Positions 1 through 64,000 of a stretch of 64,000 nucleotides of DNA are shown one piece after another (within the stretch, counting starts at the first letter, position 1; every line of letters begins with the position of its first letter). Origin of the DNA: Pseudomonadaceae bacterium (GTDB lineage Bacteria > Pseudomonadota > Gammaproteobacteria > Pseudomonadales > Pseudomonadaceae). The notes below the pieces were generated by a model, which saw only the letters and a program-made list of their open reading frames with translations, was not told the DNA's origin and searched no databases. The translations under genes were made by a program, and so were the position numbers. The stretch lies in NCBI GenBank assembly GCA_019747075.1, contig JAIERF010000009.1, forward strand, positions 1 to 64,000, written 5' to 3'.

Positions 1-873
1 TTCAACACCTTCCTGAGCAAGCTGCAGGTGATGATCAGCCAGGTGGTGACCTCGGTACAGAAGGTCAGCGACTCCTCAGAGCACACCGCCGACATCGCCA
101 TTCGTACCGACCAGGGCATGCAGAAGCAGATGCAGGAGATCGAGTTGGTCGCCACTGCCGTGCATGAAATGACCGCCACCGCTCAGGATGTAGCGCGCAA
201 CGCGACCCATGCCGCCGAAGCCGCCAACCATGCCGACCAGGCCGCCAACAACGGCAAGAGCATCGTGCACAGCACCTCGCAGGCGATTGCCGCCCTGGCC
301 AGTGAAATCGGCCGTGCGGTGACCGTGGTGCAAACCCTGGCCAAAGACAGCGAAAACATCAACGCCATCCTGGTGGCCATCCGCGGGATTGCCGAGCAAA
401 CCAACCTGCTGGCCCTCAACGCGGCCATCGAGGCGGCACGCGCTGGCGAACAGGGCCGAGGCTTTGCCGTGGTCGCCGACGAGGTGCGCAACCTGGCGCA
501 GAAAACCCAGCAAGCCACCGAAGAAATCCAGGCCATGATCCAGCAGCTGCAACACGGTACCCGTGAAGTGGTGAAGGTGATGGAAGACAGCCAGGCGAAA
601 ACCGACGACAGCGTCAAACATGCGGCCGAAGCGGCTCAGGCTCTGGAGTCCATCACCCAGGCGGTATCGGTGATCAACGACATGAACACCCAGATCGCCA
701 GTGCCGCCGAGGAGCAAAGCGCGGTGGCCGAAGACATCAACCGCAACGTCACCAATATCGGCCAAGTGGCCAATGAAGTGGCCAGCGGTGCCGACGAAGC
801 CAGCCAGGCCAGCGCCGAGCTGACCAAACTGGCCGAGCAACAACGGCGCCTGATCAACCAGTTCCGCGTCTGA
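1..873 (+). CDS. Methyl-accepting chemotaxis protein, C-terminal part (5' truncated by window edge)
   Basis: Frame open from base 1; MCP signaling hairpin '[47 protein letters not shown]'. Confidence 0.95.
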
Positions 874-890
874 TCGAGCGCAGCGCAAAG

Positions 891-923
891 CAAAAAAAGG
901 AGCCCAACTGGGCTCCTTTTTTT
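891..923 (+). terminator. Rho-independent terminator after the MCP gene
   Basis: ggagccca-actgggctcc hairpin followed by T7. Confidence 0.85.
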
Positions 924-949
924 ATCTGGGCAACGCTGTCAGCACCCCA

Positions 950-1567
950 TCACGCCGGGGTCAGGCACTCCGGCGCATCCAGCTTGGGGTCGTTGACCAG
1001 GTTGGCCAGCACCCGCTCGCGCATTGCCAGTGGCGGCTTGGCCAGCAACGCCTGCAGCTCAGCAGGTGACGTGTCGGCGGCCAACCAGGCCTCCTGCCCA
1101 GCCTCATCCAGCAACAGCGGACGCCGCTGATCGGCGGCCGCCTGGGTCACCACGGCCACGCTCAGGTAGGTATGCCCCTCCACTGGATACGCTTCCCAGA
1201 TCGCGGCGAAATACAGCGGCGACGTCTCATGGGTCAGCCAATAAGGGCGCTTGCGCACCGCTCCGCGCCACTCATAAAAACCGTTGGCAGGCAGCAGACA
1301 ACGGCGCTGGTGGAAGGCTTCACGAAACATCGGTTGTTCGGCCAGGGTTTCCGCCCGTGCCTGGGCCGGGGTGCGCGACCAATCAGTCAGCCAGGGCGGC
1401 GTCAGCCCCCAGCGAGCCGAAGCGGCATGACGCTGGCCGGCCTCATGGCGAACCATCAGCACATGAGCGCCGGGGGCGATATTCCAGTGCGGCTGCTGGT
1501 CGGCCGGAAAGCCGGGCAAGGCGGTCAGCGCTGGCGGCCAGCGAAACAGGGCATAGCGTCCACACAT
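950..1567 (-). CDS. SOS response-associated peptidase (HMCES/YedK family)
   Basis: N-terminus MCGRYALF (catalytic Cys2), 'LPANGFYEWR' motif. Confidence 0.92.
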   Translation of the reverse strand: MCGRYALFRWPPALTALPGFPADQQPHWNIAPGAHVLMVRHEAGQRHAASARWGLTPPWLTDWSRTPAQARAETLAEQPMFREAFHQRRCLLPANGFYEWRGAVRKRPYWLTHETSPLYFAAIWEAYPVEGHTYLSVAVVTQAAADQRRPLLLDEAGQEAWLAADTSPAELQALLAKPPLAMRERVLANLVNDPKLDAPECLTPA

Positions 1568-1599
1568 AAGGGGTGACAACACTCAACAAGCAAGAAGAT

Positions 1600-1860
1600 T
1601 CAGCAGAGCAGGACGCCGGTAACCTCGACCGATTCATCAGCGTCCAGCGGTTGCGCGGCATTGTACGCAGTGATCAGCAGCCGCGCGCGCTCGGCCTGCT
1701 CATTGTCTACTTGCAGACCGAGCAAGCCACTGACCGGCAACTCACCCATGGCACCCAGCAGGTGGCGGCCACTGAGGTGGGCAGTGACCCCTTCGCTGGC
1801 GAGCATGGCCAGCAACAGCTCAGCTTCGAGCAAGTCGGCCGGCTCGTAGACCCGCTGCAT
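1600..1860 (-). CDS. DUF2007-type putative signal-transducing protein
   Basis: 'MQRVYEPADLLEAELLLAMLASEGVTAHLSGRHLLGAMGELP' resembles DUF2007. Confidence 0.8.
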   Translation of the reverse strand: MQRVYEPADLLEAELLLAMLASEGVTAHLSGRHLLGAMGELPVSGLLGLQVDNEQAERARLLITAYNAAQPLDADESVEVTGVLLC

Positions 1861-2042
1861 CAGTCATCCTCCCGGCGTACCTGCAGGTCCCAACTGTCGC
1901 CATCAGTCTGCAACTCAAACTGGATCGGCCGGCAACAGACCGGGCAATCCTCGATGTACTGCTGATCGCCGCCCGACAGATCCAGCAACGCCTCCACTGG
2001 CTCGCCGCAATAAGGGCACTGATAGTCCTGAGATTCCAGCAT
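1860..2042 (-). CDS. CPXCG motif-containing cysteine-rich protein
   Basis: 60 aa with 'YQCPYCGEPVEALLDLSGGDQQYIEDCPVCCRPI'. Confidence 0.85.
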   Translation of the reverse strand: MLESQDYQCPYCGEPVEALLDLSGGDQQYIEDCPVCCRPIQFELQTDGDSWDLQVRREDD

Positions 2043-2118
2043 CGCAGCCTCCGTGTGACTTGCGGGTATACTTCGTGGTCTATGTGCAGCCTTAACAGCA
2101 GATCAAACTGCTGAAGAC

Positions 2119-3357
2119 TTGTTCGAGATCATCGCCAACCTAAGCGTTCACGAACACACTCTCCCCCTGTCGACACCACAACAAGAGAACATGATGGGCG
2201 AATTCGATGCCATCCGACCTTACGCCGACGCCGAAGTCCCGGCGGTGCTGGAACGCCTGCTGGGCGACTCCGCATTTCTATCGATCCTCACCCACTTTCG
2301 CTTTCCGCGCCTGGCCAACTCCTTCGGCTGGCTGCTCAGACCTCTTATAGCCTATCGGCTGCGCCATGAGTTGCGCGGCATCCACTCGGTGGCGCAATTA
2401 CAGGACCGGGTCGAGCCCTATGTCGACCGCACCATCGAGCGCGCCACCGACGGCGTGACCTACAGCGGCGTGGAGCGCCTGCAGAAAGGCAGTGCCTACC
2501 TGCTGCTGGCCAACCACCGCGACATCGTCATGGACCCGGCATTCGTCAACTACGCGGTCTACCACGCGGGCATCCCGACACCACGCATCGCGATTGGCGA
2601 CAACCTGCTGCAAAAACCCTTTGTCAGCGACCTAATGCGCCTGAACAAAAGCTTTATCGTGCACCGCTCCCTGAGTGGCCGGCGGGAGAAGCTGGCGGCG
2701 TTCCAGTTGCTGTCGGCCTATATCAACCACTCGATTCGCCATGATTGCCAATCGATCTGGATCGCCCAGGCCGAGGGCCGTGCCAAGGACGGTAATGACC
2801 GTACCGATTCGGCGATCCTCAAGATGTTCCACATGAGCCGCAAAGACGAGCCGTTCGCCGAGGTGATCCGCAGCCTCAAGCTGACGCCGGTGTCGATCAG
2901 CTACGAATACGACCCCTGCGACCAGGCCAAGGCCCGCGAGCTGTATATCCGCGCCAGCAGCGGCAGCTACGAGAAGAGCCAGGGCGAAGACGACCTCAGC
3001 ATTGCCCAGGGCATCACCGGCTACAAAGGCCGCGTGCATATCAACTTTGCCGAGCACATCAGTCAGGACTTTGCCGACACCAAGCAATTGGCGGCGGAGA
3101 TGGACCGGCAGATCCTCGCTGGCTATCGCCTGTTCCCCGTGCATTACCTGGCCTACGCCATGTGGCAGGAACGCGATCAGCAGTTGCAGGTGCCGACCGC
3201 CGCCGAGCTGTTTGCCCCGGCCGAACTGGCCAAGGCCGAGGCCGAATGGCAGAAACGCCTGAACGCCTGCCCGCCCGAGCAGCAGCCTTACCTGGTGATG
3301 CAGTACGCCAACCCGGTGCGCAACCAGTACCGCATCAAGGCCGGCCTGGCGCTGTAA
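2119..3357 (+). CDS. 1-acyl-sn-glycerol-3-phosphate acyltransferase-like protein
   Basis: 'LLANHRDIVMDPAFV' (NHxxxxD acyltransferase motif) and 'WIAQAEGRAKDG'; start codon uncertain. Confidence 0.8.
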   Translation: MFEIIANLSVHEHTLPLSTPQQENMMGEFDAIRPYADAEVPAVLERLLGDSAFLSILTHFRFPRLANSFGWLLRPLIAYRLRHELRGIHSVAQLQDRVEPYVDRTIERATDGVTYSGVERLQKGSAYLLLANHRDIVMDPAFVNYAVYHAGIPTPRIAIGDNLLQKPFVSDLMRLNKSFIVHRSLSGRREKLAAFQLLSAYINHSIRHDCQSIWIAQAEGRAKDGNDRTDSAILKMFHMSRKDEPFAEVIRSLKLTPVSISYEYDPCDQAKARELYIRASSGSYEKSQGEDDLSIAQGITGYKGRVHINFAEHISQDFADTKQLAAEMDRQILAGYRLFPVHYLAYAMWQERDQQLQVPTAAELFAPAELAKAEAEWQKRLNACPPEQQPYLVMQYANPVRNQYRIKAGLAL

Positions 3358-3374
3358 GTAGGCCCGCAGACACG

Positions 3375-3407
3375 ACAACGGCGACCCTAGGGTCGCCGTT
3401 GTTTTTT
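3375..3407 (+). terminator. Rho-independent terminator
   Basis: acaacggcgaccctagggtcgccgttgt perfect palindrome + T6. Confidence 0.88.
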
Positions 3408-3420
3408 CAAGCCTGGAGGT

Positions 3421-3699
3421 TTACAGCCGGGTGCTGTCCCAGGACAACAGCAGGGCAATGGCCAGGCAAGCAAAACCAAACTGATAGAAGAATCGATTCA
3501 GGCGCAGGGTCGGCTCGGTGCCCAGCACGGCTTCGCCATGGCCAGCGCTCGGGCCATGCACCTGCGCCTCGGCGCGCAACTCACGCTGACGGGTGGCCAG
3601 CAGCAGCCAGGCGCCCGCACAGGCAAAAAACAGCGCCAGCAGATTCAGACAACGCCCTGGGTGGGCGGTAATTACCGCGTAAAGCGCCTGCAACGACAT
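3421..3699 (-). CDS. Small membrane protein of unknown function
   Basis: ORF from MSLQALYAVITAHPG with two predicted TM segments. Confidence 0.6.
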   Translation of the reverse strand: MSLQALYAVITAHPGRCLNLLALFFACAGAWLLLATRQRELRAEAQVHGPSAGHGEAVLGTEPTLRLNRFFYQFGFACLAIALLLSWDSTRL

Positions 3700-3963
3700 G
3701 CTTGATCTCCGCCTCAGTGGCCACGCCCAGCGGGCGTTGCCCCTACACCACAGTCTAGTGCCCAGCCCAGGGAACGGGCGGGTCAATACGGCGGCGGAGT
3801 CTACCTAAGGCCTGCGCTTATGACGCTTGTTTCCGACGAGTTGTCGCCCTATCACCAATCCGTCTGAATACTGTCAACTTCATGACCTAGAGTTGAAAAC
3901 TCGTCGCGATAGCTTGAGTCGTATATCGAGACGGCTACTCATCACTCATGGAGGAACCACTAC

Positions 3964-4170
3964 ATGCTGCATGCGCAACCGCAAGACCGCGACTACCTGA
4001 TTGACTCGCTCGATGATGTGGAAACAGTGGTCGATGAACTGTCCATCAATGTTCAGGATCATCATTGGCTGGTGTACTGCGCCATGGGCGGCCACGAGCA
4101 CTACGACCTACCGGATATCGACCCACACACCGGTTTCAGCATTCCCGAGTTGTATATGGCTGCGGCCTGA
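3964..4170 (+). CDS. Small acidic hypothetical protein (68 aa)
   Basis: ATG preceded by a ggagg RBS and followed by a strong terminator. Confidence 0.7.
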   Translation: MLHAQPQDRDYLIDSLDDVETVVDELSINVQDHHWLVYCAMGGHEHYDLPDIDPHTGFSIPELYMAAA

Positions 4171-4181
4171 ATTTCCCGCAT

Positions 4182-4213
4182 AAAAAAGCCCCGACCTTGG
4201 CCGGGGCTTTTTT
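4182..4213. terminator. Rho-independent terminator
   Basis: aaaaaagccccgaccttggccggggctttttt. Confidence 0.88.
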
Positions 4214-4224
4214 GTGTGCGGGCT

Positions 4225-4809
4225 TTACTGACCGAGCACTTGGCCGATGGTCGGGTCCTTGAAGACCCGGCTCAGGGCATCACTCAACACCTCGGTCACC
4301 AACTTGGTGTTGGTCTGCTGGTTGGGTGCCATGCCAAAACGCTGATCCATGGACGCCCCGTAGCGACCGTTGTAACGGCGCCCGCCATTTTGCGCATCGA
4401 CCCGGAAGGTGGCGCTGATGGTGGCTTCAGTCACGTACAGCCCTTCTTTGGGCGATTGATACTTGAGTTCGCTGAGGGTCAGGGTCAATTGCGGCGCGTT
4501 GTAGGCATTCGCCGTCGGGGTGAAGCCCAACAGGCGAACGGCCGCTTCTGCCTGAGTCTGCAGCTGTGGCAGCAATTGCGCGCCGGCAACCGTGATGGTG
4601 CTGGTTTCCGGGTACATGCCACCACGGGTGCCGAGCACCGGCGACGGACGACCATCCACCACCCGCACTACCACCGGCTGACCACGACCAACGGCCGCCA
4701 GCTGGGTATTGAGAACGGGTTGCGGGCTGAGCTGTTGCGGGCTGTGGACACAACCGGCAAGGGTCAAACTGGCCATGGCCAGCAAACCGAGTAACAAGCG
4801 ATGCAGCAT
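4225..4809 (-). CDS. YajG family lipoprotein
   Basis: Lipobox 'MLHRLLLGLLAMASLTLAGC', YajG-like body; start could be 4818. Confidence 0.85.
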   Translation of the reverse strand: MLHRLLLGLLAMASLTLAGCVHSPQQLSPQPVLNTQLAAVGRGQPVVVRVVDGRPSPVLGTRGGMYPETSTITVAGAQLLPQLQTQAEAAVRLLGFTPTANAYNAPQLTLTLSELKYQSPKEGLYVTEATISATFRVDAQNGGRRYNGRYGASMDQRFGMAPNQQTNTKLVTEVLSDALSRVFKDPTIGQVLGQ

Positions 4810-4946
4810 GTTCATCATCTCCAAGGGTGGGCACGCGATGGCCGGCAGTATAACCATGGCGGTTGCAGGCTTACAGCCGCGCAGTGCTGTGACCCGCGCA
4901 AACTCCCGGGGTTCCGCCCAGCGCCTGGGCAGAAAACGACAGGAAT

Positions 4947-4974
4947 AAAAAAACCGCCCCGGAGGGCGGCTTTT
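4947..4974. terminator. Bidirectional-type terminator between mqo and yajG
   Basis: aaaaaaaccgccccggagggcggctttt. Confidence 0.8.
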
Positions 4975-4991
4975 GCTCATGCACTAAGCGA

Positions 4992-6488
4992 TCAAACGTC
5001 GCTAACCAGCCCCAGCAGCTCGTTGGAGCGGGCCTGCACGCTGCGATACAGCTCGGCATCGGTTTCCAGCACCTTGCCGGTGGCCTTGAAGATCGCCTGC
5101 AAGCGGCTCTGCCATTGCTCCGAGCGCACTTGCTCGGGGAAGCAGCGCTGGATCAGATCGAGCATGATCGAGACCGTCACCGAGGCGCCTGGCGAAGCAC
5201 CCAACAAAGCAGCCAGGGAACCATCAGCGGAAGACACCAGCTCGGTACCGAACTGCAGGATACCGCCGGACTTGGCGTCCTTCTTGATGATCTGCACGCG
5301 CTGGCCGGCTGTTTCCAGGCGCCAGTCTTCGGCCTTGGCTTCCGGGTAAAACTTGCGCAGGGCTTCCAGGCGCTGTTCCTGGGACTGCATAACCTCGCCA
5401 ACCAAATACTTGGTCAGGTCGAAGTTGTCCCGTGCCACGGCCAGCATCGGCAGGATGTTGCTCGGGCGAATCGACAGCGGCAGGTCGAGGAACGAACCGT
5501 GCTTGAGGAACTTGGTGGTGAAGCCGGCATAAGGTCCGAACAACAGGGACTTCTTGCCTTCTACTACGCGAGTGTCGAGGTGCGGCACGGACATCGGCGG
5601 TGCGCCGACATCGGCCTGGCTGTAGACCTTGGCCTGGTGCTGACTGACCACTTCAGGATTGTCGCAGCGCAGCCACTGGCCGCTGACCGGGAAGCCGCCG
5701 AAGCCCTTGCCTTCCGGAATACCGGACATCTGCAGCAACGGCAAAGCCGCGCCGCCGGCGCCGAGGAAGACAAAGCGCGAGGTGACCTTGCGGGTCTCGC
5801 CACTGAGCATGTCCTTGATGCTGACACACCAGCCGGCGTCGCTACGCTCCAGACCCACCACACGCTGGTTGTACTGAACGTCGGTGTGATCCTGCTCGGC
5901 CAGGAAGCGCAGCAGCTGGTTGGTCAGGGCGCCGAAGTTGACGTCACTGCCGCCGACGGCACGGGTCGCCGCGACGCGCTCATCAGCCTCACGGCCGGGC
6001 ATCATCAGCGGCATCCAGTCGGCCAGGGTGGCCTTGTCTTCGGAGTACTGCATGCCGGCGAAGCAGTGATGCTTGCTCAGCTGGGCAAAGCGGGTTTGCA
6101 GGAAGCCGATGTCTTTCTCGCCACGCACAAAGCTCAGGTGCGGCACGGGATTGATGAAGCTCTGCGCGGAACCGAAGGTGCCCTTTTCGATCAGGTGGGC
6201 CCAGAACTGCTTGGACACCTCGAACATGGCATTGATGCTGACGGCCTTCTTGATATCGACCGAACCATCGGCGGCTTGCGGGGTGTAGTTCAGCTCACAC
6301 AACCCGGCATGGCCGGTGCCTGCGTTGTTCCAGGGGTTGGAACTTTCGATAGCACCTGCATCCATCAACTCAACGACTTCCAGCTTAATCGCCGGATCCA
6401 GCTCTTTGAGCAGCACGGCGAGCGTTGCGCTCATGATGCCGGCCCCAACCAACACCACATCCACTGCTTCGTTTTCGTTTCGCGCCAT
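4992..6488 (-). CDS. mqo: Malate:quinone oxidoreductase
   Basis: '[24 protein letters not shown]', '[18 protein letters not shown]'. Confidence 0.96.
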
Positions 6489-6952
6489 TACCGCATCTCC
6501 ACAATCAAAATCTGCAGCACCCAACTGCTGTCACTCGGCCTCATGAGCAAACACCAATTGCTTATTACTGTCCGCCAGATGGCCTTGGAGCCAGGAAGAG
6601 GTAACTTCCAGATTACTAATGGCTCCCTGTATGCACCTTGACCACTCTCAACCGGAGATAAACAGGAGAGGATCTCAGCTCAACAGTTCATTGGCACACA
6701 TCAGGATATCTCCCGACGCCGCCAGCTCTGCACAGGACAGGCCCCTATAAGGGCGTTATTTTTTCGGCGCGAACAATACCATTAATGACGCATTGCTTAA
6801 CGCAAAAAAATGCACAGGCCGTGGCCACTGATCTTTTTTTCGCCAAGCAGGGCCCGCAAAGCGCGCCAACCCCAGTGTTTACGCTGGCCACAGGGGCAAC
6901 CGCGGGGCAGTAACCGGGGCCTAGACGTTGGTAGGCTTGACCCCGCTCGCGG

Positions 6953-7579
6953 CTAGAGCCAACCACTGTCCAGCTGCGCCTTGCAACTGCGGTACTGCAT
7001 GGCGTAACGCTTGGCGCGGGCATCGACCTTGGCGGCCACAGGCAGTAACCAGGCCTTCTGCAGATGGCTGCCGCGACTGAAGCCGCCCCAGCCCTCGTGG
7101 TAGTTGAGGTACTGGTTGTAGGCATCCCATTTGGAAATGCCATTCACCTTCTGGCTTTTGCTGGTGTACCAGCCCATGAAGTCCAAGGCATCGGCAAAAT
7201 CATCGCGACTGGCCCAGCTGTTGCCGGTTTCGCGCTGATAATCGGCCCAAGTTTCGTCTTTGACCTGAGCGTAGCCGTAGGCCGTGCTGGGCCGACCGTA
7301 GGGGATGACGCCAAGGAAATAGCGCATCGGCGGCCGCGCATCTTCTCGAAAGCTCGATTCCTGATACATCATCGCCATGGTCACGAACGACGGCGTGCCC
7401 CAGCGCTGGGTCATGCCTTGCGCCGCCTGGTGCCAGGCCGATTTTTCCGCAAAGATCTGGCACAGGTCTTCCGGCTGTGCCGGCGGGCGGGTGCTGCAGG
7501 CGCCAAGCAGATAAATGCTCAGCAGCAAGGTCGCCCGGCACAGCACCGGCGATTCAAGCACGGGCGGCATGGATGACAT
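6953..7579 (-). CDS. Transglycosylase SLT domain-like lipoprotein
   Basis: Lipobox 'LLGACS'; 'MMYQESSF...STAYGYAQVKDETW' lysozyme-like fold. Confidence 0.85.
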   Translation of the reverse strand: MSSMPPVLESPVLCRATLLLSIYLLGACSTRPPAQPEDLCQIFAEKSAWHQAAQGMTQRWGTPSFVTMAMMYQESSFREDARPPMRYFLGVIPYGRPSTAYGYAQVKDETWADYQRETGNSWASRDDFADALDFMGWYTSKSQKVNGISKWDAYNQYLNYHEGWGGFSRGSHLQKAWLLPVAAKVDARAKRYAMQYRSCKAQLDSGWL

Positions 7580-7841
7580 CGATATAGGGCGCAGCCTGAC
7601 GCTGGTCCTGAATCAGGGCGACAAAGTCATGGCCCTGGGCATCGGTGGCACTCAGGTCGTAACCAGCAGCCTGGAAGAAGCCGACAAAACGGGCGAAATC
7701 ATCCACCCGCAGCCCGCGATAGGCCTTGACCAGCTTGTGCAGCGACGGCGAAGTGCCATCGACCGGCTCGAAAGCGAGGAACAGCTTGATCGGATCGTCA
7801 CCGATTTCATCGCCAATCACCTGTTTCTTGTCTTTACGCAT
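7554..7841 (-). CDS. PA4642-family conserved protein
   Basis: 'MRKDKKQVIGDEIGDDPIKLFLAFEPVDGTSPSLHKLVKAYRGLR' recognised. Confidence 0.75.
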   Translation of the reverse strand: MRKDKKQVIGDEIGDDPIKLFLAFEPVDGTSPSLHKLVKAYRGLRVDDFARFVGFFQAAGYDLSATDAQGHDFVALIQDQRQAAPYIDVIHAARA

Positions 7842-8075
7842 GATCCACTCCAACGGGCCGGTTTTTCAGGGCCGGCAGTTTACCCCAGGGGCCGACGCCC
7901 AGGCGACCACCTACCGCGAAGACCGCACAAGCCTGGGCAGCCAACCGCAGTTGGCCCCGCAAGAGGGCGACCGAGCCTTTAAACAGGGCGTTTTCACCGC
8001 CAAATACAACTATCGGAGGCCTGCGCCGACACGCCTGCGGCCCTTATACTCAGGGCATTGCCGAAGGAATCCGCC

Positions 8076-9812
8076 ATGTCGCTGCCCTTGCTTCCCGTGT
8101 TCGCCGCCTGGCGCCAGACCCTCAAGGCAGGGTATTCATTCAAGGCCCTGCGTGGCGACCTGGCGGCGGGCCTGACGGTAGGCATCATCGCCATTCCCTT
8201 GGCCATGGCCCTGGCCATTGCCGTCGGCGTCGCCCCGCAATACGGCCTGTACACGGTGCTGGTGGCTGCGCCGCTGATCGCCCTCACCGGCGGCTCGCGC
8301 TTCAACGTGTCTGGGCCGACCGCCGCCTTTGTGGTGATCCTGTTGCCGATCACCCAGCAATTCGGCCTCGGCGGTCTGCTGCTATGCACCATGCTTGCCG
8401 GCCTGATCATGATCGCCATGGGCCTGGGCCGCGCCGGCCGCCTGATCGAATTCGTGCCCTACCCGGTAACCCTGGGCTTCACCGCCGGCATAGGCATCGT
8501 GATTGCCACTCTGCAGCTCAAGGATTTGTTCGGCCTCAGCCTAAGCAGCCAGCCCCTGCACTACCTGGAGCAAGTACAGGTCCTGCTGCTAGCCCTGCCC
8601 AGCGCCCATCTCGGCGATGCCCTGGTGGCGGCACTGAGCCTGGCGGTGCTGATTCTCTGGCCGCGCTGGGTGCCGAAAGTACCCGGCCACCTGGCGGCCT
8701 TGGCCGTGGGCACGCTTGCCGGCCTGGCCCTGGAAGCGTTGGGCATCCCCCTGGCAACCCTGGGCGAGCGTTTCAGCTACAGCCTCGACGGTGTGCTGCA
8801 TGCCGGGATTCCACCCTTTCTGCCGGATTTCACCTGGCCCTGGCAATTGCCGGCGGCCAATGGCCAGCCCCTGGGCCTGTCGTTTGAGCTGATTCGCCAA
8901 TTGCTGGCGCCCGCGTTTGCCATCGCCATGCTCGGCGCCATCGAGTCGCTGCTCTGCGCTGTGGTGGCCGACGGCATGACCGGCAGCAAGCACGACCCTA
9001 ATGCCGAGCTGGTCGGCCAGGGCCTGGGCAACCTGATTGCACCGCTGTTTGGTGGCATCACCGCCACCGCCGCCATCGCCCGCAGCGCCGCCAACGTGCG
9101 CGCCGGTGCCTTCTCGCCGCTGGCGGCGATCATCCATGCCGGCGTGGTGCTGGTGGCGATTCTGCTGCTGGCGCCGCTGTTCAGTTACCTGCCGATGGCG
9201 GCCCTGGCGGCCTTGCTGCTGATGGTGGCGTGGAACATGAGTGAGGCCGGCCATGTGCTGCACACCCTGCGCATCGCCCCGCGCAGTGACGTGCTGGTGC
9301 TGCTGACCTGCCTGATCCTGACCGTGCTGTTCGACATGGTGCTGGCCGTCGGCGTCGGCCTGCTGCTGGCTGCCGGCCTGTTTATCAAGCGCATGAGCGA
9401 CCTCACCGACACCGCCGCCCTGCCCCGGCACTTCCATCAGGCCCTCAAGGATTTACCCGAGCACGTGCTGGTGTACGCCATTCGCGGGCCGCTGTTCTTC
9501 GGCGCGGCGGAAAAAGCCCTGAGCGTGCTGCGCCGCTTCAATAACGACGTCAAGGTGGTGATTGTCGATATCAGCGCCGTGCCGCTGCTGGACATGACCG
9601 CCCTGGCGGCGCTGGACAACGTGCTGCGCGACTATCGCAAGCAACACGTCGGCCTGGTGCTGGTCGGCACCTCATCGCGGGTACGCTTGAAACTGCGCCG
9701 CGCCGGCATCCTGCGTGAAGAAGGCCACCTGGCCTATGTGCAAAACCTCGAACAAGCCAGGGCCAAGGCCCTGAGCTGGCTCGAACCGGCAGTGGCCTGC
9801 GCAAACAACTAA
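8076..9812 (+). CDS. SulP family inorganic anion transporter with C-terminal STAS domain (DauA-like)
   Basis: Multi-TM 'GDLAAGLTVGIIAIPLAMALAIA...GGSRFNVSGPTAAF', STAS 'VVIVDISAVPLLDMTALAALDNV'. Confidence 0.93.
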   Translation: MSLPLLPVFAAWRQTLKAGYSFKALRGDLAAGLTVGIIAIPLAMALAIAVGVAPQYGLYTVLVAAPLIALTGGSRFNVSGPTAAFVVILLPITQQFGLGGLLLCTMLAGLIMIAMGLGRAGRLIEFVPYPVTLGFTAGIGIVIATLQLKDLFGLSLSSQPLHYLEQVQVLLLALPSAHLGDALVAALSLAVLILWPRWVPKVPGHLAALAVGTLAGLALEALGIPLATLGERFSYSLDGVLHAGIPPFLPDFTWPWQLPAANGQPLGLSFELIRQLLAPAFAIAMLGAIESLLCAVVADGMTGSKHDPNAELVGQGLGNLIAPLFGGITATAAIARSAANVRAGAFSPLAAIIHAGVVLVAILLLAPLFSYLPMAALAALLLMVAWNMSEAGHVLHTLRIAPRSDVLVLLTCLILTVLFDMVLAVGVGLLLAAGLFIKRMSDLTDTAALPRHFHQALKDLPEHVLVYAIRGPLFFGAAEKALSVLRRFNNDVKVVIVDISAVPLLDMTALAALDNVLRDYRKQHVGLVLVGTSSRVRLKLRRAGILREEGHLAYVQNLEQARAKALSWLEPAVACANN

Positions 9813-10279
9813 AACTGCGCGACCATCCAGGCCTGATAGGCCTCGACCTCAGCGTCACCTTCGCGCGGCGCCCAGGGGGCCAGCTCGCCGTCGCCAATCG
9901 GCCGGTAAGGTCCGGCCTTGCACTCGAACAGCACGCTGTCGGCCTCCAGCACCACCAGGGCGTGAAACACCCCAGGCGGCAAGTCGACACCGACACAGTC
10001 ACTGCCCGCCACCAGCAACCGCTGCGCCAGCACCTCACCACTGTCGCTGAAAATCAGCAGGCCCAGACGGCCCTTAAGCACCAGCAGCGTCTCAGCCTTG
10101 TCGGCGGCCAGGTGCCGGTGCGGTGGGATATAGGTGCCCGGCTGCAGGCCCACTGCCATGCGATGACAGGACTCATCCATCTGATGGAAATTATGGTGCT
10201 GACGCAGGCGCGGGCTGGCCGACGCCTGCGCGCTCAACTGGGCAAACAGTGCCTGATCGAGAAAGCGCGGCTCAGCCAT
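9809..10279 (-). CDS. WbuC-family cupin protein
   Basis: 'GTYIPPHRHLAADKAETLLVLKGRLGLLIF' cupin motif. Confidence 0.8.
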   Translation of the reverse strand: MAEPRFLDQALFAQLSAQASASPRLRQHHNFHQMDESCHRMAVGLQPGTYIPPHRHLAADKAETLLVLKGRLGLLIFSDSGEVLAQRLLVAGSDCVGVDLPPGVFHALVVLEADSVLFECKAGPYRPIGDGELAPWAPREGDAEVEAYQAWMVAQF

Positions 10280-10284
10280 GGCCG

Positions 10285-10842
10285 TTACAGGCCTTTGACC
10301 GCGTAGATGCCCGGCGCATTGCGCCAGTAACCCTTGTAGTCCATGCCATAACCGAAGATGAAACGGTCGATGCACGGCAGGCCAACGTAATCGGCTTTCA
10401 GGTCCGGGCGCGCCTTGCGATCGTGGTCCTTGTCGATCAGCACGGCGGTGTGCACCGCGCTGGCACCGGCATGCCGGCAGAAATCGATGATCGCGCCCAG
10501 GGTGTGCCCCTCGTCGAGGATGTCATCGATGATCAGCACATCGCGGTCCATAAAGGAGATTTCCGGCTTGGCCTTCCAGAACAGCTCGCCGCCGCTGGTT
10601 TCGCTGCGGTAGCGGGTGGCGTGCAGGTAGGACAATTCCAGCGGGAAATTCAGCTTGGGCAGCAGCTTGCCGGAGAAGATCAGGCCGCCATTCATCACGC
10701 AGAACACCACCGGGTTGCGCTCGGCCAGCTCGCTGTTGATCACCACGGCCATTCTCTCGATGGCCGCTTCCACCTCGGCTTCGTGGTACAGGCAATCGGC
10801 TTCCTGCATGACTTGGCGGATATGGGCGAGATCGACAGACAT
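10285..10842 (-). CDS. hpt: Hypoxanthine-guanine phosphoribosyltransferase
   Basis: PRPP motif 'DVLIIDDILDEGHTL'. Confidence 0.92.
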   Translation of the reverse strand: MSVDLAHIRQVMQEADCLYHEAEVEAAIERMAVVINSELAERNPVVFCVMNGGLIFSGKLLPKLNFPLELSYLHATRYRSETSGGELFWKAKPEISFMDRDVLIIDDILDEGHTLGAIIDFCRHAGASAVHTAVLIDKDHDRKARPDLKADYVGLPCIDRFIFGYGMDYKGYWRNAPGIYAVKGL

Positions 10843-11066
10843 GGCATTTCCTCGAAGTAGACAGGCTCTGCGCGCAGACAACCTGATCAATGTGTCAAAA
10901 TAAAAGCCGGCAAAGGTACTCACCTGCTGATCTGCGGGCAAGCCCTGGCAGACCAACGCAGAGCCACAGGATAAACGCTAAGCCCGCAAAACACCCAGCC
11001 GCCGCCTGCCCGGCGAATGCTTTACTCTAACCTTGTTAATCGCCCGCCCCGCCGGAGAGCCCCGTC

Positions 11067-11705
11067 ATGCCTACCTTCGAGATCCGCCATCCGCTGATCC
11101 GCCATAAACTCGGCCTGCTGCGCCGCGCCGATATCAGCACGAAAAACTTCCGCGAACTGGCCCAGGAAGTTGGCGCCCTGCTGACCTATGAAGCGACCAA
11201 GGACCTGCCCCTGGAAAATATCCAGATCGACGGCTGGTGCGGTCCGGTGCAGGTGGAAAAAATCTCCGGCAAGAAGATCACCGTGGTACCAATCCTGCGC
11301 GCCGGCATCGGCATGCTCGACGGCGTACTCAGCCTGATCCCCGGCGCCAAGGTCAGCGCCGTCGGCGTTGCGCGCAATGAGCAAACCCTGGAAGCGCACA
11401 CCTACCTGGAAAAACTGGTGCCGGAAATCGACGAGCGCCTGGCCCTGATCATCGACCCGATGCTGGCCACCGGCGGTTCCATGGTCGCCACCATCGACCT
11501 GCTGAAAAAAGCCGGCTGCAAGGAAATCCGCGCCATGGTGCTGGTGGCTGCTCCCGAAGGCATCCAGGCGGTCGAAGCGGCGCACCCGGACGTGGTGATC
11601 TTCACCGCCTCCATCGACCAGTGCCTGAACGAACACGGCTACATCATTCCGGGCCTGGGCGATGCCGGCGACAAGATCTTCGGCACCAAGCAAAAGGACG
11701 CCTAA
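11067..11705 (+). CDS. upp: Uracil phosphoribosyltransferase
   Basis: '[14 protein letters not shown]', '[10 protein letters not shown]', C-terminal '[17 protein letters not shown]'. Confidence 0.97.
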
Positions 11706-12983
11706 ATGCAGGATGAATTCAACGATCCACTCTGGCGCACGGTGCTGTCCGGCGCGCAGATGCTCTTCGTGGCCTTCGGCGCCCTGGTGCTGATGCCGCT
11801 GATTACCGGCCTGGACCCTAACGTCGCGCTGTTTACTGCAGGCCTTGGCACCCTCCTGTTTCAGGTGGTCACCGGCCGCCAGGTGCCGGTATTCCTGGCC
11901 TCCAGCTTTGCGTTTATCACCCCGATTATTCTCGCCAAAGGCCAGTTCGGCCTGGCCGCGACCATGGGCGGGGTGATGGCCGCCGGCTTCGTGTACACCT
12001 TCCTCGGCCTGGCAGTGAAGATCAAAGGCACCGGTTTTATCGACCGCATGCTGCCGCCAGTGGTCATCGGCCCGGTGATCATTTCCATCGGCCTGGCCAT
12101 GGCACCGATTGCCGCCAATATGGCCATGGGCAAGAGTGGCGACGGCGCGGAACTGATCCCTTACCGCACCGCCATGCTGATTTCCATGCCAGCGCTGCTC
12201 ACCACCCTGATCGTCGCAGTGTTCGGCAAAGGCATCTTCCGCCTGGTGCCGATCATCTCCGGGGTGCTGGTGGGCTTTGCTCTGTAGTTCTATTTCGGCG
12301 TGGTCGACACGGCCAAGATTGCCGCCGCACCCTGGCTGGCACTGCCGAACTTCACCGCCCCGGAATTCAACTGGCAAGCGATCCTGTTTATCGTGCCCGT
12401 GGCCCTGGCACCGGCCATCGAACACATCGGCGGAGTGATCGCGGTAGGCAGCGTCACCGGCCGTGACTACCTGAAGAAACCCGGCCTACACCGCACCCTG
12501 CTCGGTGACGGCATCGCCACCACCGCCGCCGGCCTGTTTGGCGGCCCGCCCAACACCACCTACGCCGAAGTCACCGGCGCGGTGATGCTGACCAAGAACT
12601 ACAACCCGAAGATCATGACCTGGGCGGCGATTTTCGCCATCAGCCTGGCCTTTATCGGCAAGTTCGGCGCCCTGCTGCAGAGCATTCCAGTGCCGGTCAT
12701 GGGCGGCATCCTGTGCCTGCTGTTCGGCTCGATTGCCGCCGTGGGGATGAACACCCTGATCCGCCACAAAGTCGATCTGGCCGAAGCACGCAACCTGGTG
12801 ATCGTCTCCGTGACCCTGGTGTTCGGTATCGGTGGCGTGCTGGTCGGCACCGGCACCGGCCCGGACGATGTCGGCCTGAAGGGCATTGCCCTGTGCGCCA
12901 TCGTCGCCATCGCCCTCAACCTGCTGTTGCCGGGCAATGACAGCTGGAAGAACAAAGCCCTGGACGACCACCCAGACATCTAA
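11706..12983 (+). pseudogene. uraA: Uracil:proton symporter gene interrupted by an in-frame TAG
   Basis: ORFs 11706..12287 and 12300..12983 share one frame; only the TAG at 12285-12287 separates them; 'SGVLVGFAL[*]FYFGVVDTAK'. Confidence 0.88.
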
Positions 12984-13016
12984 CCCAGATGCCCTGTGGG
13001 TCAATTTGAGAGAATA

Positions 13017-13045
13017 AAAAAAGCCCCGCGAGGGGCTTTTTTGCG
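13017..13045 (+). terminator. Rho-independent terminator
   Basis: aaaaaagccccgcgaggggctttttt. Confidence 0.88.
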
Positions 13046-13060
13046 TCTGCGCTTAACCGC

Positions 13061-14404
13061 TCAACTGCGTCCCGGCTGCGCTGCCCACTGCTGCAAATGC
13101 AGCACGCTCTCGCGATAGGGCTGCAAGCCTTTAGCCAGCAGAAACAGCGAACTCGCTACCGCCAGGGTGCTGACGATCAGCAGCGAATAGCGCAGCGCTT
13201 GGTCATCGGCAAACAGGTAGTCGGTCACCAGCGCCACCGCCGTCGGGCCGATACCCAGGCCGATCAGGGTAATCACAAACAGGTAGATGGCCGACGCCTG
13301 GCCCCGCATGGCGCTGGGCATGATTTCCTGAATCGCCGCCGGGGCCACGCCAAACGGCATGCTCAGGCAGAACACCGTGGGCGCCATCAGCACCGCCGCC
13401 CACAGGGCATTGTCCATCAGCGGAAAACTCGCCACACACGGCAACGCAGCCATCGCCGCATACAGGCCGACACGCATATTGGCGTCCGTGCGCCCGCGCT
13501 TGGCCATCCAGTCCGCCAGGCGCCCGCCAAAGACGATACCCAGACAGCCAAAGACCGCCACGATGCTGCCATACACCACGCCCACATGACCGGCATCCCA
13601 GCCATAGGTGCGAATAAAAAAGGTCGGAATCCACGCCGCACTGCCGTAGCCAGCAAAGGCCAGGCCGGCAAAGCCGAAGTTGTGGTACAGCACCGTGCGC
13701 CGATTGGCACGCAGGTAGCGCCCAACCTCAATCAACGGCACCGCCACCCCGGCCCCCACACCACGCCGCGCTGGCTCCCGCACGGCCAGCAGCAACAGGG
13801 TAAACAACACGCCGGCGGCACCGAGAATGAGGAAGATCAACTGCCACGGGCGCACCTCGCCCAGCACCGGCAGCAACACATCGCCCTGGGCCGAGGCGAA
13901 CTTGATCACCAAGCCACCCAGCAGGAACGCCAGCCCGGAGCCCAGGTACACGCCCATGGAATAGACACTGATGGCCGTGGCCCGGCGTTCGGCCGGGAAG
14001 CTGTCGGCAATCAGCGAATAGGCGGCCGGCGACAAGGCCGCCTCGCCGACGCCGACACCAATCCGACAAAGCAGAAATTGCCAGTACAGCCGCGCCATAC
14101 CGCAGGCTGCGGTCATCGCACTCCAGAACAGCACGCCGATGGCAATCAAGCCGCGCCGGCTCTTGGTATCAGCCAGACGCCCCAGCGGAATGCCGCACAC
14201 GGTATAGAACAGCGCGAAGGACAAGCCCATCAACAGGCTCATCTGGGTATCGCTGATCACCAGGTCACGACGGATAGGCCCAACCAGCAGATTGAGAATC
14301 TGCCGGTCAATAAACGACAGCACATAGGCCAGCATGAGGATGGCCACGGTGCTCCAGGCACGCAGGCTGGAGGGGTAAGCAGAATTATTATTGTTGTTCG
14401 CCAC
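13061..14404 (-). CDS. MFS transporter (spinster-like)
   Basis: 'LAYVLSFIDRQILNLLVGPIRRDL...LGRLADTKSRR'. Confidence 0.9.
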   Translation of the reverse strand: MANNNNNSAYPSSLRAWSTVAILMLAYVLSFIDRQILNLLVGPIRRDLVISDTQMSLLMGLSFALFYTVCGIPLGRLADTKSRRGLIAIGVLFWSAMTAACGMARLYWQFLLCRIGVGVGEAALSPAAYSLIADSFPAERRATAISVYSMGVYLGSGLAFLLGGLVIKFASAQGDVLLPVLGEVRPWQLIFLILGAAGVLFTLLLLAVREPARRGVGAGVAVPLIEVGRYLRANRRTVLYHNFGFAGLAFAGYGSAAWIPTFFIRTYGWDAGHVGVVYGSIVAVFGCLGIVFGGRLADWMAKRGRTDANMRVGLYAAMAALPCVASFPLMDNALWAAVLMAPTVFCLSMPFGVAPAAIQEIMPSAMRGQASAIYLFVITLIGLGIGPTAVALVTDYLFADDQALRYSLLIVSTLAVASSLFLLAKGLQPYRESVLHLQQWAAQPGRS

Positions 14405-14549
14405 GCACGTTCTCCTGGGCCACGTTGCACGCGACCCGACGGTTGAAAGTGCGCCCAGCTTAGCCGTAGCGAACGCGGCGCTAATACCGTTCGCCGGCCT
14501 TATCCAGCCGGCGAATACAGCACGCGCCCTTGCGCGAATGACTCGCAGG

Positions 14550-15575
14550 TCACAAGGCTTGCGGCGCGCGCTCGCAGAGGCTGTTAAGCGCCGGGCCCCA
14601 GGCCGGGTGATCGTTCAGGCAGGGCACCAGCAGCAGCTCTTCACCGCCGGCGGCGAGGAACTCTTCACGGCCGCGAATACCGATTTCCTCCAGGGTTTCG
14701 ATGCAATCGGCGACAAACGCCGGGCACATCACCAGCAGTTTTTTCACCCCCTGGCCGGCCAGCTCGTGCAAACGTGCCTCGGTGTAGGGCTCGATCCACT
14801 TGGCCCGGCCCAGGCGTGACTGGAAGGACACCGACCATTGCTCAGGCTTGAGCCCTAGTTGCGCGGCAAACAGCTCGGCGCTGCGCAGGCACTGGGCGCG
14901 GTAACACACAGCGAGCAGCTCAGGCGTTGCATTACGGCAGCAGTCTGGGCCTTTCAAACATTGCCCACCCGTGGGGTCGAGCTTGTGCAGGTGACGCTCG
15001 GGCAAGCCGTGAAAGCTCAGCAGCAGGTGATCGAAGCCCTCCTGCAGATGGGGCTTGGCGCTCTCGGCCAGGGCGGCAATGTATTCCGGCTGCTGGTAGA
15101 ACGGCTGGAGAATGGCAAATTGCATCGCCAGTTGGTGCTCGCGCACCACCCGCTTGGCCTCTTCAATCACCGTGGTCACGGTGCTGTCGGCAAACTGCGG
15201 ATACAGCGGTGCTAGCGTGACCTGGCGGATGCCCTGACTGGCCAGGCGCAGCAGTACGCTCTCGATCGACGGCTCGCCGTAACGCATCGCCAGCTCCACC
15301 GGACCATGGCGCCACTGCCCCTGCATCTGGGTTTGCAGGCGGCGGCTGAGGGCCACCAGCGGCGAGCCTTCATCCCACCAGATCGAGGCATAGGCATGGG
15401 CCGACGCCGCAGGACGCTTCCACAGGATCAGCGACACCAGCAACCGGCGCACCGGCCATGGCAGGTCGATGACATAGGGGTCCATGAGAAACTGATTGAG
15501 GTAGCGACGCACATCCGCCACCTCAGTCGAGGCCGGCGAACCCAGGTTGACCAGCAACAGCGCGTGATCGGTCAT
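14550..15575 (-). CDS. hemH: Ferrochelatase
   Basis: '[10 protein letters not shown]', '[18 protein letters not shown]', '[15 protein letters not shown]'. Confidence 0.96.
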
Positions 15576-16483
15576 GCAGCATCCTTATGGCCAAGAAGAT
15601 CGTTCAAGGCCTCATCCAAGTCGGTAAAACGGAAAGTGAAACCGGCCGCCGTCAGTCGTTCCGGCAATGCTCGCTGGCCGCCGAGCAACAGGCCACTTAA
15701 TTCGCCCAGGCCCAGGCGCAACACCCAGGCCGGCATCGGCAGCAGCGCCGGACGATGCCAGGCGCGGCCCAAGGCCCGCGAAAAATCCAGATTGCGGGCC
15801 GGTGCCGGCGCGCAGGCATTATAAGGACCGCGAGCAGCGTCGTGCTGCAAGAGAAAATCGATCAGGGCAATTTGGTCCTGCAAGTGAATCCACGGCATCC
15901 ATTGCCGACCATCGCCCAGCGGCCCACCCAGGCCCAGCTTGAACGGCAGGCGCAAACGGCCGAGAAAACCACCCTCGGCCGCCAATACCAGCCCCGTGCG
16001 CAGCAACACCACGCGCATGCCCAGGGCCTCACCCGCCAACGCCGCCGCCTCCCAAGCCGCACACAGCTGGCTGGCGAAGTCATTGCCGACCGGCGCCATC
16101 GTCTCGTTCAAGGTTTGCTCGCCGCCATCGCCGTACCAGCCCACTGCCGAGCCGGAGAGCAACACTCGCGGCCGATCGGCGCGAGTGCCGAGCCAAGCCA
16201 GCAACTGCTCCGTCAGGGCCACGCGACTGGCCAGCAGAACGGCCTTGCGCTTGTTCGTCCAGGGCCGATCGGCAATCGGCGCGCCGGCCAGATTAACCAC
16301 CGCATCCAGGTGTTCGTCGGCCAACTCCTCAAGCCGGGCAATGGCCCGCACCCCGGCGCCGCACAGACGCGCGACCTGCTCGGGCTGACGACTCCACACC
16401 ACCAGCTGATGGCCCTGGGCATGCCAGTGACGGCACAGCGCGCGACCAATCAGGCCCGTACCACCGGTCAGCAATATCTGCAT
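15572..16483 (-). CDS. TIGR01777 family NAD-dependent epimerase-like oxidoreductase
   Basis: '[20 protein letters not shown]', '[19 protein letters not shown]'. Confidence 0.92.
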
Positions 16484-16553
16484 GGCATCTTCCTCCCACA
16501 AGCTAAAGCACTGACTAGTCTGATGAGTAGACAGGTAAGCGCAGCGCACATAC

Positions 16554-16579
16554 TTATACAAAAATAGCAGATTGTATAA
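16554..16579. promoter_or_regulatory. Perfect inverted repeat TTATACAA-N10-TTGTATAA in the divergent promoter; candidate MerR/LitR-type operator
   Basis: ttatacaaaaatagcagattgtataa; right arm overlaps a tataat -10-like hexamer (16575-16580). Confidence 0.65.
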
Positions 16580-16621
16580 TTACCGTCCAAGACTTAACCT
16601 GCAGCTACAGCTACGAGGTAA

Positions 16622-17607
<986 letters not shown>

Positions 17608-17608
<1 letters not shown>

Positions 17609-17823
17609 TGCGGCGCCTGAATCCCAACAAGCTGATGCTATCGAAATGGACGGCAGCCCGCCCGCAGAACCGCGAAAAACACTTTCTGGTCAACGAACTG
17701 TTATGCGATGAAGCCGGCACCGTGCTGCAGGTCGAACTGCAGGCGGTGCTGACCCGGCGCAGCGAACAGATCGACTGGCGTCAACTGCAAGACGACGAGG
17801 TCTGGTTAAGCGGCTGGCAGTAA
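17608..17823 (+). CDS. TIGR02450 family Trp-rich protein
   Basis: 'MRRLNPNKLMLSKWTAARPQNREKHFLV'. Confidence 0.9.
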
Positions 17824-17840
17824 CGCCAGCCGCTCAGCTG

Positions 17841-19319
17841 CTAGCGGCGCTTGCCGCCCAGCAACGACCCCAGCAAGCCACGCACCAGCTCGCGACCGAC
17901 CTGATTGGCCACCTGCCGCACGGCCGTCTTCAGGGCCTGGCTGGCGAGACTGCCGAGCATGCCGCCGGCCATTTCGGTCAGGCTGTCACCGGCCTCGGCC
18001 GGTTTGGCGGGTGGCGCCGTTGGGGTTTGCGCCGCCCGCTCCAGCAGCAACTCATAGGCCGACTCGCGATCAATCGCCCGATCATAACGACCGGCTTGCG
18101 GCGACTGACGGACCAATTGCGCACGCTCGGCCTCGCTCAACGGACCGATGCGCGACTGCGGCGGCGCAATGGCCACGCGCTGAACCATGGCCGGCGTACC
18201 TTTGTCTTCCAGGGTGCCAACCAAGGCTTCACCGATACCCAGCTCAGTCAGCACCGCCAGAGTGTCGAAGGCAGGATTGGGGCGAAACCCATCGGCCACC
18301 GCGCGCAAGGATTTCTGCTCCTTGGCGGTAAAGGCGCGCAAGCCATGCTGGATGCGCAAGCCCAGCTGGGCCAGCACTTCATCGGGCAAATCGGCCGGTG
18401 ACTGGGTGACGAAAAACACCCCCACGCCCTTGGAGCGAATCAACCGCACCACCTGCTGCAAACGCTCCTGCAAGACCTTGGGCGTGTCGGCAAAGAGCAG
18501 GTGAGCCTCATCAAAAAACAGCGCCAGCAGCGGCTTGTCAGCATCGCCGCGCTCGGGCAACTGCTCGAACAGCTCGGCCAGCAGCCACAACAGGAAGGTC
18601 GCATAAACCTTCGGCGCCTCATGCACCAGGCGACTGGCGTCGAGCAAGTGAATGCGTCCACGGCCATCGGCCTCGGTGCGCAGAATGTCTTCCAGCTGCA
18701 ACGCCGGCTCGCCAAACAACGCTTCCACGCCCTGCTGCTCCAGGGTCGCCAGACGCCGTAGCAAGGCCTGGCCGGATGCGCCGGTAAACAGCGGTTTGTC
18801 CTCGCCGAGCATTTCAGGGTGGGTCGCCAGGTGATTGAGCAGCGCCTTCAAATCCTTCAGGTCGAGCAACAACAGGCCTTCGCGATCCGCCACCTTGAAA
18901 GTTGCATACAGTGCCGCCTGCTGGCTGTCGCTCAGCTCCAACAAGTTGCCCAACAACAGCGGGCCCAGCTCGCTCAGGGTGGTGCGCAGGGGATGACCAC
19001 TCTCGCCATTGACGTCCCACAAGGTCACCGGATAACCGTGAGGCTGGTGCTTCAGCCAGGGCATGCTGGCAATCCGCTCGGCGATCTTGCCTTGCGGGTT
19101 GCCGCTGGCGCCCAGCCCACACAAGTCGCCTTTGACGTCGGCGGCAAACACTGCCACGCCGGCGTCGCTGAACGCCTCGGCGAGGCGCTGTAGGGTCACG
19201 GTCTTGCCGGTGCCGGTGGCACCGGCAATCAGACCATGGCGGTTGCACAAGCGCAGGGACTGAGCCACCGGCTGCCCCGCCAGATCGCCACCGAGTACAA
19301 ATGCGACATTTTCAGTCAT
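17841..19319 (-). CDS. HerA-like / DUF853 ATPase
   Basis: 'NRHGLIAGATGTGKTVTLQ' Walker A; 'LALFFDEAHLLF' Walker B. Confidence 0.9.
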   Translation of the reverse strand: MTENVAFVLGGDLAGQPVAQSLRLCNRHGLIAGATGTGKTVTLQRLAEAFSDAGVAVFAADVKGDLCGLGASGNPQGKIAERIASMPWLKHQPHGYPVTLWDVNGESGHPLRTTLSELGPLLLGNLLELSDSQQAALYATFKVADREGLLLLDLKDLKALLNHLATHPEMLGEDKPLFTGASGQALLRRLATLEQQGVEALFGEPALQLEDILRTEADGRGRIHLLDASRLVHEAPKVYATFLLWLLAELFEQLPERGDADKPLLALFFDEAHLLFADTPKVLQERLQQVVRLIRSKGVGVFFVTQSPADLPDEVLAQLGLRIQHGLRAFTAKEQKSLRAVADGFRPNPAFDTLAVLTELGIGEALVGTLEDKGTPAMVQRVAIAPPQSRIGPLSEAERAQLVRQSPQAGRYDRAIDRESAYELLLERAAQTPTAPPAKPAEAGDSLTEMAGGMLGSLASQALKTAVRQVANQVGRELVRGLLGSLLGGKRR

Positions 19320-19435
19320 CTTGCCTTCCCTTGGGTTAAAGCTTTACTGGATATATGCCGAGACATACAGCATAGCCGTAGTGCCTGCCCGCCTGAACAG
19401 GCCGTCTTCTAACAAACATAACCGCGGTCATTGCC

Positions 19436-21307
19436 ATGAACCTGAAATTTCGCCAGAAAATCTTGCTTGCAGCCTCCCTGGTGGTCGCTGCTGCCTTCTC
19501 GCTGTTCACCTTGTTCGGCGACTATCAACAACGCAACGCCATCAGCAGTGACCTGGACAGCTACATGACGGAAATGGGTACGGTGACTGCCCACAACATT
19601 GAAAGCTGGTTGTCGGGACGCATCCTCCTGGTGGAAAGTGCCTCGCAAACCATCGCCGGCAACCCGGCGGCGGATGCTGTTGGCCGCCTGCTGGAACAAA
19701 AAGCCCTGGCCTCGACCTTTATCTACAGCTACCTGGGCAGCGCCGACGGCAGCTTCACCATGCGCCCCAACGACGACATGCCGGCCGACTACGACCCGCG
19801 CACCCGCCCTTGGTACAAGGACGCCATGACCGCCGGCGGCACCACCCTGACCGAACCCTATATCGATGCCGCCACCAAGCAACTGATCATCACCATTGCC
19901 ACCCCTGCCCAGGCGACAGGCGTGGTCGGCGGTGACCTGAGCCTGCAGACCCTGGTGCAGATCATCAATTCCCTGGACTTCGACGGCATGGGCTATGCCT
20001 TCCTAGTCAGCTCCGACGGCAAGATTCTGGTGCACCCGAACCAGGATCTGGTGATGAAAAGCCTGCGTGATGTGTTCCCCAAAGACACCCCGCGCATCAC
20101 CCAGGAGCTCAGCGAAGTCGAACTGGACGGCGTGACCCGCCTGCTGACCTTCGCCCCGGTCAAAGGCCTGCCAGGCGTGACCTGGCATGTCGGCCTGAGC
20201 ATCGACAAGGCCAAGGCCTACGCCATGCTCAGCACCTTCCGCACCTCGGCCATCATCGCCATGGTCATCGCAGTGGTCAGCATCATCTTCCTGCTGAGCC
20301 TGTTGATTCAGGTGCTGATGCGTCCCTTGCGCATCATGGGTAAAGCCATGCAGGACATCGCCCAGGGCGAAGGCGATCTGACCAAGCGCCTGGAGATTCA
20401 TTCGCAAGATGAGTTCGGCCAGATGGCCGGCTCCTTCAACCAGTTCGTCGAGCGGATTCACAGCTCGATCCGCGAAGTGTCCTCGACCACCGGCCGCCTC
20501 AACGAAGTGGCCAAACTGGTGGTCAACGCCTCGACGTCATCGATGGCCAACTCCGATGAGCAGGCCAACCGCACCCACAGCGTGGCCGCCGCCATCAATG
20601 AGCTGGGCGCTGCCGCCCAGGAGATCGCCCGCAACGCGGCGCAAGCCTCGAACCAGGCCTCCGATGCCCGCCATCTGGCCGAAGATGGCCGTCAGGTGGT
20701 GCAGAAGACCATCGTCGCCATGAGCGAACTGTCGAGCAAGATCAGCGCCTCGTGCAGCAACATCGAGACCCTCAACGGTAAGACGGTGAATATCGGTCAG
20801 ATCCTCGAAGTGATCAAAAGCATTTCCCAGCAAACCAACCTGCTGGCCCTCAACGCCGCCATCGAGGCAGCCCGCGCCGGCGAAGCCGGCCGTGGTTTTG
20901 CCGTGGTTGCCGACGAAGTGCGCAACCTCGCCCACCGCACCCAGGAATCGGCACAAGAAATCCAGCAGATGATCGAAGAGCTGCAGGTTGGCTCGCGCGA
21001 CTCGGTCATCACCATGACCGAAAGCCAGCGCTACAGCGAAGAGAGTGTGGAGATCGCCAACCAGGCCGGCGAACGCCTGAGCAGCGTCACCGAGCGGATC
21101 GGCGAAATCGATGGGATGAACCAGTCGGTGGCCACCGCCACCGAAGAACAGACCTCGGTGGTGGAATCGCTGAACGTCGATATCACCGAGATCAACACCC
21201 TCAACCAGCATGGGGTGGAAAACCTGCAAGCCACCCTGCGCGCCTGTGATGACCTGCAACAGCAGGCCACTCGCCTCAAGCAGCTGGTGGACAGCTTCCG
21301 GATCTGA
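19436..21307 (+). CDS. Methyl-accepting chemotaxis protein with periplasmic dCache-type domain
   Basis: N-terminal TM, '[30 protein letters not shown]', HAMP and MCP signal domain. Confidence 0.95.
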
Positions 21308-21315
21308 CTCCGGCC

Positions 21316-21522
21316 TCAGCCCGCCTCGCCCGTATCGGGTGTGGCGGGCGGCGGCACCGGCAGTCCGGGCGGCTGCTGCAATTGCTGCCACAGCGCCGCC
21401 GCCTCGGCGAACTCGGCGCCATCTTCCTCAGTCAACGCATCCGGATCGTAGCGACGCGTACAGCCCTCGCCAATCATTTGCGGTGCATGTGCCGCACCGC
21501 GGGCCAATGGATCGCTCATCAA
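21316..21522 (-). CDS. Small hypothetical protein
   Basis: 68 aa ORF filling the gap between annotated genes. Confidence 0.45.
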   Translation of the reverse strand: MMSDPLARGAAHAPQMIGEGCTRRYDPDALTEEDGAEFAEAAALWQQLQQPPGLPVPPPATPDTGEAG

Positions 21523-21554
21523 GCGCTACTCCGCGTCAGCCAAACAACCCAACC

Positions 21555-21971
21555 CTAACGCCCATCGCGCTGGGCGAAAGCCTTGATTGCGCGCAGCACA
21601 TCATTGCGGCTGACCAGCCCCAGCAAACGGCCATCCTCGACCACCGGCAGTCGATGTCGACCGCCGTCGATAAAGCGTTCCGCCACTTCGATGATATCCG
21701 CTTCCGGACCGACGCTTTCTACGGCAGTGTCCATATAGGCTGCCACGGTGCCGCCCACGGAATCGTAATAAGACCCCGAGAGCATACCGCGCAGGCAGTC
21801 GCCTTCAGACAGCAGACCGATCAGCACGCCGTGTTCATCAACCACCGCTGCCGCCGACAAGCGATGCTCCAGCAACAGCTCTATCGCACGCATAAGATCC
21901 GTATCGGCACGGAAACTCAGCGGATGGCGCGGCATGCAATCGCGCACCTTGATTGACTTCAGCATTGCCAA
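21555..21971 (-). CDS. CBS domain protein
   Basis: Two CBS repeats: 'VKVRDCMPRHPLSFRADTDLMRAIELLLEHRLSAAAVVDEHG'-like and 'HRLPVVEDGRLLGLVSRNDVLRAI'. Confidence 0.9.
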   Translation of the reverse strand: MAMLKSIKVRDCMPRHPLSFRADTDLMRAIELLLEHRLSAAAVVDEHGVLIGLLSEGDCLRGMLSGSYYDSVGGTVAAYMDTAVESVGPEADIIEVAERFIDGGRHRLPVVEDGRLLGLVSRNDVLRAIKAFAQRDGR

Positions 21972-21998
21972 TTCCTTGAACTACAGCCCGGTTGTCGA

Positions 21999-22850
21999 TC
22001 AGTCGAACAACACGGTCTTGTTGTTATGGACCAATACCCGATCTTCCAAGTGGAAGCGTAGACCACGGGCCAACACCCTTTTTTCCACATCCTTGCCCAG
22101 GCGCACCATGTCTTCGATGCTGTCGCGGTGCGTTACCCGCGCCACGTCCTGCTCGATGATCGGACCGGCATCCAGCTCTTCGGTGACGTAGTGGCAGGTG
22201 GCACCGATCAGCTTGACCCCGCGCAAGGAGGCCTGATGGTAAGGCTTGGCGCCGACAAATGAGGGCAAGAAGCTGTGGTGGATATTGATCACCCGGTGGG
22301 CGAACGCCTGGCACAGCTGCGGCGGAAGGATTTGCATGTAGCGCGCCAGCACCACGGCATCGGCCTCGCAGGCCTCAACCAGGCGCGACACTTCGGCAAA
22401 CGCCGGCTGCTTGTCCTGCGGATCGACCGGCACATGGTGAAACGGAATGCCGTGCCACTCGACCATGCTGCGCAAATCATCGTGATTGGAAATCACGCAG
22501 GGAATCTCGCAGTCCAGCTCGCCACTGTGCCAACGGTGCAGCAGGTCCGCCAGGCAGTGCGACTCACGGCTGGCCATCAGCACCACGCGCTTCTTCTGCG
22601 CCGAATCGGTGACCCGCCAATCCATCGAGAACTCACGGGCAATCGGGGCAAAGGCCTGACGAAACGCGGGCAAATCAAATGGCAGAGAGTCGGCGCGAAT
22701 TTCATGGCGCATAAAGAACCAGCCACTGTGGCTGTCTGAATGATGGCTCGCCTCGGTAATCCAGCCGTTATAGGTGGCCAGAAAGTTACTGACCTTGGCG
22801 ACGATACCTACGCCGTCCGGGCAGGCTATAACCAGGCGAAAAGTGCGCAT
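21999..22850 (-). CDS. purU: Formyltetrahydrofolate deformylase
   Basis: N-terminal ACT-like domain and 'NIHHSFLPSFVGAKPYHQASLRGVKLIGATCHYVTEELDAGPII'. Confidence 0.95.
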   Translation of the reverse strand: MRTFRLVIACPDGVGIVAKVSNFLATYNGWITEASHHSDSHSGWFFMRHEIRADSLPFDLPAFRQAFAPIAREFSMDWRVTDSAQKKRVVLMASRESHCLADLLHRWHSGELDCEIPCVISNHDDLRSMVEWHGIPFHHVPVDPQDKQPAFAEVSRLVEACEADAVVLARYMQILPPQLCQAFAHRVINIHHSFLPSFVGAKPYHQASLRGVKLIGATCHYVTEELDAGPIIEQDVARVTHRDSIEDMVRLGKDVEKRVLARGLRFHLEDRVLVHNNKTVLFD

Positions 22851-23281
22851 GCAGAAAACTCCGGAACGTGTGCAAAGGGGGGCATTCTAGCCAGAGCAGC
22901 AGAAAACTGCAGTATTACTGAACGCCACATAACCCAGGGAAAACCCACACTCATTGGTAGTTTGGCAATCACCACAGGCGCCTCGAAGCAACTCGCCAAA
23001 CCCCATCTCCGGCATATTTGAAGTTTTACTGGCAGGGCTATCGCGAGCAATAAGTAGCCCCCCAGGCGCCGAACAACTTAGTTTGAGCAACTACCTCACT
23101 GCTGCCTGCGGTCATATTGGCTTGCCACAATGTTGCTTTACGGCGTCATTTGTATTTTTTGACATACATTTAACCGCGCCAATTGCATATAAAAATCAGC
23201 AACTATGTTTACTTGCCCAACATGCCTGTCTACTATTGCCCAACGAGCACTGCTCCCCACCCGGAATTTTAGGAAAGCCCA

Positions 23282-23656
23282 ATGTCCCTGATTAACGAAT
23301 ACCGCGCCACAGAAGAAGCCATCAAAGAACTTCAAGCTCGCCTGCAAAGCCTGTCGGCTGACGACAAACTGCAGAAAGAACTGGAATTCGAAGGCAAACT
23401 GCGCGCACTGATGGCGGAATATCAAAAATCCCTGCCGAGCATCATTGCCATTCTCGACCCGGAAGCAAAAAGCGGCAAAATCACCCGTGCCAGCAAAACC
23501 ACTGGCACCAAGCGCGCTCGTAAGATCAAGCAATACAAGAACCCTAACAGCGGCGAAGTGATTGAAACCAAAGGCGGCAATCACAAGGTGCTGAAAGAGT
23601 GGAAAGCCAAGTGGGGCTCCGATGTAGTTGAAAGCTGGGTTACCCTGCTCGACTAA
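23282..23656 (+). CDS. mvaT: MvaT/MvaU family H-NS-like nucleoid protein
   Basis: 'MSLINEYRATEEAIKELQARL...KQYKNPNSGEVIETKGGNHKVLKEWKAKWG'. Confidence 0.95.
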   Translation: MSLINEYRATEEAIKELQARLQSLSADDKLQKELEFEGKLRALMAEYQKSLPSIIAILDPEAKSGKITRASKTTGTKRARKIKQYKNPNSGEVIETKGGNHKVLKEWKAKWGSDVVESWVTLLD

Positions 23657-23671
23657 TCGCACCACCCGCAC

Positions 23672-23706
23672 AATAAAAAACGCCAGCTTGCTGGCGTTTT
23701 TTATTG
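23672..23706. terminator. Bidirectional terminator between mvaT and sbcB
   Basis: aataaaaaacgccagcttgctggcgttttttatt. Confidence 0.9.
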
Positions 23707-23724
23707 CCTGAAGAATGACCCTAT

Positions 23725-25155
23725 CTACAGCTGCAAGCGTTGCTGCAATTGCTGCCCATAGGCTTGCCAAGCCAACAGAATGGTTTGCTCACTGGCAGAC
23801 GCATTGATCAGTGCATCACTCAAGGCGCTATTGAAGTCCGCCAGGGTATTGGGCGCCCCGTACTGAGGATCAGCCAAACGCTGCTGGCAAAACTGTAACC
23901 ATTGCTGTGCTTCAGCATTTGACAGGGTGTCGGCAAAGTTGCGCGCACGGTAACGAAACAGTAATTCACTCAGGCGCTGATCATCAAACGGCCACACCGC
24001 CCGCGCCAATTCTTGCGGATCGGCCCGGCGAACTTGCTCGCATAAACGCCGGTCACGCTCACCGAAAAAGCCGTCATACAGTTGCTGCTCCGGGTCTTGA
24101 CTGGGAACAAATGCCTCTTCGGCATAAACCGCCGGCAGCTTGTCGCGCCAGAGTGTTTGACTATCGCGCAGCACTGTCGCGCGTTGTTGCATCAGTGGCA
24201 TATCCAGTTGCAAACGCTGTTTATCTTCCTCGCGTAATACGCTTAACGGCGCCAATACCGGGCAGCGATTAACGTGCAATAACTTCAGGGGAATTGGCAG
24301 TTCATCGGCAGCCAACTCGTCGCGCCGGGTGTACAAGCGCTGGCGCAGGGTTTCGCTGTCCAGATCGAGCAATACCGCCGGATCGAGGTGCAAATCACAG
24401 ACGATCAGGGCATTGCGATTGCGCGGGTGCCAGGCCAGTGGCAGCACCACCGCCAGATAATGCCGCGCCCCAGCAAAGCGCCCGGACACATGCAGCAGCG
24501 GTTTGAGCAATTCGATCTGCTCCAACACCCGCGGCTTACTGCGCTGTTTATAAAGAAACTCGTAGAGCTTCGGCTGCTGGCTGCGCACCAACCGCGCTAG
24601 AGCAATGGTTGCCCGCACATCCGCCAGCGCATCGTGGGCCTGGCCATGGTCGATGCCATTGGCGGCGGTCAGGCGCTCCAGCTTGAGGCTGACGCGCCCG
24701 TCTTCTTGCGGCCAGTTGATGCCTTCGGGGCGCAAGGCGTAGGCGGTACGCAGCAGATCAATCAGATCCCAGCGGGTGTTGCCGCCCTGCCACTCGCGAC
24801 CATAGGGGTCGAAGAAGTTGCGATACAGGCTGTAGCGGGTCACTTCGTCATCGAAGCGCAAACTGTTGTAACCCGCGCCACAGGTGCCAGGCACACTCAT
24901 CTCGGCATGCAGGCGGGTCATAAACTCGCCCTCAGACAACCCCCGCTCAGCCAGGCGCTGCGGGGTGATGCCAGTAATCAGGCAAGCCATGGGATGGGGC
25001 AGGATATCGTCGCTGGGCTGGCAATACAGATTGAGCGGTTCGCCGATTTCATTCAGCGCCTCGTCGGTGCGAATGCCGGCCACCTGTAACGGCCGATCAC
25101 AGCGCGGGTTGATGCCGGTGGTTTCGTAGTCATACCAGAAGATGCTGGGCGTCAC
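23725..25155 (-). CDS. sbcB: Exodeoxyribonuclease I
   Basis: 'SIFWYDYETTGINPRCDRPLQVAGIRTD'; likely GTG start at VTPSIFWYDYE. Confidence 0.95.
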   Translation of the reverse strand: MTPSIFWYDYETTGINPRCDRPLQVAGIRTDEALNEIGEPLNLYCQPSDDILPHPMACLITGITPQRLAERGLSEGEFMTRLHAEMSVPGTCGAGYNSLRFDDEVTRYSLYRNFFDPYGREWQGGNTRWDLIDLLRTAYALRPEGINWPQEDGRVSLKLERLTAANGIDHGQAHDALADVRATIALARLVRSQQPKLYEFLYKQRSKPRVLEQIELLKPLLHVSGRFAGARHYLAVVLPLAWHPRNRNALIVCDLHLDPAVLLDLDSETLRQRLYTRRDELAADELPIPLKLLHVNRCPVLAPLSVLREEDKQRLQLDMPLMQQRATVLRDSQTLWRDKLPAVYAEEAFVPSQDPEQQLYDGFFGERDRRLCEQVRRADPQELARAVWPFDDQRLSELLFRYRARNFADTLSNAEAQQWLQFCQQRLADPQYGAPNTLADFNSALSDALINASASEQTILLAWQAYGQQLQQRLQL

Positions 25156-25290
25156 GGCGAAGTCCTGAAGAGATGAACCGCGCCAGTCTAGCAGGCGCAA
25201 AAGCCTTGCAAACGCACAGTCCAGAGCACGCGGCTTGCCGGCGTGTTGCCGATACCGCTAGCATCGCGGTTTATCTGACGCAGTCTGCCG

Positions 25291-26025
25291 ATGCCCTCCA
25301 CAGCCACCCCCTCCCGATTCCAGGCCAGCCCCGCGCCCAGCGAGCTGCTGGACACCCGCTATAAAGTGGAAACCCCGGAAGGCATCGACCTGATTTTGCG
25401 CCCCGCCAGCCTGCTGCCACGCGCGCTAGCGTTTGCCGTCGACCTGGCCATTCGCGGCCTGCTGCTGGGCCTACTGTTTGTCGCCTTTGCCCTGCTCGGC
25501 AAGCTGGGCATGGGCCTGGGTGCGATCGTCACCTTTCTGCTGACCTGGTGGTACATGGTGTTGTTCGAGGTACTCAACCAGGGCCGCTCGCCAGGCAAAC
25601 AACTGCTGGGCCTGCGCGTGGTGCATGACGACGGCACGCCCGTCGGCTGGGCCGCTTCCCTGACTCGTAACCTGCTGCGTTTTGTCGACTTTTTACCGTT
25701 CGCCTATGGCCTGGGCATTCTCAGCTGCCTCAATCACCCAGCCTTCAAGCGCCTCGGCGATCTGGCCGCCGGCACCCTGGTGGTTTACCAGGAAACGCCG
25801 AGCCCGCGCCCACCGCTGCCGCCAGCCGAGCCACTGCCTGCACCTTTCGCCCTGAGCCTGGATGAGCAACGGGCGATCCTGGCCTTTGCCGAGCGCCAAG
25901 GCAGCTTGTCCGATGAGCGTCGCCAGGAAGTCGCCGTGCTGCTGGCTGAGCCGTTGCAGGTCGCACCCGAGCAGGCGCAAGCCCGGCTCAACGGTATCGC
26001 CCGCGGCCTATTGGGGCCGACATGA
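25291..26025 (+). CDS. RDD family membrane protein
   Basis: 'LLPRALAFAVDLAIRG...NQGRSPGKQLLGLRVV'. Confidence 0.9.
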   Translation: MPSTATPSRFQASPAPSELLDTRYKVETPEGIDLILRPASLLPRALAFAVDLAIRGLLLGLLFVAFALLGKLGMGLGAIVTFLLTWWYMVLFEVLNQGRSPGKQLLGLRVVHDDGTPVGWAASLTRNLLRFVDFLPFAYGLGILSCLNHPAFKRLGDLAAGTLVVYQETPSPRPPLPPAEPLPAPFALSLDEQRAILAFAERQGSLSDERRQEVAVLLAEPLQVAPEQAQARLNGIARGLLGPT

Positions 26026-27002
26026 AGCAGAGCCAGTTTGAAAACCGCCATCAAAGCGACTGGCACGTATTTGCCCAGCAGCTGCAAGCCCTGGAACGGG
26101 GCAAAAGCAAACCCCAACACGTGGACGAATTTGCCGGCCGTTATCGCCACCTCTGCCAACACCTAGCCCTGGCCGAAGCACGCGGTTACAGCAGCCTGTT
26201 GGTGGAGCAACTGCAGCAACTGGTGATGCGCGGCCATCAGCAGCTGTACCGCCATCGCAGTCCCTTGGGCGCCAACCTGATTCGCTTCGTGCTCGGCGGC
26301 TTTGCCCAGTTGGTCCGCCGCGAATGGCGCAGCCTGCTGACCGCCAGCCTGTTGTTCTACGGCAGCCTGCTGGGCATGGGCTTGTTGGTCTACCTGTTCC
26401 CCGAGCTGGTCTACAGCGTGGTCGACCCCGAGCAGGTCAACCAGATGGAAGCCATGTACGACCGCGACGCCTCACGCCTGGGGCGCTTTGGCGAACGGGA
26501 CTCCGGCGATGACTGGGTGATGTTCGGCTACTACATCATGAACAACATCGGCATCGCCTTTCAGACCTTTGCCAGCGGCCTGCTGTTTGGCCTGGGCAGC
26601 CTGTTCTTCCTGTTTTTCAACGGCCTGATGATCGGCGCAGTGGCCGGCCACCTGACCCAGATCGGCTCGGGACAGACGTTCTGGTCGTTCGTCATCGGCC
26701 ACGGTGCCTTCGAGCTGACCGCCATTACCCTGGCCGGTGCAGCCGGTCTCAAACTCGGCTGGGCGCTGCTCGCCCCCGGTCGCTGGCCACGCAGCGAAGC
26801 CTTGCGCCTGGCCGCACGGCAAAGCGTGCAGCTGGTGGCCGGGGCCATTCTGTTACTGCTGCTGGCCGCGTTTGTCGAAGCCTACTGGTCGTCAATGACC
26901 AGCATCGGCAGCAACATCAAATTTGCCGTTGGCGGCGGCCTGTGGCTGCTGTTGGCGAGTTACTTTGCCCTCGCCGGACGAGGTCGTCATGCGCCTGACT
27001 GA
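26022..27002 (+). CDS. Stage II sporulation protein M-like (SpoIIM) membrane protein
   Basis: 'NNIGIAFQTFASGLLFGLGSLFFLFFNGLMIGAVAGHL'; overlaps the upstream gene by ATGA. Confidence 0.88.
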   Translation: MKQSQFENRHQSDWHVFAQQLQALERGKSKPQHVDEFAGRYRHLCQHLALAEARGYSSLLVEQLQQLVMRGHQQLYRHRSPLGANLIRFVLGGFAQLVRREWRSLLTASLLFYGSLLGMGLLVYLFPELVYSVVDPEQVNQMEAMYDRDASRLGRFGERDSGDDWVMFGYYIMNNIGIAFQTFASGLLFGLGSLFFLFFNGLMIGAVAGHLTQIGSGQTFWSFVIGHGAFELTAITLAGAAGLKLGWALLAPGRWPRSEALRLAARQSVQLVAGAILLLLLAAFVEAYWSSMTSIGSNIKFAVGGGLWLLLASYFALAGRGRHAPD

Positions 27003-28578
27003 CGCCAGCGTAACCATCCGTCCGCGCAGCGCCTGGGAGGCCTGCGACCTCGGCGTGCTGCTGGCGCGCCGGCATGCCGGGCTGCTGACCGCCAGTTGGG
27101 CGCTGCTGACCCTGCCGGTGTTTGTCCTCTGCAGCGCGCTGCTCTGGCAACAACCGAGCCTGGCCATGCTGCTGTTCTGGTGGCTCAAGCCGTTGTACGA
27201 ACGCCTGCCGTTGCACATTCTCTCGCGTGCCCTGTTTGGCGCCACCCCCACCCTCAAGCAGGCATTCCAGGCCTTGCCCGGCCTGCTCAAGCCGCAACTG
27301 CTGGCCAGCCTGACATGGCGACGGCTGAGCCTGACCCGCAGCTTCGACCTGCCGGTGCTGCAGCTCGAAGGCCTCAACGGCCAGGCCCGCAGCCAACGCT
27401 TGATCGTCCTCAGCCAGCGCGACGCGCGCCCGGCCACCTGGCTGACCATCATCGGTAGCCATGTGGAAATGGCCCTGTGGCTGGGCATGCTCAGCCTGCT
27501 GTACCTGTTGTTGCCGCAACAGTGGGAGCTGGACTGGAGCTGGAGCAACCTGATCGAACCGGACAGCGGCAGCTGGCTGTGGCTGGAGCACCTGTCCAAC
27601 CTGCTGTACGCCCTGCTGCTGATCATCTGGGAGCCGGTTTATGTGGCCTGTGGTTTCAGCCTCTACCTGAACCGCCGCAGTGCCCTCGAAGCCTGGGACA
27701 TCGAACTGGCCTTCCGTCGTCTGCGCCAGCGCCTGAGTGGCATTGCGACAGTCGCACTGCTGGTCTGCGGCCTGTTTCTGCTGCCACCGGCACCCTCAGC
27801 CTGGGCCGCCAGCGACGAGGTCAGCGTCAGTTGCCCGCTGCCCCTGCCTGAGGCACCCGGCCCCGAGACCCCACGCCTGCTCCAGCAACCCCTGAACAGC
27901 CAAGCCGCGCAGAGCGCGATCAAACAACTGCTTGAGCAACCGCCCTTCGAACACAGCGAAAGCGTGACCCGCTGGCGCTTTGCCGAGGAAGCCAGCGACA
28001 AGCCGGACGACGCGGCCAACGCCAGCAGCCTGGGCGAAGCGCTTAAGAAGCTGCTCGAACTGATGGGCCTGATGGACGGCTTCAAAACGCTGGCCCTGGC
28101 CCTCGAAGTGCTGCTGTGGACCGCCTTGTTCAGCCTGCTGCTAACCCTTATCTGGCGTTACCGCGACTGGTTGCGCACCTTCGGCGCCCGCCTGCAACGC
28201 CCGGTCAAAACCCCAGCGCCCGCACCCACTCAACTGTTTGGCCTGCAACTGGCGCCACAGAGCCTACCCGACGACATCGCTGGCAGCGTCGAAGCGCTGT
28301 GGGCCGAACAACCGCGCGAAGCCCTCGGCCTGCTTTACCGCGCCCTGCTCAGCCGCCTGCTGCATGACCACCAGTTACCGCTGAAGAGCTCCCACACCGA
28401 GGCCGAGGTCTTGCAGCTCACCCTGCAATTGCAACACGCCGAGCTCAGCCGCTTCGCCCAAGTGTTGACCCGCCACTGGCAGAACCTGGCCTACGGTCAC
28501 CAACTGCCACCGGACAACCTCAAGCGCGGCCTCTGCGAAGCCTGGCGCCGGCTGTGCACTCAACAGGTGCCGACATGA
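26989..28578 (+). CDS. DUF4129 domain-containing membrane protein
   Basis: C-terminal 'ALGLLYRALLSRLLHDHQLPLKSSHTEAEVLQL' typical of DUF4129. Confidence 0.85.
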   Translation: MRLTDASVTIRPRSAWEACDLGVLLARRHAGLLTASWALLTLPVFVLCSALLWQQPSLAMLLFWWLKPLYERLPLHILSRALFGATPTLKQAFQALPGLLKPQLLASLTWRRLSLTRSFDLPVLQLEGLNGQARSQRLIVLSQRDARPATWLTIIGSHVEMALWLGMLSLLYLLLPQQWELDWSWSNLIEPDSGSWLWLEHLSNLLYALLLIIWEPVYVACGFSLYLNRRSALEAWDIELAFRRLRQRLSGIATVALLVCGLFLLPPAPSAWAASDEVSVSCPLPLPEAPGPETPRLLQQPLNSQAAQSAIKQLLEQPPFEHSESVTRWRFAEEASDKPDDAANASSLGEALKKLLELMGLMDGFKTLALALEVLLWTALFSLLLTLIWRYRDWLRTFGARLQRPVKTPAPAPTQLFGLQLAPQSLPDDIAGSVEALWAEQPREALGLLYRALLSRLLHDHQLPLKSSHTEAEVLQLTLQLQHAELSRFAQVLTRHWQNLAYGHQLPPDNLKRGLCEAWRRLCTQQVPT

Positions 28579-29840
28579 ACCGGCGCCTGGGCTTCTTTCT
28601 CTGCGCCGGCCTGGTGCTGCTGCTCGGCTTGCTCGCCAGCTATGTGCTGTCACAAGCCACGCCCTATCAGGAGGTGGTCAAACACGGCCCAGCGCCCGAG
28701 GCGCGCGCTAATCCGTATTTGGCTGCCGAACACTTTCTGCGTAATCAGGGCCGTAAAGTGCAGCGCGCCGACAGCCTGCAAAGCCTGGCGCAACTGCCCG
28801 CCGCCGGACAGGTCCTGCTGATCCTGGGCTCACGGGAGCAGATGACACCCAAGCAGAGCGAACGTTTGCTGGCCTGGACGCGCCGCGGCGGACACCTGCT
28901 GGTGGTGGCCGAAACCCTCTGGGACGAAGACAAAAACAGCAGCGGTGACCTGCTGCTCGACCCACTGGGCATTCAGCAATATATGAGTGACGAACTGGAC
29001 GAGGACAGCGAGTCGAAGTCGGAGGCAAACGCCGACACCGACGAGAACGACAAGGCGGCCGAGACTGCGCCCAGCGACCAACCGGCTGCCGCTGCCAGTC
29101 CAAAAAAAGACACCAAGCAAGAGCCAACCCCTGCCGTCGACCTGACCCAGCTGTACCTGGAAAACGAAGACGCCCCGGCCTATATCGACTTCGATACCGA
29201 CTACCACCTGTTCGACTCCAAAGACCTGGCCCACGCCTGGGCCAACTCCGCCGACACCACCCATATGCTGCAACTCAGCCAGGGCGACGGCCTACTGACC
29301 GTGGTCACCGACAGCTGGATCTGGCAGAACGCGCATATCGGCGATTATGACCACGCCTGGCTGCTCTGGTACCTGACCCAGGACCGCGAAGTCACCCTGC
29401 TCTACCGCGCCGACCGCGATGACCTGTTCAGCCTGCTGCTGCGGCATTTCCCCGAAGCCTTGCTGGCCTTGAGCCTGCTGCTGGCGGCCGGCCTGTGGGC
29501 CGCTGGCATGCGCCAGGGCCCGCTGCAACCGGTGCCTGAGCGCCAGCGCCGGCAGTTGCAGGAACACCTGCGCAGCAGTGCCGATTTCCTCCTCCGTCAT
29601 GCCGGCCAGCGCCATCTGCTGCAAGCCCTGCAGCGCGATATCCAGCGCCGCGCCCGCCTGCGCCACCCCGGCTTCGACCGCCTCGGCGTGGCCGAACAGT
29701 GGCAAGTACTCGGCCGCATGACTCGCCTGACGCCCAGCGCGATCAGCCAGGCCATGCGCCCCATCACCGACAGACGTCTGTCGGCCAGCGAATTCACCCG
29801 TCAGGTCGCCCACCTGCAAACCCTCAGGAATGTCCTATGA
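28575..29840 (+). CDS. DUF4350 domain-containing protein
   Basis: 'NPYLAAEHFLRNQGRKVQRADSL...SERLLAWTRRGGHLLVVAETLWDED'. Confidence 0.87.
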   Translation: MNRRLGFFLCAGLVLLLGLLASYVLSQATPYQEVVKHGPAPEARANPYLAAEHFLRNQGRKVQRADSLQSLAQLPAAGQVLLILGSREQMTPKQSERLLAWTRRGGHLLVVAETLWDEDKNSSGDLLLDPLGIQQYMSDELDEDSESKSEANADTDENDKAAETAPSDQPAAAASPKKDTKQEPTPAVDLTQLYLENEDAPAYIDFDTDYHLFDSKDLAHAWANSADTTHMLQLSQGDGLLTVVTDSWIWQNAHIGDYDHAWLLWYLTQDREVTLLYRADRDDLFSLLLRHFPEALLALSLLLAAGLWAAGMRQGPLQPVPERQRRQLQEHLRSSADFLLRHAGQRHLLQALQRDIQRRARLRHPGFDRLGVAEQWQVLGRMTRLTPSAISQAMRPITDRRLSASEFTRQVAHLQTLRNVL

Positions 29841-30883
29841 GCGAAGACCGCATCGAGCAACCGAGCGACGCCAGTGCAGCCATCCCGGTAGCGCCAGCAG
29901 CGCCCGCCGCCAGCCCTGCCAACGTCCAGCGCCAGCGCGCCAGCCAGTTGGCCCAGGCCCTGCGCCAGGAACTGCAACGGGCGGTGCTCGGCCAGGACGC
30001 GGTGATCGACGATCTGCTCACCGCCCTGCTCGCCGGCGGCCACGTGCTGGTCGAAGGCGTACCAGGTTTGGGCAAGACCCTGCTGGTACGCGCCCTGGCC
30101 AGCTGCTTTGGCGGCGAATTCTCGCGCATCCAGTTCACCCCCGACCTAATGCCCAGCGATGTCACCGGCCATGCGGTCTACGACCTACAGTCCGAGCAAT
30201 TCAAGCTGCGCAAGGGCCCGGTGTTCACCAACTTGCTGCTGGCCGACGAGATCAACCGCGCGCCGGCAAAAACCCAGGCGGCCCTGCTGGAAGTCATGCA
30301 GGAACGCCAGGTGACCCTGGAAGGCCGCGCCCTGCCGGTGCCACAACCGTTCCTGGTGCTGGCCACCCAGAACCCGATCGAGCAGGAAGGCACTTACCCG
30401 CTGCCGGAAGCTGAACTCGACCGTTTTATGCTCAAGCTGCGCATGGATTACCCCCAGGCCGCCGAGGAAATCAACCTGGTGCGCCAGGTAACCCGCTCAG
30501 CCAAGGCCGACATGCTCGAAGTGACGCCGCTGCGCACCTTGCTGCAGGCCAAGGACATCCTCGCCCTACAGAAAATCGCCAGCGACCTGGCCCTCGACGA
30601 GCAAGTACTCGACTACGCCGTGCGCATCGCCCGCGCCACCCGCAACTGGCCAGGCCTGAGCATCGGCGCCGGGCCGCGTGCCTCAATTGCCCTGGTGCGC
30701 TGCGGCCGCGCCCGCGCCCTGCTGCGCGGCGGCGACTTCGTCCTCCCGGATGACATCAAGGGTTGCGCCCTGGCAGTGCTGCGTCACCGCGTACGCCTGG
30801 CCCCGGAGCTGGATATCGAAGGCATCAGCGTCGACCAGCTGCTCCAGCAGTTGCTCGATCAGGTGCCTGCACCGCGCCTATGA
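29837..30883 (+). CDS. MoxR family AAA+ ATPase
   Basis: 'HVLVEGVPGLGKTLLVRALA', 'LLADEINRAPAKTQAALLEVMQERQVTLEG'. Confidence 0.95.
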   Translation: MSEDRIEQPSDASAAIPVAPAAPAASPANVQRQRASQLAQALRQELQRAVLGQDAVIDDLLTALLAGGHVLVEGVPGLGKTLLVRALASCFGGEFSRIQFTPDLMPSDVTGHAVYDLQSEQFKLRKGPVFTNLLLADEINRAPAKTQAALLEVMQERQVTLEGRALPVPQPFLVLATQNPIEQEGTYPLPEAELDRFMLKLRMDYPQAAEEINLVRQVTRSAKADMLEVTPLRTLLQAKDILALQKIASDLALDEQVLDYAVRIARATRNWPGLSIGAGPRASIALVRCGRARALLRGGDFVLPDDIKGCALAVLRHRVRLAPELDIEGISVDQLLQQLLDQVPAPRL

Positions 30884-32211
30884 AACCGTCCCGTGCGCTG
30901 CTCGCCCTCCTGGCCGCGCTGCTGAGCGCAGCCATTCTGCTCGGCGCCTTGCCGGCCCTGGGCCTGCCGCTGCCTGCGAGCCTGACGCCACTGTGGTGGG
31001 GCCTGCTGCTGACCCTGCTGCTGGTCGCCGGTTGCGATGCCCTGTGGCTGCACCGCCTGCCATCGCCACGCCTGCAACGCAGTCTGCCGGGCAACCTGCC
31101 GCTGGGACGCTGGAGCGACGTGCAGCTGCATATCGAGCACGATTACTCACAGGCCATGCATCTGGAGCTGTTCGATCACCTGCCGGCGGCCATGGCCTGC
31201 GAGCAGTTGCCCCTGCACATCGAGCTACAGCCGCAGCGTCACACCGAATGCAGCTACCGGGTGCGTCCGTTGCAACGCGGGCACTTCCACTTCCCCCGCT
31301 GCGAACTGCTGCTACCCAGCCCCCTGGGCCTGTGGTGCGGTCGGCGGCTACTCGAATTACCCGGCGAAACCCGCGTCTACCCCGACTTCGCCCGTCTGCA
31401 AGGCGGGCAGATGATGGCCGTCGATAACTGGCTCAGCCAGCTCGGCGTGCGCCAGCACCAACGCCGCGGCCTGGGTATGGAGTTTCACCAGCTGCGCGAT
31501 TTTCGCGATGGCGACACCCTGCGCCAAATCGACTGGAAAGCCACCGCGCGCAAGCGCACGCCGATTGCCCGCGAGTACCAGGACGAACGCGACCAGCAGA
31601 TTGTTTTCCTGCTCGATTGCGGCCGGCGCATGCGCAGCCAGGACGGCGAACTGGCGCACTTCGACCACGCCCTCAACGCCTGCCTGCTGCTCAGTTATGT
31701 GGCCCTGCGCCAGGGCGATGCCGTGGGCCTGGCGACCTTTGCCAGCGCGCAGCAACGCTTCCTCGCGCCGGTCAAAGGTCAGGCTCAGCTCAGTGCCCTG
31801 CTCAACAGCGTTTACGATTTGCAGAGCAGCCAGCAACCGGCGGACTACAGCGCCGCCATCAACCAGCTGCTGGCACGCCAGCGCCGCCGCGCCCTGGTGG
31901 TACTGGTGACCAACCTGCGCGATGAAGATGACGAAGAGCTGCTCGGTGCGCTCAAGCGCCTCGGGCGCCAGCACCGCGTCCTGCTGGTCAGCCTGCGCGA
32001 GGAGGTGCTGGACAGCCTGCGCCAGGCACCGGTGCAGGATTACGAATCGGCCTTGGCCTATTGCGGCAGCGTGGCCTACCTGAATGCCCGCGCCAGCCTG
32101 CACGAACGCCTGGCGGCCCACGGCGTGCCAGTGCTGGATGCCCGGCCAAGCGAACTGGGGCCGGAGTTGGTCGGCCAATATCTGGCCTGGAAGAAGGCTG
32201 GGGTGCTGTAA
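30880..32211 (+). CDS. DUF58 domain-containing protein (vWA-like)
   Basis: 'FHQLRDFRDGDTLRQIDWKATARKRTPIAREYQDERDQQIVFLLDCGRRM'. Confidence 0.93.
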   Translation: MKPSRALLALLAALLSAAILLGALPALGLPLPASLTPLWWGLLLTLLLVAGCDALWLHRLPSPRLQRSLPGNLPLGRWSDVQLHIEHDYSQAMHLELFDHLPAAMACEQLPLHIELQPQRHTECSYRVRPLQRGHFHFPRCELLLPSPLGLWCGRRLLELPGETRVYPDFARLQGGQMMAVDNWLSQLGVRQHQRRGLGMEFHQLRDFRDGDTLRQIDWKATARKRTPIAREYQDERDQQIVFLLDCGRRMRSQDGELAHFDHALNACLLLSYVALRQGDAVGLATFASAQQRFLAPVKGQAQLSALLNSVYDLQSSQQPADYSAAINQLLARQRRRALVVLVTNLRDEDDEELLGALKRLGRQHRVLLVSLREEVLDSLRQAPVQDYESALAYCGSVAYLNARASLHERLAAHGVPVLDARPSELGPELVGQYLAWKKAGVL

Positions 32212-32255
32212 CAAGTCGCAGAAAAGGGTCATGCGTAGATTAAGTACTGCGCACC

Positions 32256-32549
32256 TGGCCACTACCGGTTTCGCCTTTACGGCGAGTCACTTTCTCTTTG
32301 CTTGCGCGAAAGAGAAAGTAACCAAAGAGAAAGCGCACCCGGCATCCGGGTTTCGCTGCGCGAAACTCCCCTCGCTCCGGCACTGCTCCGAGGGTCGTCA
32401 CGGTGGGCCATCCCTGGCCCATCGTTCCTCGTTTGGCATCCATGCCAAACGCCCCTCTACACAGCACCTCCACTCGGCCTCCTGACGGGACCGGGGGACC
32501 GAGGCGCCTGCATAATTTGTGGGAGCGGTTTTAACCGCGAAGCTTTTAA
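32256..32549 (+). repeat. Multi-hairpin repeat element, copy A, ending in a REP-like hairpin
   Basis: Nearly identical by eye to the reverse complement of 52680..52972; contains at least seven consecutive inverted repeats. Confidence 0.92.
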
Positions 32550-32550
32550 G
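32518..32550. repeat. REP-like palindrome at the end of copy A
   Basis: tgtgggagcggttttaaccgcgaagcttttaa, similar to Pseudomonas REP (gtgggagcgggcttgcccgcgaa). Confidence 0.7.
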
Positions 32551-32620
32551 TCGTAGCCAGGCGCTAGGACAAATACTTCATATCAGTAAGTAGGCACATA
32601 ACCTAAAAGAACAGCCCGCC

Positions 32621-32980
32621 TCAGGCCGAAGCGGCGTGGGTGCGAAAGCTGAAGTAATAACGCAACGCGTCGATCATCTCGACAAACTCGCCGGGCGGCG
32701 CCACCAGGGCGAAGCCCGAGTCGAAGCTGCCGGGGGTGACGTCTTCGCGGCACCACTGGCAGGTGGCGAAGAAGTCGATGCAATGTACCTGGCCATCCTT
32801 GCCGGGGATTTTCAGGCGCATGTCAAAACGCGCATTGACCAGCATCGGCAGCTGGCTGATCAGCATCAGGCCGTCCACGGATACGTTGCCGATGTAGCCC
32901 ATCGGTTTGTCGGTGATGCGATTGAACACCTTCAGGTAATACGGCAACTGATGGCGCTCAATGCGGCGTTGAATGCGCAT
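32621..32980 (-). CDS. PilZ domain-containing protein
   Basis: 'RRIERHQLPYYLKVFNRITDKPMGYIGNVSVDGLMLIS' (R-x3-R and (D/N)xSxxG motifs). Confidence 0.9.
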   Translation of the reverse strand: MRIQRRIERHQLPYYLKVFNRITDKPMGYIGNVSVDGLMLISQLPMLVNARFDMRLKIPGKDGQVHCIDFFATCQWCREDVTPGSFDSGFALVAPPGEFVEMIDALRYYFSFRTHAASA

Positions 32981-33042
32981 GCTGGCAGATCGCTATACAG
33001 GGGGAGCTGAGTATGGTCACACAATTGACCGATACGCCAGTT

Positions 33043-33465
33043 TCAGCGACACCGTTCGGCCACTTGCGCGCTGAGCCGGCGACGAGCGGCGTCAATTTCC
33101 TCGTCGCTGTAATAGCTGCGCCCGCCTTTGCCATCATCCTTGTAAAAGGTTCCGCCTTGGCCCAACTGCGCCTGGCTGTCGCGCAGACGCTGGCAGTCCT
33201 GAGCTTGCTTGGCCTGCTCTTGGCGATTGACGGCGGCGGCCTGTTGTTGCTCTTCGCGGCGCGCGGCAAAGAAGCGTTCGGTGCGCGCTTCACGCTCCAC
33301 GGTAGCCGCATCGCGCTGGATCACCTGGGGCTTGACCTCGACCTGCACCGCCCCGGCCTGCGGCGTTTCGCCAAAATGCACGCGGCCATTGGCGTCGGTC
33401 CAGCGGTACACCTCGGCCAACGCCAGGCTTGGTAATAACAGGGTGCATAACCACAATTGCCGCAT
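33043..33465 (-). CDS. DUF4124 domain-containing protein
   Basis: Signal peptide + 'AEVYRWTDANGRVHFGETP'. Confidence 0.9.
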   Translation of the reverse strand: MRQLWLCTLLLPSLALAEVYRWTDANGRVHFGETPQAGAVQVEVKPQVIQRDAATVEREARTERFFAARREEQQQAAAVNRQEQAKQAQDCQRLRDSQAQLGQGGTFYKDDGKGGRSYYSDEEIDAARRRLSAQVAERCR

Positions 33466-33489
33466 GCTGTCGCTCTCCATGACTGCTTC

Positions 33490-33760
33490 CCAGGGTCTGT
33501 TCCCGCTTCATTCGCGGCCGCGCCGGAGCCGGTTTTTGCGCGAGGCAAGGCGCGAGGAGCGCGATTTGGTTATTCCAAATAAGCGACGAGTAACGCCGCC
33601 TCGCACAAAAACAGGCCCGGCCCTTCGGGTTGCGCGAGAAATGGCCCCCGCTGTTGTTGCAGGGCTTGATAAGGGAATGACCATTATCTGCGCCCTGCGC
33701 CTAACCGGGGACCATTTCTCGCAACAACGCGGCTCGCAATGAAACGGGAACAGCCCCTGG
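33490..33760. mobile_element. MITE-like palindromic element with ~24 bp imperfect terminal inverted repeats and no transposase
   Basis: Left ccagggtctgttcccgcttcatt vs reverse complement of right end ccaggggctgttcccgtttcatt; two nested palindromes inside. Confidence 0.75.
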
Positions 33761-33812
33761 CTTATCCCTGACACTGGCGCCACGTCGCCAGTACGACCAA
33801 CGGCCTGTGGTT

Positions 33813-34184
33813 TTACAGCGCCCGCGACACCTTGGCCGGCTCCGCATCACGCAGTTGCCCCAACTGCTCAAGGGTACTCAGGCGCGCCTTGGCCCGGTAG
33901 GCATACTCGGTCTGCGGGTAATGCGAAACAATAAACTGGTAGGTCTGCTGGGCGTCGACAAAAAAGTGCTCACGCTCCAGGCATTGCCCGCGCAACAGGG
34001 AAATTTCCGGCTGCAGGTAGGGCCGCGAACGAATCTGCCGCTGCGCCTGGGACAACTCCAGGGCCACGGCCGCACAGTCGCCGGCGGCGTATTGGCGGTA
34101 GGCATTGTCCAGATGGAAATCTGCCGACATACGGGTACAGGCGCCCAGTACCAGCATCAGGCTTATGACTAACAGGCTGCGCAT
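33813..34184 (-). CDS. Small lipoprotein with TPR-like repeat
   Basis: 'MRSLLVISLMLVLGAC' lipobox; '..AQQTYQFIVSHYPQTEYAYRAKARL'. Confidence 0.8.
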   Translation of the reverse strand: MRSLLVISLMLVLGACTRMSADFHLDNAYRQYAAGDCAAVALELSQAQRQIRSRPYLQPEISLLRGQCLEREHFFVDAQQTYQFIVSHYPQTEYAYRAKARLSTLEQLGQLRDAEPAKVSRAL

Positions 34185-34360
34185 AACGGTGTCCTCCTCG
34201 GCTCTGCAGTGTATCGACCGCCCGCAGCAAATCTCCAGCCCCGTCAGCCGCGCACTTGCGCCCCGAGCATAACCTCCGTTGGGTCGTGGGGCCTGGGGCG
34301 CCTGCCGGCACGGGTGCGCTGCTAGACTGGCGGGCATCGTCGTCTGGCTCTGGAGTTCTC

Positions 34361-35161
34361 ATGCGTTCACTGTGTCTTGGCCTGTTGGGCCTGAGCCTGC
34401 TGGCGGGCTGCTCGCCCACCACCCCGCTGTTTATCGCCCAGATCGGCACCCAGGAAGTGGTCGAATACAAGACCCTGAAGACCAACCGCATGACCGCCGC
34501 CATCGAAGAAGACGGCGATCTGCTGACCTACAGCGCCCAGGCCATCCGCGACAACAAGAGCGCCCAAGCCGAAACCCTGTACCTCAGCGGCTACCAGGAC
34601 AAGAAGCTCGGCGACCAGGTACGCGCCATCGCCCTGTACCAGATCGGCCTGATCTACATGTGCCGCTATAACGATGATCGCGACGACAACAAGGCACTCA
34701 ACTATTTCTATCAGGTGCACAACGAGTTCCCCGCCACCCTCGCCGCCCAGCGCGCCGAGGCACGCATCCAGATGATCCGCCAGCGTGCCCAGGAACCGGT
34801 GCAGCAGAACGCCCGCGAACTGCTCAAGCACTGGAAGCCCAACGACAACCTCGACCTCAACAAATCCAGCCTGGACCCGGACCTGACCCTGCTGTCGCGC
34901 CGCGCCATCCTCAAGGACCGCGTCAGCGAAGCGGAAACCCTCTACAGCCTGGCCCTGGCCGACAGCGGCGTGGCCGCCGACATCAAGGCCAAGGCCCTGT
35001 ACCAGATGGCCCTGATGCACATGGCCGCCGACAACCCCCAGCCTGATCGCGCCAAGGCCATCGACTACCTGCGCCAACTGCTGGCCCAGTACCCGCACAA
35101 TGAGCTGGCCGGCAAGGCCGCCCGCCACCTGGATGCGGCGCTGAACAACGGCATGCCTTAA
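34361..35161 (+). CDS. TPR-type lipoprotein
   Basis: Lipobox 'LLGLSLLAGC'; Sel1/TPR-like repeats to the C-terminus. Confidence 0.8.
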   Translation: MRSLCLGLLGLSLLAGCSPTTPLFIAQIGTQEVVEYKTLKTNRMTAAIEEDGDLLTYSAQAIRDNKSAQAETLYLSGYQDKKLGDQVRAIALYQIGLIYMCRYNDDRDDNKALNYFYQVHNEFPATLAAQRAEARIQMIRQRAQEPVQQNARELLKHWKPNDNLDLNKSSLDPDLTLLSRRAILKDRVSEAETLYSLALADSGVAADIKAKALYQMALMHMAADNPQPDRAKAIDYLRQLLAQYPHNELAGKAARHLDAALNNGMP

Positions 35162-35184
35162 CCAGGCCAGTCCCTTACACTAGG

Positions 35185-35198
35185 CTGATGCACATCAA
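35185..35198. promoter_or_regulatory. Candidate Anr/FNR box upstream of the universal stress protein gene
   Basis: CTGATgcacATCAA vs TTGAT-N4-ATCAA (one mismatch), ~60 bp upstream of the start codon. Confidence 0.6.
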
Positions 35199-35255
35199 GC
35201 GCCGTCTGTGGCGTTTGCGGTGCAATAGCGCATCAGCCAAGTCAAGGTGAGCCCC

Positions 35256-36170
35256 ATGCAACTGCGCCAGCTTCTGGTCGTGATCGACCCGTCCCAACCC
35301 AGCCAACCCGCACTGCAACGCGCCCACTGGCTGGCCCGCGCGACCTCGGCCAAGGTCGAGCTGCTGCTCTGCGAATACAACTCGGCCCTTAGCCACAGCC
35401 TGATTTTCGACAGCGACACCCTGACCAGTGCCCGCGAAGCGCTGCTCGCCAGCCTGCACGCCGAATTGGAAGCCATGGCCGCACCGCTGCGCGAGGAAGG
35501 CCTGCAGGTCAGCGTGCAAGTGCGCTGGGGCAAACCGCTGGAACAGGTGATTCTGCAACTGGTAGCGGAACTGCAGCCCGACCTGCTGCTCAAGTCGACC
35601 CATCACCATCACTCGCTCAAACAGCGGCTATTGGGCAACAGCTGCTGGCAACTGCTGCGTCACTGCCCGGTGCCGCTGTGGCTGGTGCAGCACGGCGAGT
35701 GGCAATGCCGCCAGTTGTGCGCCGCCCTCGACCCGCTGCACGCCGACGACAAACCGGCGGCCCTCGACCAGCAACTGATCGCCGCCGCCCAACTGCTCAG
35801 CGACACCCTCGGCATCCAGCCGCACTACCTGCACAGCTACGCCCCGGTGCCGCAATCGCTGCTGTTCGATAGCGCCCTGGTCAACGACTACGAGCACTAC
35901 CGCCAGCTCTGCGCCACCCAACACCGCGAGGCGTTCGAGCAACTGCTGGCGGATGCCGGCGTGCCGCGCAACCAGGCCCAGCTGCGCGAAGGCTTTGCCG
36001 AAGAGGAAATTGCCCGCTTCGTCCACGAAGAGAAAATCGACCTGCTGCTGATTGGCGCCATCGCCCGCGGCCATCTGGCCAACGCCCTGATCGGCAACAC
36101 CGCCGAGCGCGTGCTGGAGAGTGTCGAGTGCGATTTGCTGATCCTCAAGACGGCCACCGCCAACGTCTGA
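35256..36170 (+). CDS. Tandem-domain universal stress protein (UspE-like)
   Basis: Two Usp domains; 'LLLKSTHHHHSLKQRLLGNSCWQLLRHCPVPLWLV', 'IDLLLIGAIARGHLANALIGNTAERVL'. Confidence 0.9.
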   Translation: MQLRQLLVVIDPSQPSQPALQRAHWLARATSAKVELLLCEYNSALSHSLIFDSDTLTSAREALLASLHAELEAMAAPLREEGLQVSVQVRWGKPLEQVILQLVAELQPDLLLKSTHHHHSLKQRLLGNSCWQLLRHCPVPLWLVQHGEWQCRQLCAALDPLHADDKPAALDQQLIAAAQLLSDTLGIQPHYLHSYAPVPQSLLFDSALVNDYEHYRQLCATQHREAFEQLLADAGVPRNQAQLREGFAEEEIARFVHEEKIDLLLIGAIARGHLANALIGNTAERVLESVECDLLILKTATANV

Positions 36171-36260
36171 ACAATGCCCAGGAAAGTAGTGCCGCGGAAA
36201 AATGACTACAGGGTTGCGGCATAGTAGCCTCGTGCTCTGTCTGAGAAATGGAGCCTTTGC

Positions 36261-37712
36261 ATGACCCTTCGCCGTACCAAAATCGTCGCCACCCTGGGCC
36301 CGGCCAGCAACTCGCCGGAAGTGCTGGAGCAACTGATTCTTGCCGGCCTGGATGTGGCCCGTCTGAACTTCTCCCACGGCAGCCCCGACGAACACAAAGC
36401 CCGCGCCAAGCTGGTACGTGAGATCGCCGCCAAGCACGGCCGCTTTGTCGCCCTGCTCGGCGACCTGCAAGGGCCGAAGATTCGCATCGCCAAGTTCGCC
36501 AACAAGCGTATTGAGCTGAAAGTTGGTGACCCCTTCCGCTTCTCCATCAGCCACCCGCGCGACGCCGGCAACCAAGACGTGGTGTGCATCGACTACCCGG
36601 ACCTGATCACCGACTGCAAGGCCGGCGACGAGCTGCTGCTCGACGATGGCCGGGTGGAAATGCGCGTCGACTCGGTGGGCAGCGATGAGCTGCGTTGCAC
36701 CGTGCTGATCGGCGGCCCGCTGTCCGACCACAAGGGCATCAACCGCCGTGGCGGCGGCCTGACTGCGCCGGCCCTGACCGACAAGGATCGCGCCGACATC
36801 AAACTGGCGGCCGAGATGGAGCTGGACTACCTGGCCGTGTCCTTCCCCCGTGATGCTGCCGATATGCACGAAGCCCGCCGCCTGCGCGACGAAGCCGGCG
36901 GCACGGCCTGGCTGATCGCCAAGGTCGAGCGCGCCGAAGCGGTGGCCGACGACGAAACCCTCGACGGCCTGATCCGCGCCAGCGACGGCGTGATGGTCGC
37001 CCGTGGTGACCTGGCGGTGGAAATCGGCGATGCCGAGCTGGTCGGCATCCAGAAGAAGATCATTGCCCACGCCCGCCACCTGAACAAAGTGGTGATCACC
37101 GCCACCCAGATGATGGAGTCGATGATCAGCAGCCCGATGCCGACCCGCGCCGAAGTCTCGGACGTGGCCAACGCCGCCTTTGACTACACCGACGCCGTGA
37201 TGCTCTCGGCCGAAAGCGCCGCCGGCGCCTACCCGGTAGAAGCGGTCAAGGCCATGGCCCGCGTGTGCCTGGGCGCGGAAAAGCACCCGATCAACAAGGT
37301 TTCGCGTCACCGCCTGGAAGAAAGTTTTGAGCGCTGCGACGAAAGCATCGCCCTGGCCGCTATGTACACCGCTAACCACTTCCCCGGCGTCAAGGCGATC
37401 ATCTGCCTGACCGAAAGTGGCTACACCCCGCTGATCATGTCGCGCATCCGCTCCTCGATGCCGATCTTCGCCTTCTCCCCGCACCGCGAAACCCAGGCCC
37501 GCGTGGCCCTGTTCCGCGGCGTGCAGACGGTGCCGTTCGATGCCGCCGCCCTGCCGGCCGACAAGGTCAGCCAGGCGGCCATCGACGAACTGCTCAAGCG
37601 CGGCGTGGTGCAACAAGGTGACTGGGTGATCCTGACCAAGGGCGACAGCTACCACACCATCGGTGGCACCAACACCATGAAGATCCTCCACGTCGGCGAC
37701 GTCATGGTTTAA
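36261..37712 (+). CDS. pyk: Pyruvate kinase
   Basis: 'RRTKIVATLGPASNSPEVLEQLILAGLDVARLNFSHG', 'VITATQMMESMI'. Confidence 0.97.
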   Translation: MTLRRTKIVATLGPASNSPEVLEQLILAGLDVARLNFSHGSPDEHKARAKLVREIAAKHGRFVALLGDLQGPKIRIAKFANKRIELKVGDPFRFSISHPRDAGNQDVVCIDYPDLITDCKAGDELLLDDGRVEMRVDSVGSDELRCTVLIGGPLSDHKGINRRGGGLTAPALTDKDRADIKLAAEMELDYLAVSFPRDAADMHEARRLRDEAGGTAWLIAKVERAEAVADDETLDGLIRASDGVMVARGDLAVEIGDAELVGIQKKIIAHARHLNKVVITATQMMESMISSPMPTRAEVSDVANAAFDYTDAVMLSAESAAGAYPVEAVKAMARVCLGAEKHPINKVSRHRLEESFERCDESIALAAMYTANHFPGVKAIICLTESGYTPLIMSRIRSSMPIFAFSPHRETQARVALFRGVQTVPFDAAALPADKVSQAAIDELLKRGVVQQGDWVILTKGDSYHTIGGTNTMKILHVGDVMV

Positions 37713-37728
37713 GCCTGTGGGTTAAACC

Positions 37729-37756
37729 AAAAGGCCGCTCATTGAGCGGCCTTTTG
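37729..37756 (+). terminator. Rho-independent terminator
   Basis: aaaaggccgctcattgagcggcctttt. Confidence 0.85.
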
Positions 37757-37794
37757 CGTTGCGGGCGCGTCCCGTCAGCCCATGCAAGTCACGG

Positions 37795-38229
37795 CTACTT
37801 CGGTTGCGCCAGCATGGCCGCGTGCTGATCCAGCATTTTCATCATCATGTCCATCATCGGCATGCCCATGTCCGCACCGTGCATGGCGCCGGGCATGGCC
37901 ATGCCCGCGCCCATGCCGGAACCCGAGCCCATCATGCCCATGCAGCCGCCACCCGGCTGGCTGTGCATCATGGTCATGCTGGCTTTCATCGTCTGCAGGC
38001 TTTCCTGCATGGCCACCTGGCGCTCGGCCGGGGTTTTCGCCGCGGCCAGCTTGTCGTGGGCGGCCTGCATCTTGTGCATCTGTTCCTGCATGGCCTGGGA
38101 ATGCATCGGTTTAGCCGCGACCGGCGCCTGGGCCGGGCTGCCGAGCGGATGGTGTTCATTGACCGCGCAGGCGCTCAGGCTACTGGCCAACAGCACAGCG
38201 GTGAGAAGGGTTTTTACTGAAGTGTGCAT
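37795..38229 (-). CDS. Methionine-rich putative lipoprotein, candidate metal binder
   Basis: Lipobox 'LLASSLSAC'; C-terminal 'CMGMMGSGSGMGAGMAMPGAMHGADMGMPMMDMMMKML'. Confidence 0.75.
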   Translation of the reverse strand: MHTSVKTLLTAVLLASSLSACAVNEHHPLGSPAQAPVAAKPMHSQAMQEQMHKMQAAHDKLAAAKTPAERQVAMQESLQTMKASMTMMHSQPGGGCMGMMGSGSGMGAGMAMPGAMHGADMGMPMMDMMMKMLDQHAAMLAQPK

Positions 38230-38242
38230 GGCAATCTCCTGG

Positions 38243-39253
38243 TTACGGGGGGGTGACGCTTTGGTAGCTGATGCCATTCGGGCCTGCGCCCACCGGATAG
38301 GTGGCGATCACGCGACGAGTGGCGGTGTCGATCACAGCAACGCTGTCGGCCTGCATATTGCTGACGAACACATAGGCGCCGTCATTGCTGATGGCCACCC
38401 CATGGGCGCCCTTGCCGGTGACCAGGCTGGCAAGCACCTGGCGACTGTGCGGATCGACCACCGAAACACGCTCATCCGGCGCCGTGGCGCTGCCCTGATT
38501 GGCCACGTAGACCTCACGACCATCGGCGCTGGCATACAACTGCACCGGCGTGCGACCCACCGCGACTTTGGCGCTGAGCGTGCGGCTGGCGGTATCGATG
38601 ATGCCCAGGGCATTCTCGCCACTCAGCGAGACATAGGCCTGGCGCCCGTCCGCAGCGAAACCCACCTGCACCGGCGCCTTGCCGACGACGATCTGTGCGG
38701 TTTGTGCAAGCGTAGCCGTGTCGATCAGCGACACACTGTCGCCGCCCATATTGGCCACATACAGGCTGCGGCCATCCGGGCTCAGACGCAGGCCATGGGG
38801 GAAAGTGCCGGTCGCCACCGTGGCGATCTGCTTGCGCTGAGCCAGGTCGAACACCCGCAGCAGATTGGCGGCCGAATCACTGACAAACGCCCGCTGCCCG
38901 CTCAGATCAGTGACCACATGGGCCGGATGCTCACCCGCAGGCAGGCTGAACGCCGCGTGCGCCAGCGTCGCCGTGCTGAACACCAGCAGCTGCCCGGCCG
39001 CCGCACTGCCCGCCTGATGGTCGGCGTGCGCCGGCATGCCGACCACCAGCAACCAGCGCCCATCGGGGCTGACCTGCACATTGTGCGGGGCCAGATCGAG
39101 CGCAAAAGTCTTGACCACACCGCTGGCCAGGTCGATCTGGCTGAGCGAGTGGCCCTGCTCATTGGCGGTATACAGCGTGCCGCTGGGAGCCGCCTGGGCC
39201 AGGTTCAAGGTCAGCGCCAGCGCGCTGGCCAACAGCCATTGCATAGGGTTCAT
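38243..39253 (-). CDS. YVTN-type beta-propeller repeat protein, secreted
   Basis: Signal peptide + repeated 'LYVANMGGDSVSLIDTATLAQTAQIVVGKAPVQVGFAADGRQAYVS'. Confidence 0.9.
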   Translation of the reverse strand: MNPMQWLLASALALTLNLAQAAPSGTLYTANEQGHSLSQIDLASGVVKTFALDLAPHNVQVSPDGRWLLVVGMPAHADHQAGSAAAGQLLVFSTATLAHAAFSLPAGEHPAHVVTDLSGQRAFVSDSAANLLRVFDLAQRKQIATVATGTFPHGLRLSPDGRSLYVANMGGDSVSLIDTATLAQTAQIVVGKAPVQVGFAADGRQAYVSLSGENALGIIDTASRTLSAKVAVGRTPVQLYASADGREVYVANQGSATAPDERVSVVDPHSRQVLASLVTGKGAHGVAISNDGAYVFVSNMQADSVAVIDTATRRVIATYPVGAGPNGISYQSVTPP

Positions 39254-39275
39254 GCTGATCGATCCTCCAGGCCGC

Positions 39276-39656
39276 TCACGGCAAGACAAACCGGTAGTGT
39301 TCGGCGTTCTGCCCCGGCAGCGTCAGCTTGAGCATCGCCTTGCTGCCCGCCACGGCACTGAAGGCCTCGGCCGCCATCAGCGAGTTGCCGCCGGAAGGCT
39401 GCAGGGCCAGCACCTGCTTCTTGCCGCCGCTGAGCACGGTCACTTCCGCCGTCGCCCCCTGGCTGGCAATGTCCACGCCGTCATGGTTGCGCAGGTAGAC
39501 CATCAGCATGCCGCCCGCTGCACTCAGCTCGGCATTATTGCCGGAGGCTGCCTCCGTCACCACACCAGCATGCTGGGCCGGCATCGGCGCATCCTCATGG
39601 GCACTCGCCAGCCCCGCCACCACGCTGAGCGTGGCAATCCATAGCAACTTGATCAT
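39276..39656 (-). CDS. Small secreted protein of unknown function in the metal efflux operon
   Basis: Signal peptide, mature N-terminus 'HEDAPMPAQHAG'. Confidence 0.7.
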   Translation of the reverse strand: MIKLLWIATLSVVAGLASAHEDAPMPAQHAGVVTEAASGNNAELSAAGGMLMVYLRNHDGVDIASQGATAEVTVLSGGKKQVLALQPSGGNSLMAAEAFSAVAGSKAMLKLTLPGQNAEHYRFVLP

Positions 39657-39683
39657 GTCTGTTCCTCTGTAAGGGTATGAACG

Positions 39684-42600
39684 TTAAAAGGCGTTTTCAC
39701 TCTGTTGCTCCAGCAAGCGCTGCAAAGGCGCCCGGCCAAACAGCCAGAACAGCAACGGCGTCAGCAGGCTGTCCATCAGGGTCGAGCTGACCAGCCCGCC
39801 GAAGATCACCACCGCCACCGGATGAAGGATTTCCTTACCGGCGGCATCGGCGGCAAACAGCAACGGCAGCAGCGCCAGGGCGGCGGTCAGGGCGGTCATC
39901 AGCACCGGCGTCAGGCGTTCCAGCGAGCCGCGCACAATCAGCGCCTGGCCGAAGCATTCGCCCTCGAATTTGCACAGGTTGATGTAGTGGCTGACCTTGA
40001 GAATGCCGTTGCGGGTGGCAATGCCGGTGAGGGTAATAAAGCCCACCAGGGAGGCCACCGACAGCGAGACGCCCGCCAGCCACATGGCGATCACGCTACC
40101 GATCAGCGCCATGGGGATATTGCCCATGATCAGCAGCGCCAGCCGCGCCGACTGGTAGCGGCTGTAGAGCACCATAAAGATCAGCGCCAGAGACACCAGC
40201 GCCAACCCGGCAATCAGCCGACTGGCCGCCTCCTGAGCCTGGAACTGGCCCTCCAGGCTGACAAAGTAACCCTCCGGCAGGGACTGCGCGGCCAGCAGCG
40301 TGCGGATCTGCGCGATGATCGTGGCCATGTCCGAGCCATCGCTGTTGGCGGCAATCACCAGGCGCCGGCGGCTGTTTTCCCGGCCGACCTGATTGGGTCC
40401 ATCGGCCTCCTCGATGCTCGCCACTTGCGCCAGCGGCACCTTGCCGTGGGGCGTATCGATAAGGATATTGCCCAGGCCCATGGGGTCACGGGCCGAGTCC
40501 GGCAGGCGCACCACCAGGTCGAAGCGTTTGTTGTTGTCGATAATCTGCGTCAGCGTATCGCCTTCGGCCAGGGTCTCCAGGGTTTGCAACAGAGTGCCCG
40601 GCGCCACGCCCAACTGGGCGGCGCGGTCATAGTCGAGGCGCACCTTGATCTGTGGGATCAGCACCTGCTTCTCCACCTGCAGGTCAGTCAGGCCGGGGAT
40701 CTGCGCCAGCTGCGCGTGCAGCCCGGCGGCCGTGGCGCGCAGGGTATCGAGGTCATCACCATAGATTTTCAGGGCGATCTGCGCGCGTACCCCGGACAGC
40801 AGATGGTCCAGGCGATGGGAGATCGGCTGGCCCACCGTCACCGTGGCCGGCAGCAACGCCAGACGCTGGCGGATGTCGGCCATGATCGCCTCGCGCGAGC
40901 GCGCGGACGCCCGCAGGTCGACGTCGATCTCGCTGGAATGCACCCCTTCGGCATGCTCGTCCAGCTCGGCGCGGCCAGTGCGGCGACCCACGCTTTTGAC
41001 CTCGGGCACTTGCAGCAGCAGGTTCTCCGCCAGGCTGCCGATGCGGTTGGACTCACTCAACGAGGTGCCGGGGTTAAGCAGCACACCGATGGTCAGGGTG
41101 CCTTCGTTGAACGCCGGCAAAAAAGCCCTGGGCAAAGACCCCACGCTGGCCACCGCCGCGAGCAGCAACAGCACGGCCGCGATCAGGATGCTGTGGGCAT
41201 GGGCAAACGCGGCCAGCAGAATCCGCCGCTGCGCACGCTTGAGCCAGGTCACCAACGGCGAGTCGCCGTGAGCGATCTGCTGCATCCGTGGCAGCAGGTA
41301 ATAACAGAGCACCGGCGTCACTGTCAGGGCCACCGCCAGGCTGGCCAGAATCGAGGTGATATAGGCCACGCCCAACGGCGCGAACAGCCGCCCTTCGATC
41401 CCCGGCAAGGCAAACAGCGGGACAAACACCAGCACCACCACCAGAGTCGCGACGACCACCCCAGAACGCACCTCGTTGCAGGCTGCGGCGATCACCTTGA
41501 GGATGCTGAGCGCATTGCTCGGGCGCTGTTCCTTGAGGCGGCGCAGGACGTTTTCGACATCCACCAACGCATCGTCCACCAGCTCGCCAATGGCAATCGC
41601 CAGGCCGCCGAGGGTCATCACATTGACCGACAAGCCCAGGGCCTTGAACACCAGGAAGGTGATCGCCAGCGAGAGCGGGATGGCGGTCAGGGAGATCAGC
41701 GTGGTGCGCACGTTGAGCAGGAACAGCAGCAGGATGATCGCCACCATGATCGCCCCGTCGCGCAGGGCCTCCTGCACGTTGGCGATCGAGGCATCGATAA
41801 AATCGGCCTGGCGAAAGGACACCTGCGGCGTGCTGATGCCCGGCGGCAAGCGCGTGGCCAGGCTGTCCAGGGCCTGCTCGATCTGCCGGGTCAGGGCGAT
41901 CGAGTCGGCGTTCGGCTGCTTCTGCACGCTGACGATCACCGCCGGTTTACCGGCAAAGCCGCCATCGCCACGTTTGAACGCCGGGGCGAACTTCACCACT
42001 GCCACCTGTTTAAGCAGGATCGGCTGGCCGTTGACCACCTTCACCGCCAGGCTCTGCAAATCCGCCAGGCGGGTGGTGCGGCCCATATGGCGAATCAGGT
42101 ACTCGCGCGCATTCTGCTCCAGGTAGCCGCCGCTGGTGTTGCTGGAAAAGCCCTGCAGCGCGCTGCTCAGTTCGGCATAGCTGACGTCCAGCTGGGCCAT
42201 CATGGCCGAGTCCGGCTCGACCCGGAATTGGCGCACTTCGCCGCCGATGGGGATCACCTGGGCCACGCCCGGAATCGACAGCAAGCGCGGGCGCAGGACG
42301 AAATCCACATACTCGCGCACGGCCATCGGGCTGACCTGGGCCGGGTCGGCCGGCAAGGCGATCAGCATGATCTCGCCCATCACCGAGGAGATCGGCCCCA
42401 TCGCCGGTTTGACCCCCTCCGGCAACTGCTCGCGGACCTCGGCCAGGCGTTCGGCGATCAACTGGCGGTTGCGGTAGATATCCGAACCCCAGGCAAATTC
42501 GGCGTAGACAATCGACAAACCGATACCGGACACCGAGCGCACGCGGGTGACGCCGGGCATGCCGTTGAGGGCAGTTTCCAGCGGGAAGCTGACCAGCTGC

Positions 42601-42785
42601 TCGACCTCTTCCGGGGCCATGCCGCCGGCTTCGCTCATGATCGTGACGGTGGGCTTGTTCAGGTCCGGGAACACATCCACCGGCATCTGCTGCGCCGTCA
42701 GGCCGCCATAGAGCAGGACGATCACCGCAAACGCCAGGACAAACAGGCGGTTGTGCAGGCTGTGCGTGACGATCCAGTTAAACAT
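39684..42785 (-). CDS. Heavy-metal efflux RND (HME family, CusA/CzcA-like) permease
   Basis: '[49 protein letters not shown]'. Confidence 0.93.
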
Positions 42786-42839
42786 TCGCCCTCTCCAGGC
42801 AGGCCGCGCGGGCAGTGATGGGGTCAAAATGGTGCATGG

Positions 42840-43934
42840 CTAGCGAATCTGATTGAGCAGGCTGGCGCCGTCGCTGACCACCCGGCTGCCGGCGGGCAAC
42901 TGACGGACCAGCACCCGCGCACCGTCCAGCGCCTGGGGCTGCACGGTGACCGCGCGAAACACCAGGGCCTGTTCGTGCAGCCAGACCACCGACTCATTGG
43001 CGCTATTCTTCACCACGCTGCTGACCGGCAGCGCCACCCCGCTGAGCGGCTCACCGGTTTGCGCCAGCACCCGCACCGTCTGCCCAAGGGCCAGGGCCAT
43101 GGGTTGCTCGGGGGCAAAGCGCAGGGGCAAGGCGCCATCGCGCAGCACCAGCGCACCGCCCAGGTAACGCAGCTTGACCCCGTGCAAGGAGGCGCCGCGC
43201 AAGCTGCCCACCAGCGCCGGGTCATAGGCCAGGGCTTCGATCTGCAAACCCGCGGGGTCGATGATGCTGAACAGCACATCGCGGGGCTCGACCACCTGGC
43301 CATTGAGCACATTGCTGGCGGCCACCACCCCGGCCACCGGCGCACGCAACGCCTCGCCCTGGCTCACCGCCGCCAACGCCGCACTGCGACCGCGCAGCGC
43401 GGCCAGCTCCGCCGCGGCCGCCTGCAGGTCTTTGCGCGGCACGCTGTTGGCCAGGGCCTGCAAGCGCTGCAGGTTTTGCCCGGCCAGGGTCAACTGGCTG
43501 CGCGTGGCTGCCAGCTCGGCCTGCTGCTGGGCCTGCTCATAGGCACTCACCGTGGGCACCAGCCAGGCCAGCAACTGGCCCTGACTAACGCGGCTGCCGA
43601 GGCTCGGCAAACCACTGGCCGGCGCGCGGATACGGCCGGCGCTGCTGGCTTGCAGCTGGCCGCCACGATTGGGGTCCATGACCACATGGCCATTCAACTC
43701 GATCACCCGCGATTGACTCGTGGCCTGCGCCACCAGGGTACGAATCCCCAGCCGGCGCTGGGCTTCCTTGGGCAGCAGCACGCGGCCATCGGCCAGGCGC
43801 TGCGGGCTGTTGCCCGGGCTGACCACGCTGGCTGCCTCGGCATGCACCTCATCGCCATGGGCCAGGACCGCCGGACTGGCCAGTGCCGCGAGCACCAGCA
43901 ACAACAGGCCGCCAGGCCGCACTTTGTGGCTCAT
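42840..43934 (-). CDS. RND efflux periplasmic adaptor subunit (CusB/CzcB-like)
   Basis: Signal peptide + 'AHGDEVHAEA'; barrel-sandwich 'GRIRAPASGLPSLGSRVSQGQLLAWL'. Confidence 0.88.
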   Translation of the reverse strand: MSHKVRPGGLLLLVLAALASPAVLAHGDEVHAEAASVVSPGNSPQRLADGRVLLPKEAQRRLGIRTLVAQATSQSRVIELNGHVVMDPNRGGQLQASSAGRIRAPASGLPSLGSRVSQGQLLAWLVPTVSAYEQAQQQAELAATRSQLTLAGQNLQRLQALANSVPRKDLQAAAAELAALRGRSAALAAVSQGEALRAPVAGVVAASNVLNGQVVEPRDVLFSIIDPAGLQIEALAYDPALVGSLRGASLHGVKLRYLGGALVLRDGALPLRFAPEQPMALALGQTVRVLAQTGEPLSGVALPVSSVVKNSANESVVWLHEQALVFRAVTVQPQALDGARVLVRQLPAGSRVVSDGASLLNQIR

Positions 43935-44458
43935 GCTCGTACTCCTTGTGGCTGCCGGCGCCAGGCCAACCAGCCGCACAGCGGTACGGCCAGCAGCGCC
44001 ACGGCGGCGCCCAGCCAGCCGCTGCTGAGCTTGCCGGTCAGCGGCTCGGCCGCCGGCGCCGGGCTGACGCTGAGCCGGGCATCGAGCAAGTCGGACTGCT
44101 CGCCCGCCAGCACAGTGAACAGCAGCTCGTGCTGGCCCGGATGATTCAACGGCGCCGCGCTGGCCTGATAGGTACCAGGCGCAACGGCGGCGAGGGTGGC
44201 ACTGAACGCAGCGCTTGCCACCTCGATGCTGGCCTCGGTCACCGGCTGGTTGTCGCTGTAGCGATCGAGGTACACCGTCAGGGTGTCGCCCTGCAGTTGC
44301 GCGACCAGCTCAAAATCCAGCGAGTGCGCCTCGGCACTGGGCAGGCTGTGGCTGCTGGCCGGCAACGGCGGCGCCTCGCCATGCACTTCGTCGCCATGGG
44401 CCAGGACCAGGCCGGGCAGCAGGCCCAGCAGCGCCAGGAAAGTTTGTGGGGCATTCAT
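43931..44458 (-). CDS. Small periplasmic/membrane-anchored protein with HGDEVHGE N-terminus
   Basis: Signal peptide, C-terminal TM; overlaps neighbours by ATGA. Confidence 0.75.
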   Translation of the reverse strand: MNAPQTFLALLGLLPGLVLAHGDEVHGEAPPLPASSHSLPSAEAHSLDFELVAQLQGDTLTVYLDRYSDNQPVTEASIEVASAAFSATLAAVAPGTYQASAAPLNHPGQHELLFTVLAGEQSDLLDARLSVSPAPAAEPLTGKLSSGWLGAAVALLAVPLCGWLAWRRQPQGVRA

Positions 44459-45663
44459 GGCAACACTCCGGCGGCCTGATTGAAACGGGAAATGGCGCGC
44501 CCAAGCCCATGCTCGGCGCGCTGCACCTGGGCCTCGGCGTCCAGCTGCTCCTGCTGGCTACGCAGTTGCGCCAGCAGGTCGAACTGGCCAAGCCGAAAAC
44601 CCTTGTCGATCCAGGCGCTGCGCTGTGTAACCAGGGCCAGCTCGGCACTGGCCAGGGTGCGCTGCTCGCGGCTCTGGCGCAGTTCAAGCTCGGCACCCGC
44701 CAGCTCGGTGGCGATCCGCTCACGCTCCAGCTGGCGGCGGCTTTGCGCCTCAATCCAGTCGGCATTGGCGGCGCTGATGCGCGCCTGATTGCGCGACTCG
44801 GTGCCAAACGGAATGCTGATGCCGAGCTTGACCCGGTCGCGGTAGGCGGCGCCCTGCTCATCGCGCTCCGAGCTGTAGGTCAGGGCCAGTTCCGGCGCCG
44901 TATCGCTGGCGCTGCTGGCCTGTTCCAGACGCGCCTGAGCGCTGTGGCTGCGCGCCTGCAAACTGTTTAACAGCGGGTGCTGCTCCAGGGCCACGGGCGC
45001 CGTCAGCACTTCATCCTGATCCGGCACGGCGGCGCCACGCGCAAGCAAGGCAAAGCCCTGGTCGGCCCGCTGCCAGGCCAGCGTCGCCAGGCTCTGCTGG
45101 CGCTTGGCGCGCTGCACGCCGATGCTCGCCTGGTTGCCATCCAGGGCGGCCAACTCACCGGCCGCCACCCGCCGCTCGACCTCCTCCGCCAGTTGCTGGG
45201 CCGCCGCCAGCTGGCGCCGGGCCGTGGCCAGGTCCACCTCGGCCAAGCGCAGCGCCCACCAGCTTTCGCGCAGTTGCCCGGCCAGTTGCAGACGCTGCAG
45301 GCTGCTGTTGCCATTGAATGCCGTGCGCTGCGCCTCGGCCACCGCCACCGCCTTGGCGCGCTGCCCCGGCAACCAGATCGGCGCAGCCAGCTCGACCTCC
45401 CATTCGCGATGGCCGAGGTCGTCATTCAACTGATCAGTGCTATTGGACAGGCCGATGGTCGGCGGTTGCGGCGTCCAGGCCTGACTGGCAACCAACTGCG
45501 CGCTGTATTGCGCCTGCCGCGCCGTCAGCGGCTCGGCCTGCGCCGCCCAGGCCTGCTCCAGCGCCTCGCGCAAAGTAGCCGCCTGAGCATTGCCGAACAG
45601 GCAAACACTGCAGAGCAGGCCAACAGGCAACACCTGGAAAACGTTCACCACAGACAACCCCAT
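44455..45663 (-). CDS. TolC family outer membrane efflux protein (CusC/CzcC-like)
   Basis: 'ATLREALEQAWAAQ...WEVELAAPIWLPGQRAKAVAVAEAQ...'; start codon uncertain. Confidence 0.88.
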   Translation of the reverse strand: MGLSVVNVFQVLPVGLLCSVCLFGNAQAATLREALEQAWAAQAEPLTARQAQYSAQLVASQAWTPQPPTIGLSNSTDQLNDDLGHREWEVELAAPIWLPGQRAKAVAVAEAQRTAFNGNSSLQRLQLAGQLRESWWALRLAEVDLATARRQLAAAQQLAEEVERRVAAGELAALDGNQASIGVQRAKRQQSLATLAWQRADQGFALLARGAAVPDQDEVLTAPVALEQHPLLNSLQARSHSAQARLEQASSASDTAPELALTYSSERDEQGAAYRDRVKLGISIPFGTESRNQARISAANADWIEAQSRRQLERERIATELAGAELELRQSREQRTLASAELALVTQRSAWIDKGFRLGQFDLLAQLRSQQEQLDAEAQVQRAEHGLGRAISRFNQAAGVLP

Positions 45664-45744
45664 CCCCTCAGCGCTTGGCGTTGATCGCCCGGGCCACGCA
45701 CAGGGCCCACTGAGGCGTACGGTGGCATATCGGCCGGCGCCGGG

Positions 45745-45762
45745 TGATTACATTTCTGTCAG
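45745..45762. promoter_or_regulatory. Candidate CopR/CusR-type binding site in the divergent promoter
   Basis: TGATTACATTTCTGTCAG; reverse complement CTGACAGAAATGTAATCA resembles cop/cus boxes. Confidence 0.55.
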
Positions 45763-45823
45763 CTGCTGGCTGGCCCAAGGGATTAGCGGCACACTGCGCC
45801 CACCCTCCCCATGAGTAGCGCGG

Positions 45824-46510
45824 ATGACGATTCTGGTGGTCGAAGACGAGCCGAAAACCGGCGTCTTCCTGCAGCAAGGCCTGAGCGAAGCCGGCTTTGC
45901 GGTCGAGCGCGTAACCGACGGCACGGCAGCCCTGCAACGGGCCCTGACGACGCCCTATGAATTGCTGATTCTCGACATCATGCTGCCCGGCCTGGATGGC
46001 TGGCAGGTGCTTAGCCAGATGCGCGCGGCCGGCCAGCAAACCCCGGTGCTGTTCCTCAGCGCCCGTGACCGCATCGAGGACCGGGTTCGCGGCTTGGAGC
46101 TGGGCGCCGACGACTACCTGATCAAGCCCTTCGCCTTCGCCGAACTGCTCGCTCGGGTCAGAACCCTGCTGCGCCGCGGCAGCAGCAACACCGCCACGCT
46201 GCTGCAGATTGCCGACCTGGAAGTCGACCTGCTGTCACGCCGTGCGGTGCGCGCCGGCCAGCGCATCGAGCTGACCAGCAAGGAGTTTGCCCTGCTGGAG
46301 CTGCTGCTGCGCCGGCGCGGCGAAGTGCTGCCCAAGGCGCTGATCGCCGCCGAGGTCTGGGACATGCATTTCGACAGCGACACCAATGTGATCGAAGTGG
46401 CCATCCGCCGCCTGCGCGCCAAGATCGACGACGATTTCAGCCCCAAGCTGATCCACACCGCCCGCGGCATGGGCTATCGCCTGGACCTGCTGGAGCTGGC
46501 CTCAACATGA
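45824..46510 (+). CDS. Heavy metal response regulator, OmpR/CopR/CusR-type
   Basis: '[28 protein letters not shown]', 'RGMGYRLD'. Confidence 0.93.
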
Positions 46511-47886
46511 TGCGGATTTCCCTGACGGCGCGCCTGAGCCTGCTCTTCATGCTCGCGGTGACCGCCGTGCTGGTGCTGGCCGGGCTGAGCTTCAACCACC
46601 TCAGCCAGCACCACTTCCTGCAGCTCGACCGCCAGACCCTGGCCGAAAAACTCAGCGCCACCCGCAACATTCTCGGCCAGCTAGACGACCTCCAGCAGTT
46701 CGACCGCCTGCGCCCGCAACTGCGCGCCCTGCTCGGGGCGCACCGCGACATTACCGCACTGATCCTCGACACGGCCGGCCAGCCGCTGTTTGCCGAACCG
46801 GGCCAGCTGCCGGTGCCGGCCGCCTTGGCCAACAGCACTAGCACCGAGGTCTGGCAATGGCAGCACCACGACCACTACTTTCGCGGCCTCAGTGCGGCGG
46901 TCACGGTGCCCGCAGACAACGCACCGCTGCGGGTGATCCTGCTGCTGGACAGCACCCCGCACATGCACTTTTTCAGCGCCGTGCAACGCTGGTTCTGGAT
47001 GGCCCTGGTGCTGAGCGCCCTGTTCAGCGCCGGGCTCGGCTGGCTGGTGGCGCGCCGCGGCTTGCTGCCCCTGCGCCAGGTCACGGCGGTGGCCGCGTCG
47101 ATCTCCGCCGCCTCGCTGCAAGAGCGCATCCCGTTGGCTGCCGTGCCCTTGGAGCTGCAGCAACTGGCGGCCTCGTTCAACGCCATGCTGGCGCGCCTGG
47201 ACGACGCCTTTATGCGCCTGTCGAACTTCTCCGCCGACATTGCCCACGAACTGCGCACGCCGCTAAGCAACCTGATGACGCAAACCGAGGTGGTGCTGGC
47301 GCAACCACGGGACAGCGAGGCCTATCAGGAAACCCTGTACGCCAACCTGGATGACTGCAAGCGCATGGCGCGGATGATCGATGACATGCTGTTCCTGGCC
47401 AAAGCCGATAACGGCCTGATCGTCCCCGAACAACAGCCGGTGGCCCTCGACGTCGAGGTGGAAAAGCTCTTCGAGTATTACCGCCTGCTGGCCGATGAGC
47501 GCGGCATCCGCTTGCAGCTGCGCGGCCACGCCGTGGTGCGTGGCGACGTGCTGATGCTGCACCGGGCGCTTTCCAATCTGCTCTCCAATGCCCTGCGCTA
47601 CACCCCGGCCGGCGCCAGCATCCAGGTCGAACTGGAGCAAAACGCCAACGGCAGCGAGCTGCGCCTGAGTAATCCGGGGCCGACCATTGCCGGCGAACAC
47701 CTGGAGCGGCTGTTCGACCGTTTCTACCGTGCCGATCCGGCCCGCCGCGAAGGCAGCCCGCACAACGCCGGCCTGGGCCTGGCGATCACCCGCTCGATCA
47801 TCCACGCCCACCAGGGGCAGATCCACTGCACCTCGGTCGCCGGGAAAACCACCTTCTGTGTGCAGTTTCCAGCCGCAGCGCAGTGA
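46507..47886 (+). CDS. Heavy metal sensor histidine kinase (CusS/CopS-like)
   Basis: HAMP, '[24 protein letters not shown]', '[16 protein letters not shown]'. Confidence 0.93.
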
Positions 47887-48660
47887 TCAGAGAAACTTGG
47901 AGAAGTCCGGCTGACGGCGCTGCATAAAGGCCGACAGGGCTTCGATGGCCTCCGGCGAGCGCAGGCGCTGGCCGAACAGCTCGCCTTCGGCAGTGATCAC
48001 CTGGCGCAACTCTTCACGCCCCGGCGCTTGCATCAGTTGTTTGCTCACCGCCACCGCTGACGGTGCCAGTTGCTGGAAGCGCCGGGCCATGGCCGCGGCT
48101 TTTTCCAGGGTGGCCACGCCATCGTCGAGCACGCCGTTGGCAATGCCCCAACTGGCGGCCTGCTCACCGGTGAAGGACTCGCCCAGCAGCAACAGCTCGG
48201 CCGCCTTGGCATGGCCGAGCAGGCGCGGCAGGATCAGGCTGGAGCCGAACTCCGGGCACAGGCCGAGGCTGACAAAGGGCATCTTCAACTTGGCGCAGCG
48301 GCTGACGTAGACCAGATCGCAATGCAGCAACAGGGTGGTGCCAATCCCCACGGCAGCACCGGCCACGGCGGCGACAATCGGTTTTTTTAGTTCGAACAGC
48401 GCGCGCATAAAGTGGAACACCGGGCTGTCCTGGCTGACCGGCGGCGCCTGGAGAAAATCCGCCACATCGTTGCCGCTGGTAAAGCACTCGGCGCCACCGG
48501 TGATCAGCACCGCGCGCACCTCGGGCTCGGCATCCGCGGCCAGCAAGGCCTCGGCCATGGCGCTGTACATGGCGCGGGTCAGGGCATTCTTCTTCTCGGG
48601 GCGATTGATGCGCAAGGTCAACAGACCGTCGGCGCGCGTCACAACTACATGCTCACTCAT
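47887..48660 (-). CDS. Enoyl-CoA hydratase/isomerase family protein
   Basis: 'LRINRPEKKNALTRAMYSAM', 'IVAAVAGAAVGIGTTLLLHCDLVY'. Confidence 0.92.
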   Translation of the reverse strand: MSEHVVVTRADGLLTLRINRPEKKNALTRAMYSAMAEALLAADAEPEVRAVLITGGAECFTSGNDVADFLQAPPVSQDSPVFHFMRALFELKKPIVAAVAGAAVGIGTTLLLHCDLVYVSRCAKLKMPFVSLGLCPEFGSSLILPRLLGHAKAAELLLLGESFTGEQAASWGIANGVLDDGVATLEKAAAMARRFQQLAPSAVAVSKQLMQAPGREELRQVITAEGELFGQRLRSPEAIEALSAFMQRRQPDFSKFL

Positions 48661-48690
48661 GACCTTCCTCGCGGCGCGGGCGCCTGCAAG

Positions 48691-49629
48691 TCAGGCGCGC
48701 GGCAAAAACACGTCGGCCAACACTTGATTGCGCGGCAGACCTAACAGATAGAGCCGGCGCGCGAATGCTTCGACGCTGGCGGGGCCGCCGCAGAGTAAGG
48801 CCTGGGTTTGCCGGGAAACAAGGCGCAGTTCGGCCAAAGCAGCCGGCAACTCGGCCGCCGTCACCAGGCGGATGTGCAGCTGCGGATGCTGCGCCGCCAA
48901 CGCGTGCAGCGGCGCAGCCAGGTAATGCGCGGCAGGCTCGCTGGCCAGGTGCAGCAGCTGAATCGGCCCGCGGTGCCCCTGGCGCAAAGCCTCGCGCAGG
49001 ATGCCCCAGAGCGGCGCCAGGCCCGTGCCGGCCGCCAGCAAGCACAGCGGCCGTGCCTGCCAGTCTGGGTCGTAATGCAGGGCACCGCCGCGCAACTCGC
49101 CCAGGCGCAGGCTCTGGCCGAGCTGAAAACGGCGCGCCGCGGTGCTAAAGGCGCCGGGCTTGGCGCAATCGATGTGCAACTCCAGCCAGTCGTCGGCATC
49201 TGGCAGGCTGGCAAGGGAGTATGGCCGGGCAATACTCGCGTCGGCCCACAGCAGCAGATGCTGGCCGGCCTGATAGGCCAGGCGCCGCTCTGGTTGCAGG
49301 CGCAAGCGCAGTACGTCGCTGGTCAGCCAGTCGCAACCGACGATGCTCGCCGCGCGGCCGTCGCGCAGGGGATCGAAGACTTGCACAGTTAAATCGTCGG
49401 CCACCCGGCACTGGCAGGCCAGGCGCCAGCCTTGTTGGCGCTGCGCCGCACTCAAGGCGTCGGGCTGGGCATCCTCAGGTTCGCCCTGCAGACAACGCAC
49501 CAGGCAGGCGTGACAACTGCCGGCGCGGCAGCTGTTGGGCACGGCAATACCGGCAGCGAGCAAGGCGTCGAGCAGGTTGCTGGCTTGCGCTACCTGGATA
49601 TTCTTATCGCCGACCTTGAGCTCAGGCAT
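48691..49629 (-). CDS. 2Fe-2S / FAD-NAD(P)-binding oxidoreductase
   Basis: 'VPNSCRAGSCHACLVRCLQG' [2Fe-2S] motif and 'ARPYSLASLPD' FAD motif. Confidence 0.9.
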   Translation of the reverse strand: MPELKVGDKNIQVAQASNLLDALLAAGIAVPNSCRAGSCHACLVRCLQGEPEDAQPDALSAAQRQQGWRLACQCRVADDLTVQVFDPLRDGRAASIVGCDWLTSDVLRLRLQPERRLAYQAGQHLLLWADASIARPYSLASLPDADDWLELHIDCAKPGAFSTAARRFQLGQSLRLGELRGGALHYDPDWQARPLCLLAAGTGLAPLWGILREALRQGHRGPIQLLHLASEPAAHYLAAPLHALAAQHPQLHIRLVTAAELPAALAELRLVSRQTQALLCGGPASVEAFARRLYLLGLPRNQVLADVFLPRA

Positions 49630-50749
49630 CGCTGGCCTGCCAGGCGGCGGCACAGCGATTGCGCCCATCGCGCTTGGCCCGGTACAGGGCCTGATCGGCA
49701 CGCTGCAAGGCATCGTCCAGCTCATCGTCGCAGTGCAGCAACGTCATGCCTGCCGACAGGCTGATGCCCTTGACGTGCACGCCCACCGGCTCGGCCGCCG
49801 CAAACGCCTCGCGCAGGCGTTCACAACAGGCACTGAACTGGTCAATGCTGGTGTCCGGCAACAGCAGCACGAACTCCTCACCACCGTAACGGGCGAGGAT
49901 ATCGCCATCCCGCAGGCAGGCTCGCGCCACCGCGGCAAAGGTCTGCAGCACCCGGTCACCGACGGCATGGCCGTAGCTGTCGTTGACCTGCTTGAAATGG
50001 TCGAGGTCGATCAAGGCCAAGCCATGCACCTGCCCTGGCGCCAGCATGGCCAACTCATTGGCCGCCAGGGCCAGAAAGTGGCGGCGATTGAACAGCCCGG
50101 TCAGCTCATCGGTGGCGGCCAGGCTTTCCAGCTGGCGCATCATCCCGCGCAGGGTGTCCTGGTGCGCCTGCAGGGCGAAGCGGCGCTTGCGCATGCGCTG
50201 GCTCAGGGCCTGCAGGTAGCTAGCGAATAGGTACAGCCAGCAGAGTACGAAGAACAACGCCGCCACCTGCAGCAAGACCAGCGCTGGATCTTGCAACTTC
50301 TGCTGCGAGGCTTCCCACAGGTTGAGGCCGAGAAAACTGCAGAAGGCAAAGGCCGCGCAACGGGCGAAGACCCGCGGCGGCAACTGGAACACGCCGAACA
50401 ACAGGATCAGCACATAGAACATCAGCAGGGTGCCACGGCCGCTGTCGAGCAGAGCCAGCAGATAGGTCAGCCAGCTACAGCCGACCAATACCTGTGCTTC
50501 AGTCATGCTCGGATCACGAAAGCGCAGGTTGTAGTCGCTGCGCAGCAAGGCAAAGAACAGCAGCTGACTGAGCACCACCAGCACGCTACTGACCAGCGCC
50601 ACGTTCAGCGGCGCCGGCAGCAGGTCGAAACTCACGGCCAGCCAGAACAGCGTCATGGCAATGCCGTAAGTGGCCACAGCCATGGCAAAACGGCGTAACA
50701 GCAAGTGCTGTAACGAACGCCTGTTCACTGGTTGCTTGCTGGCACTCAT
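49622..50749 (-). CDS. GGDEF domain diguanylate cyclase, membrane-anchored
   Basis: 'DELTGLFNRRHFL...ILARYGGEEFVLLLP' (GGEEF); multi-TM N-terminus. Confidence 0.93.
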   Translation of the reverse strand: MSASKQPVNRRSLQHLLLRRFAMAVATYGIAMTLFWLAVSFDLLPAPLNVALVSSVLVVLSQLLFFALLRSDYNLRFRDPSMTEAQVLVGCSWLTYLLALLDSGRGTLLMFYVLILLFGVFQLPPRVFARCAAFAFCSFLGLNLWEASQQKLQDPALVLLQVAALFFVLCWLYLFASYLQALSQRMRKRRFALQAHQDTLRGMMRQLESLAATDELTGLFNRRHFLALAANELAMLAPGQVHGLALIDLDHFKQVNDSYGHAVGDRVLQTFAAVARACLRDGDILARYGGEEFVLLLPDTSIDQFSACCERLREAFAAAEPVGVHVKGISLSAGMTLLHCDDELDDALQRADQALYRAKRDGRNRCAAAWQASDA

Positions 50750-50970
50750 GGGGATCCGTCCCGTGGGGGCAATTAGCCAGCACTGTACCCTGGCGCCTGG
50801 AGAAAACCCAGCATCGGCAGCAGCAACCGCAGAGACTGACCAGTCTACTTTTGCACGCTGTGCCAGCCCTCTGCTGCAGGTTATACTGCGCCGCCATTTT
50901 TGCTCTAACGCGCGCCGGGTCGTGGCCCTGCGCCCCTCCAAGTTCCTGCCCAAATAAAGGAGCGCGCCCC

Positions 50971-52494
50971 ATGACCGTGATCAAACAGGACGACCTGATT
51001 CAGAGCGTCGCCGACGCCCTGCAGTTCATCTCCTACTACCACCCCGTGGACTTTATCCAGGCCATGCACGAGGCCTACCTGCGTGAAGAGTCGCCCGCCG
51101 CACGCGACTCCATGGCGCAGATCCTGATCAACTCGCGCATGTGCGCCACCGGCCACCGGCCGATCTGCCAGGACACCGGCATCGTCACCGTGTTCGTCCG
51201 CGTCGGCATGGATGTGCGCTGGGATGGCGCGACCATGAGCGTCGACGACATGATCAACGAAGGCGTACGCCGCGCTTACAACCTGCCGGAAAACGTCCTG
51301 CGCGCCTCGATCCTCGCCGACCCAGCGGGCGCACGGAAAAACACCAAGGACAACACCCCGGCCGTTATTCACTACTCCGTGGTGCCCGGTGACAAGCTGG
51401 AAGTGGACGTCGCAGCCAAAGGCGGCGGCTCGGAAAACAAATCCAAGATGGCGATGCTCAACCCGTCCGACTCGATCGTCGACTGGGTACTGAAAACCGT
51501 GCCGGAAATGGGCGCTGGCTGGTGCCCACCGGGCATGCTCGGCATCGGCATCGGCGGCACCGCCGAAAAAGCGGCGGTAATGGCCAAGGAAGTGTTGATG
51601 GACTCCATCGACATCCATGAGCTGAAAGCCCGCGGCCCGCAGAACAAGCTGGAAGAAATGCGTCTGGAGCTGTTCGACAAGGTCAACCAGCTGGGCATCG
51701 GCGCCCAAGGCCTCGGCGGTCTGACCACCGTGCTCGACGTCAAGATCATGGACTACCCGACCCACGCCGCCAGCCTGCCGGTGTGCATGATCCCCAACTG
51801 CGCCGCCACCCGTCACGCTCACTTCGTGCTGGATGGCTCAGGCCCGGCCGAGCTGGAAGCACCGGATCTGGACGCCTACCCGGAAATCGTCTGGGAAGCC
51901 GGCCCGAGCGCCCGCCGCGTCAACCTCGACACCCTCACCCCGGAAGACGTGCAGAGCTGGAAGCCGGGCGAGACTGTACTGCTCAACGGCAAGATGCTCA
52001 CCGGCCGGGATGCTGCGCACAAGCGCATGGTCGACATGCTGAACAAGGGCGAAACCCTGCCGTTCGACCTCAAGGGCCGCTTTATCTACTACGTTGGCCC
52101 GGTCGATCCGGTGCGTGACGAAGTGGTTGGCCCAGCCGGCCCGACCACCGCTACGCGGATGGACAAGTTCACCCGGCAGATCCTGGAAAGCACCGGTCTC
52201 TTGGGCATGATCGGCAAGTCCGAGCGCGGCCCGATCGCCATCGAAGCAATCAAGGACAACAAGGCCGTGTACCTGATGGCTGTCGGCGGCGCCGCTTACC
52301 TGGTCGCCCAGGCGATCAAAAAATCGCGCGTGGTGGCCTTTGCCGAACTGGGCATGGAAGCCATCTACGAGTTCGAGGTCAAAGACATGCCAGTGACCGT
52401 GGCCGTCGACACCAAGGGCGAGTCGGTACACATCACCGGCCCGGCCATCTGGCAGAAAAAGATTCACGACAGCCTGGCCGTCGAAATCAAGTAA
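50971..52494 (+). CDS. Fumarate hydratase class I
   Basis: 'PICQDTGIVTVFVRVG', 'GAGWCPPGMLGIGIGGTAEKA', 'NCAATRHAHFVLDGSGPAELEAP'. Confidence 0.96.
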   Translation: MTVIKQDDLIQSVADALQFISYYHPVDFIQAMHEAYLREESPAARDSMAQILINSRMCATGHRPICQDTGIVTVFVRVGMDVRWDGATMSVDDMINEGVRRAYNLPENVLRASILADPAGARKNTKDNTPAVIHYSVVPGDKLEVDVAAKGGGSENKSKMAMLNPSDSIVDWVLKTVPEMGAGWCPPGMLGIGIGGTAEKAAVMAKEVLMDSIDIHELKARGPQNKLEEMRLELFDKVNQLGIGAQGLGGLTTVLDVKIMDYPTHAASLPVCMIPNCAATRHAHFVLDGSGPAELEAPDLDAYPEIVWEAGPSARRVNLDTLTPEDVQSWKPGETVLLNGKMLTGRDAAHKRMVDMLNKGETLPFDLKGRFIYYVGPVDPVRDEVVGPAGPTTATRMDKFTRQILESTGLLGMIGKSERGPIAIEAIKDNKAVYLMAVGGAAYLVAQAIKKSRVVAFAELGMEAIYEFEVKDMPVTVAVDTKGESVHITGPAIWQKKIHDSLAVEIK

Positions 52495-52532
52495 GTCGTG
52501 TAGCCGTGCCCGCGGTCTGCATGGACCGCCCA

Positions 52533-52565
52533 GACAATCCCCGCCACGTGCGGGGATTGTCGTTT
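52533..52565 (+). terminator. Rho-independent terminator after fumarase
   Basis: acaatccccgccacgtgcggggattgtcgttt. Confidence 0.7.
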
Positions 52566-52679
52566 CTGCAGCAGCCAATCGCACCAACCCGCGGCCGGCA
52601 AGGCAATAAGGCTATGTACCCGTTACGTGTTGCAAGGTATTCGTCCAGTTGCGTTTGACACAGCAGTGAGCTGGCGCGG

Positions 52680-52972
52680 TTAAAAGCTTCGCGGTCAAGA
52701 CCGCTCCCACGGATTTGCAGACGCCTCTGTCCCTGGTCCCGTCAGGAGGCCGAGTGCAGGTGCTGTGCAGAGGGGCATTTGGCCGGGATGCCAAATGAGG
52801 AACGATGGGCCATGGATGGCCCACCGTGACGACCCTCGGAGCAGTGCCGGAGCGAGGGAAGTTTCGCGCAGCGAAACCCGGATGCCGGGTGCGCTTTCTC
52901 TTTGGTTACTTTCTCTTTCGCGCAAGCAAAGAGAAAGTGACTCGGCGTAAAGCCGAAACCGGTAGTGGCCAA
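52680..52972 (-). repeat. Multi-hairpin repeat element, copy B (inverted relative to copy A)
   Basis: Reverse complement aligns with 32256..32549; REP-like hairpin gcggtcaagaccgc at 52691-52704. Confidence 0.92.
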
Positions 52973-53004
52973 GCGCGCAATACATAACTGATACAGCACC
53001 AAAA

Positions 53005-53044
53005 CAAAAACGCCAACGCCCCATCACTGGGGCGTTGGCGTTTG
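53005..53044. terminator. Rho-independent terminator downstream of the peroxiredoxin gene
   Basis: aaaaacgccaacgccccatcactggggcgttggcgttt. Confidence 0.88.
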
Positions 53045-53095
53045 TTCTGCCGTGCTCAGGCCATGGCGCTGTGCCAGGCCTGCGGCACATCAGGC

Positions 53096-53698
53096 TTACA
53101 GGCTGCTGGCGTTCTCGCTCAGGTAAGCCGCAACACCTTCCGGCGAAGCGGTCATGCCTTTGTCGCCCTTCTTCCAGTTGGCCGGGCAGACTTCACCGTG
53201 CTCTTCGGTGAACTGCAGGGCATCCACCAGACGCAGCAGTTCGTCCATGCTGCGACCCAGCGGCAGGTCGTTGACGATCTGCGCCCGCACCACGCCATTC
53301 AGGTCGATCAGGAACGCACCGCGGTAAGCCACGCCGCCTGCAGCTTCAACGTCGTAAGCCTTGCAGATTTCGTGGGTGATGTCGGCCGCCAGAGTGTATT
53401 TGACCTGGCCGATACCGCCGGCATTGATCGGGGTGTTGCGCCAGGCGTTGTGGGTGAAGTGCGAGTCGATCGACACGCCGATCACTTCCACGTTGCGCGC
53501 CTGGAAGTCAGGAATGCGGTGATCCAACGCGATCAGCTCGGACGGGCAGACAAAGGTGAAGTCCAGCGGGTAGAAGAACACCAAGCCGTATTTGCCCTTG
53601 ATCGCCGACGCCAGGTTGAAGTCTTCAACGATTTCGCCATTGCCCAGCACGGCCGCAACGGTGAAATCCGGGGCTTGTTTACCGACGAGTACGCTCAT
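53096..53698 (-). CDS. 2-Cys peroxiredoxin (AhpC/TSA family)
   Basis: 'YPLDFTFVCPSELIALD', 'VCPANWKKG'. Confidence 0.95.
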   Translation of the reverse strand: MSVLVGKQAPDFTVAAVLGNGEIVEDFNLASAIKGKYGLVFFYPLDFTFVCPSELIALDHRIPDFQARNVEVIGVSIDSHFTHNAWRNTPINAGGIGQVKYTLAADITHEICKAYDVEAAGGVAYRGAFLIDLNGVVRAQIVNDLPLGRSMDELLRLVDALQFTEEHGEVCPANWKKGDKGMTASPEGVAAYLSENASSL

Positions 53699-53895
53699 TT
53701 ATATCTCCTTGAAAAATGGGGGGATGTGGCCCTGTTCAGGCACGCCAACGGCAGGCACCTGCTCCACAAGACAAGTCATCATACACCGCGTTTTTCACCC
53801 TCGCCCATCGCTTTTTAGCCGCGGCGAAATGAGCCTAAGCGATTGTAATTATTGGCTATTTACAGTCTGTAGAAAGAATCGGAATCCAGATCATT

Positions 53896-53916
53896 TGACA
53901 ATCATTATCATTACTA
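53896..53916. promoter_or_regulatory. Fur box upstream of bfd
   Basis: tgacaatcattatcattacta, close to GATAATGATAATCATTATC. Confidence 0.75.
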
Positions 53917-53962
53917 TTACGATCCATTCCAGCTAATCACAACCTGCAGCGAAGCCCAGCCC

Positions 53963-54178
53963 ATGTATGTCTGCCTCTGCCAAGGTGTCACCGACAGCCA
54001 CATCCGCGACGCCATCTACGAAGGGTGCTGCAGCTACCGCGACGTGCGCGAAAGCCTCGGCGTCGGCAGCCAGTGCGGCAAGTGCGCCTGCCTGGCCAAG
54101 CAGGTGGTGCGTGAAACCCTGAGTGACCTGCAAGGCGCGCAAGCCAGTCAGGCGGCGCAGTTGTTTAGCCCAGCCTAA
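53963..54178 (+). CDS. bfd: Bacterioferritin-associated ferredoxin
   Basis: 'MYVCLCQGVTDSHIRDAIYEGCCSYRDVRESLGVGSQCGKCACLAKQ'. Confidence 0.96.
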   Translation: MYVCLCQGVTDSHIRDAIYEGCCSYRDVRESLGVGSQCGKCACLAKQVVRETLSDLQGAQASQAAQLFSPA

Positions 54179-54204
54179 ATAGCGCACGCAGCCGCGGCCA
54201 AACG

Positions 54205-54229
54205 AAACCGGACCTTGTCCGGTTTTTTT
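54205..54229 (+). terminator. Rho-independent terminator after bfd
   Basis: aaaccggaccttgtccggttttttt. Confidence 0.88.
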
Positions 54230-54384
54230 GTGCCTGCAAATCAACAGCTTGGCACTGGCATGCACGTCAATGCGTCCAGAGGCGCAAACAATATCCTTTT
54301 GCATCAATGGCTTGAGTTTGACAGTCAGGAGCCCTGAAGCCAGACTCGATGATCTCTCAACACCCCACGCGGACGAGGCGACTT

Positions 54385-54855
54385 ATGAAAGGCGACAAGA
54401 AAGTCATCCAGCACCTGAACAAGATCCTCGGCAATGAACTGGTCGCGATCAACCAGTACTTTTTGCATGCACGGATGTATGAAGACTGGGGTCTGAAAAA
54501 GCTCGGCGAGCACGAATATCACGAGTCGATCGACGAGATGAAGCACGCCGACAAACTGATCAAGCGCATCCTGTTTCTCGAAGGCCTGCCCAACGTGCAG
54601 GACCTGGGCAAGCTGCATATCGGCGAAAACACCGCAGAAATGCTCGCCTGCGACCTGAAGATCGAACACAAGGCCCACGTCGACCTGAAAGAAGCCATCG
54701 CCTATTGCGAGAGCATCGCCGACTACGCCTCGCGGGATTTGCTGCGCGAAATCCTCTGCTCCGAAGAAGAGCATATCGACTGGTTGGAAACCCAGCTGGG
54801 CCTGATCGACAAGGTCGGCCTACAGAACTACCTGCAATCGCAGATGGACGAATAA
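54385..54855 (+). CDS. bfr: Bacterioferritin
   Basis: '[56 protein letters not shown]'. Confidence 0.97.
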
Positions 54856-54870
54856 GGCCTCACCGGCGCA

Positions 54871-54901
54871 ATAAAAAACCCGCACTCGGCGGGTTTTTTA
54901 T
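54871..54901. terminator. Rho-independent terminator between bfr and grxD
   Basis: ataaaaaacccgcactcggcgggttttttat. Confidence 0.88.
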
Positions 54902-54916
54902 TGCAGGTACGACGAC

Positions 54917-55243
54917 TCAGGCGTTGGCCTTGCTGGTCGCGTCCTTGATCATGGTTTGCAGCTCGCCGCTTTCATACAGCTCAACCATGATGTCGCTGCC
55001 GCCAACCAGCTCACCGGCTACCCACAGCTGCGGGAAGGTCGGCCAGTTGGCGTACTTCGGCAGGTTGGCGCGGATTTCCGGGTTTTGCAGGATGTCGACG
55101 AAGGCAAACTTCTCGCCGCAGCCCATCACTACCTGCGCGGCCTTAGCCGAGAAACCGCACTGCGGCGCGTTCGGCGAACCCTTCATGTACAGCAGAACGG
55201 TGTTCTTGCTGATCTGGTCTTTGATCGTTTCGATGATATCCAT
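54917..55243 (-). CDS. grxD: Monothiol glutaredoxin, Grx4 family
   Basis: 'VLLYMKGSPNAPQCGFSAKAAQ'. Confidence 0.95.
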   Translation of the reverse strand: MDIIETIKDQISKNTVLLYMKGSPNAPQCGFSAKAAQVVMGCGEKFAFVDILQNPEIRANLPKYANWPTFPQLWVAGELVGGSDIMVELYESGELQTMIKDATSKANA

Positions 55244-55347
55244 GGAGCACCTCGCTTGAGCTTTCCCGGACTCTCACCGGGCACGATGGCGGCGATTCTA
55301 ACCCAAACCCGAGCATATTTCTCGGTCATTGGGCGGGCAAAAAACCC

Positions 55348-55986
55348 TTAAAAAGTCTGTCCAAGGGCGGCCTTGGTCGTGCCTATCCACACCAGCGCCT
55401 GCAACTTGAACAACGCCCAACGGTCACCACTTTGCAGTTCTGGCTCGCCACAGCGGGGGTCGGAGCGCTGCAGGGCGCCGGTCATTTGCCGACTGACGGG
55501 GATGGCCTCGCAGCCATGGCTGTCTTCGCAGACGAAGTCCCAGGGCTGACGCGCCGGCGCATGGCAGGCAAAGCAATTGCCGCCAAAACGGTTGTTAACC
55601 TCGGCAAAACCACGGGCGCGGATGGTGGTTTGCTTGCCATCGACCGCCAACTCAAAGAATTCCCAATCACCCGTGGCCGGGCTGAAGCCGGCCTCGCGCT
55701 TGACCATCGCCTCGGTGGGCACCAACTGGATCACCGAACCCGGCGGGTACACCGCGCCGCCCGGCGCATTCGCCGCCGCCAGGGTGGCGGGCAAATTGCC
55801 GAGGACGTTGTCGACGTAAAAGTGCCGAACTGGGGTCATCTCACGGATGCAGCGAAAGCTCTGCGCATCGATGGCCAACGCACCTGACGGCACCTCGGCA
55901 GCGGTCAACACACCGGGCAACGCAGCCGGTAACAACAGCGCCGACAGGACGAGGGCTTTGGGCAGATGAGAAATACGCATTGGCAA
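55348..55986 (-). CDS. Secreted single-heme cytochrome-like protein (possibly P460-like fold)
   Basis: Signal peptide; one CxxCH motif 'NCFACHAPAR'; 'DWEFFELAVDGK'. Confidence 0.6.
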   Translation of the reverse strand: MPMRISHLPKALVLSALLLPAALPGVLTAAEVPSGALAIDAQSFRCIREMTPVRHFYVDNVLGNLPATLAAANAPGGAVYPPGSVIQLVPTEAMVKREAGFSPATGDWEFFELAVDGKQTTIRARGFAEVNNRFGGNCFACHAPARQPWDFVCEDSHGCEAIPVSRQMTGALQRSDPRCGEPELQSGDRWALFKLQALVWIGTTKAALGQTF

Positions 55987-56004
55987 CCACTACTCCAGGA
56001 ACAA

Positions 56005-58113
56005 TTAAGCAGAAAGGACTTCAACCGGCACACCATTGAGCGCCGCATTGCCGGACAGCGCGTCCAGCAGGCGTTCATCAGTCAGGTCGTTGGCACTGGC
56101 GCCGGGCTGGGCGCGGGCAATGGCCAGCTGCACCCCCTGGCGACCATGGCCCCAACCGTGGGGCAGGCTGACGACGCCGGGCATCATATCGCTGCTGCTG
56201 GCGACCTCCACCTTAAGGCTGCCGACGCGCGAGCGCACGCGTACCCGCTGACCATCGGCCAGGCCACGGGCGACCAGGTCATCCGGGTGCATCAGCAACT
56301 GGTGACGCGGCTTGCCCTTCACCAGGCGGTGGTAGTTGTGCATCCAGGAATTGTTGCTGCGCACATGGCGGCGGCCGATCAGCAACAGCTGCTCGGGGTT
56401 GCCCACCGGCGCGTCGGCCAAACGCTGCAGGTCGGCCAACAACAAGGCCGGCGCCGCCTCGATGGTTTTACTCGCGGTCTTCAGGCGTGCCGCCAAGTTG
56501 GCCTTGAGCGGCCCCAGGTCCAGGCCATGGGGCTGCTCGCGCAGGGCGGCCAGGGAGAGTTTGTGCGCAGATTTGTCGCCATAGGGGCCAAAACGCAGGC
56601 CCATGTCGATCATCTGCTCCGGGGCTATGGTCGACTTCAGCTCAGCACCGGTGTGCGCGGCAAACGCCTTGGCCAAGCCGACAAAAATCTCCCAGTCGTG
56701 CAGCGTACCCTCGGGTTTGGCCAACACCGCCTCGTTGAAGCGGGTGACGTTGCGCACCGCGAAGGCATTAAAAGTGGTGTCGTAGTGATCGTGTTCCAGG
56801 GGCCCGGTGGGCGGCAGGATCAGGTCGGCGAAGCGGCTGGTCTCGTTGATGTAAAAATCCAAGCTGAGCATAAACTCCAGACCGCCCAACGCCTGCTCCA
56901 ACTGCCGACCATTGGGCGTCGACAGCACCGGGTTGCCGGCCACGGTGACTAGGGCGCGAATCTGCCCCTCACCCGGAGTGAGCATTTCTTCCGCGAGGGC
57001 CGCCACCGGCAGTTCGCCGCTGTATTCCGGCAGGCCGGACACACGGCTTTGCCAACGGTTGAAATGGCCGCCCGAGGTGGCCGCGACGATATCCACCGCC
57101 GGCTCGGTGCAGAGCACGCCACCCACCCGATCGAGGTTGCCGCTGACCAGGTTGATCAGCTGCACCAGCCACTGGCACAAGGTACCGAAGGCCTGGGTGG
57201 AAACCCCCATACGGCCGTAGCACACCGCCTTATCGGCGCTGGCGAAATCCCGCGCCAGTTGGCGAATGGTCGCCGCTGGCACGCCACAGCGGGCGCTCAT
57301 GGCCTCGGCGGTAAAGCCGGCAATGGCGCTGCGTACGGCGTCCAGATCACTGACCGGCAAATGGCTGGCGCGGGTCAGGCCCTCGTCAAACAGGGTATTG
57401 AGCAACCCGCAGAGCAGCGCAGCATCTTCGCCGGGGCGGACAAACACGTGCTGGTCGGCAATAGCCGCCGTCTCGCTGCGCCGCGGATCGACCACCACCA
57501 GCTTGCCACCGCGCTTCTGGATGGCCTTCAGGCGTTTCTCCACGTCCGGCACGGTCATGATGCTGCCGTTGGAAGCCAGCGGGTTGCCGCCGAGAATCAG
57601 CATGAAATCGGTGTGATCGATATCGGGGATCGGGATCAGCAAGCCGTGGCCGTACATCAGGTGGCTGGTCAGGTGGTGAGGCAGCTGGTCCACCGAGGTG
57701 GCGGAAAAACGGTTGCGGGTTTTCAACAAGCCAAGGAAGTAGTTGCTATGGGTCATCAGCCCATAGTTGTGCACGCTGGGGTTGCCCTGATACACCGCCA
57801 CCGCGTTCTGCCCGTGGCGCGCCTGAATATCGGCCAGGCGCTCGGCCACCAGATTGAACGCCTCGTCCCAGCCTAGCGCCTGCCACTCGCTGCCGATCCG
57901 ACGCATCGGTTGGCGCAAGCGGTCGGGGTCACTCTGGATATCCTGCAGGGCCACGGCCTTGGGGCAGATATGGCCACGACTGAAGCTGTCTTCAGCGTCG
58001 CCCTTAATCGACACGATCTGCACCTGGCCAGCAGCGTCGGCCTCGGTCTGGATGGTCAGGCCACAGATGGCCTCGCACAGGTGGCAGGCGCGGTGATGCA
58101 GGGTTGTGCTCAT
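56005..58113 (-). CDS. Molybdopterin oxidoreductase family protein
   Basis: 'HRACHLCEAICGLTIQ' 4Fe-4S ligand motif; 'AVYQGNPSVHNYGLMTHSNYFL', 'GGNPLASNG'. Confidence 0.93.
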   Translation of the reverse strand: MSTTLHHRACHLCEAICGLTIQTEADAAGQVQIVSIKGDAEDSFSRGHICPKAVALQDIQSDPDRLRQPMRRIGSEWQALGWDEAFNLVAERLADIQARHGQNAVAVYQGNPSVHNYGLMTHSNYFLGLLKTRNRFSATSVDQLPHHLTSHLMYGHGLLIPIPDIDHTDFMLILGGNPLASNGSIMTVPDVEKRLKAIQKRGGKLVVVDPRRSETAAIADQHVFVRPGEDAALLCGLLNTLFDEGLTRASHLPVSDLDAVRSAIAGFTAEAMSARCGVPAATIRQLARDFASADKAVCYGRMGVSTQAFGTLCQWLVQLINLVSGNLDRVGGVLCTEPAVDIVAATSGGHFNRWQSRVSGLPEYSGELPVAALAEEMLTPGEGQIRALVTVAGNPVLSTPNGRQLEQALGGLEFMLSLDFYINETSRFADLILPPTGPLEHDHYDTTFNAFAVRNVTRFNEAVLAKPEGTLHDWEIFVGLAKAFAAHTGAELKSTIAPEQMIDMGLRFGPYGDKSAHKLSLAALREQPHGLDLGPLKANLAARLKTASKTIEAAPALLLADLQRLADAPVGNPEQLLLIGRRHVRSNNSWMHNYHRLVKGKPRHQLLMHPDDLVARGLADGQRVRVRSRVGSLKVEVASSSDMMPGVVSLPHGWGHGRQGVQLAIARAQPGASANDLTDERLLDALSGNAALNGVPVEVLSA

Positions 58114-58136
58114 GGCGAACCTCGGGATTATTGTTT

Positions 58137-58282
58137 TAGCAGGCCGTTGAAAAACGTAGGCGAGGCAGGCAAGACAAGGCAAAAACAGGCGAGGAAGCGG
58201 AGTTTACGAGCGGTAAATGAGCATTCCGAGCCTGTTTTTAACGCCGTATTGCCAACGCAGGTAGTTTTTAAACAGCCTGCTA
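58137..58282. mobile_element. MITE-like palindromic element without coding capacity
   Basis: Ends tagcaggccgttgaaaaacgtaggcg / cgcaggtagtttttaaacagcctgcta; internal aaaaacaggc/gcctgttttt and tttac/gtaaa arms. Confidence 0.78.
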
Positions 58283-58537
58283 GTCGACCGGTCAGGTCGC
58301 ACCACTATGGCGACTGCCGGGCACCGGCGCCAGCAGCCTTAGTGCCATGAATCAGGCATCATCAGCGTCAAGCACAGGCGCCCTCGCCCCCTGGCAATTT
58401 GCGCCTATGCGTAACTTCCTTATAAGATCGCGCCTCCCCTATTCGTCGCACTGAGCGGCCCACGCCGCTGGTTACCTAGGCTTTTCCCTGAAAAACCTGC
58501 TTCAAGGTCCAGCGTGTTGTTGTAACTAAGGTAGTTA

Positions 58538-59461
58538 ATGATGAGCGCAAGGCACTTTCTCTCCCTGTTGGACTGTACGCCCGCAGAGTTGAGCAGCCTG
58601 ATCCGCCGAGGTGTCGAACTGAAAGCCCTGCGCAACCGCGGCGGCCTGTTCGAACCGCTGAAAAACCGCGTGCTCGGCATGATTTTCGAAAAAGCCTCGA
58701 CCCGCACCCGCCTGTCCTTCGAAGCCGGGATGATTCAACTGGGCGGCCAGGCGATTTTTCTTTCGCCGCGCGACACCCAGCTGGGCCGTGGCGAGCCGAT
58801 CGGCGACTGCGCGATTGTCATGTCGCGCATGCTCGACGCGGTGATGATCCGCACCTTCGCCCACAGCACCCTGACCGAATTTGCCGCCCATTCGCGCGTC
58901 CCAGTGATCAACGGCCTGTCCGATGACCTGCACCCGTGCCAGTTGCTGGCCGACATGCAGACCTTCCTCGAACACCGCGGCGCCATTCAGGGCAAGACCG
59001 TGGCCTGGATCGGCGACGGCAACAACATGTGCAACAGCTATATCGAAGCCGCGCTGCAGTTCGACTTCCAGCTGCGCGTGGCCTGCCCCGAGGGTTACGA
59101 GCCCGACCAACGCTTCCTGGCCCTGGCCGGCGAGCGTGTACAGATCGTCCGCGACCCGCGCGAAGCCGTGGCCGGCGCCCACCTGGTGAGCACCGACGTA
59201 TGGACCTCCATGGGCCAGGAAGAAGAAACCGCCCAGCGCCTCAAGCTGTTCGCGCCCTATCAGGTGACCCGCGAACTGCTCGACCTGGCCGCCAGCGACG
59301 TGCTGTTTATGCACTGCCTGCCGGCCCACCGCGGCGAGGAAATCAGCCTCGACCTGCTCGACGACCCACGTTCTGTAGCCTGGGATCAGGCCGAGAACCG
59401 TCTGCACGCGCAAAAAGCGCTGCTGGAAATGCTCGTCGAGCCGGCTTACCACCACGCATGA
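58538..59461 (+). CDS. argF: Ornithine carbamoyltransferase
   Basis: '[37 protein letters not shown]', '[11 protein letters not shown]'. Confidence 0.97.
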
Positions 59462-60504
59462 GCCAACCCCTGCTGCTCAGCCTGCGCAATCTGGGTTGCG
59501 GCTACCGCGGCCAGGCGGTGGTCAGCGACCTCAACCTGCACCTCAATGCCGGTGATATCGGTTGCCTGCTCGGCCCTTCCGGCTGTGGCAAGACCACCAC
59601 CCTGCGCGCGATTGCCGGCTTCGAGTCGGTGCAGCAAGGCGAGATCAGCCTGGCCGGTGAGGTCATCTCCCGCGCCGGTTTCACCCTGGCGCCGGAGAAA
59701 CGTCGGGTCGGCATGGTGTTTCAGGATTACGCCCTGTTCCCGCACCTGACTGTGGCGCAGAACGTGGCCTTTGCCATCCGCCAGCATCCGCAACGGGAGC
59801 AGATCACCCGTGAGCTGCTGGAGCTGGTCAAGCTGGAAACCCTCGGCCAGCGCTACCCCCACGAGTTGTCTGGCGGCCAGCAGCAGCGCGTGGCCCTGGC
59901 CCGCGCCCTGGCGCCAGACCCGCGCTTATTGCTACTGGACGAGCCGTTTTCCAACCTCGATGGCGAACTGCGCCGCAAGCTCAGCCAGGAGGTTCGCGAG
60001 ATCCTCAAGGCCCGCGGCATCAGCGCCATCCTGGTCACCCACGACCAGCAGGAAGCCTTTGCCGTCAGCGATCACGTCGGCGTGTTCAACGAAGGTCGCC
60101 TGCAGCAGTGGGACACGCCCTACAACCTATACCACGAACCGCTGACGCCCTTTGTCGCCAGCTTTATCGGCCAGGGGTATTTCATTCGCGGCCAGTTGCT
60201 GTCACCCGACACGGTGCAGACCGAACTCGGCGTGATCCGCGGCAACCGCGCGTATCAATGGCCCACCGGCAGCGCCGTGGATGTGCTGCTGCGTCCGGAT
60301 GACATCGTCTACGCCCCCGGCAGCGAGCTGCAGGCACGCATCGTCGGCAAGACCTTCCTCGGTGCCGCCACCCTCTATCGCCTGCAACTGGCGACCGGCA
60401 GCCTGCTGGAATCAATCTTCCCCAGCCATGCCGACCTCGAACCCGGCAGCCACGTCGGCATCCGCATCGCTGCCGACCATCTGGTGGTCTTTCCCGCCCA
60501 CTGA
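59458..60504 (+). CDS. ABC transporter ATP-binding protein (Fe3+/spermidine/polyamine type)
   Basis: '[20 protein letters not shown]', '[32 protein letters not shown]', TOBE-like C-terminus. Confidence 0.93.
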
Positions 60505-60523
60505 CATCGCCCGCCGACGCGGC

Positions 60524-61312
60524 TCAGGCCGTGCCTAGCCACAGCCGGCCGCTGGCCACCAGCCGGGCATGCCCACCAATTTTCACCCGCTCGCCCTCCA
60601 GCCGGCAGTGCAGCTCGCCCCCGCGCCGGGAGCACTGGTAGGCGGACAGCATCGACTTGTTCAGGCGCTGCGCCCAATAAGGGATCAGGCTGCAATGGGC
60701 CGAACCGGTGACCGGGTCTTCGTTGATGCCGATGGCCGGGGCAAAAAAGCGCGAGACAAAATCATGGCTGTCACCGCGCGCGGTGATGATCACACCTTGC
60801 CAGGGCAAACGCGCCAGCGCGGCAAAGTCCGGACGGCAAGCGCGCACGCTGCGTTCGTTATCCAGCACCACCAGCAACTTGTCGGCCGCAAGGGCGGTAA
60901 CCACACTTACGCCCAGGGCCTGCTCCAGCTCCAGGCTAACCGCCACCGCTTGCGGCATCAGCGCCGGGAAATCCAACACCAACAGCCCCTCTTCACGGCT
61001 GACACTCAGGGCTCCGGACTTGCAGCTAAAAGCGATCCCCTCACCCGGCTCGCCGTACACCTCGAATAACACCTGGGCCGCCGCCAGCGTGGCATGACCA
61101 CACAAGGGCACCTCGGCCGCCGGCGTGAACCAGCGGATATGCCAGTGGCTGCCCTCTTTGACCATAAAAGCCGTCTCGGCCAGGTTGTGTTCCGCGGCGA
61201 TCTGCTGCATCAGCTCATCGCCCAGCCAAGTGTCCAGGCGATAGACCATCGCCGGATTACCGCGAAACGCGTGTTTGCTAAACGCATCGACCTGATGAAA
61301 ATCCAGTTGCAT
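60524..61312 (-). CDS. PhzF family epimerase-like protein
   Basis: 'QLDFHQVDAFSKHAFRGNPAMVYRLD...LCGHATLAAAQVL'. Confidence 0.93.
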   Translation of the reverse strand: MQLDFHQVDAFSKHAFRGNPAMVYRLDTWLGDELMQQIAAEHNLAETAFMVKEGSHWHIRWFTPAAEVPLCGHATLAAAQVLFEVYGEPGEGIAFSCKSGALSVSREEGLLVLDFPALMPQAVAVSLELEQALGVSVVTALAADKLLVVLDNERSVRACRPDFAALARLPWQGVIITARGDSHDFVSRFFAPAIGINEDPVTGSAHCSLIPYWAQRLNKSMLSAYQCSRRGGELHCRLEGERVKIGGHARLVASGRLWLGTA

Positions 61313-61523
61313 GAGCCTGCCTCCTCGCCATTGATGCCTGCAGTGTGGCCGCAGCGGTGCACGGCCGCCCGTTACAGCGGAAGCTTTTTCCACAATCACA
61401 GTTCGTCAACTGCACTGCCCTGGGTCCACCCTGCACACACGGGCGCCACGGCAGTGCAGCCCGCGTCATAAAAACCACGCAAAACTGTAACAATTTCATT
61501 GAAAATCAACACACTAGGAAAAA

Positions 61524-61539
61524 TGGCACGCTCCCTGCT
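61524..61539 (+). promoter_or_regulatory. Candidate sigma54 (RpoN) -24/-12 promoter
   Basis: TGGCAC-GCTCC-CTGCT, correct GG-GC spacing; one mismatch to TGGCAC-N5-TTGCW. Confidence 0.65.
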
Positions 61540-61554
61540 AAGACCCATCCCGGT

Positions 61555-61592
61555 CAGCACAAAGGCGTGTCTGCCAACCCGACAACGACGTC
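61555..61592 (+). ncRNA. Candidate ANTAR-type two-hexaloop antitermination leader
   Basis: CAGCAC-AAAGGC-GTGtCTG and GAC-AACGAC-GTC: two adjacent hexaloops, each with A1 and G4; second stem overlaps the terminator stem. Confidence 0.6.
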
Positions 61593-61640
61593 ACGAAGCC
61601 TCGCATCTAACGGATGCAGCGGCTCGTGACGTTTTTTTTT
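61588..61640 (+). terminator. Leader (attenuator) terminator upstream of the porin gene
   Basis: acgtcacgaagcc...ggctcgtgacgt stem followed by T9, ending ~25 bp before the porin ATG. Confidence 0.85.
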
Positions 61641-61665
61641 GCGTTTTGGCACAAGGAATACCGAC

Positions 61666-62949
61666 ATGCGTATCCACACTCTTTCTGTTCTTTCTCTGGC
61701 CGTTTGCGGCGCCTTTAGCAGCATTACCATGGCCGCCGAGGACCTCGCCAACCTGGTCGACTACGGCAAGGTCAGCGTCGATGCCCGCTACCGCTACGAG
61801 AACGTCGACCAAGACAACACCCTCAACAATGCCAACGCCCAGACCCTGCGCACCCGTATCGGCGTGCAGAGCGGCAAGTGGTATGGCCTTTCCGGCCTGG
61901 TTGAGGTCGACAATGTCAGTCGTATCGGTGATGCCTCTTACAACAACACCCGCGACGGTCAGAAGGACTTCTCCGTGGTCGCCGACCCGGATGGCACCGA
62001 GTTCAACCAGGCCCTGCTGCGCTATGACTACAAATACGGCAACGCCGTGGCCGGCCGTCAGCGCATCAACCTCGACAACCAGCGCTTCGTCGGTGGCGTG
62101 GCCTGGCGCCAAAATGAACAGACCTATGACGGTGTACTCGGCCAGATCAAGCCGATCACCGGCATGACCCTGACCTACAGCTACCTCGACAACATCAACA
62201 CCATCTTCGGTCCAGACAACGGCCGCTACGACAATAAGACCAACCCGGCCAACATCGAAGGCCACAGCCACCTGTTCAATGCCCAGTACATTCTCCTGCG
62301 TGATCGCCGTGGCGCACCGCAACTGACCCTGACCGGCTACAGCTACCAACTCGGCCTGGACAACATCGCAGTAACCGCTGCCGCCCCGGTGGGCAGCCTT
62401 TCCAGCCGCACCAACGGCGTACGTGCCACTGGCGCCATCGGCGCCTTGAGCATCGTCGGTGAATACGCGCAACAGGAAGACTACGCCGATAACCCGCAGG
62501 AACTGGACAGCGACTACTACCTGGCCGAACTGGGCTACACCTGGCAGGGCATCGTGTTCAAGGGCGGCTACGAGGTACTCGGCGGTGACGACGGCGTCGG
62601 CAACCGCGCCTTCCAGACCCCGCTGGCGACCAAGCATGCTTTCCAGGGCTGGGCCGACGTGTTCCTTACCACCCCGGCCGATGGTATCGAGGATACCTAC
62701 GTCGGTGTCACCGCACCGCTATGGGGTGGCCAGTTGCAGGCCTGGTACCACGACTTCGACGCCGAGCAGAACAGCACCCGCTACGGCGACGAGATCGACC
62801 TTTCCTACGGCCACCCCATTCCAGCCGTTCCGGGCCTGACCGCGCTGGTGAAATACGCCAGCTACGATGCCGACACCGCAGTGCTGCGCGGCAACGTGGC
62901 CAACGTCGACACCGACAAGCTCTGGCTACAACTGCAGTACGTCTACTGA
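61666..62949 (+). CDS. Outer membrane porin (alginate export/OprD-like beta-barrel)
   Basis: Signal peptide; 'KVSVDARYRYENVDQDN...TLRTRIGVQSGKWYGLSGLVEVDNV'; C-terminal aromatic 'LWLQLQYVY'. Confidence 0.85.
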   Translation: MRIHTLSVLSLAVCGAFSSITMAAEDLANLVDYGKVSVDARYRYENVDQDNTLNNANAQTLRTRIGVQSGKWYGLSGLVEVDNVSRIGDASYNNTRDGQKDFSVVADPDGTEFNQALLRYDYKYGNAVAGRQRINLDNQRFVGGVAWRQNEQTYDGVLGQIKPITGMTLTYSYLDNINTIFGPDNGRYDNKTNPANIEGHSHLFNAQYILLRDRRGAPQLTLTGYSYQLGLDNIAVTAAAPVGSLSSRTNGVRATGAIGALSIVGEYAQQEDYADNPQELDSDYYLAELGYTWQGIVFKGGYEVLGGDDGVGNRAFQTPLATKHAFQGWADVFLTTPADGIEDTYVGVTAPLWGGQLQAWYHDFDAEQNSTRYGDEIDLSYGHPIPAVPGLTALVKYASYDADTAVLRGNVANVDTDKLWLQLQYVY

Positions 62950-63072
62950 CCAAGCGTGCCCCGGCGCGCCCGCGCCCAGGGGCACCACATCCGCGCCGCC
63001 GGTAGCCCTGCCGGCGGCGCGCACTCAGCCGGGATGCCTAACCGTCCCGCCGCTTGCCCAAGGAGATGCCCC

Positions 63073-63858
63073 ATGCGTCTATCCCTGCGCCACCTGTTTC
63101 TCACTACCCTGCTCAGCCTAACCAGTCAGCCCAGTTGGGCTGTCATCAGTGATGCCGAAGCGATGAACCTGTCCGGCATGCAACGCATGCTCAGCCAGCG
63201 CCTGGCCAAGACTTATCTGATGATCGGCTCCGGCGTGCGCGCCGAGGTCGCCAATGAGCAATTCGATCAGAGCCTGGCCAAGTTCGAGAGCAACTACCAA
63301 GCCCTCAATGACTATGCCCCCAACGATGCCATTCGCCAGGAACTGGCGCACGCCGGCGACCTCTGGCACACCTACCGGCAATTGCTGCTCACCAGCCCCA
63401 GCCGCCAAACTGCACCGCAGGTGCTGCTGGTCAGCGACCAGTTACTGGCGCCGTGCGAGAAAGTCGTGCAATTGATTCAACAACACACCGGCAGCACCTC
63501 AGCGCTGCTGGTCAATCGCAGCGGCCGCCAGCGCATGCTCAGCCAGCGGATTGCCAAGCTCTACCTGGCACAGAGCTGGCACCTACCGGTCGCGGGGCTG
63601 GACCAGCAGTTCCAGCAGGCCGTCGAGGAGTTCGACAAGGCCCTGGGCGAACTGCAAAACGCCGAGCAGAACACCCCGGCCATCAAGCAGGCACTGCAGA
63701 AAGCCGAAGCACAATGGAGTTTCTCCCGCGCGGGCTTTCGCCTGTCCGGCGACGCGCGTTATGTGCCGACCCTGATCACCACCACCACCGAAACCCTGCT
63801 GCGGCAAATGCAAGACCTCACCAGCGCCTATGAAGGGGTGATGCTGGCCGGCTCTTAA
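63073..63858 (+). CDS. Periplasmic protein with two PilJ/NarX-type N-terminal sensory-like repeats
   Basis: Signal peptide; 'LSGMQRMLSQRLAKTYLMIG' and 'RSGRQRMLSQRIAKLYLAQS'. Confidence 0.8.
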   Translation: MRLSLRHLFLTTLLSLTSQPSWAVISDAEAMNLSGMQRMLSQRLAKTYLMIGSGVRAEVANEQFDQSLAKFESNYQALNDYAPNDAIRQELAHAGDLWHTYRQLLLTSPSRQTAPQVLLVSDQLLAPCEKVVQLIQQHTGSTSALLVNRSGRQRMLSQRIAKLYLAQSWHLPVAGLDQQFQQAVEEFDKALGELQNAEQNTPAIKQALQKAEAQWSFSRAGFRLSGDARYVPTLITTTTETLLRQMQDLTSAYEGVMLAGS

Positions 63859-63870
63859 GACCGGGCCACC

Positions 63871-64000
63871 TCAGCCTTCGCTGCGCACTCGTTTGACCGC
63901 ATCCAGCCAGCCGGCATACAGCTTGCTGCGGTGCTCACCTGCCATGCGCGGGGTGAAGCGCCGCTGCAGGTGCCAGTGACTGGCCACCTCTTCCAGGCTG
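63871..64000 (-). CDS. FGGY-family carbohydrate kinase C-terminus, probably glycerol kinase (truncated by window edge)
   Basis: Translation ends ...SLEEVASHWHLQRRFTPRMAGEHRSKLYAGWLDAVKRVRSEG*. Confidence 0.6.
   Translation of the reverse strand, partial: SLEEVASHWHLQRRFTPRMAGEHRSKLYAGWLDAVKRVRSEG

Follow-up and report, generated by a model that had tools for sequence, protein, structure and literature searches.

A dispersed transposon-like element in a Pseudomonadaceae genome with a conserved minus-strand RNA fold that may act as a decoy for RsmA/CsrA

The TwoAYGGAY RNA family (RF01731) was described by Weinberg et al. in 2010 (PMC2864571) and is the closest known relative of the element discussed here, with which it shares two neighbouring hairpins with AYGGAY-type loops inside an outer stem. 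Binding of this family to CsrA was proposed earlier through motif matching (PMC4333381); the CsrA hypothesis for TwoAYGGAY is already a published one. It is also known that CANGGANG is a confirmed Rsm motif, which RsmA, RsmE and RsmI bind in a P. putida transcript (PMC6849547). The titrating sRNAs CsrB, RsmX, RsmY and RsmZ have in common with the element several GGA motifs, two of which the element presents in CANGGANG hairpin loops. Such sRNAs are genes at one locus, each with a promoter and a terminator of its own, whereas the element is dispersed and repeated. In P. fluorescens, the repeats R200, R26 and R178 (320, 352 and 101 bp; Silby et al. 2009, PMC2718517) are, as described, similar in size and in copy number, and they too prefer to lie between convergent genes. 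Another related group is the ISL3 family of insertion sequences, whose terminal repeats and 8-bp duplications in A/T-tracts are shared by paired copies of the element in two genomes (G001 and G015); however, the element has no transposase gene, and the ends of the copy studied here are of another, degenerate type. In the literature searched, TwoAYGGAY RNA is not connected by any paper with intergenic repeats or with miniature elements of the ISL3 type. What is new here is that TwoAYGGAY is tied to mobile paired repeats and to one folded strand.

The copy under study (copy A) lies in a 64,000-nucleotide stretch of a Pseudomonadaceae bacterium, hereafter the window, between a DUF58 gene that ends at 32211 on the plus strand and a convergent PilZ gene (32621-32980, minus strand; Pfam match slightly below cut-off). 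The original prediction, made from the letters of the window, described an element of about 294 bp at 32256-32549, built as a string of consecutive hairpins. Its repeated nature holds, but its true extent is larger, about 32226-32603 (about 378 bp), as is common to the copies of the same genome. All eight inverted repeats listed were found where they had been placed. These are CGCC-TTTAC-GGCG (32272-32284), which forms with CTTTCTCTTT..AAAGAGAAAG(TAACCAAAGAGAAAG) the outer hairpins of 32272-32333 that recur in relatives; ACCCGG-CAT-CCGGGT (32337-32351); GTTTCGC-TGC-GCGAAAC (32350-32366); CCCTCG-N14-CGAGGG (32369-32394); TGGGCCA-TCCC-TGGCCCA (32404-32421); the stem at 32430-32451; and the hairpin TGTGGGAGCGG-TTTTAA-CCGCGAAG (32518-32542), which is common to several own-genome copies and which we take to be REP-like. 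They are not all separate, since the ACCCGG hairpin shares two bases with the GTTTCGC one. The CTTTCTCTTT arm (32290-32333) can pair with either of two AAAGAGAAAG segments that lie 15 bases from each other, an arrangement also present in relatives, and could be a switch. Degenerate terminal repeats delimit the element. Judged by eye, the left one, GGGTCATGCGTAGATTAAGTACTGC (32226-32250, plus strand), is similar to its counterparts in other own-genome copies and to the reverse complement of right ends such as GGCTATGTACCCGTTACGTGTTGC; the right one (32579-32603, minus strand; reverse complement GGTTATGTGCCTACTTACTG...) was recognised by comparing the own-genome copies. When these copies are placed in one orientation, their ends are imperfect, each like the reverse complement of the other (judged by eye).

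Folded as RNA, 32256-32549 is more stable than 200 of 200 dinucleotide shuffles on either strand, with -141.3 kcal/mol (z -5.1) for the minus and -124.0 kcal/mol (z -3.9) for the plus strand. The stems of the predicted string are thus real; the conserved fold, however, is a multibranch structure of the minus strand and not a plain plus-strand string. It occupies a TwoAYGGAY-like core at 32365-32492 (minus strand), which shows covariation and scores 128.7 bits with R1, a covariance model of the conserved RNA unit. The 5' arm of its outer stem (32461-32468, minus strand) pairs with the covarying 3' arm (32379-32386, minus strand), giving eight pairs, seven of which have changed on both sides. 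Inside this stem are hairpin A (32430-32451, minus strand), with the loop CATGGATG (CANGGANG) at 32437-32444, and hairpin B (32404-32421, minus strand), with the loop CAGGGATG (CANGGANG) at 32409-32416. In alignment A1, made of 33 non-redundant units from relatives, the minus-strand consensus has 29 pairs, and 23 of them show changes on both sides. Compensatory cells number 173, as against 40 in shuffles, and by five measures of covariation none of 500 shuffles reaches the observed value of any, the shuffles being of a kind that does not preserve relatedness. The signal is lost when pairing partners are slid, a comparison that favours the consensus structure since it was derived from A1 itself; in a raw ranking of covariation with no structure as input, the structural pairs also come top. 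That the folded strand is the minus one is seen from the alignment fold energy (minus -46.7 versus plus -21.6 kcal/mol), from the wobble counts (G-U 79 versus A-C 11) and from the pairs predicted on both strands (22 versus 8 in favour of the minus strand). The minimum-energy fold of the window copy holds the same helices as the A1 consensus. Thus, the suggested selection on nucleic-acid structure is strongly supported by covariation and strand bias, and the RNA fold is assigned with high confidence.

As for the family to which this fold belongs, a search of the window against Rfam at gathering thresholds returned no match. In a permissive search, and only there, the minus strand of the window copy matched RF01731 with 40.8 bits over 32391-32456, which is 2.2 bits below the gathering cut-off of 43; the miRNA and lncRNA matches of the same search were set aside as chance. 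Sister loci do exceed the cut-off, with 13 matches in 11 loci. The core is a diverged RF01731 TwoAYGGAY. The original prediction is thus partly supported: the idea of an unassigned family does not fully hold, since an Rfam match, which was to refute it, is narrowly missed by the window copy. The choice of the folded strand, the pairing of copies, the terminal repeats and the loops with the RsmA/CsrA motif went beyond what that prediction contained. The loop of hairpin A, AUGGAU, fits AYGGAY, and that of hairpin B, AGGGAU, fits ANGGAN, its second position not being Y. The element differs from TwoAYGGAY in that its covarying outer stem is longer, its copies form outward-reading pairs and its ends are transposon-like, features of which no mention was found in the family literature consulted.

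The loops also bear on a protein partner. The motif CANGGANG occurs 1.76 times per A1 unit on the minus strand, never on the plus strand and 0.09 times in shuffles; two loops carry it in 25 of 33 units and one in the other 8, and GGA motifs average 6.7 per unit. The A and GGA positions of the loops are conserved in 259 of 264 A1 cells (98%), while about one cell in four differs at the N positions. Such a combination of fixed and variable positions agrees with the motif of the protein, and base pairing by itself would not be expected to produce it. CsrA is encoded by all 20 of the other R1-positive genomes of the phylum sample, and R1 is found in none of the 19 CsrA-less genomes of the class. 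This co-occurrence has a p of 0.003, or 0.06 when Pseudomonadaceae are left out, both figures being uncorrected for phylogeny. CsrA was not found in the assembly to which the window belongs, whose completeness is 78%. From these sequence patterns it is proposed, with moderate confidence, that the RNA of the element would bind RsmA/CsrA.

The window's assembly contains 15 element matches in all. Copy B (52680-52987, minus strand) is flanked by a fumarase and a peroxiredoxin gene, again convergent, and folds on the plus strand (52735-52862). The DUF58/PilZ pair that flanks copy A is kept without the element in three relatives, in which the genes are about 147, 66 and 35 bp apart, as compared with 416 bp in the window where the element is present. 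At one of these three sites (L273, in G002), what looks like a REP pair sits where the window has the element. Copy A has no clean target duplication, while another own copy (L003) has one matching at 7 of 8 positions (ATAGTTAA/ACAGTTAA). No plasmid match was found. Beyond the assembly, DNA matches were obtained in 20 of the 39 genomes searched (the window's own included), all of the window's genus. The copies are often arranged as outward-reading inverted pairs, whose spacer measures about 95 bp in G001 and varies elsewhere. Such pairs recur in distant matches, the opposite arrangement being seen at two loci (L113 and L135).

Paired copies in G001 have outer ends GGTTCTTCGC..., and one of them (L039) is bordered by a perfect 8-bp target duplication, ATAAAAAA. 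Those of G015 end in GGTTGTTCGCGGAATTCC and GGTTCTTCACGGAATCCCGGG and lie inside a T-tract. The genuine ISL3-family elements of the genus, found by PF01610, have ends GGTTCTTCACGGAATCCCGGGAAACAC or GGTTCTTCGCGGAGTCTGGGG and A/T-tract or perfect 8-bp duplications. The match between these ends indicates that at least the G001 and G015 pairs are ISL3-type miniature elements. An ISL3 transposase (E<=1e-30) was not found in G000 (78% complete), G001 or G015. Weak, though above-cut-off, matches to PF01610 (DDE_Tnp_ISL3) at two loci of close relatives (L060 and L062) lie in ORFs that look desaturase-like by eye and are apparent false positives. Paired copies at L019, L104, L158 and L217 have a different end type, about GTNYATATCCGTTNCTGCGGT, to which no known transposase was assigned. 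With other subfamilies having other ends, the RNA unit looks like a module that is combined with different types of end. Two paired elements have other RNAs directly next to their right end, namely Group II intron matches (RF00029, RF01998) at L050 (2309-2380 and 3814-3898, minus strand) and the sRNA RgsA (RF00628) at L044 (2100-2281, minus strand). Dispersed copies, terminal inverted repeats in own-genome and related copies, ISL3-type ends in some pairs and an empty site in relatives together support, with high confidence, that the element is mobile.

R1 relatives occur in 21 of 299 genomes of the phylum and in 30 of 196 of the order, and none lies outside the window's class in the phylum sample of 299. 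A pattern scan re-scored by R1 adds Stutzerimonas, Stenotrophomonas, Luteimonas, Alteromonas and Marinobacter, along with a paired copy in a Ruminiclostridium MAG. Where R1 or the loop pattern served to find the sequences, the conservation of their loops follows in a circle from the search and does not count as independent evidence.

Rough ORF-based gene calls place the copies between 34 convergent, 39 tandem and 7 divergent gene pairs, that is, away from promoters. No promoter, divergent ones included, was recognised in the pair centres, which makes read-through from neighbouring genes the simplest source of the RNA. By the same rough calls, the folded strand of solo copies between tandem genes is not preferentially read through. 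The conserved RNA reads outward from the pair centre, and transcription from neighbouring genes would run into the element and yield the folded RNA. This RNA might then bind proteins of the RsmA/CsrA family, either titrating them or marking and stabilising the 3' end of the transcript, while an ISL3-type transposase presumably moved the element in trans. Where copies are paired, the two arms are predicted to pair with each other more stably than they fold locally, so that the RNA would be effective as a decoy only if it folded while being transcribed or came from a solo copy, of which the window copy is one. On balance, the element is probably, by a narrow margin over an even chance, a miniature transposable element of the non-autonomous kind, with an RNA that probably binds RsmA/CsrA, and it may thereby spread a decoy for these proteins.

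Other explanations have to be weighed against this. The element may be a selfish miniature with no RNA role in the host, its structure being inherited from masters and kept for transposition or replication alone. Dispersed copies with terminal repeats and degenerate ends would be expected of it, as would the lack of a recognised promoter; yet it is unlikely, given that compensatory changes are seen throughout the genus and are asymmetric between the strands, and that distant genomes have the same fold next to outer ends that are unrelated. Somewhat less likely still is a structured RNA selected for protection, processing or termination of mRNA 3' ends between convergent genes, with loops meant for another partner. 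The very stable hairpins and the avoidance of divergent gene pairs agree with such a role, but no canonical U-tract follows the hairpins, and stem stability alone leaves the invariant A/GGA with free N positions unexplained.

The fold might also act as single-stranded DNA, its fixed-loop hairpins being recognised by a protein linked to replication or transposition, in the way REP sequences are by RAYT transposases. The element is mobile-like, rich in hairpins and equipped with REP-like ones, and tolerance of G-T wobbles would yield the same strand bias as RNA. This is, nevertheless, distinctly improbable: the ends and duplications of the paired copies are of the ISL3 type (double-strand DDE) and not of the HUH type, and the loops match the motif of an RNA-binding protein, free positions included. 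Finally, an ORF of 133 aa covers much of the element and could suggest a protein-coding family of ...KVTKEKA... ORFs. The ORF at 32084-32485 (plus strand), which reads ...KVTKEKAHPASGFR, has no Pfam match, the substitutions track the base pairing of the opposite strand, and the indels of relatives are not multiples of three. The coding explanation, to which next to no probability is given, was rejected on account of the opposite-strand covariation and the missing Pfam match.

A broader proposal is put forward tentatively and is itself doubtful, namely that widespread miniature transposons of Gammaproteobacteria may spread an RsmA/CsrA decoy whose copy number tunes Gac/Rsm, and that TwoAYGGAY may largely consist of such mobile paired repeats. 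For an orphan Rfam family, the work supplies a strand, the complete fold with its covariation, a mobile context and a protein partner that can be tested, and the same gains apply to a class of Pseudomonas repeats that is common and mis-annotated. If RsmA binds the RNA, a regulator that governs biofilm, secretion and secondary metabolism would receive an unrecognised input from dozens of mobile copies in each genome.

Follow-up and report, generated by a model that had tools for sequence, protein, structure and literature searches.

A dispersed intergenic repeat of Pseudomonas carries a covarying, strand-specific two-hairpin RNA with putative Rsm/CsrA-binding loops

Most bacterial intergenic repeats have, to our knowledge, no assigned function. 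Rsm/CsrA proteins regulate secondary metabolism, motility and biofilm formation, and their sponge RNAs (RsmX, RsmY and RsmZ, CsrB and CsrC) are single-locus sRNA genes under GacA. These sponges bind CsrA/Rsm through several GGA hairpins, the best of which are ANGGAX hexaloops; RsmE binds with high affinity when such a hexaloop, in which N and X can vary, sits immediately on a stem (PMC4005645). The TwoAYGGAY RNA (Rfam RF01731, clan CL00106; Rfam type Cis-reg) has two hairpins with AYGGAY-type loops in a closing stem, a core that the repeat described here shares. The accessible part of its catalogue entry lists it as a probable RNA of the human gut, gamma-proteobacteria and Clostridiales and does not mention a repeat context (PMC2864571). 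A separate comparison matched it to the motif bound by CsrA, and CsrA binding was proposed (PMC4333381). In P. putida KT2440, the RNAs pulled down with RsmA, RsmE and RsmI included some from the flanks of ISPpu8 and from a "long palindromic region" (PMC7937890).

Among described repeats, Ppu-1 of P. putida is 617 bp long, intergenic and structured, with 39 copies, and the accessible part of its description mentions no link to TwoAYGGAY or Rsm (PMC2267715). The P. fluorescens repeats R200, R26 and R178, which we compared by description, are intergenic, 100-350 bp long and present in tens of copies (PMC2718517). No paper joining TwoAYGGAY, a multicopy Pseudomonas repeat and the Rsm-bound palindrome was found in the open-access literature. 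Here, we describe a repeat family that carries a strand-specific covarying RNA, the near-invariant loop bases of which are those that Rsm/CsrA reads. What appears to be new is that a multicopy intergenic repeat, often arranged as an inverted pair, carries the TwoAYGGAY RNA in Pseudomonas; these strands of work were apparently unconnected before.

The window, which is the whole stretch of 64,000 nucleotides analysed, holds two copies of the repeat, A and B, with the features given below; R1 is a covariance model built from alignment A1, which is described further on.

32239..32603, plus strand: copy A, whole element, approximate limits (six own-genome copies aligned with flanks)
32371..32473, minus strand: copy A RNA core, closing stem and two A(N)GGAN hairpins (model R1, RF01731, fold z)
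32379..32468, minus strand: copy A closing stem P1, 32379-32385 with 32462-32468 and 32390-32394 with 32453-32457 (covariation helices 1 and 2)
32430..32451, minus strand: copy A hairpin P2, loop AUGGAU on C-G (A/B alignment, covariation)
32405..32420, minus strand: copy A hairpin P3, apical part, loop AGGGAU on C-G (covariation, folding)
52610..52988, minus strand: copy B, whole element, approximate limits, anatomy as copy A (six-copy alignment with flanks)
52754..52856, plus strand: copy B RNA core (model R1, RF01731, fold z)
52776..52797, plus strand: copy B hairpin P2, stem compensated, loop CGGGAU instead of ANGGAN, a predicted weakened Rsm site
52807..52822, plus strand: copy B hairpin P3, apical part, loop AUGGAU, an intact predicted site (alignment, folding)
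52943..52955, plus strand: small hairpin that follows the core on its 3' side in the RNA; one pair is C-G in A and G-C in B (A/B alignment)
52691..52704, no strand: REP-type palindrome GCGGTCTTGACCGC (sequence, six-copy alignment)

Copy A consists of one arm, the REP palindrome and what seems to be the outermost part of a second arm that was lost. The full form of the element is an inverted pair with arms of about 260 bp and a short centre able to hold the REP, about 600 bp in total. One inverted pair of about 620 bp lies in a relative with a single contig of 6,156,701 bp, which we take to be P. putida NBRC 14164. Judged by length and the accessible part of its description, Ppu-1 resembles this pair (PMC2267715), and we infer that the two may be the same element. 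The palindromic region and ISPpu8 flanks of KT2440 are probably the same repeat as well. Beyond the REP, copies A and B share some 50 further loosely similar bases (32560-32603 and 52610-52660) that look like the outer end of the missing arm.

The dispersed, intergenic setting and the REP-type palindrome within both copies recall REP, REPIN and BIME elements. However, A and B each contain a single REP on inspection, whereas a REPIN has an inverted pair of REPs spaced by about 100 bp, with a RAYT gene in the genome, and their covarying RNA core is separate from the REP and much longer. In contrast to the sponge sRNAs, the element is intergenic and repeated in many copies, each unit having two putative sites.

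Copy A (32240-32570) aligns with the reverse complement of copy B over 320 bases with 296 identities and 24 mismatches (94% identity). The original prediction, which gave the coordinates and sequences of both copies correctly, had read three compensatory changes between them. Two are genuine in this alignment: CGCC/GGCG to CGGC/GCCG in the small hairpin (B 52943-52955), and CGTTTGG/CCAAACG to CATTTGG/CCAAATG at the outer pair of hairpin P2 (B 52776-52797). The third, GCGGTT/AACCGC to GCGGTC/GACCGC in the REP palindrome (52691-52704), is symmetric, yet the changed pair would close a TT loop of 2 nt, and it therefore reflects the dyad symmetry of the REP and cannot be an RNA base pair. With mismatches placed randomly on 60 local pairs, two such pairs have P ~0.009, so that the pairwise evidence on its own is modest.

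A multi-copy alignment was decisive. The 149 distinct units were reduced to 47 representatives sharing less than 85% identity for alignment, and alignment A1 retained 37 cores, including A and B, with cores carrying large insertions or deletions left out; covariation was scored on core columns. The fold is a closing stem around two hairpins, about 104 nt long, and 93.4% of the A1 cells are paired. Stem changes are correlated, as had been predicted: 25 of the 32 pairs changed on both sides among these 37 diverged copies, including 10 of the 13 pairs of closing stem P1 (helices 1 and 2). Cells with both-side changes number 216, against 54 in shuffles, and the covariation score is 0.527 against 0.168 for shuffled alignments, none of 500 of which reach it, while structures slid along the alignment score at most 0.111. 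These controls remove relatedness only partly and the structure was drawn from one sequence; despite these limits, the difference is wide and many types of base pair occur.

In searches with R1, 32 of 146 genomes of the order contained the module, as did 25 of the 91 genera sampled, and several of these 25 have many copies and inverted pairs. Alignment A2 comprises 29 R1 matches, nearly all from outside the family, and in it 31 of 32 pairs changed on both sides, a count favoured by the fitting of this alignment to R1. Each of three genomes of another family of the order (G434, G499 and G527) contains between 6 and 25 module copies. Some cores of L019, L077 and L008 carry an extra inserted hairpin with the loop CATGGATG, or a duplicated one, which adds a GGA site.

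The conservation of structure does not extend to a protein. We found no consistently open reading frame on either strand, no Pfam match for the ORFs and no third-position excess in the best ORF, where variable sites fall 17/8/15 on codon positions 1/2/3, and a protein-coding repeat is thereby ruled out. The stem covariation and the missing coding signal together support the earlier statement that structure, not protein sequence, is maintained.

The strand is a different matter, since the one selected is the complement of that used in the original prediction. Since a G-T on one strand corresponds to an A-C on the complementary one, roughly equal counts are expected without strand-specific selection. 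On the GGA strand of A1, 59 G-U pairs stand against 4 A-C mismatches, with G-U favoured in 30 sequences and the reverse in 1; in A2, drawn mostly from other families, the counts are 37 and 11. Folding is likewise more stable for the GGA strand than for the opposite strand in both copies (-55.5 against -43.2 kcal/mol in A). This bias and the folding stability make the functional strand minus for copy A and plus for copy B.

The loops, which the original prediction did not include, point to function. The loop columns that are fixed or almost fixed in A1 read CANGGANG in both hairpins. A and GGA are conserved in 29 of 29 sequences of A2 in both loops, against an average of 56% for stem columns, although R1 partly rewards conserved loops. 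Two C-G-closed A(N)GGAN hairpins are present in 296 of 338 units and one in a further 38, and the spacing from GGA to GGA is 25 nt in 251 of the 296. The repeat thus places an A(N)GGAX loop immediately on top of a stem, as is characteristic of CsrA/Rsm sites; copy B has one such loop, the essential A having been lost from the other (CGGGAU), and it may perhaps be a decaying copy. A CsrA gene was not found in the element's own assembly, which is 78% complete; the nearest relatives carry one, so its absence may reflect incompleteness.

Compared with TwoAYGGAY, the loops are A(N)GGAN rather than AYGGAY, Y being relaxed to N. The core of copy A scores 102.9 bits with R1 (E 5.7e-22) and that of copy B 98.9 bits (E 5e-21), both copies belonging to the R1 training set. 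Independently of R1, RF01731 gives 40.8 bits (E 4.5e-4) for A and 31.9 bits (E 0.048) for B, both below its gathering threshold of 43 bits; the fold z values are -6.4 for A and -4.2 for B. Sibling copies reach the threshold (L093 with 55 and 51 bits, L064 with 46, L009 with 44, and others). At E 0.001, RF01731 matches 290 of 400 Pseudomonas genomes, 249 of them above the cut-off, and 0 of 14 controls. In one 6,179,442-bp contig (G193), all 78 TwoAYGGAY matches lie at 1.05-5.16 Mb, leaving the first and the last megabase empty, which looks as though the element avoided one part of the chromosome.

The reading that we consider probable is that the repeat is a dispersed element encoding a two-loop RNA that is bound by Rsm protein and acts as a decoy or control site. 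Copies A and B are single-arm copies of a dispersed intergenic inverted-pair element, with one strand of each arm encoding an RNA of about 104 nt in which a long-range stem closes two hairpins with ANGGAN hexaloops on C-G. Dispersal, the fold, its covariation, the strand and the near-invariant A and GGA are direct results of this analysis; transcription, Rsm binding and a consequence for the cell we infer. Once an arm is transcribed, for which read-through from its upstream gene is the simplest route, an RsmA/CsrA dimer should bind the two loops. The outcome would be either a decoy that titrates Rsm protein or a mark that places the host transcript under Rsm control. Should the modules be transcribed and bind the regulator, the dozens of copies in a genome could act as a buffer for it or shift its distribution, which suggests a genome dotted with decoys or control sites for RsmA/CsrA, and the proposal could explain the pull-down of palindromic intergenic RNA in P. 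putida. The sub-threshold Rfam scores of A and B, the lost A of copy B, the failure to find a CsrA gene in the incomplete own assembly and the co-direction with neighbouring genes that a wider count did not bear out all weigh against it. Moreover, in an inverted pair, one transcript would include the complementary arm, and a long duplex could then trap the GGA hairpins. More tentatively, a whole class of dispersed intergenic repeats in Pseudomonas and related families could form a genome-wide array of RsmA/CsrA-binding RNA modules, with copy number and insertion sites setting the level of free regulator or rewiring its targets.

An element acting at the DNA level, with hairpins extruded in single-stranded DNA and recognised with their loops by a transposase or other DNA protein, the GGA being incidental, would also be dispersed in near-identical recent copies within one genome, as is found here. 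The inverted-pair architecture, the REP within the element and the occupied and empty states of the intergenic site of copy A would likewise suit it, and REP hairpins are recognised by RAYT enzymes. We regard it as unlikely, since what stays constant in either loop, and from family to family, is precisely A(N)GGA, with N and X able to vary, a pattern that DNA recognition of folded single strands does not predict. The excess of G-U over A-C points to one strand being read as RNA, although a single-stranded DNA hairpin might also tolerate G-T. No copy was found beside IS4-type transposases at ten loci inspected in five relatives, nor were homologues found in plasmid and phage collections at the sensitivity of blastn.

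Both window copies lie between convergent genes, the P. fluorescens repeats are biased to convergent gene pairs (PMC2718517), and the folds are very stable, all of which would agree with a structured 3' end or terminator-like element that shields or ends convergent transcripts and whose loops merely cap stable hairpins. This is quite unlikely in our judgement: stability does not account for loops in which A and GGA never change but N and X do, no T-run was seen at the core end on inspection, and at other loci a crude ORF caller gives only a mild excess of convergent context. Copy number and recent amplification could finally be those of a selfish repeat that exploits Rsm binding, for example to regulate its own transcript or a mobilising enzyme, with any host effect incidental, and the KT2440 study asked a similar question about ISPpu8 (PMC7937890). 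We consider this very improbable, as no enzyme was found inside or beside the element and the intact loops in many families suggest more than recent parasitism.

The own assembly has 14 stretches matching the element, 11 cores being found by the covariance model, and near-identical recent copies are dispersed within it. In relatives, the units are numerous and frequently make up inverted pairs facing each other, with the opposite facing in some species. Tandem single copies were co-directional with neighbouring genes in 12 of 12 cases in a first count; a second, wider count with a crude ORF caller gave 16 against 13, and co-direction is not claimed.

Copy A lies between a DUF58 gene and a gene with a weak PilZ match. 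These genes are 410 bp apart here, and in two relatives that lack the element the gap is about 60-150 bp; copy A was therefore inserted here or lost in those lineages. Copy B is flanked by fumarase and AhpC genes (50851-53698). In the relatives listed, the fumarase and AhpC-type peroxiredoxin genes are non-adjacent and far apart, which implies that a rearrangement joined them near the repeat. In a comparison with MITEs, which have terminal inverted repeats, a target duplication and a partner transposase, the ends of copy B show weak terminal similarity (GTTATGTA and GGCTATGTA), the empty-site flanks being too diverged for a target-duplication comparison. In two species, the element adjoins the RgsA sRNA gene (L047:1200-1381, by Rfam match; L335:150-345, by eye). 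At L333:385-2278, an intact acetyltransferase-like gene lies between inverted arms of 325 bp with 85% identity, an arrangement like that of a composite element.

Follow-up and report, generated by a model that had tools for sequence, protein, structure and literature searches.

An OprD-like porin gene and the double-PilJ gene behind it, on a Pseudomonas contig, are with high probability controlled by a NasT-type (ANTAR) antitermination leader that stands behind a sigma54 promoter, as judged from the sequence and its relatives. The promoter, the two hexaloop hairpins (P1 and P2) and the terminator overlapping P2 are real, and occupy 61524-61640 of the window, that is, the whole stretch of 64,000 nucleotides that was analysed. 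The window is a part of contig C398 (86.6 kb), which belongs to a Pseudomonas genome of 2.88 Mb and 77.9% completeness; its porin has its closest named relatives in P. fluvialis (89%) and, closer still, in the MAG Pseudomonas sp. PGPPP3 (98%). The features are listed in Table 1; a molybdopterin oxidoreductase gene is also found near the porin gene (56005-58113, minus strand).

Table 1. Positions in the window of the leader elements and of the two genes downstream.
Feature	Position	Strand	Basis or remark
Inverted half-sites TGCACT...AGTGCA	61411-61458	+	Putative enhancer with NtrC-like half-sites
sigma54 -24/-12 promoter TGGCACGCTCCCTGC	61524-61538	+	Read in the sequence
Hairpin P1, CAGCAC[AAAGGC]GTGtCTG	61555-61573 (loop 61561-61566)	+	A1/G4; sequence, folding and RF03032 match
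Hairpin P2, GAC[AACGAC]GTC	61581-61592	+	A1/G4; 3' arm common with the terminator
Intrinsic terminator, stem and T9	Stem from about 61588; T9 61632-61640	+	Excludes P2
Porin ATG	61666	+	Downstream of the terminator
Outer-membrane porin, 427 aa, OprD/Occ-like barrel	61666-62949	+	Open reading frame and predicted structure
Double-PilJ protein, signal-like N-terminus	63073-63858	+	Pfam PilJ, 2.5e-22

ANTAR proteins bind two hexaloop hairpins with A at loop position 1 and G at position 4 (A1/G4), each with a stem of at least 3 bp, and the second hairpin overlaps a terminator (PMC3369931). The leader in the window is built in this way, with two A1/G4 hexaloop hairpins on stems of at least 3 bp and an intrinsic terminator overlapping P2. 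Upstream of them, the -24 and -12 elements of the sigma54 promoter follow the TGGCAC-N5-TTGC-like pattern and carry the conserved GG and GC at fixed spacing. An earlier sequence-only reading had placed this promoter at 61524-61539; both elements are present, but the -12 element ends at 61538, and transcription would be expected to start at about 61549-61550. The same reading had described two adjacent A1/G4 hairpins and had proposed that P2 and the terminator exclude each other, and both points are borne out by the folding. Without the 3' arm of the terminator, RNAfold forms exactly P1 and P2, at the positions in Table 1, and with this arm included the terminator forms and P2 is lost. The stem of P1 is lengthened by GG/CC pairs to 61552-61575, and a folding energy of -28.5 kcal/mol (z -6.7) is obtained for the terminator by itself. 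When both strands of the 64 kb were scanned for a composite pattern (TGGC[AC]N7TGC plus the hexaloop pair), one match was found, whereas 300 dinucleotide shuffles gave 0.087 matches on average, and with a T6 run added to the composite, none of the 300 shuffles gave it. The main evidence for the leader, as seen in the sequences, is its conservation at 34 porin loci rather than this rarity.

The porin comparison set comprised 80 homologs from named genomes together with loci of the window's own genus. The composite leader is found at 34 of the porin loci with nearly constant spacing, and its position ahead of the porin ATG is constant among the orthologs. Conservation of A1/G4 in orthologous leaders had been named as a check of the idea, and A1/G4 is kept in both loops at 33 of the 34 loci. 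The sole leader with an altered loop 2 is L084 (4851-4971), where the loop reads AACAAC and G4 is lost. Two ANTAR genes are present in G090, apparently the same genome as that of L084. Among 33 distinct leaders, the core CGG-CAGCACAA-GGCGTGTCTGCC and CCGACAA..ACGTC are almost invariant and the promoter elements TGGCA and CTGC are unchanged; the variable parts are the promoter spacer between these elements, the stretch from promoter to P1, and the terminator arms. All eight pairs of P1 are unchanged in 33 sequences, and so is the three-base-pair stem of P2. Consequently, covariation within P1 and P2 of the porin leaders is uninformative. As for the terminator, 98.7% of the cells in its outer 9-bp stem are paired, and three pairs have changed on both sides in a compensatory way. 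The stem of P2 had been regarded as a weak point; it does have 3 bp, but it is invariant, reaches 4 bp in some orthologs and agrees with the published minimum (PMC3369931).

Could the hairpins be passive, forming just a stray terminator or a simple attenuator, so that the sigma54 promoter is the sole site of control? The strength of the terminator and its closeness to the gene would suit this explanation, but the terminator arms drift across the 33 distinct leaders whereas the P1/P2 core is near-invariant in them, the interval between promoter and terminator contains no gene, and the composite is common to nas operons, so that we consider passive hairpins very improbable. EutX and Rli55 are decoys of ANTAR systems, and the terminated leader might likewise act mainly as a small RNA titrating NasT. 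Judged from its anatomy, such an RNA would bear ANTAR-type hairpins and would be made whenever sigma54 is active; however, P2 is destroyed by the terminator in the finished RNA, and a constant distance to the porin ATG is hard to reconcile with a decoy, which is thus scarcely credible as the main function. An antitermination leader acting on the porin operon is the reading that we retain.

Leaders of the same class precede nasST, nrtABC-type genes, a NarK/NasA-type transporter gene and nirB in relatives, where the names nasST, nrtABC, narK/nasA and nirB are our own assignments, made by recognising the sequences without a database match for each. The P1 stems of these paralogous leaders differ and yet are paired (ggtagcc/ggttgcc, cctgcc/ggcagg, caccAATGGCggtg, gatcgcc/ggtgatc and gcac/gtgt), and the loop rule is kept across them despite the differences in the stems. 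In P. resinovorans, a leader-bearing porin gene shares a contig with nasS and nrt genes, which adjoin it. Since the same leader stands before nitrate-assimilation operons, the signal would be nitrate/nitrite, sensed via NasS-NasT, and the porin very likely belongs to the nitrate-uptake programme of the cell. Nitrogen control of the porin, perhaps through nitrate/nitrite or amides, had been predicted; its nitrate/nitrite part is supported, but nothing points to amides. Another ANTAR protein, AmiR- or EutV-like, could in principle read the leader and make the porin answer to amides or ethanolamine, as the two-hexaloop rule is common to all ANTAR targets (PMC3369931) and a second ANTAR gene is present in some genomes. 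We give this explanation little probability, because many leader-bearing genomes have a single ANTAR gene, which is beside nasS where its surroundings were read, and because leaders of the same class precede nitrate genes, with the P. resinovorans porin inside an nrt/nas cluster.

With duplicates removed, an ANTAR gene is present in 31 of the 34 leader-bearing genomes that were searched for the domain, compared with 8 of the 17 genomes that have only leaderless porins. The three leader-bearing genomes without one are MAGs, including the window's own; in PGPPP3, the nearest relative, the ANTAR gene lies directly downstream of nasS. The Pfam ANTAR search of the window's own genome (77.9% complete) was empty, and the controls were also unmatched at that threshold; therefore, the genome was searched instead with NasT and NasS from the nearest relative. 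In the same incomplete assembly, NasT gave only weak, receiver-domain-like matches and NasS gave no match. The genome does contain nirB (C301:4067-6508, within locus L003, C301:4067-6678) with a leader of its own, composed of a sigma54 promoter (GGCACAACCCCTGC), two A1/G4 hexaloop hairpins (tcccg[ACAGAA]cggga and ggac[AAAGGC]gtcc) and an overlapping terminator with T8; its RF03032 score is only 20.6 bits. The presence of nirB with its own leader argues that the gap at nasST is due to incompleteness; on the simplest view, the organism does carry nasST and only the assembly lacks it.

A search with a covariance model had also been suggested for the leader, and an Rfam family of the same anatomy matches it below the gathering score. 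At gathering thresholds, Rfam gave no match in the window; at a relaxed threshold, the narK RNA (RF03032) matches 61525-61594 over all 72 positions with 34.7 bits (E 7.5e-5 in 601 bases; gathering score 43.2 bits). This is the only strong RF03032 match in its genome, and the orthologous porin leaders of two genomes pass the gathering score with 44.0 and 45.1 bits. The RF03032 consensus, GGCaCAgcucUUGCU ... CCAACGGCGG ... ACGACAAAGACGUCGC, corresponds to a sigma54 promoter, the hexaloop AACGGC and GAC[AAAGAC]GUC, although only the first hairpin is drawn in the family structure. Its first 15 positions resemble the sigma54 promoter (61525-61538 in the window), so that this 'RNA' family probably includes some untranscribed sequence. 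From this arrangement, the family as modelled would start with promoter DNA and describe a NasT target. Across Pseudomonas, RF03032 precedes a NarK/NasA-type transporter gene.

Upstream of the promoter, inverted half-sites (TGCAC[TCG]-N20-40-[AGC][GA]TGCA, sought upstream of the -24 element) are present in 25 of the 33 leaders, a count inflated by shared descent, versus a mean of 0.11 and a maximum of 2 in 200 shuffles; of 50 upstream regions of leaderless loci, one has the pattern. The pattern mostly begins 101-116 bp before the -24 element, and the unit spans 48 bp in the window and 37 bp in many relatives. The strict NtrC consensus (TGCACC-N5-GGTGCA) was absent from the window in a pattern scan. 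NtrC is required for nasT and the nas genes in P. stutzeri (PMC8443478). We infer NtrC as the most likely activator of the porin promoter, with the reservation that the strict consensus is absent and that kinship inflates the half-site count.

Taken together, the following model is suggested, with the NasS-NasT chemistry taken from PMC3795266. When nitrogen is limiting, sigma54 RNA polymerase would start near 61550 with the help of an enhancer-binding protein, in all likelihood NtrC. With no nitrate or nitrite, NasS would hold NasT, the hairpin at 61588-61632 would fold, and the transcript would end in the U-tract. With nitrate or nitrite present, the freed NasT would bind the two A1/G4 hexaloops, hold P2 and block the overlapping terminator, and the porin operon would be transcribed together with the transporter and reductase operons bearing the same leader. 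Of this, the sequence elements with their conservation, the mutually exclusive folds, the shared regulon and the co-occurrence with an ANTAR gene are seen in the data; the start site, NtrC as activator, NasT binding, induction by nitrate and passage of nitrate through the pore are what we infer from them.

The porin has a weak Pfam match to Alginate_exp, below the Pfam cut-off. Foldseek matches its AlphaFold model (pLDDT 80.7) to Occ/OprD channels and to the MOMP of Campylobacter, with E-values between about 1e-13 and 1e-10. Some predicted strands bear invariant arginines two residues apart (i/i+2; R41/R43, R62/R64 and R131/R133); with this spacing they would share one face, plausibly that of the pore lining. 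The PilJ gene follows the porin gene in most of the homologous loci, and the two genes are likely in the same operon. The double-PilJ model (pLDDT 89.6) resembles the McpN nitrate-receptor domain (TM 0.75-0.77 on target, probability 1.00) and the nitrate antiterminator NasR (TM 0.58-0.59 on query, probability 1.00), with weak E-values of 0.05-0.27 for these structure matches; a sequence profile search gave McpN at 5e-9. The McpN N-box, [IVL][ND]xAGxQRML[ST]Q, is not matched by the double-PilJ protein, which has two near N-boxes, MNLSGMQRMLSQ and VNRSGRQRMLSQ, with S for A in both copies and M at position 1 of copy 1. The N-box arginine contacts nitrate in McpN (PMC6381276), and its counterpart in the double-PilJ protein is invariant in 25 sequences. 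By analogy, the protein is a probable periplasmic nitrate binder, and its two near N-boxes may form an intramolecular nitrate site in one chain, as in NasR.

In addition, 46 of the porin loci are leaderless, and 22 of them, mostly in Pseudomonadaceae, have an ANR-like box (TTGA[TC]-N4-[AG]TCAA) upstream, usually 68-80 bp before the porin start, versus none of the 34 leader-bearing loci (Fisher p 3e-7, uncorrected for relatedness). Homologs of narX/narL adjoin 13 of the 46 leaderless loci versus 0 of the 34. These boxes and narXL neighbours support a nitrate role of the porin family independently of the leader. Both forms of the porin are found in one genome in P. fluvialis (L060/L062), P. tumuqii (L070/L083), Pseudomonas sp. 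8AS (L078/L086) and P. borbori (L106/L077). Examples of leaderless paralogs with ANR-like boxes about 70-80 bp upstream are L062, L075, L077, L083, L092, L096, L100 and L103; the PilJ gene comes next in most of them, and several adjoin narK, narXL and a Crp/Fnr-type gene. In the second, leaderless porin copy of the window's own genome (on C333), the ANR pattern was not found.

There is, in our estimate, an even chance that the operon is a dedicated outer-membrane entry module for nitrate/nitrite, consisting of an arginine-rich porin and a periplasmic nitrate-binding partner, and existing in two paralogous forms, one under sigma54/NasT for assimilation and the other under ANR/NarXL for nitrate respiration. 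The paired assimilatory and respiratory copies would then illustrate clearly how a single uptake module can be rewired between nitrate programmes. The leader would carry the NasT regulon beyond the inner membrane and cytoplasm into the outer membrane, one candidate each for a nitrate porin and for a nitrate-binding partner can be named, and the narK RNA family of Rfam could be read simply as a NasT target behind a sigma54 promoter. NasT antitermination and RF03032 are already known, while the porin as a NasT target appears not to have been described. A literature search found no NasT-controlled porin, no nitrate porin and no relevant work on the narK motif, which is weak evidence, as most subscription papers were outside the search.

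Among the known systems, the NasS-NasT leaders of nas/nir genes in Azotobacter vinelandii, P. aeruginosa (nirBD), Paracoccus and Bradyrhizobium likewise have dual A1/G4 hexaloops and a terminator overlapping P2 (PMC3795266, PMC6759348), and those of Pseudomonas relatives also have a sigma54-type promoter like that in the window; the target is a transporter or reductase there, whereas it is a porin with a PilJ protein here. With RF03032, promoter, P1 and P2 can be aligned in sequence, but the leader in the window has a porin-specific P1 stem, a different downstream gene and a score below gathering. The leaders of EutV, NasR and AmiR follow the same dual-hairpin rule and terminator overlap (PMC3369931), and differ in signals, promoters and genes. 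Finally, the porin-PilJ operons with ANR-like boxes share homologous porin and PilJ genes with the operon in the window; in contrast, they have no leader but an ANR-like box instead, and some of them stand beside narXL or narK.
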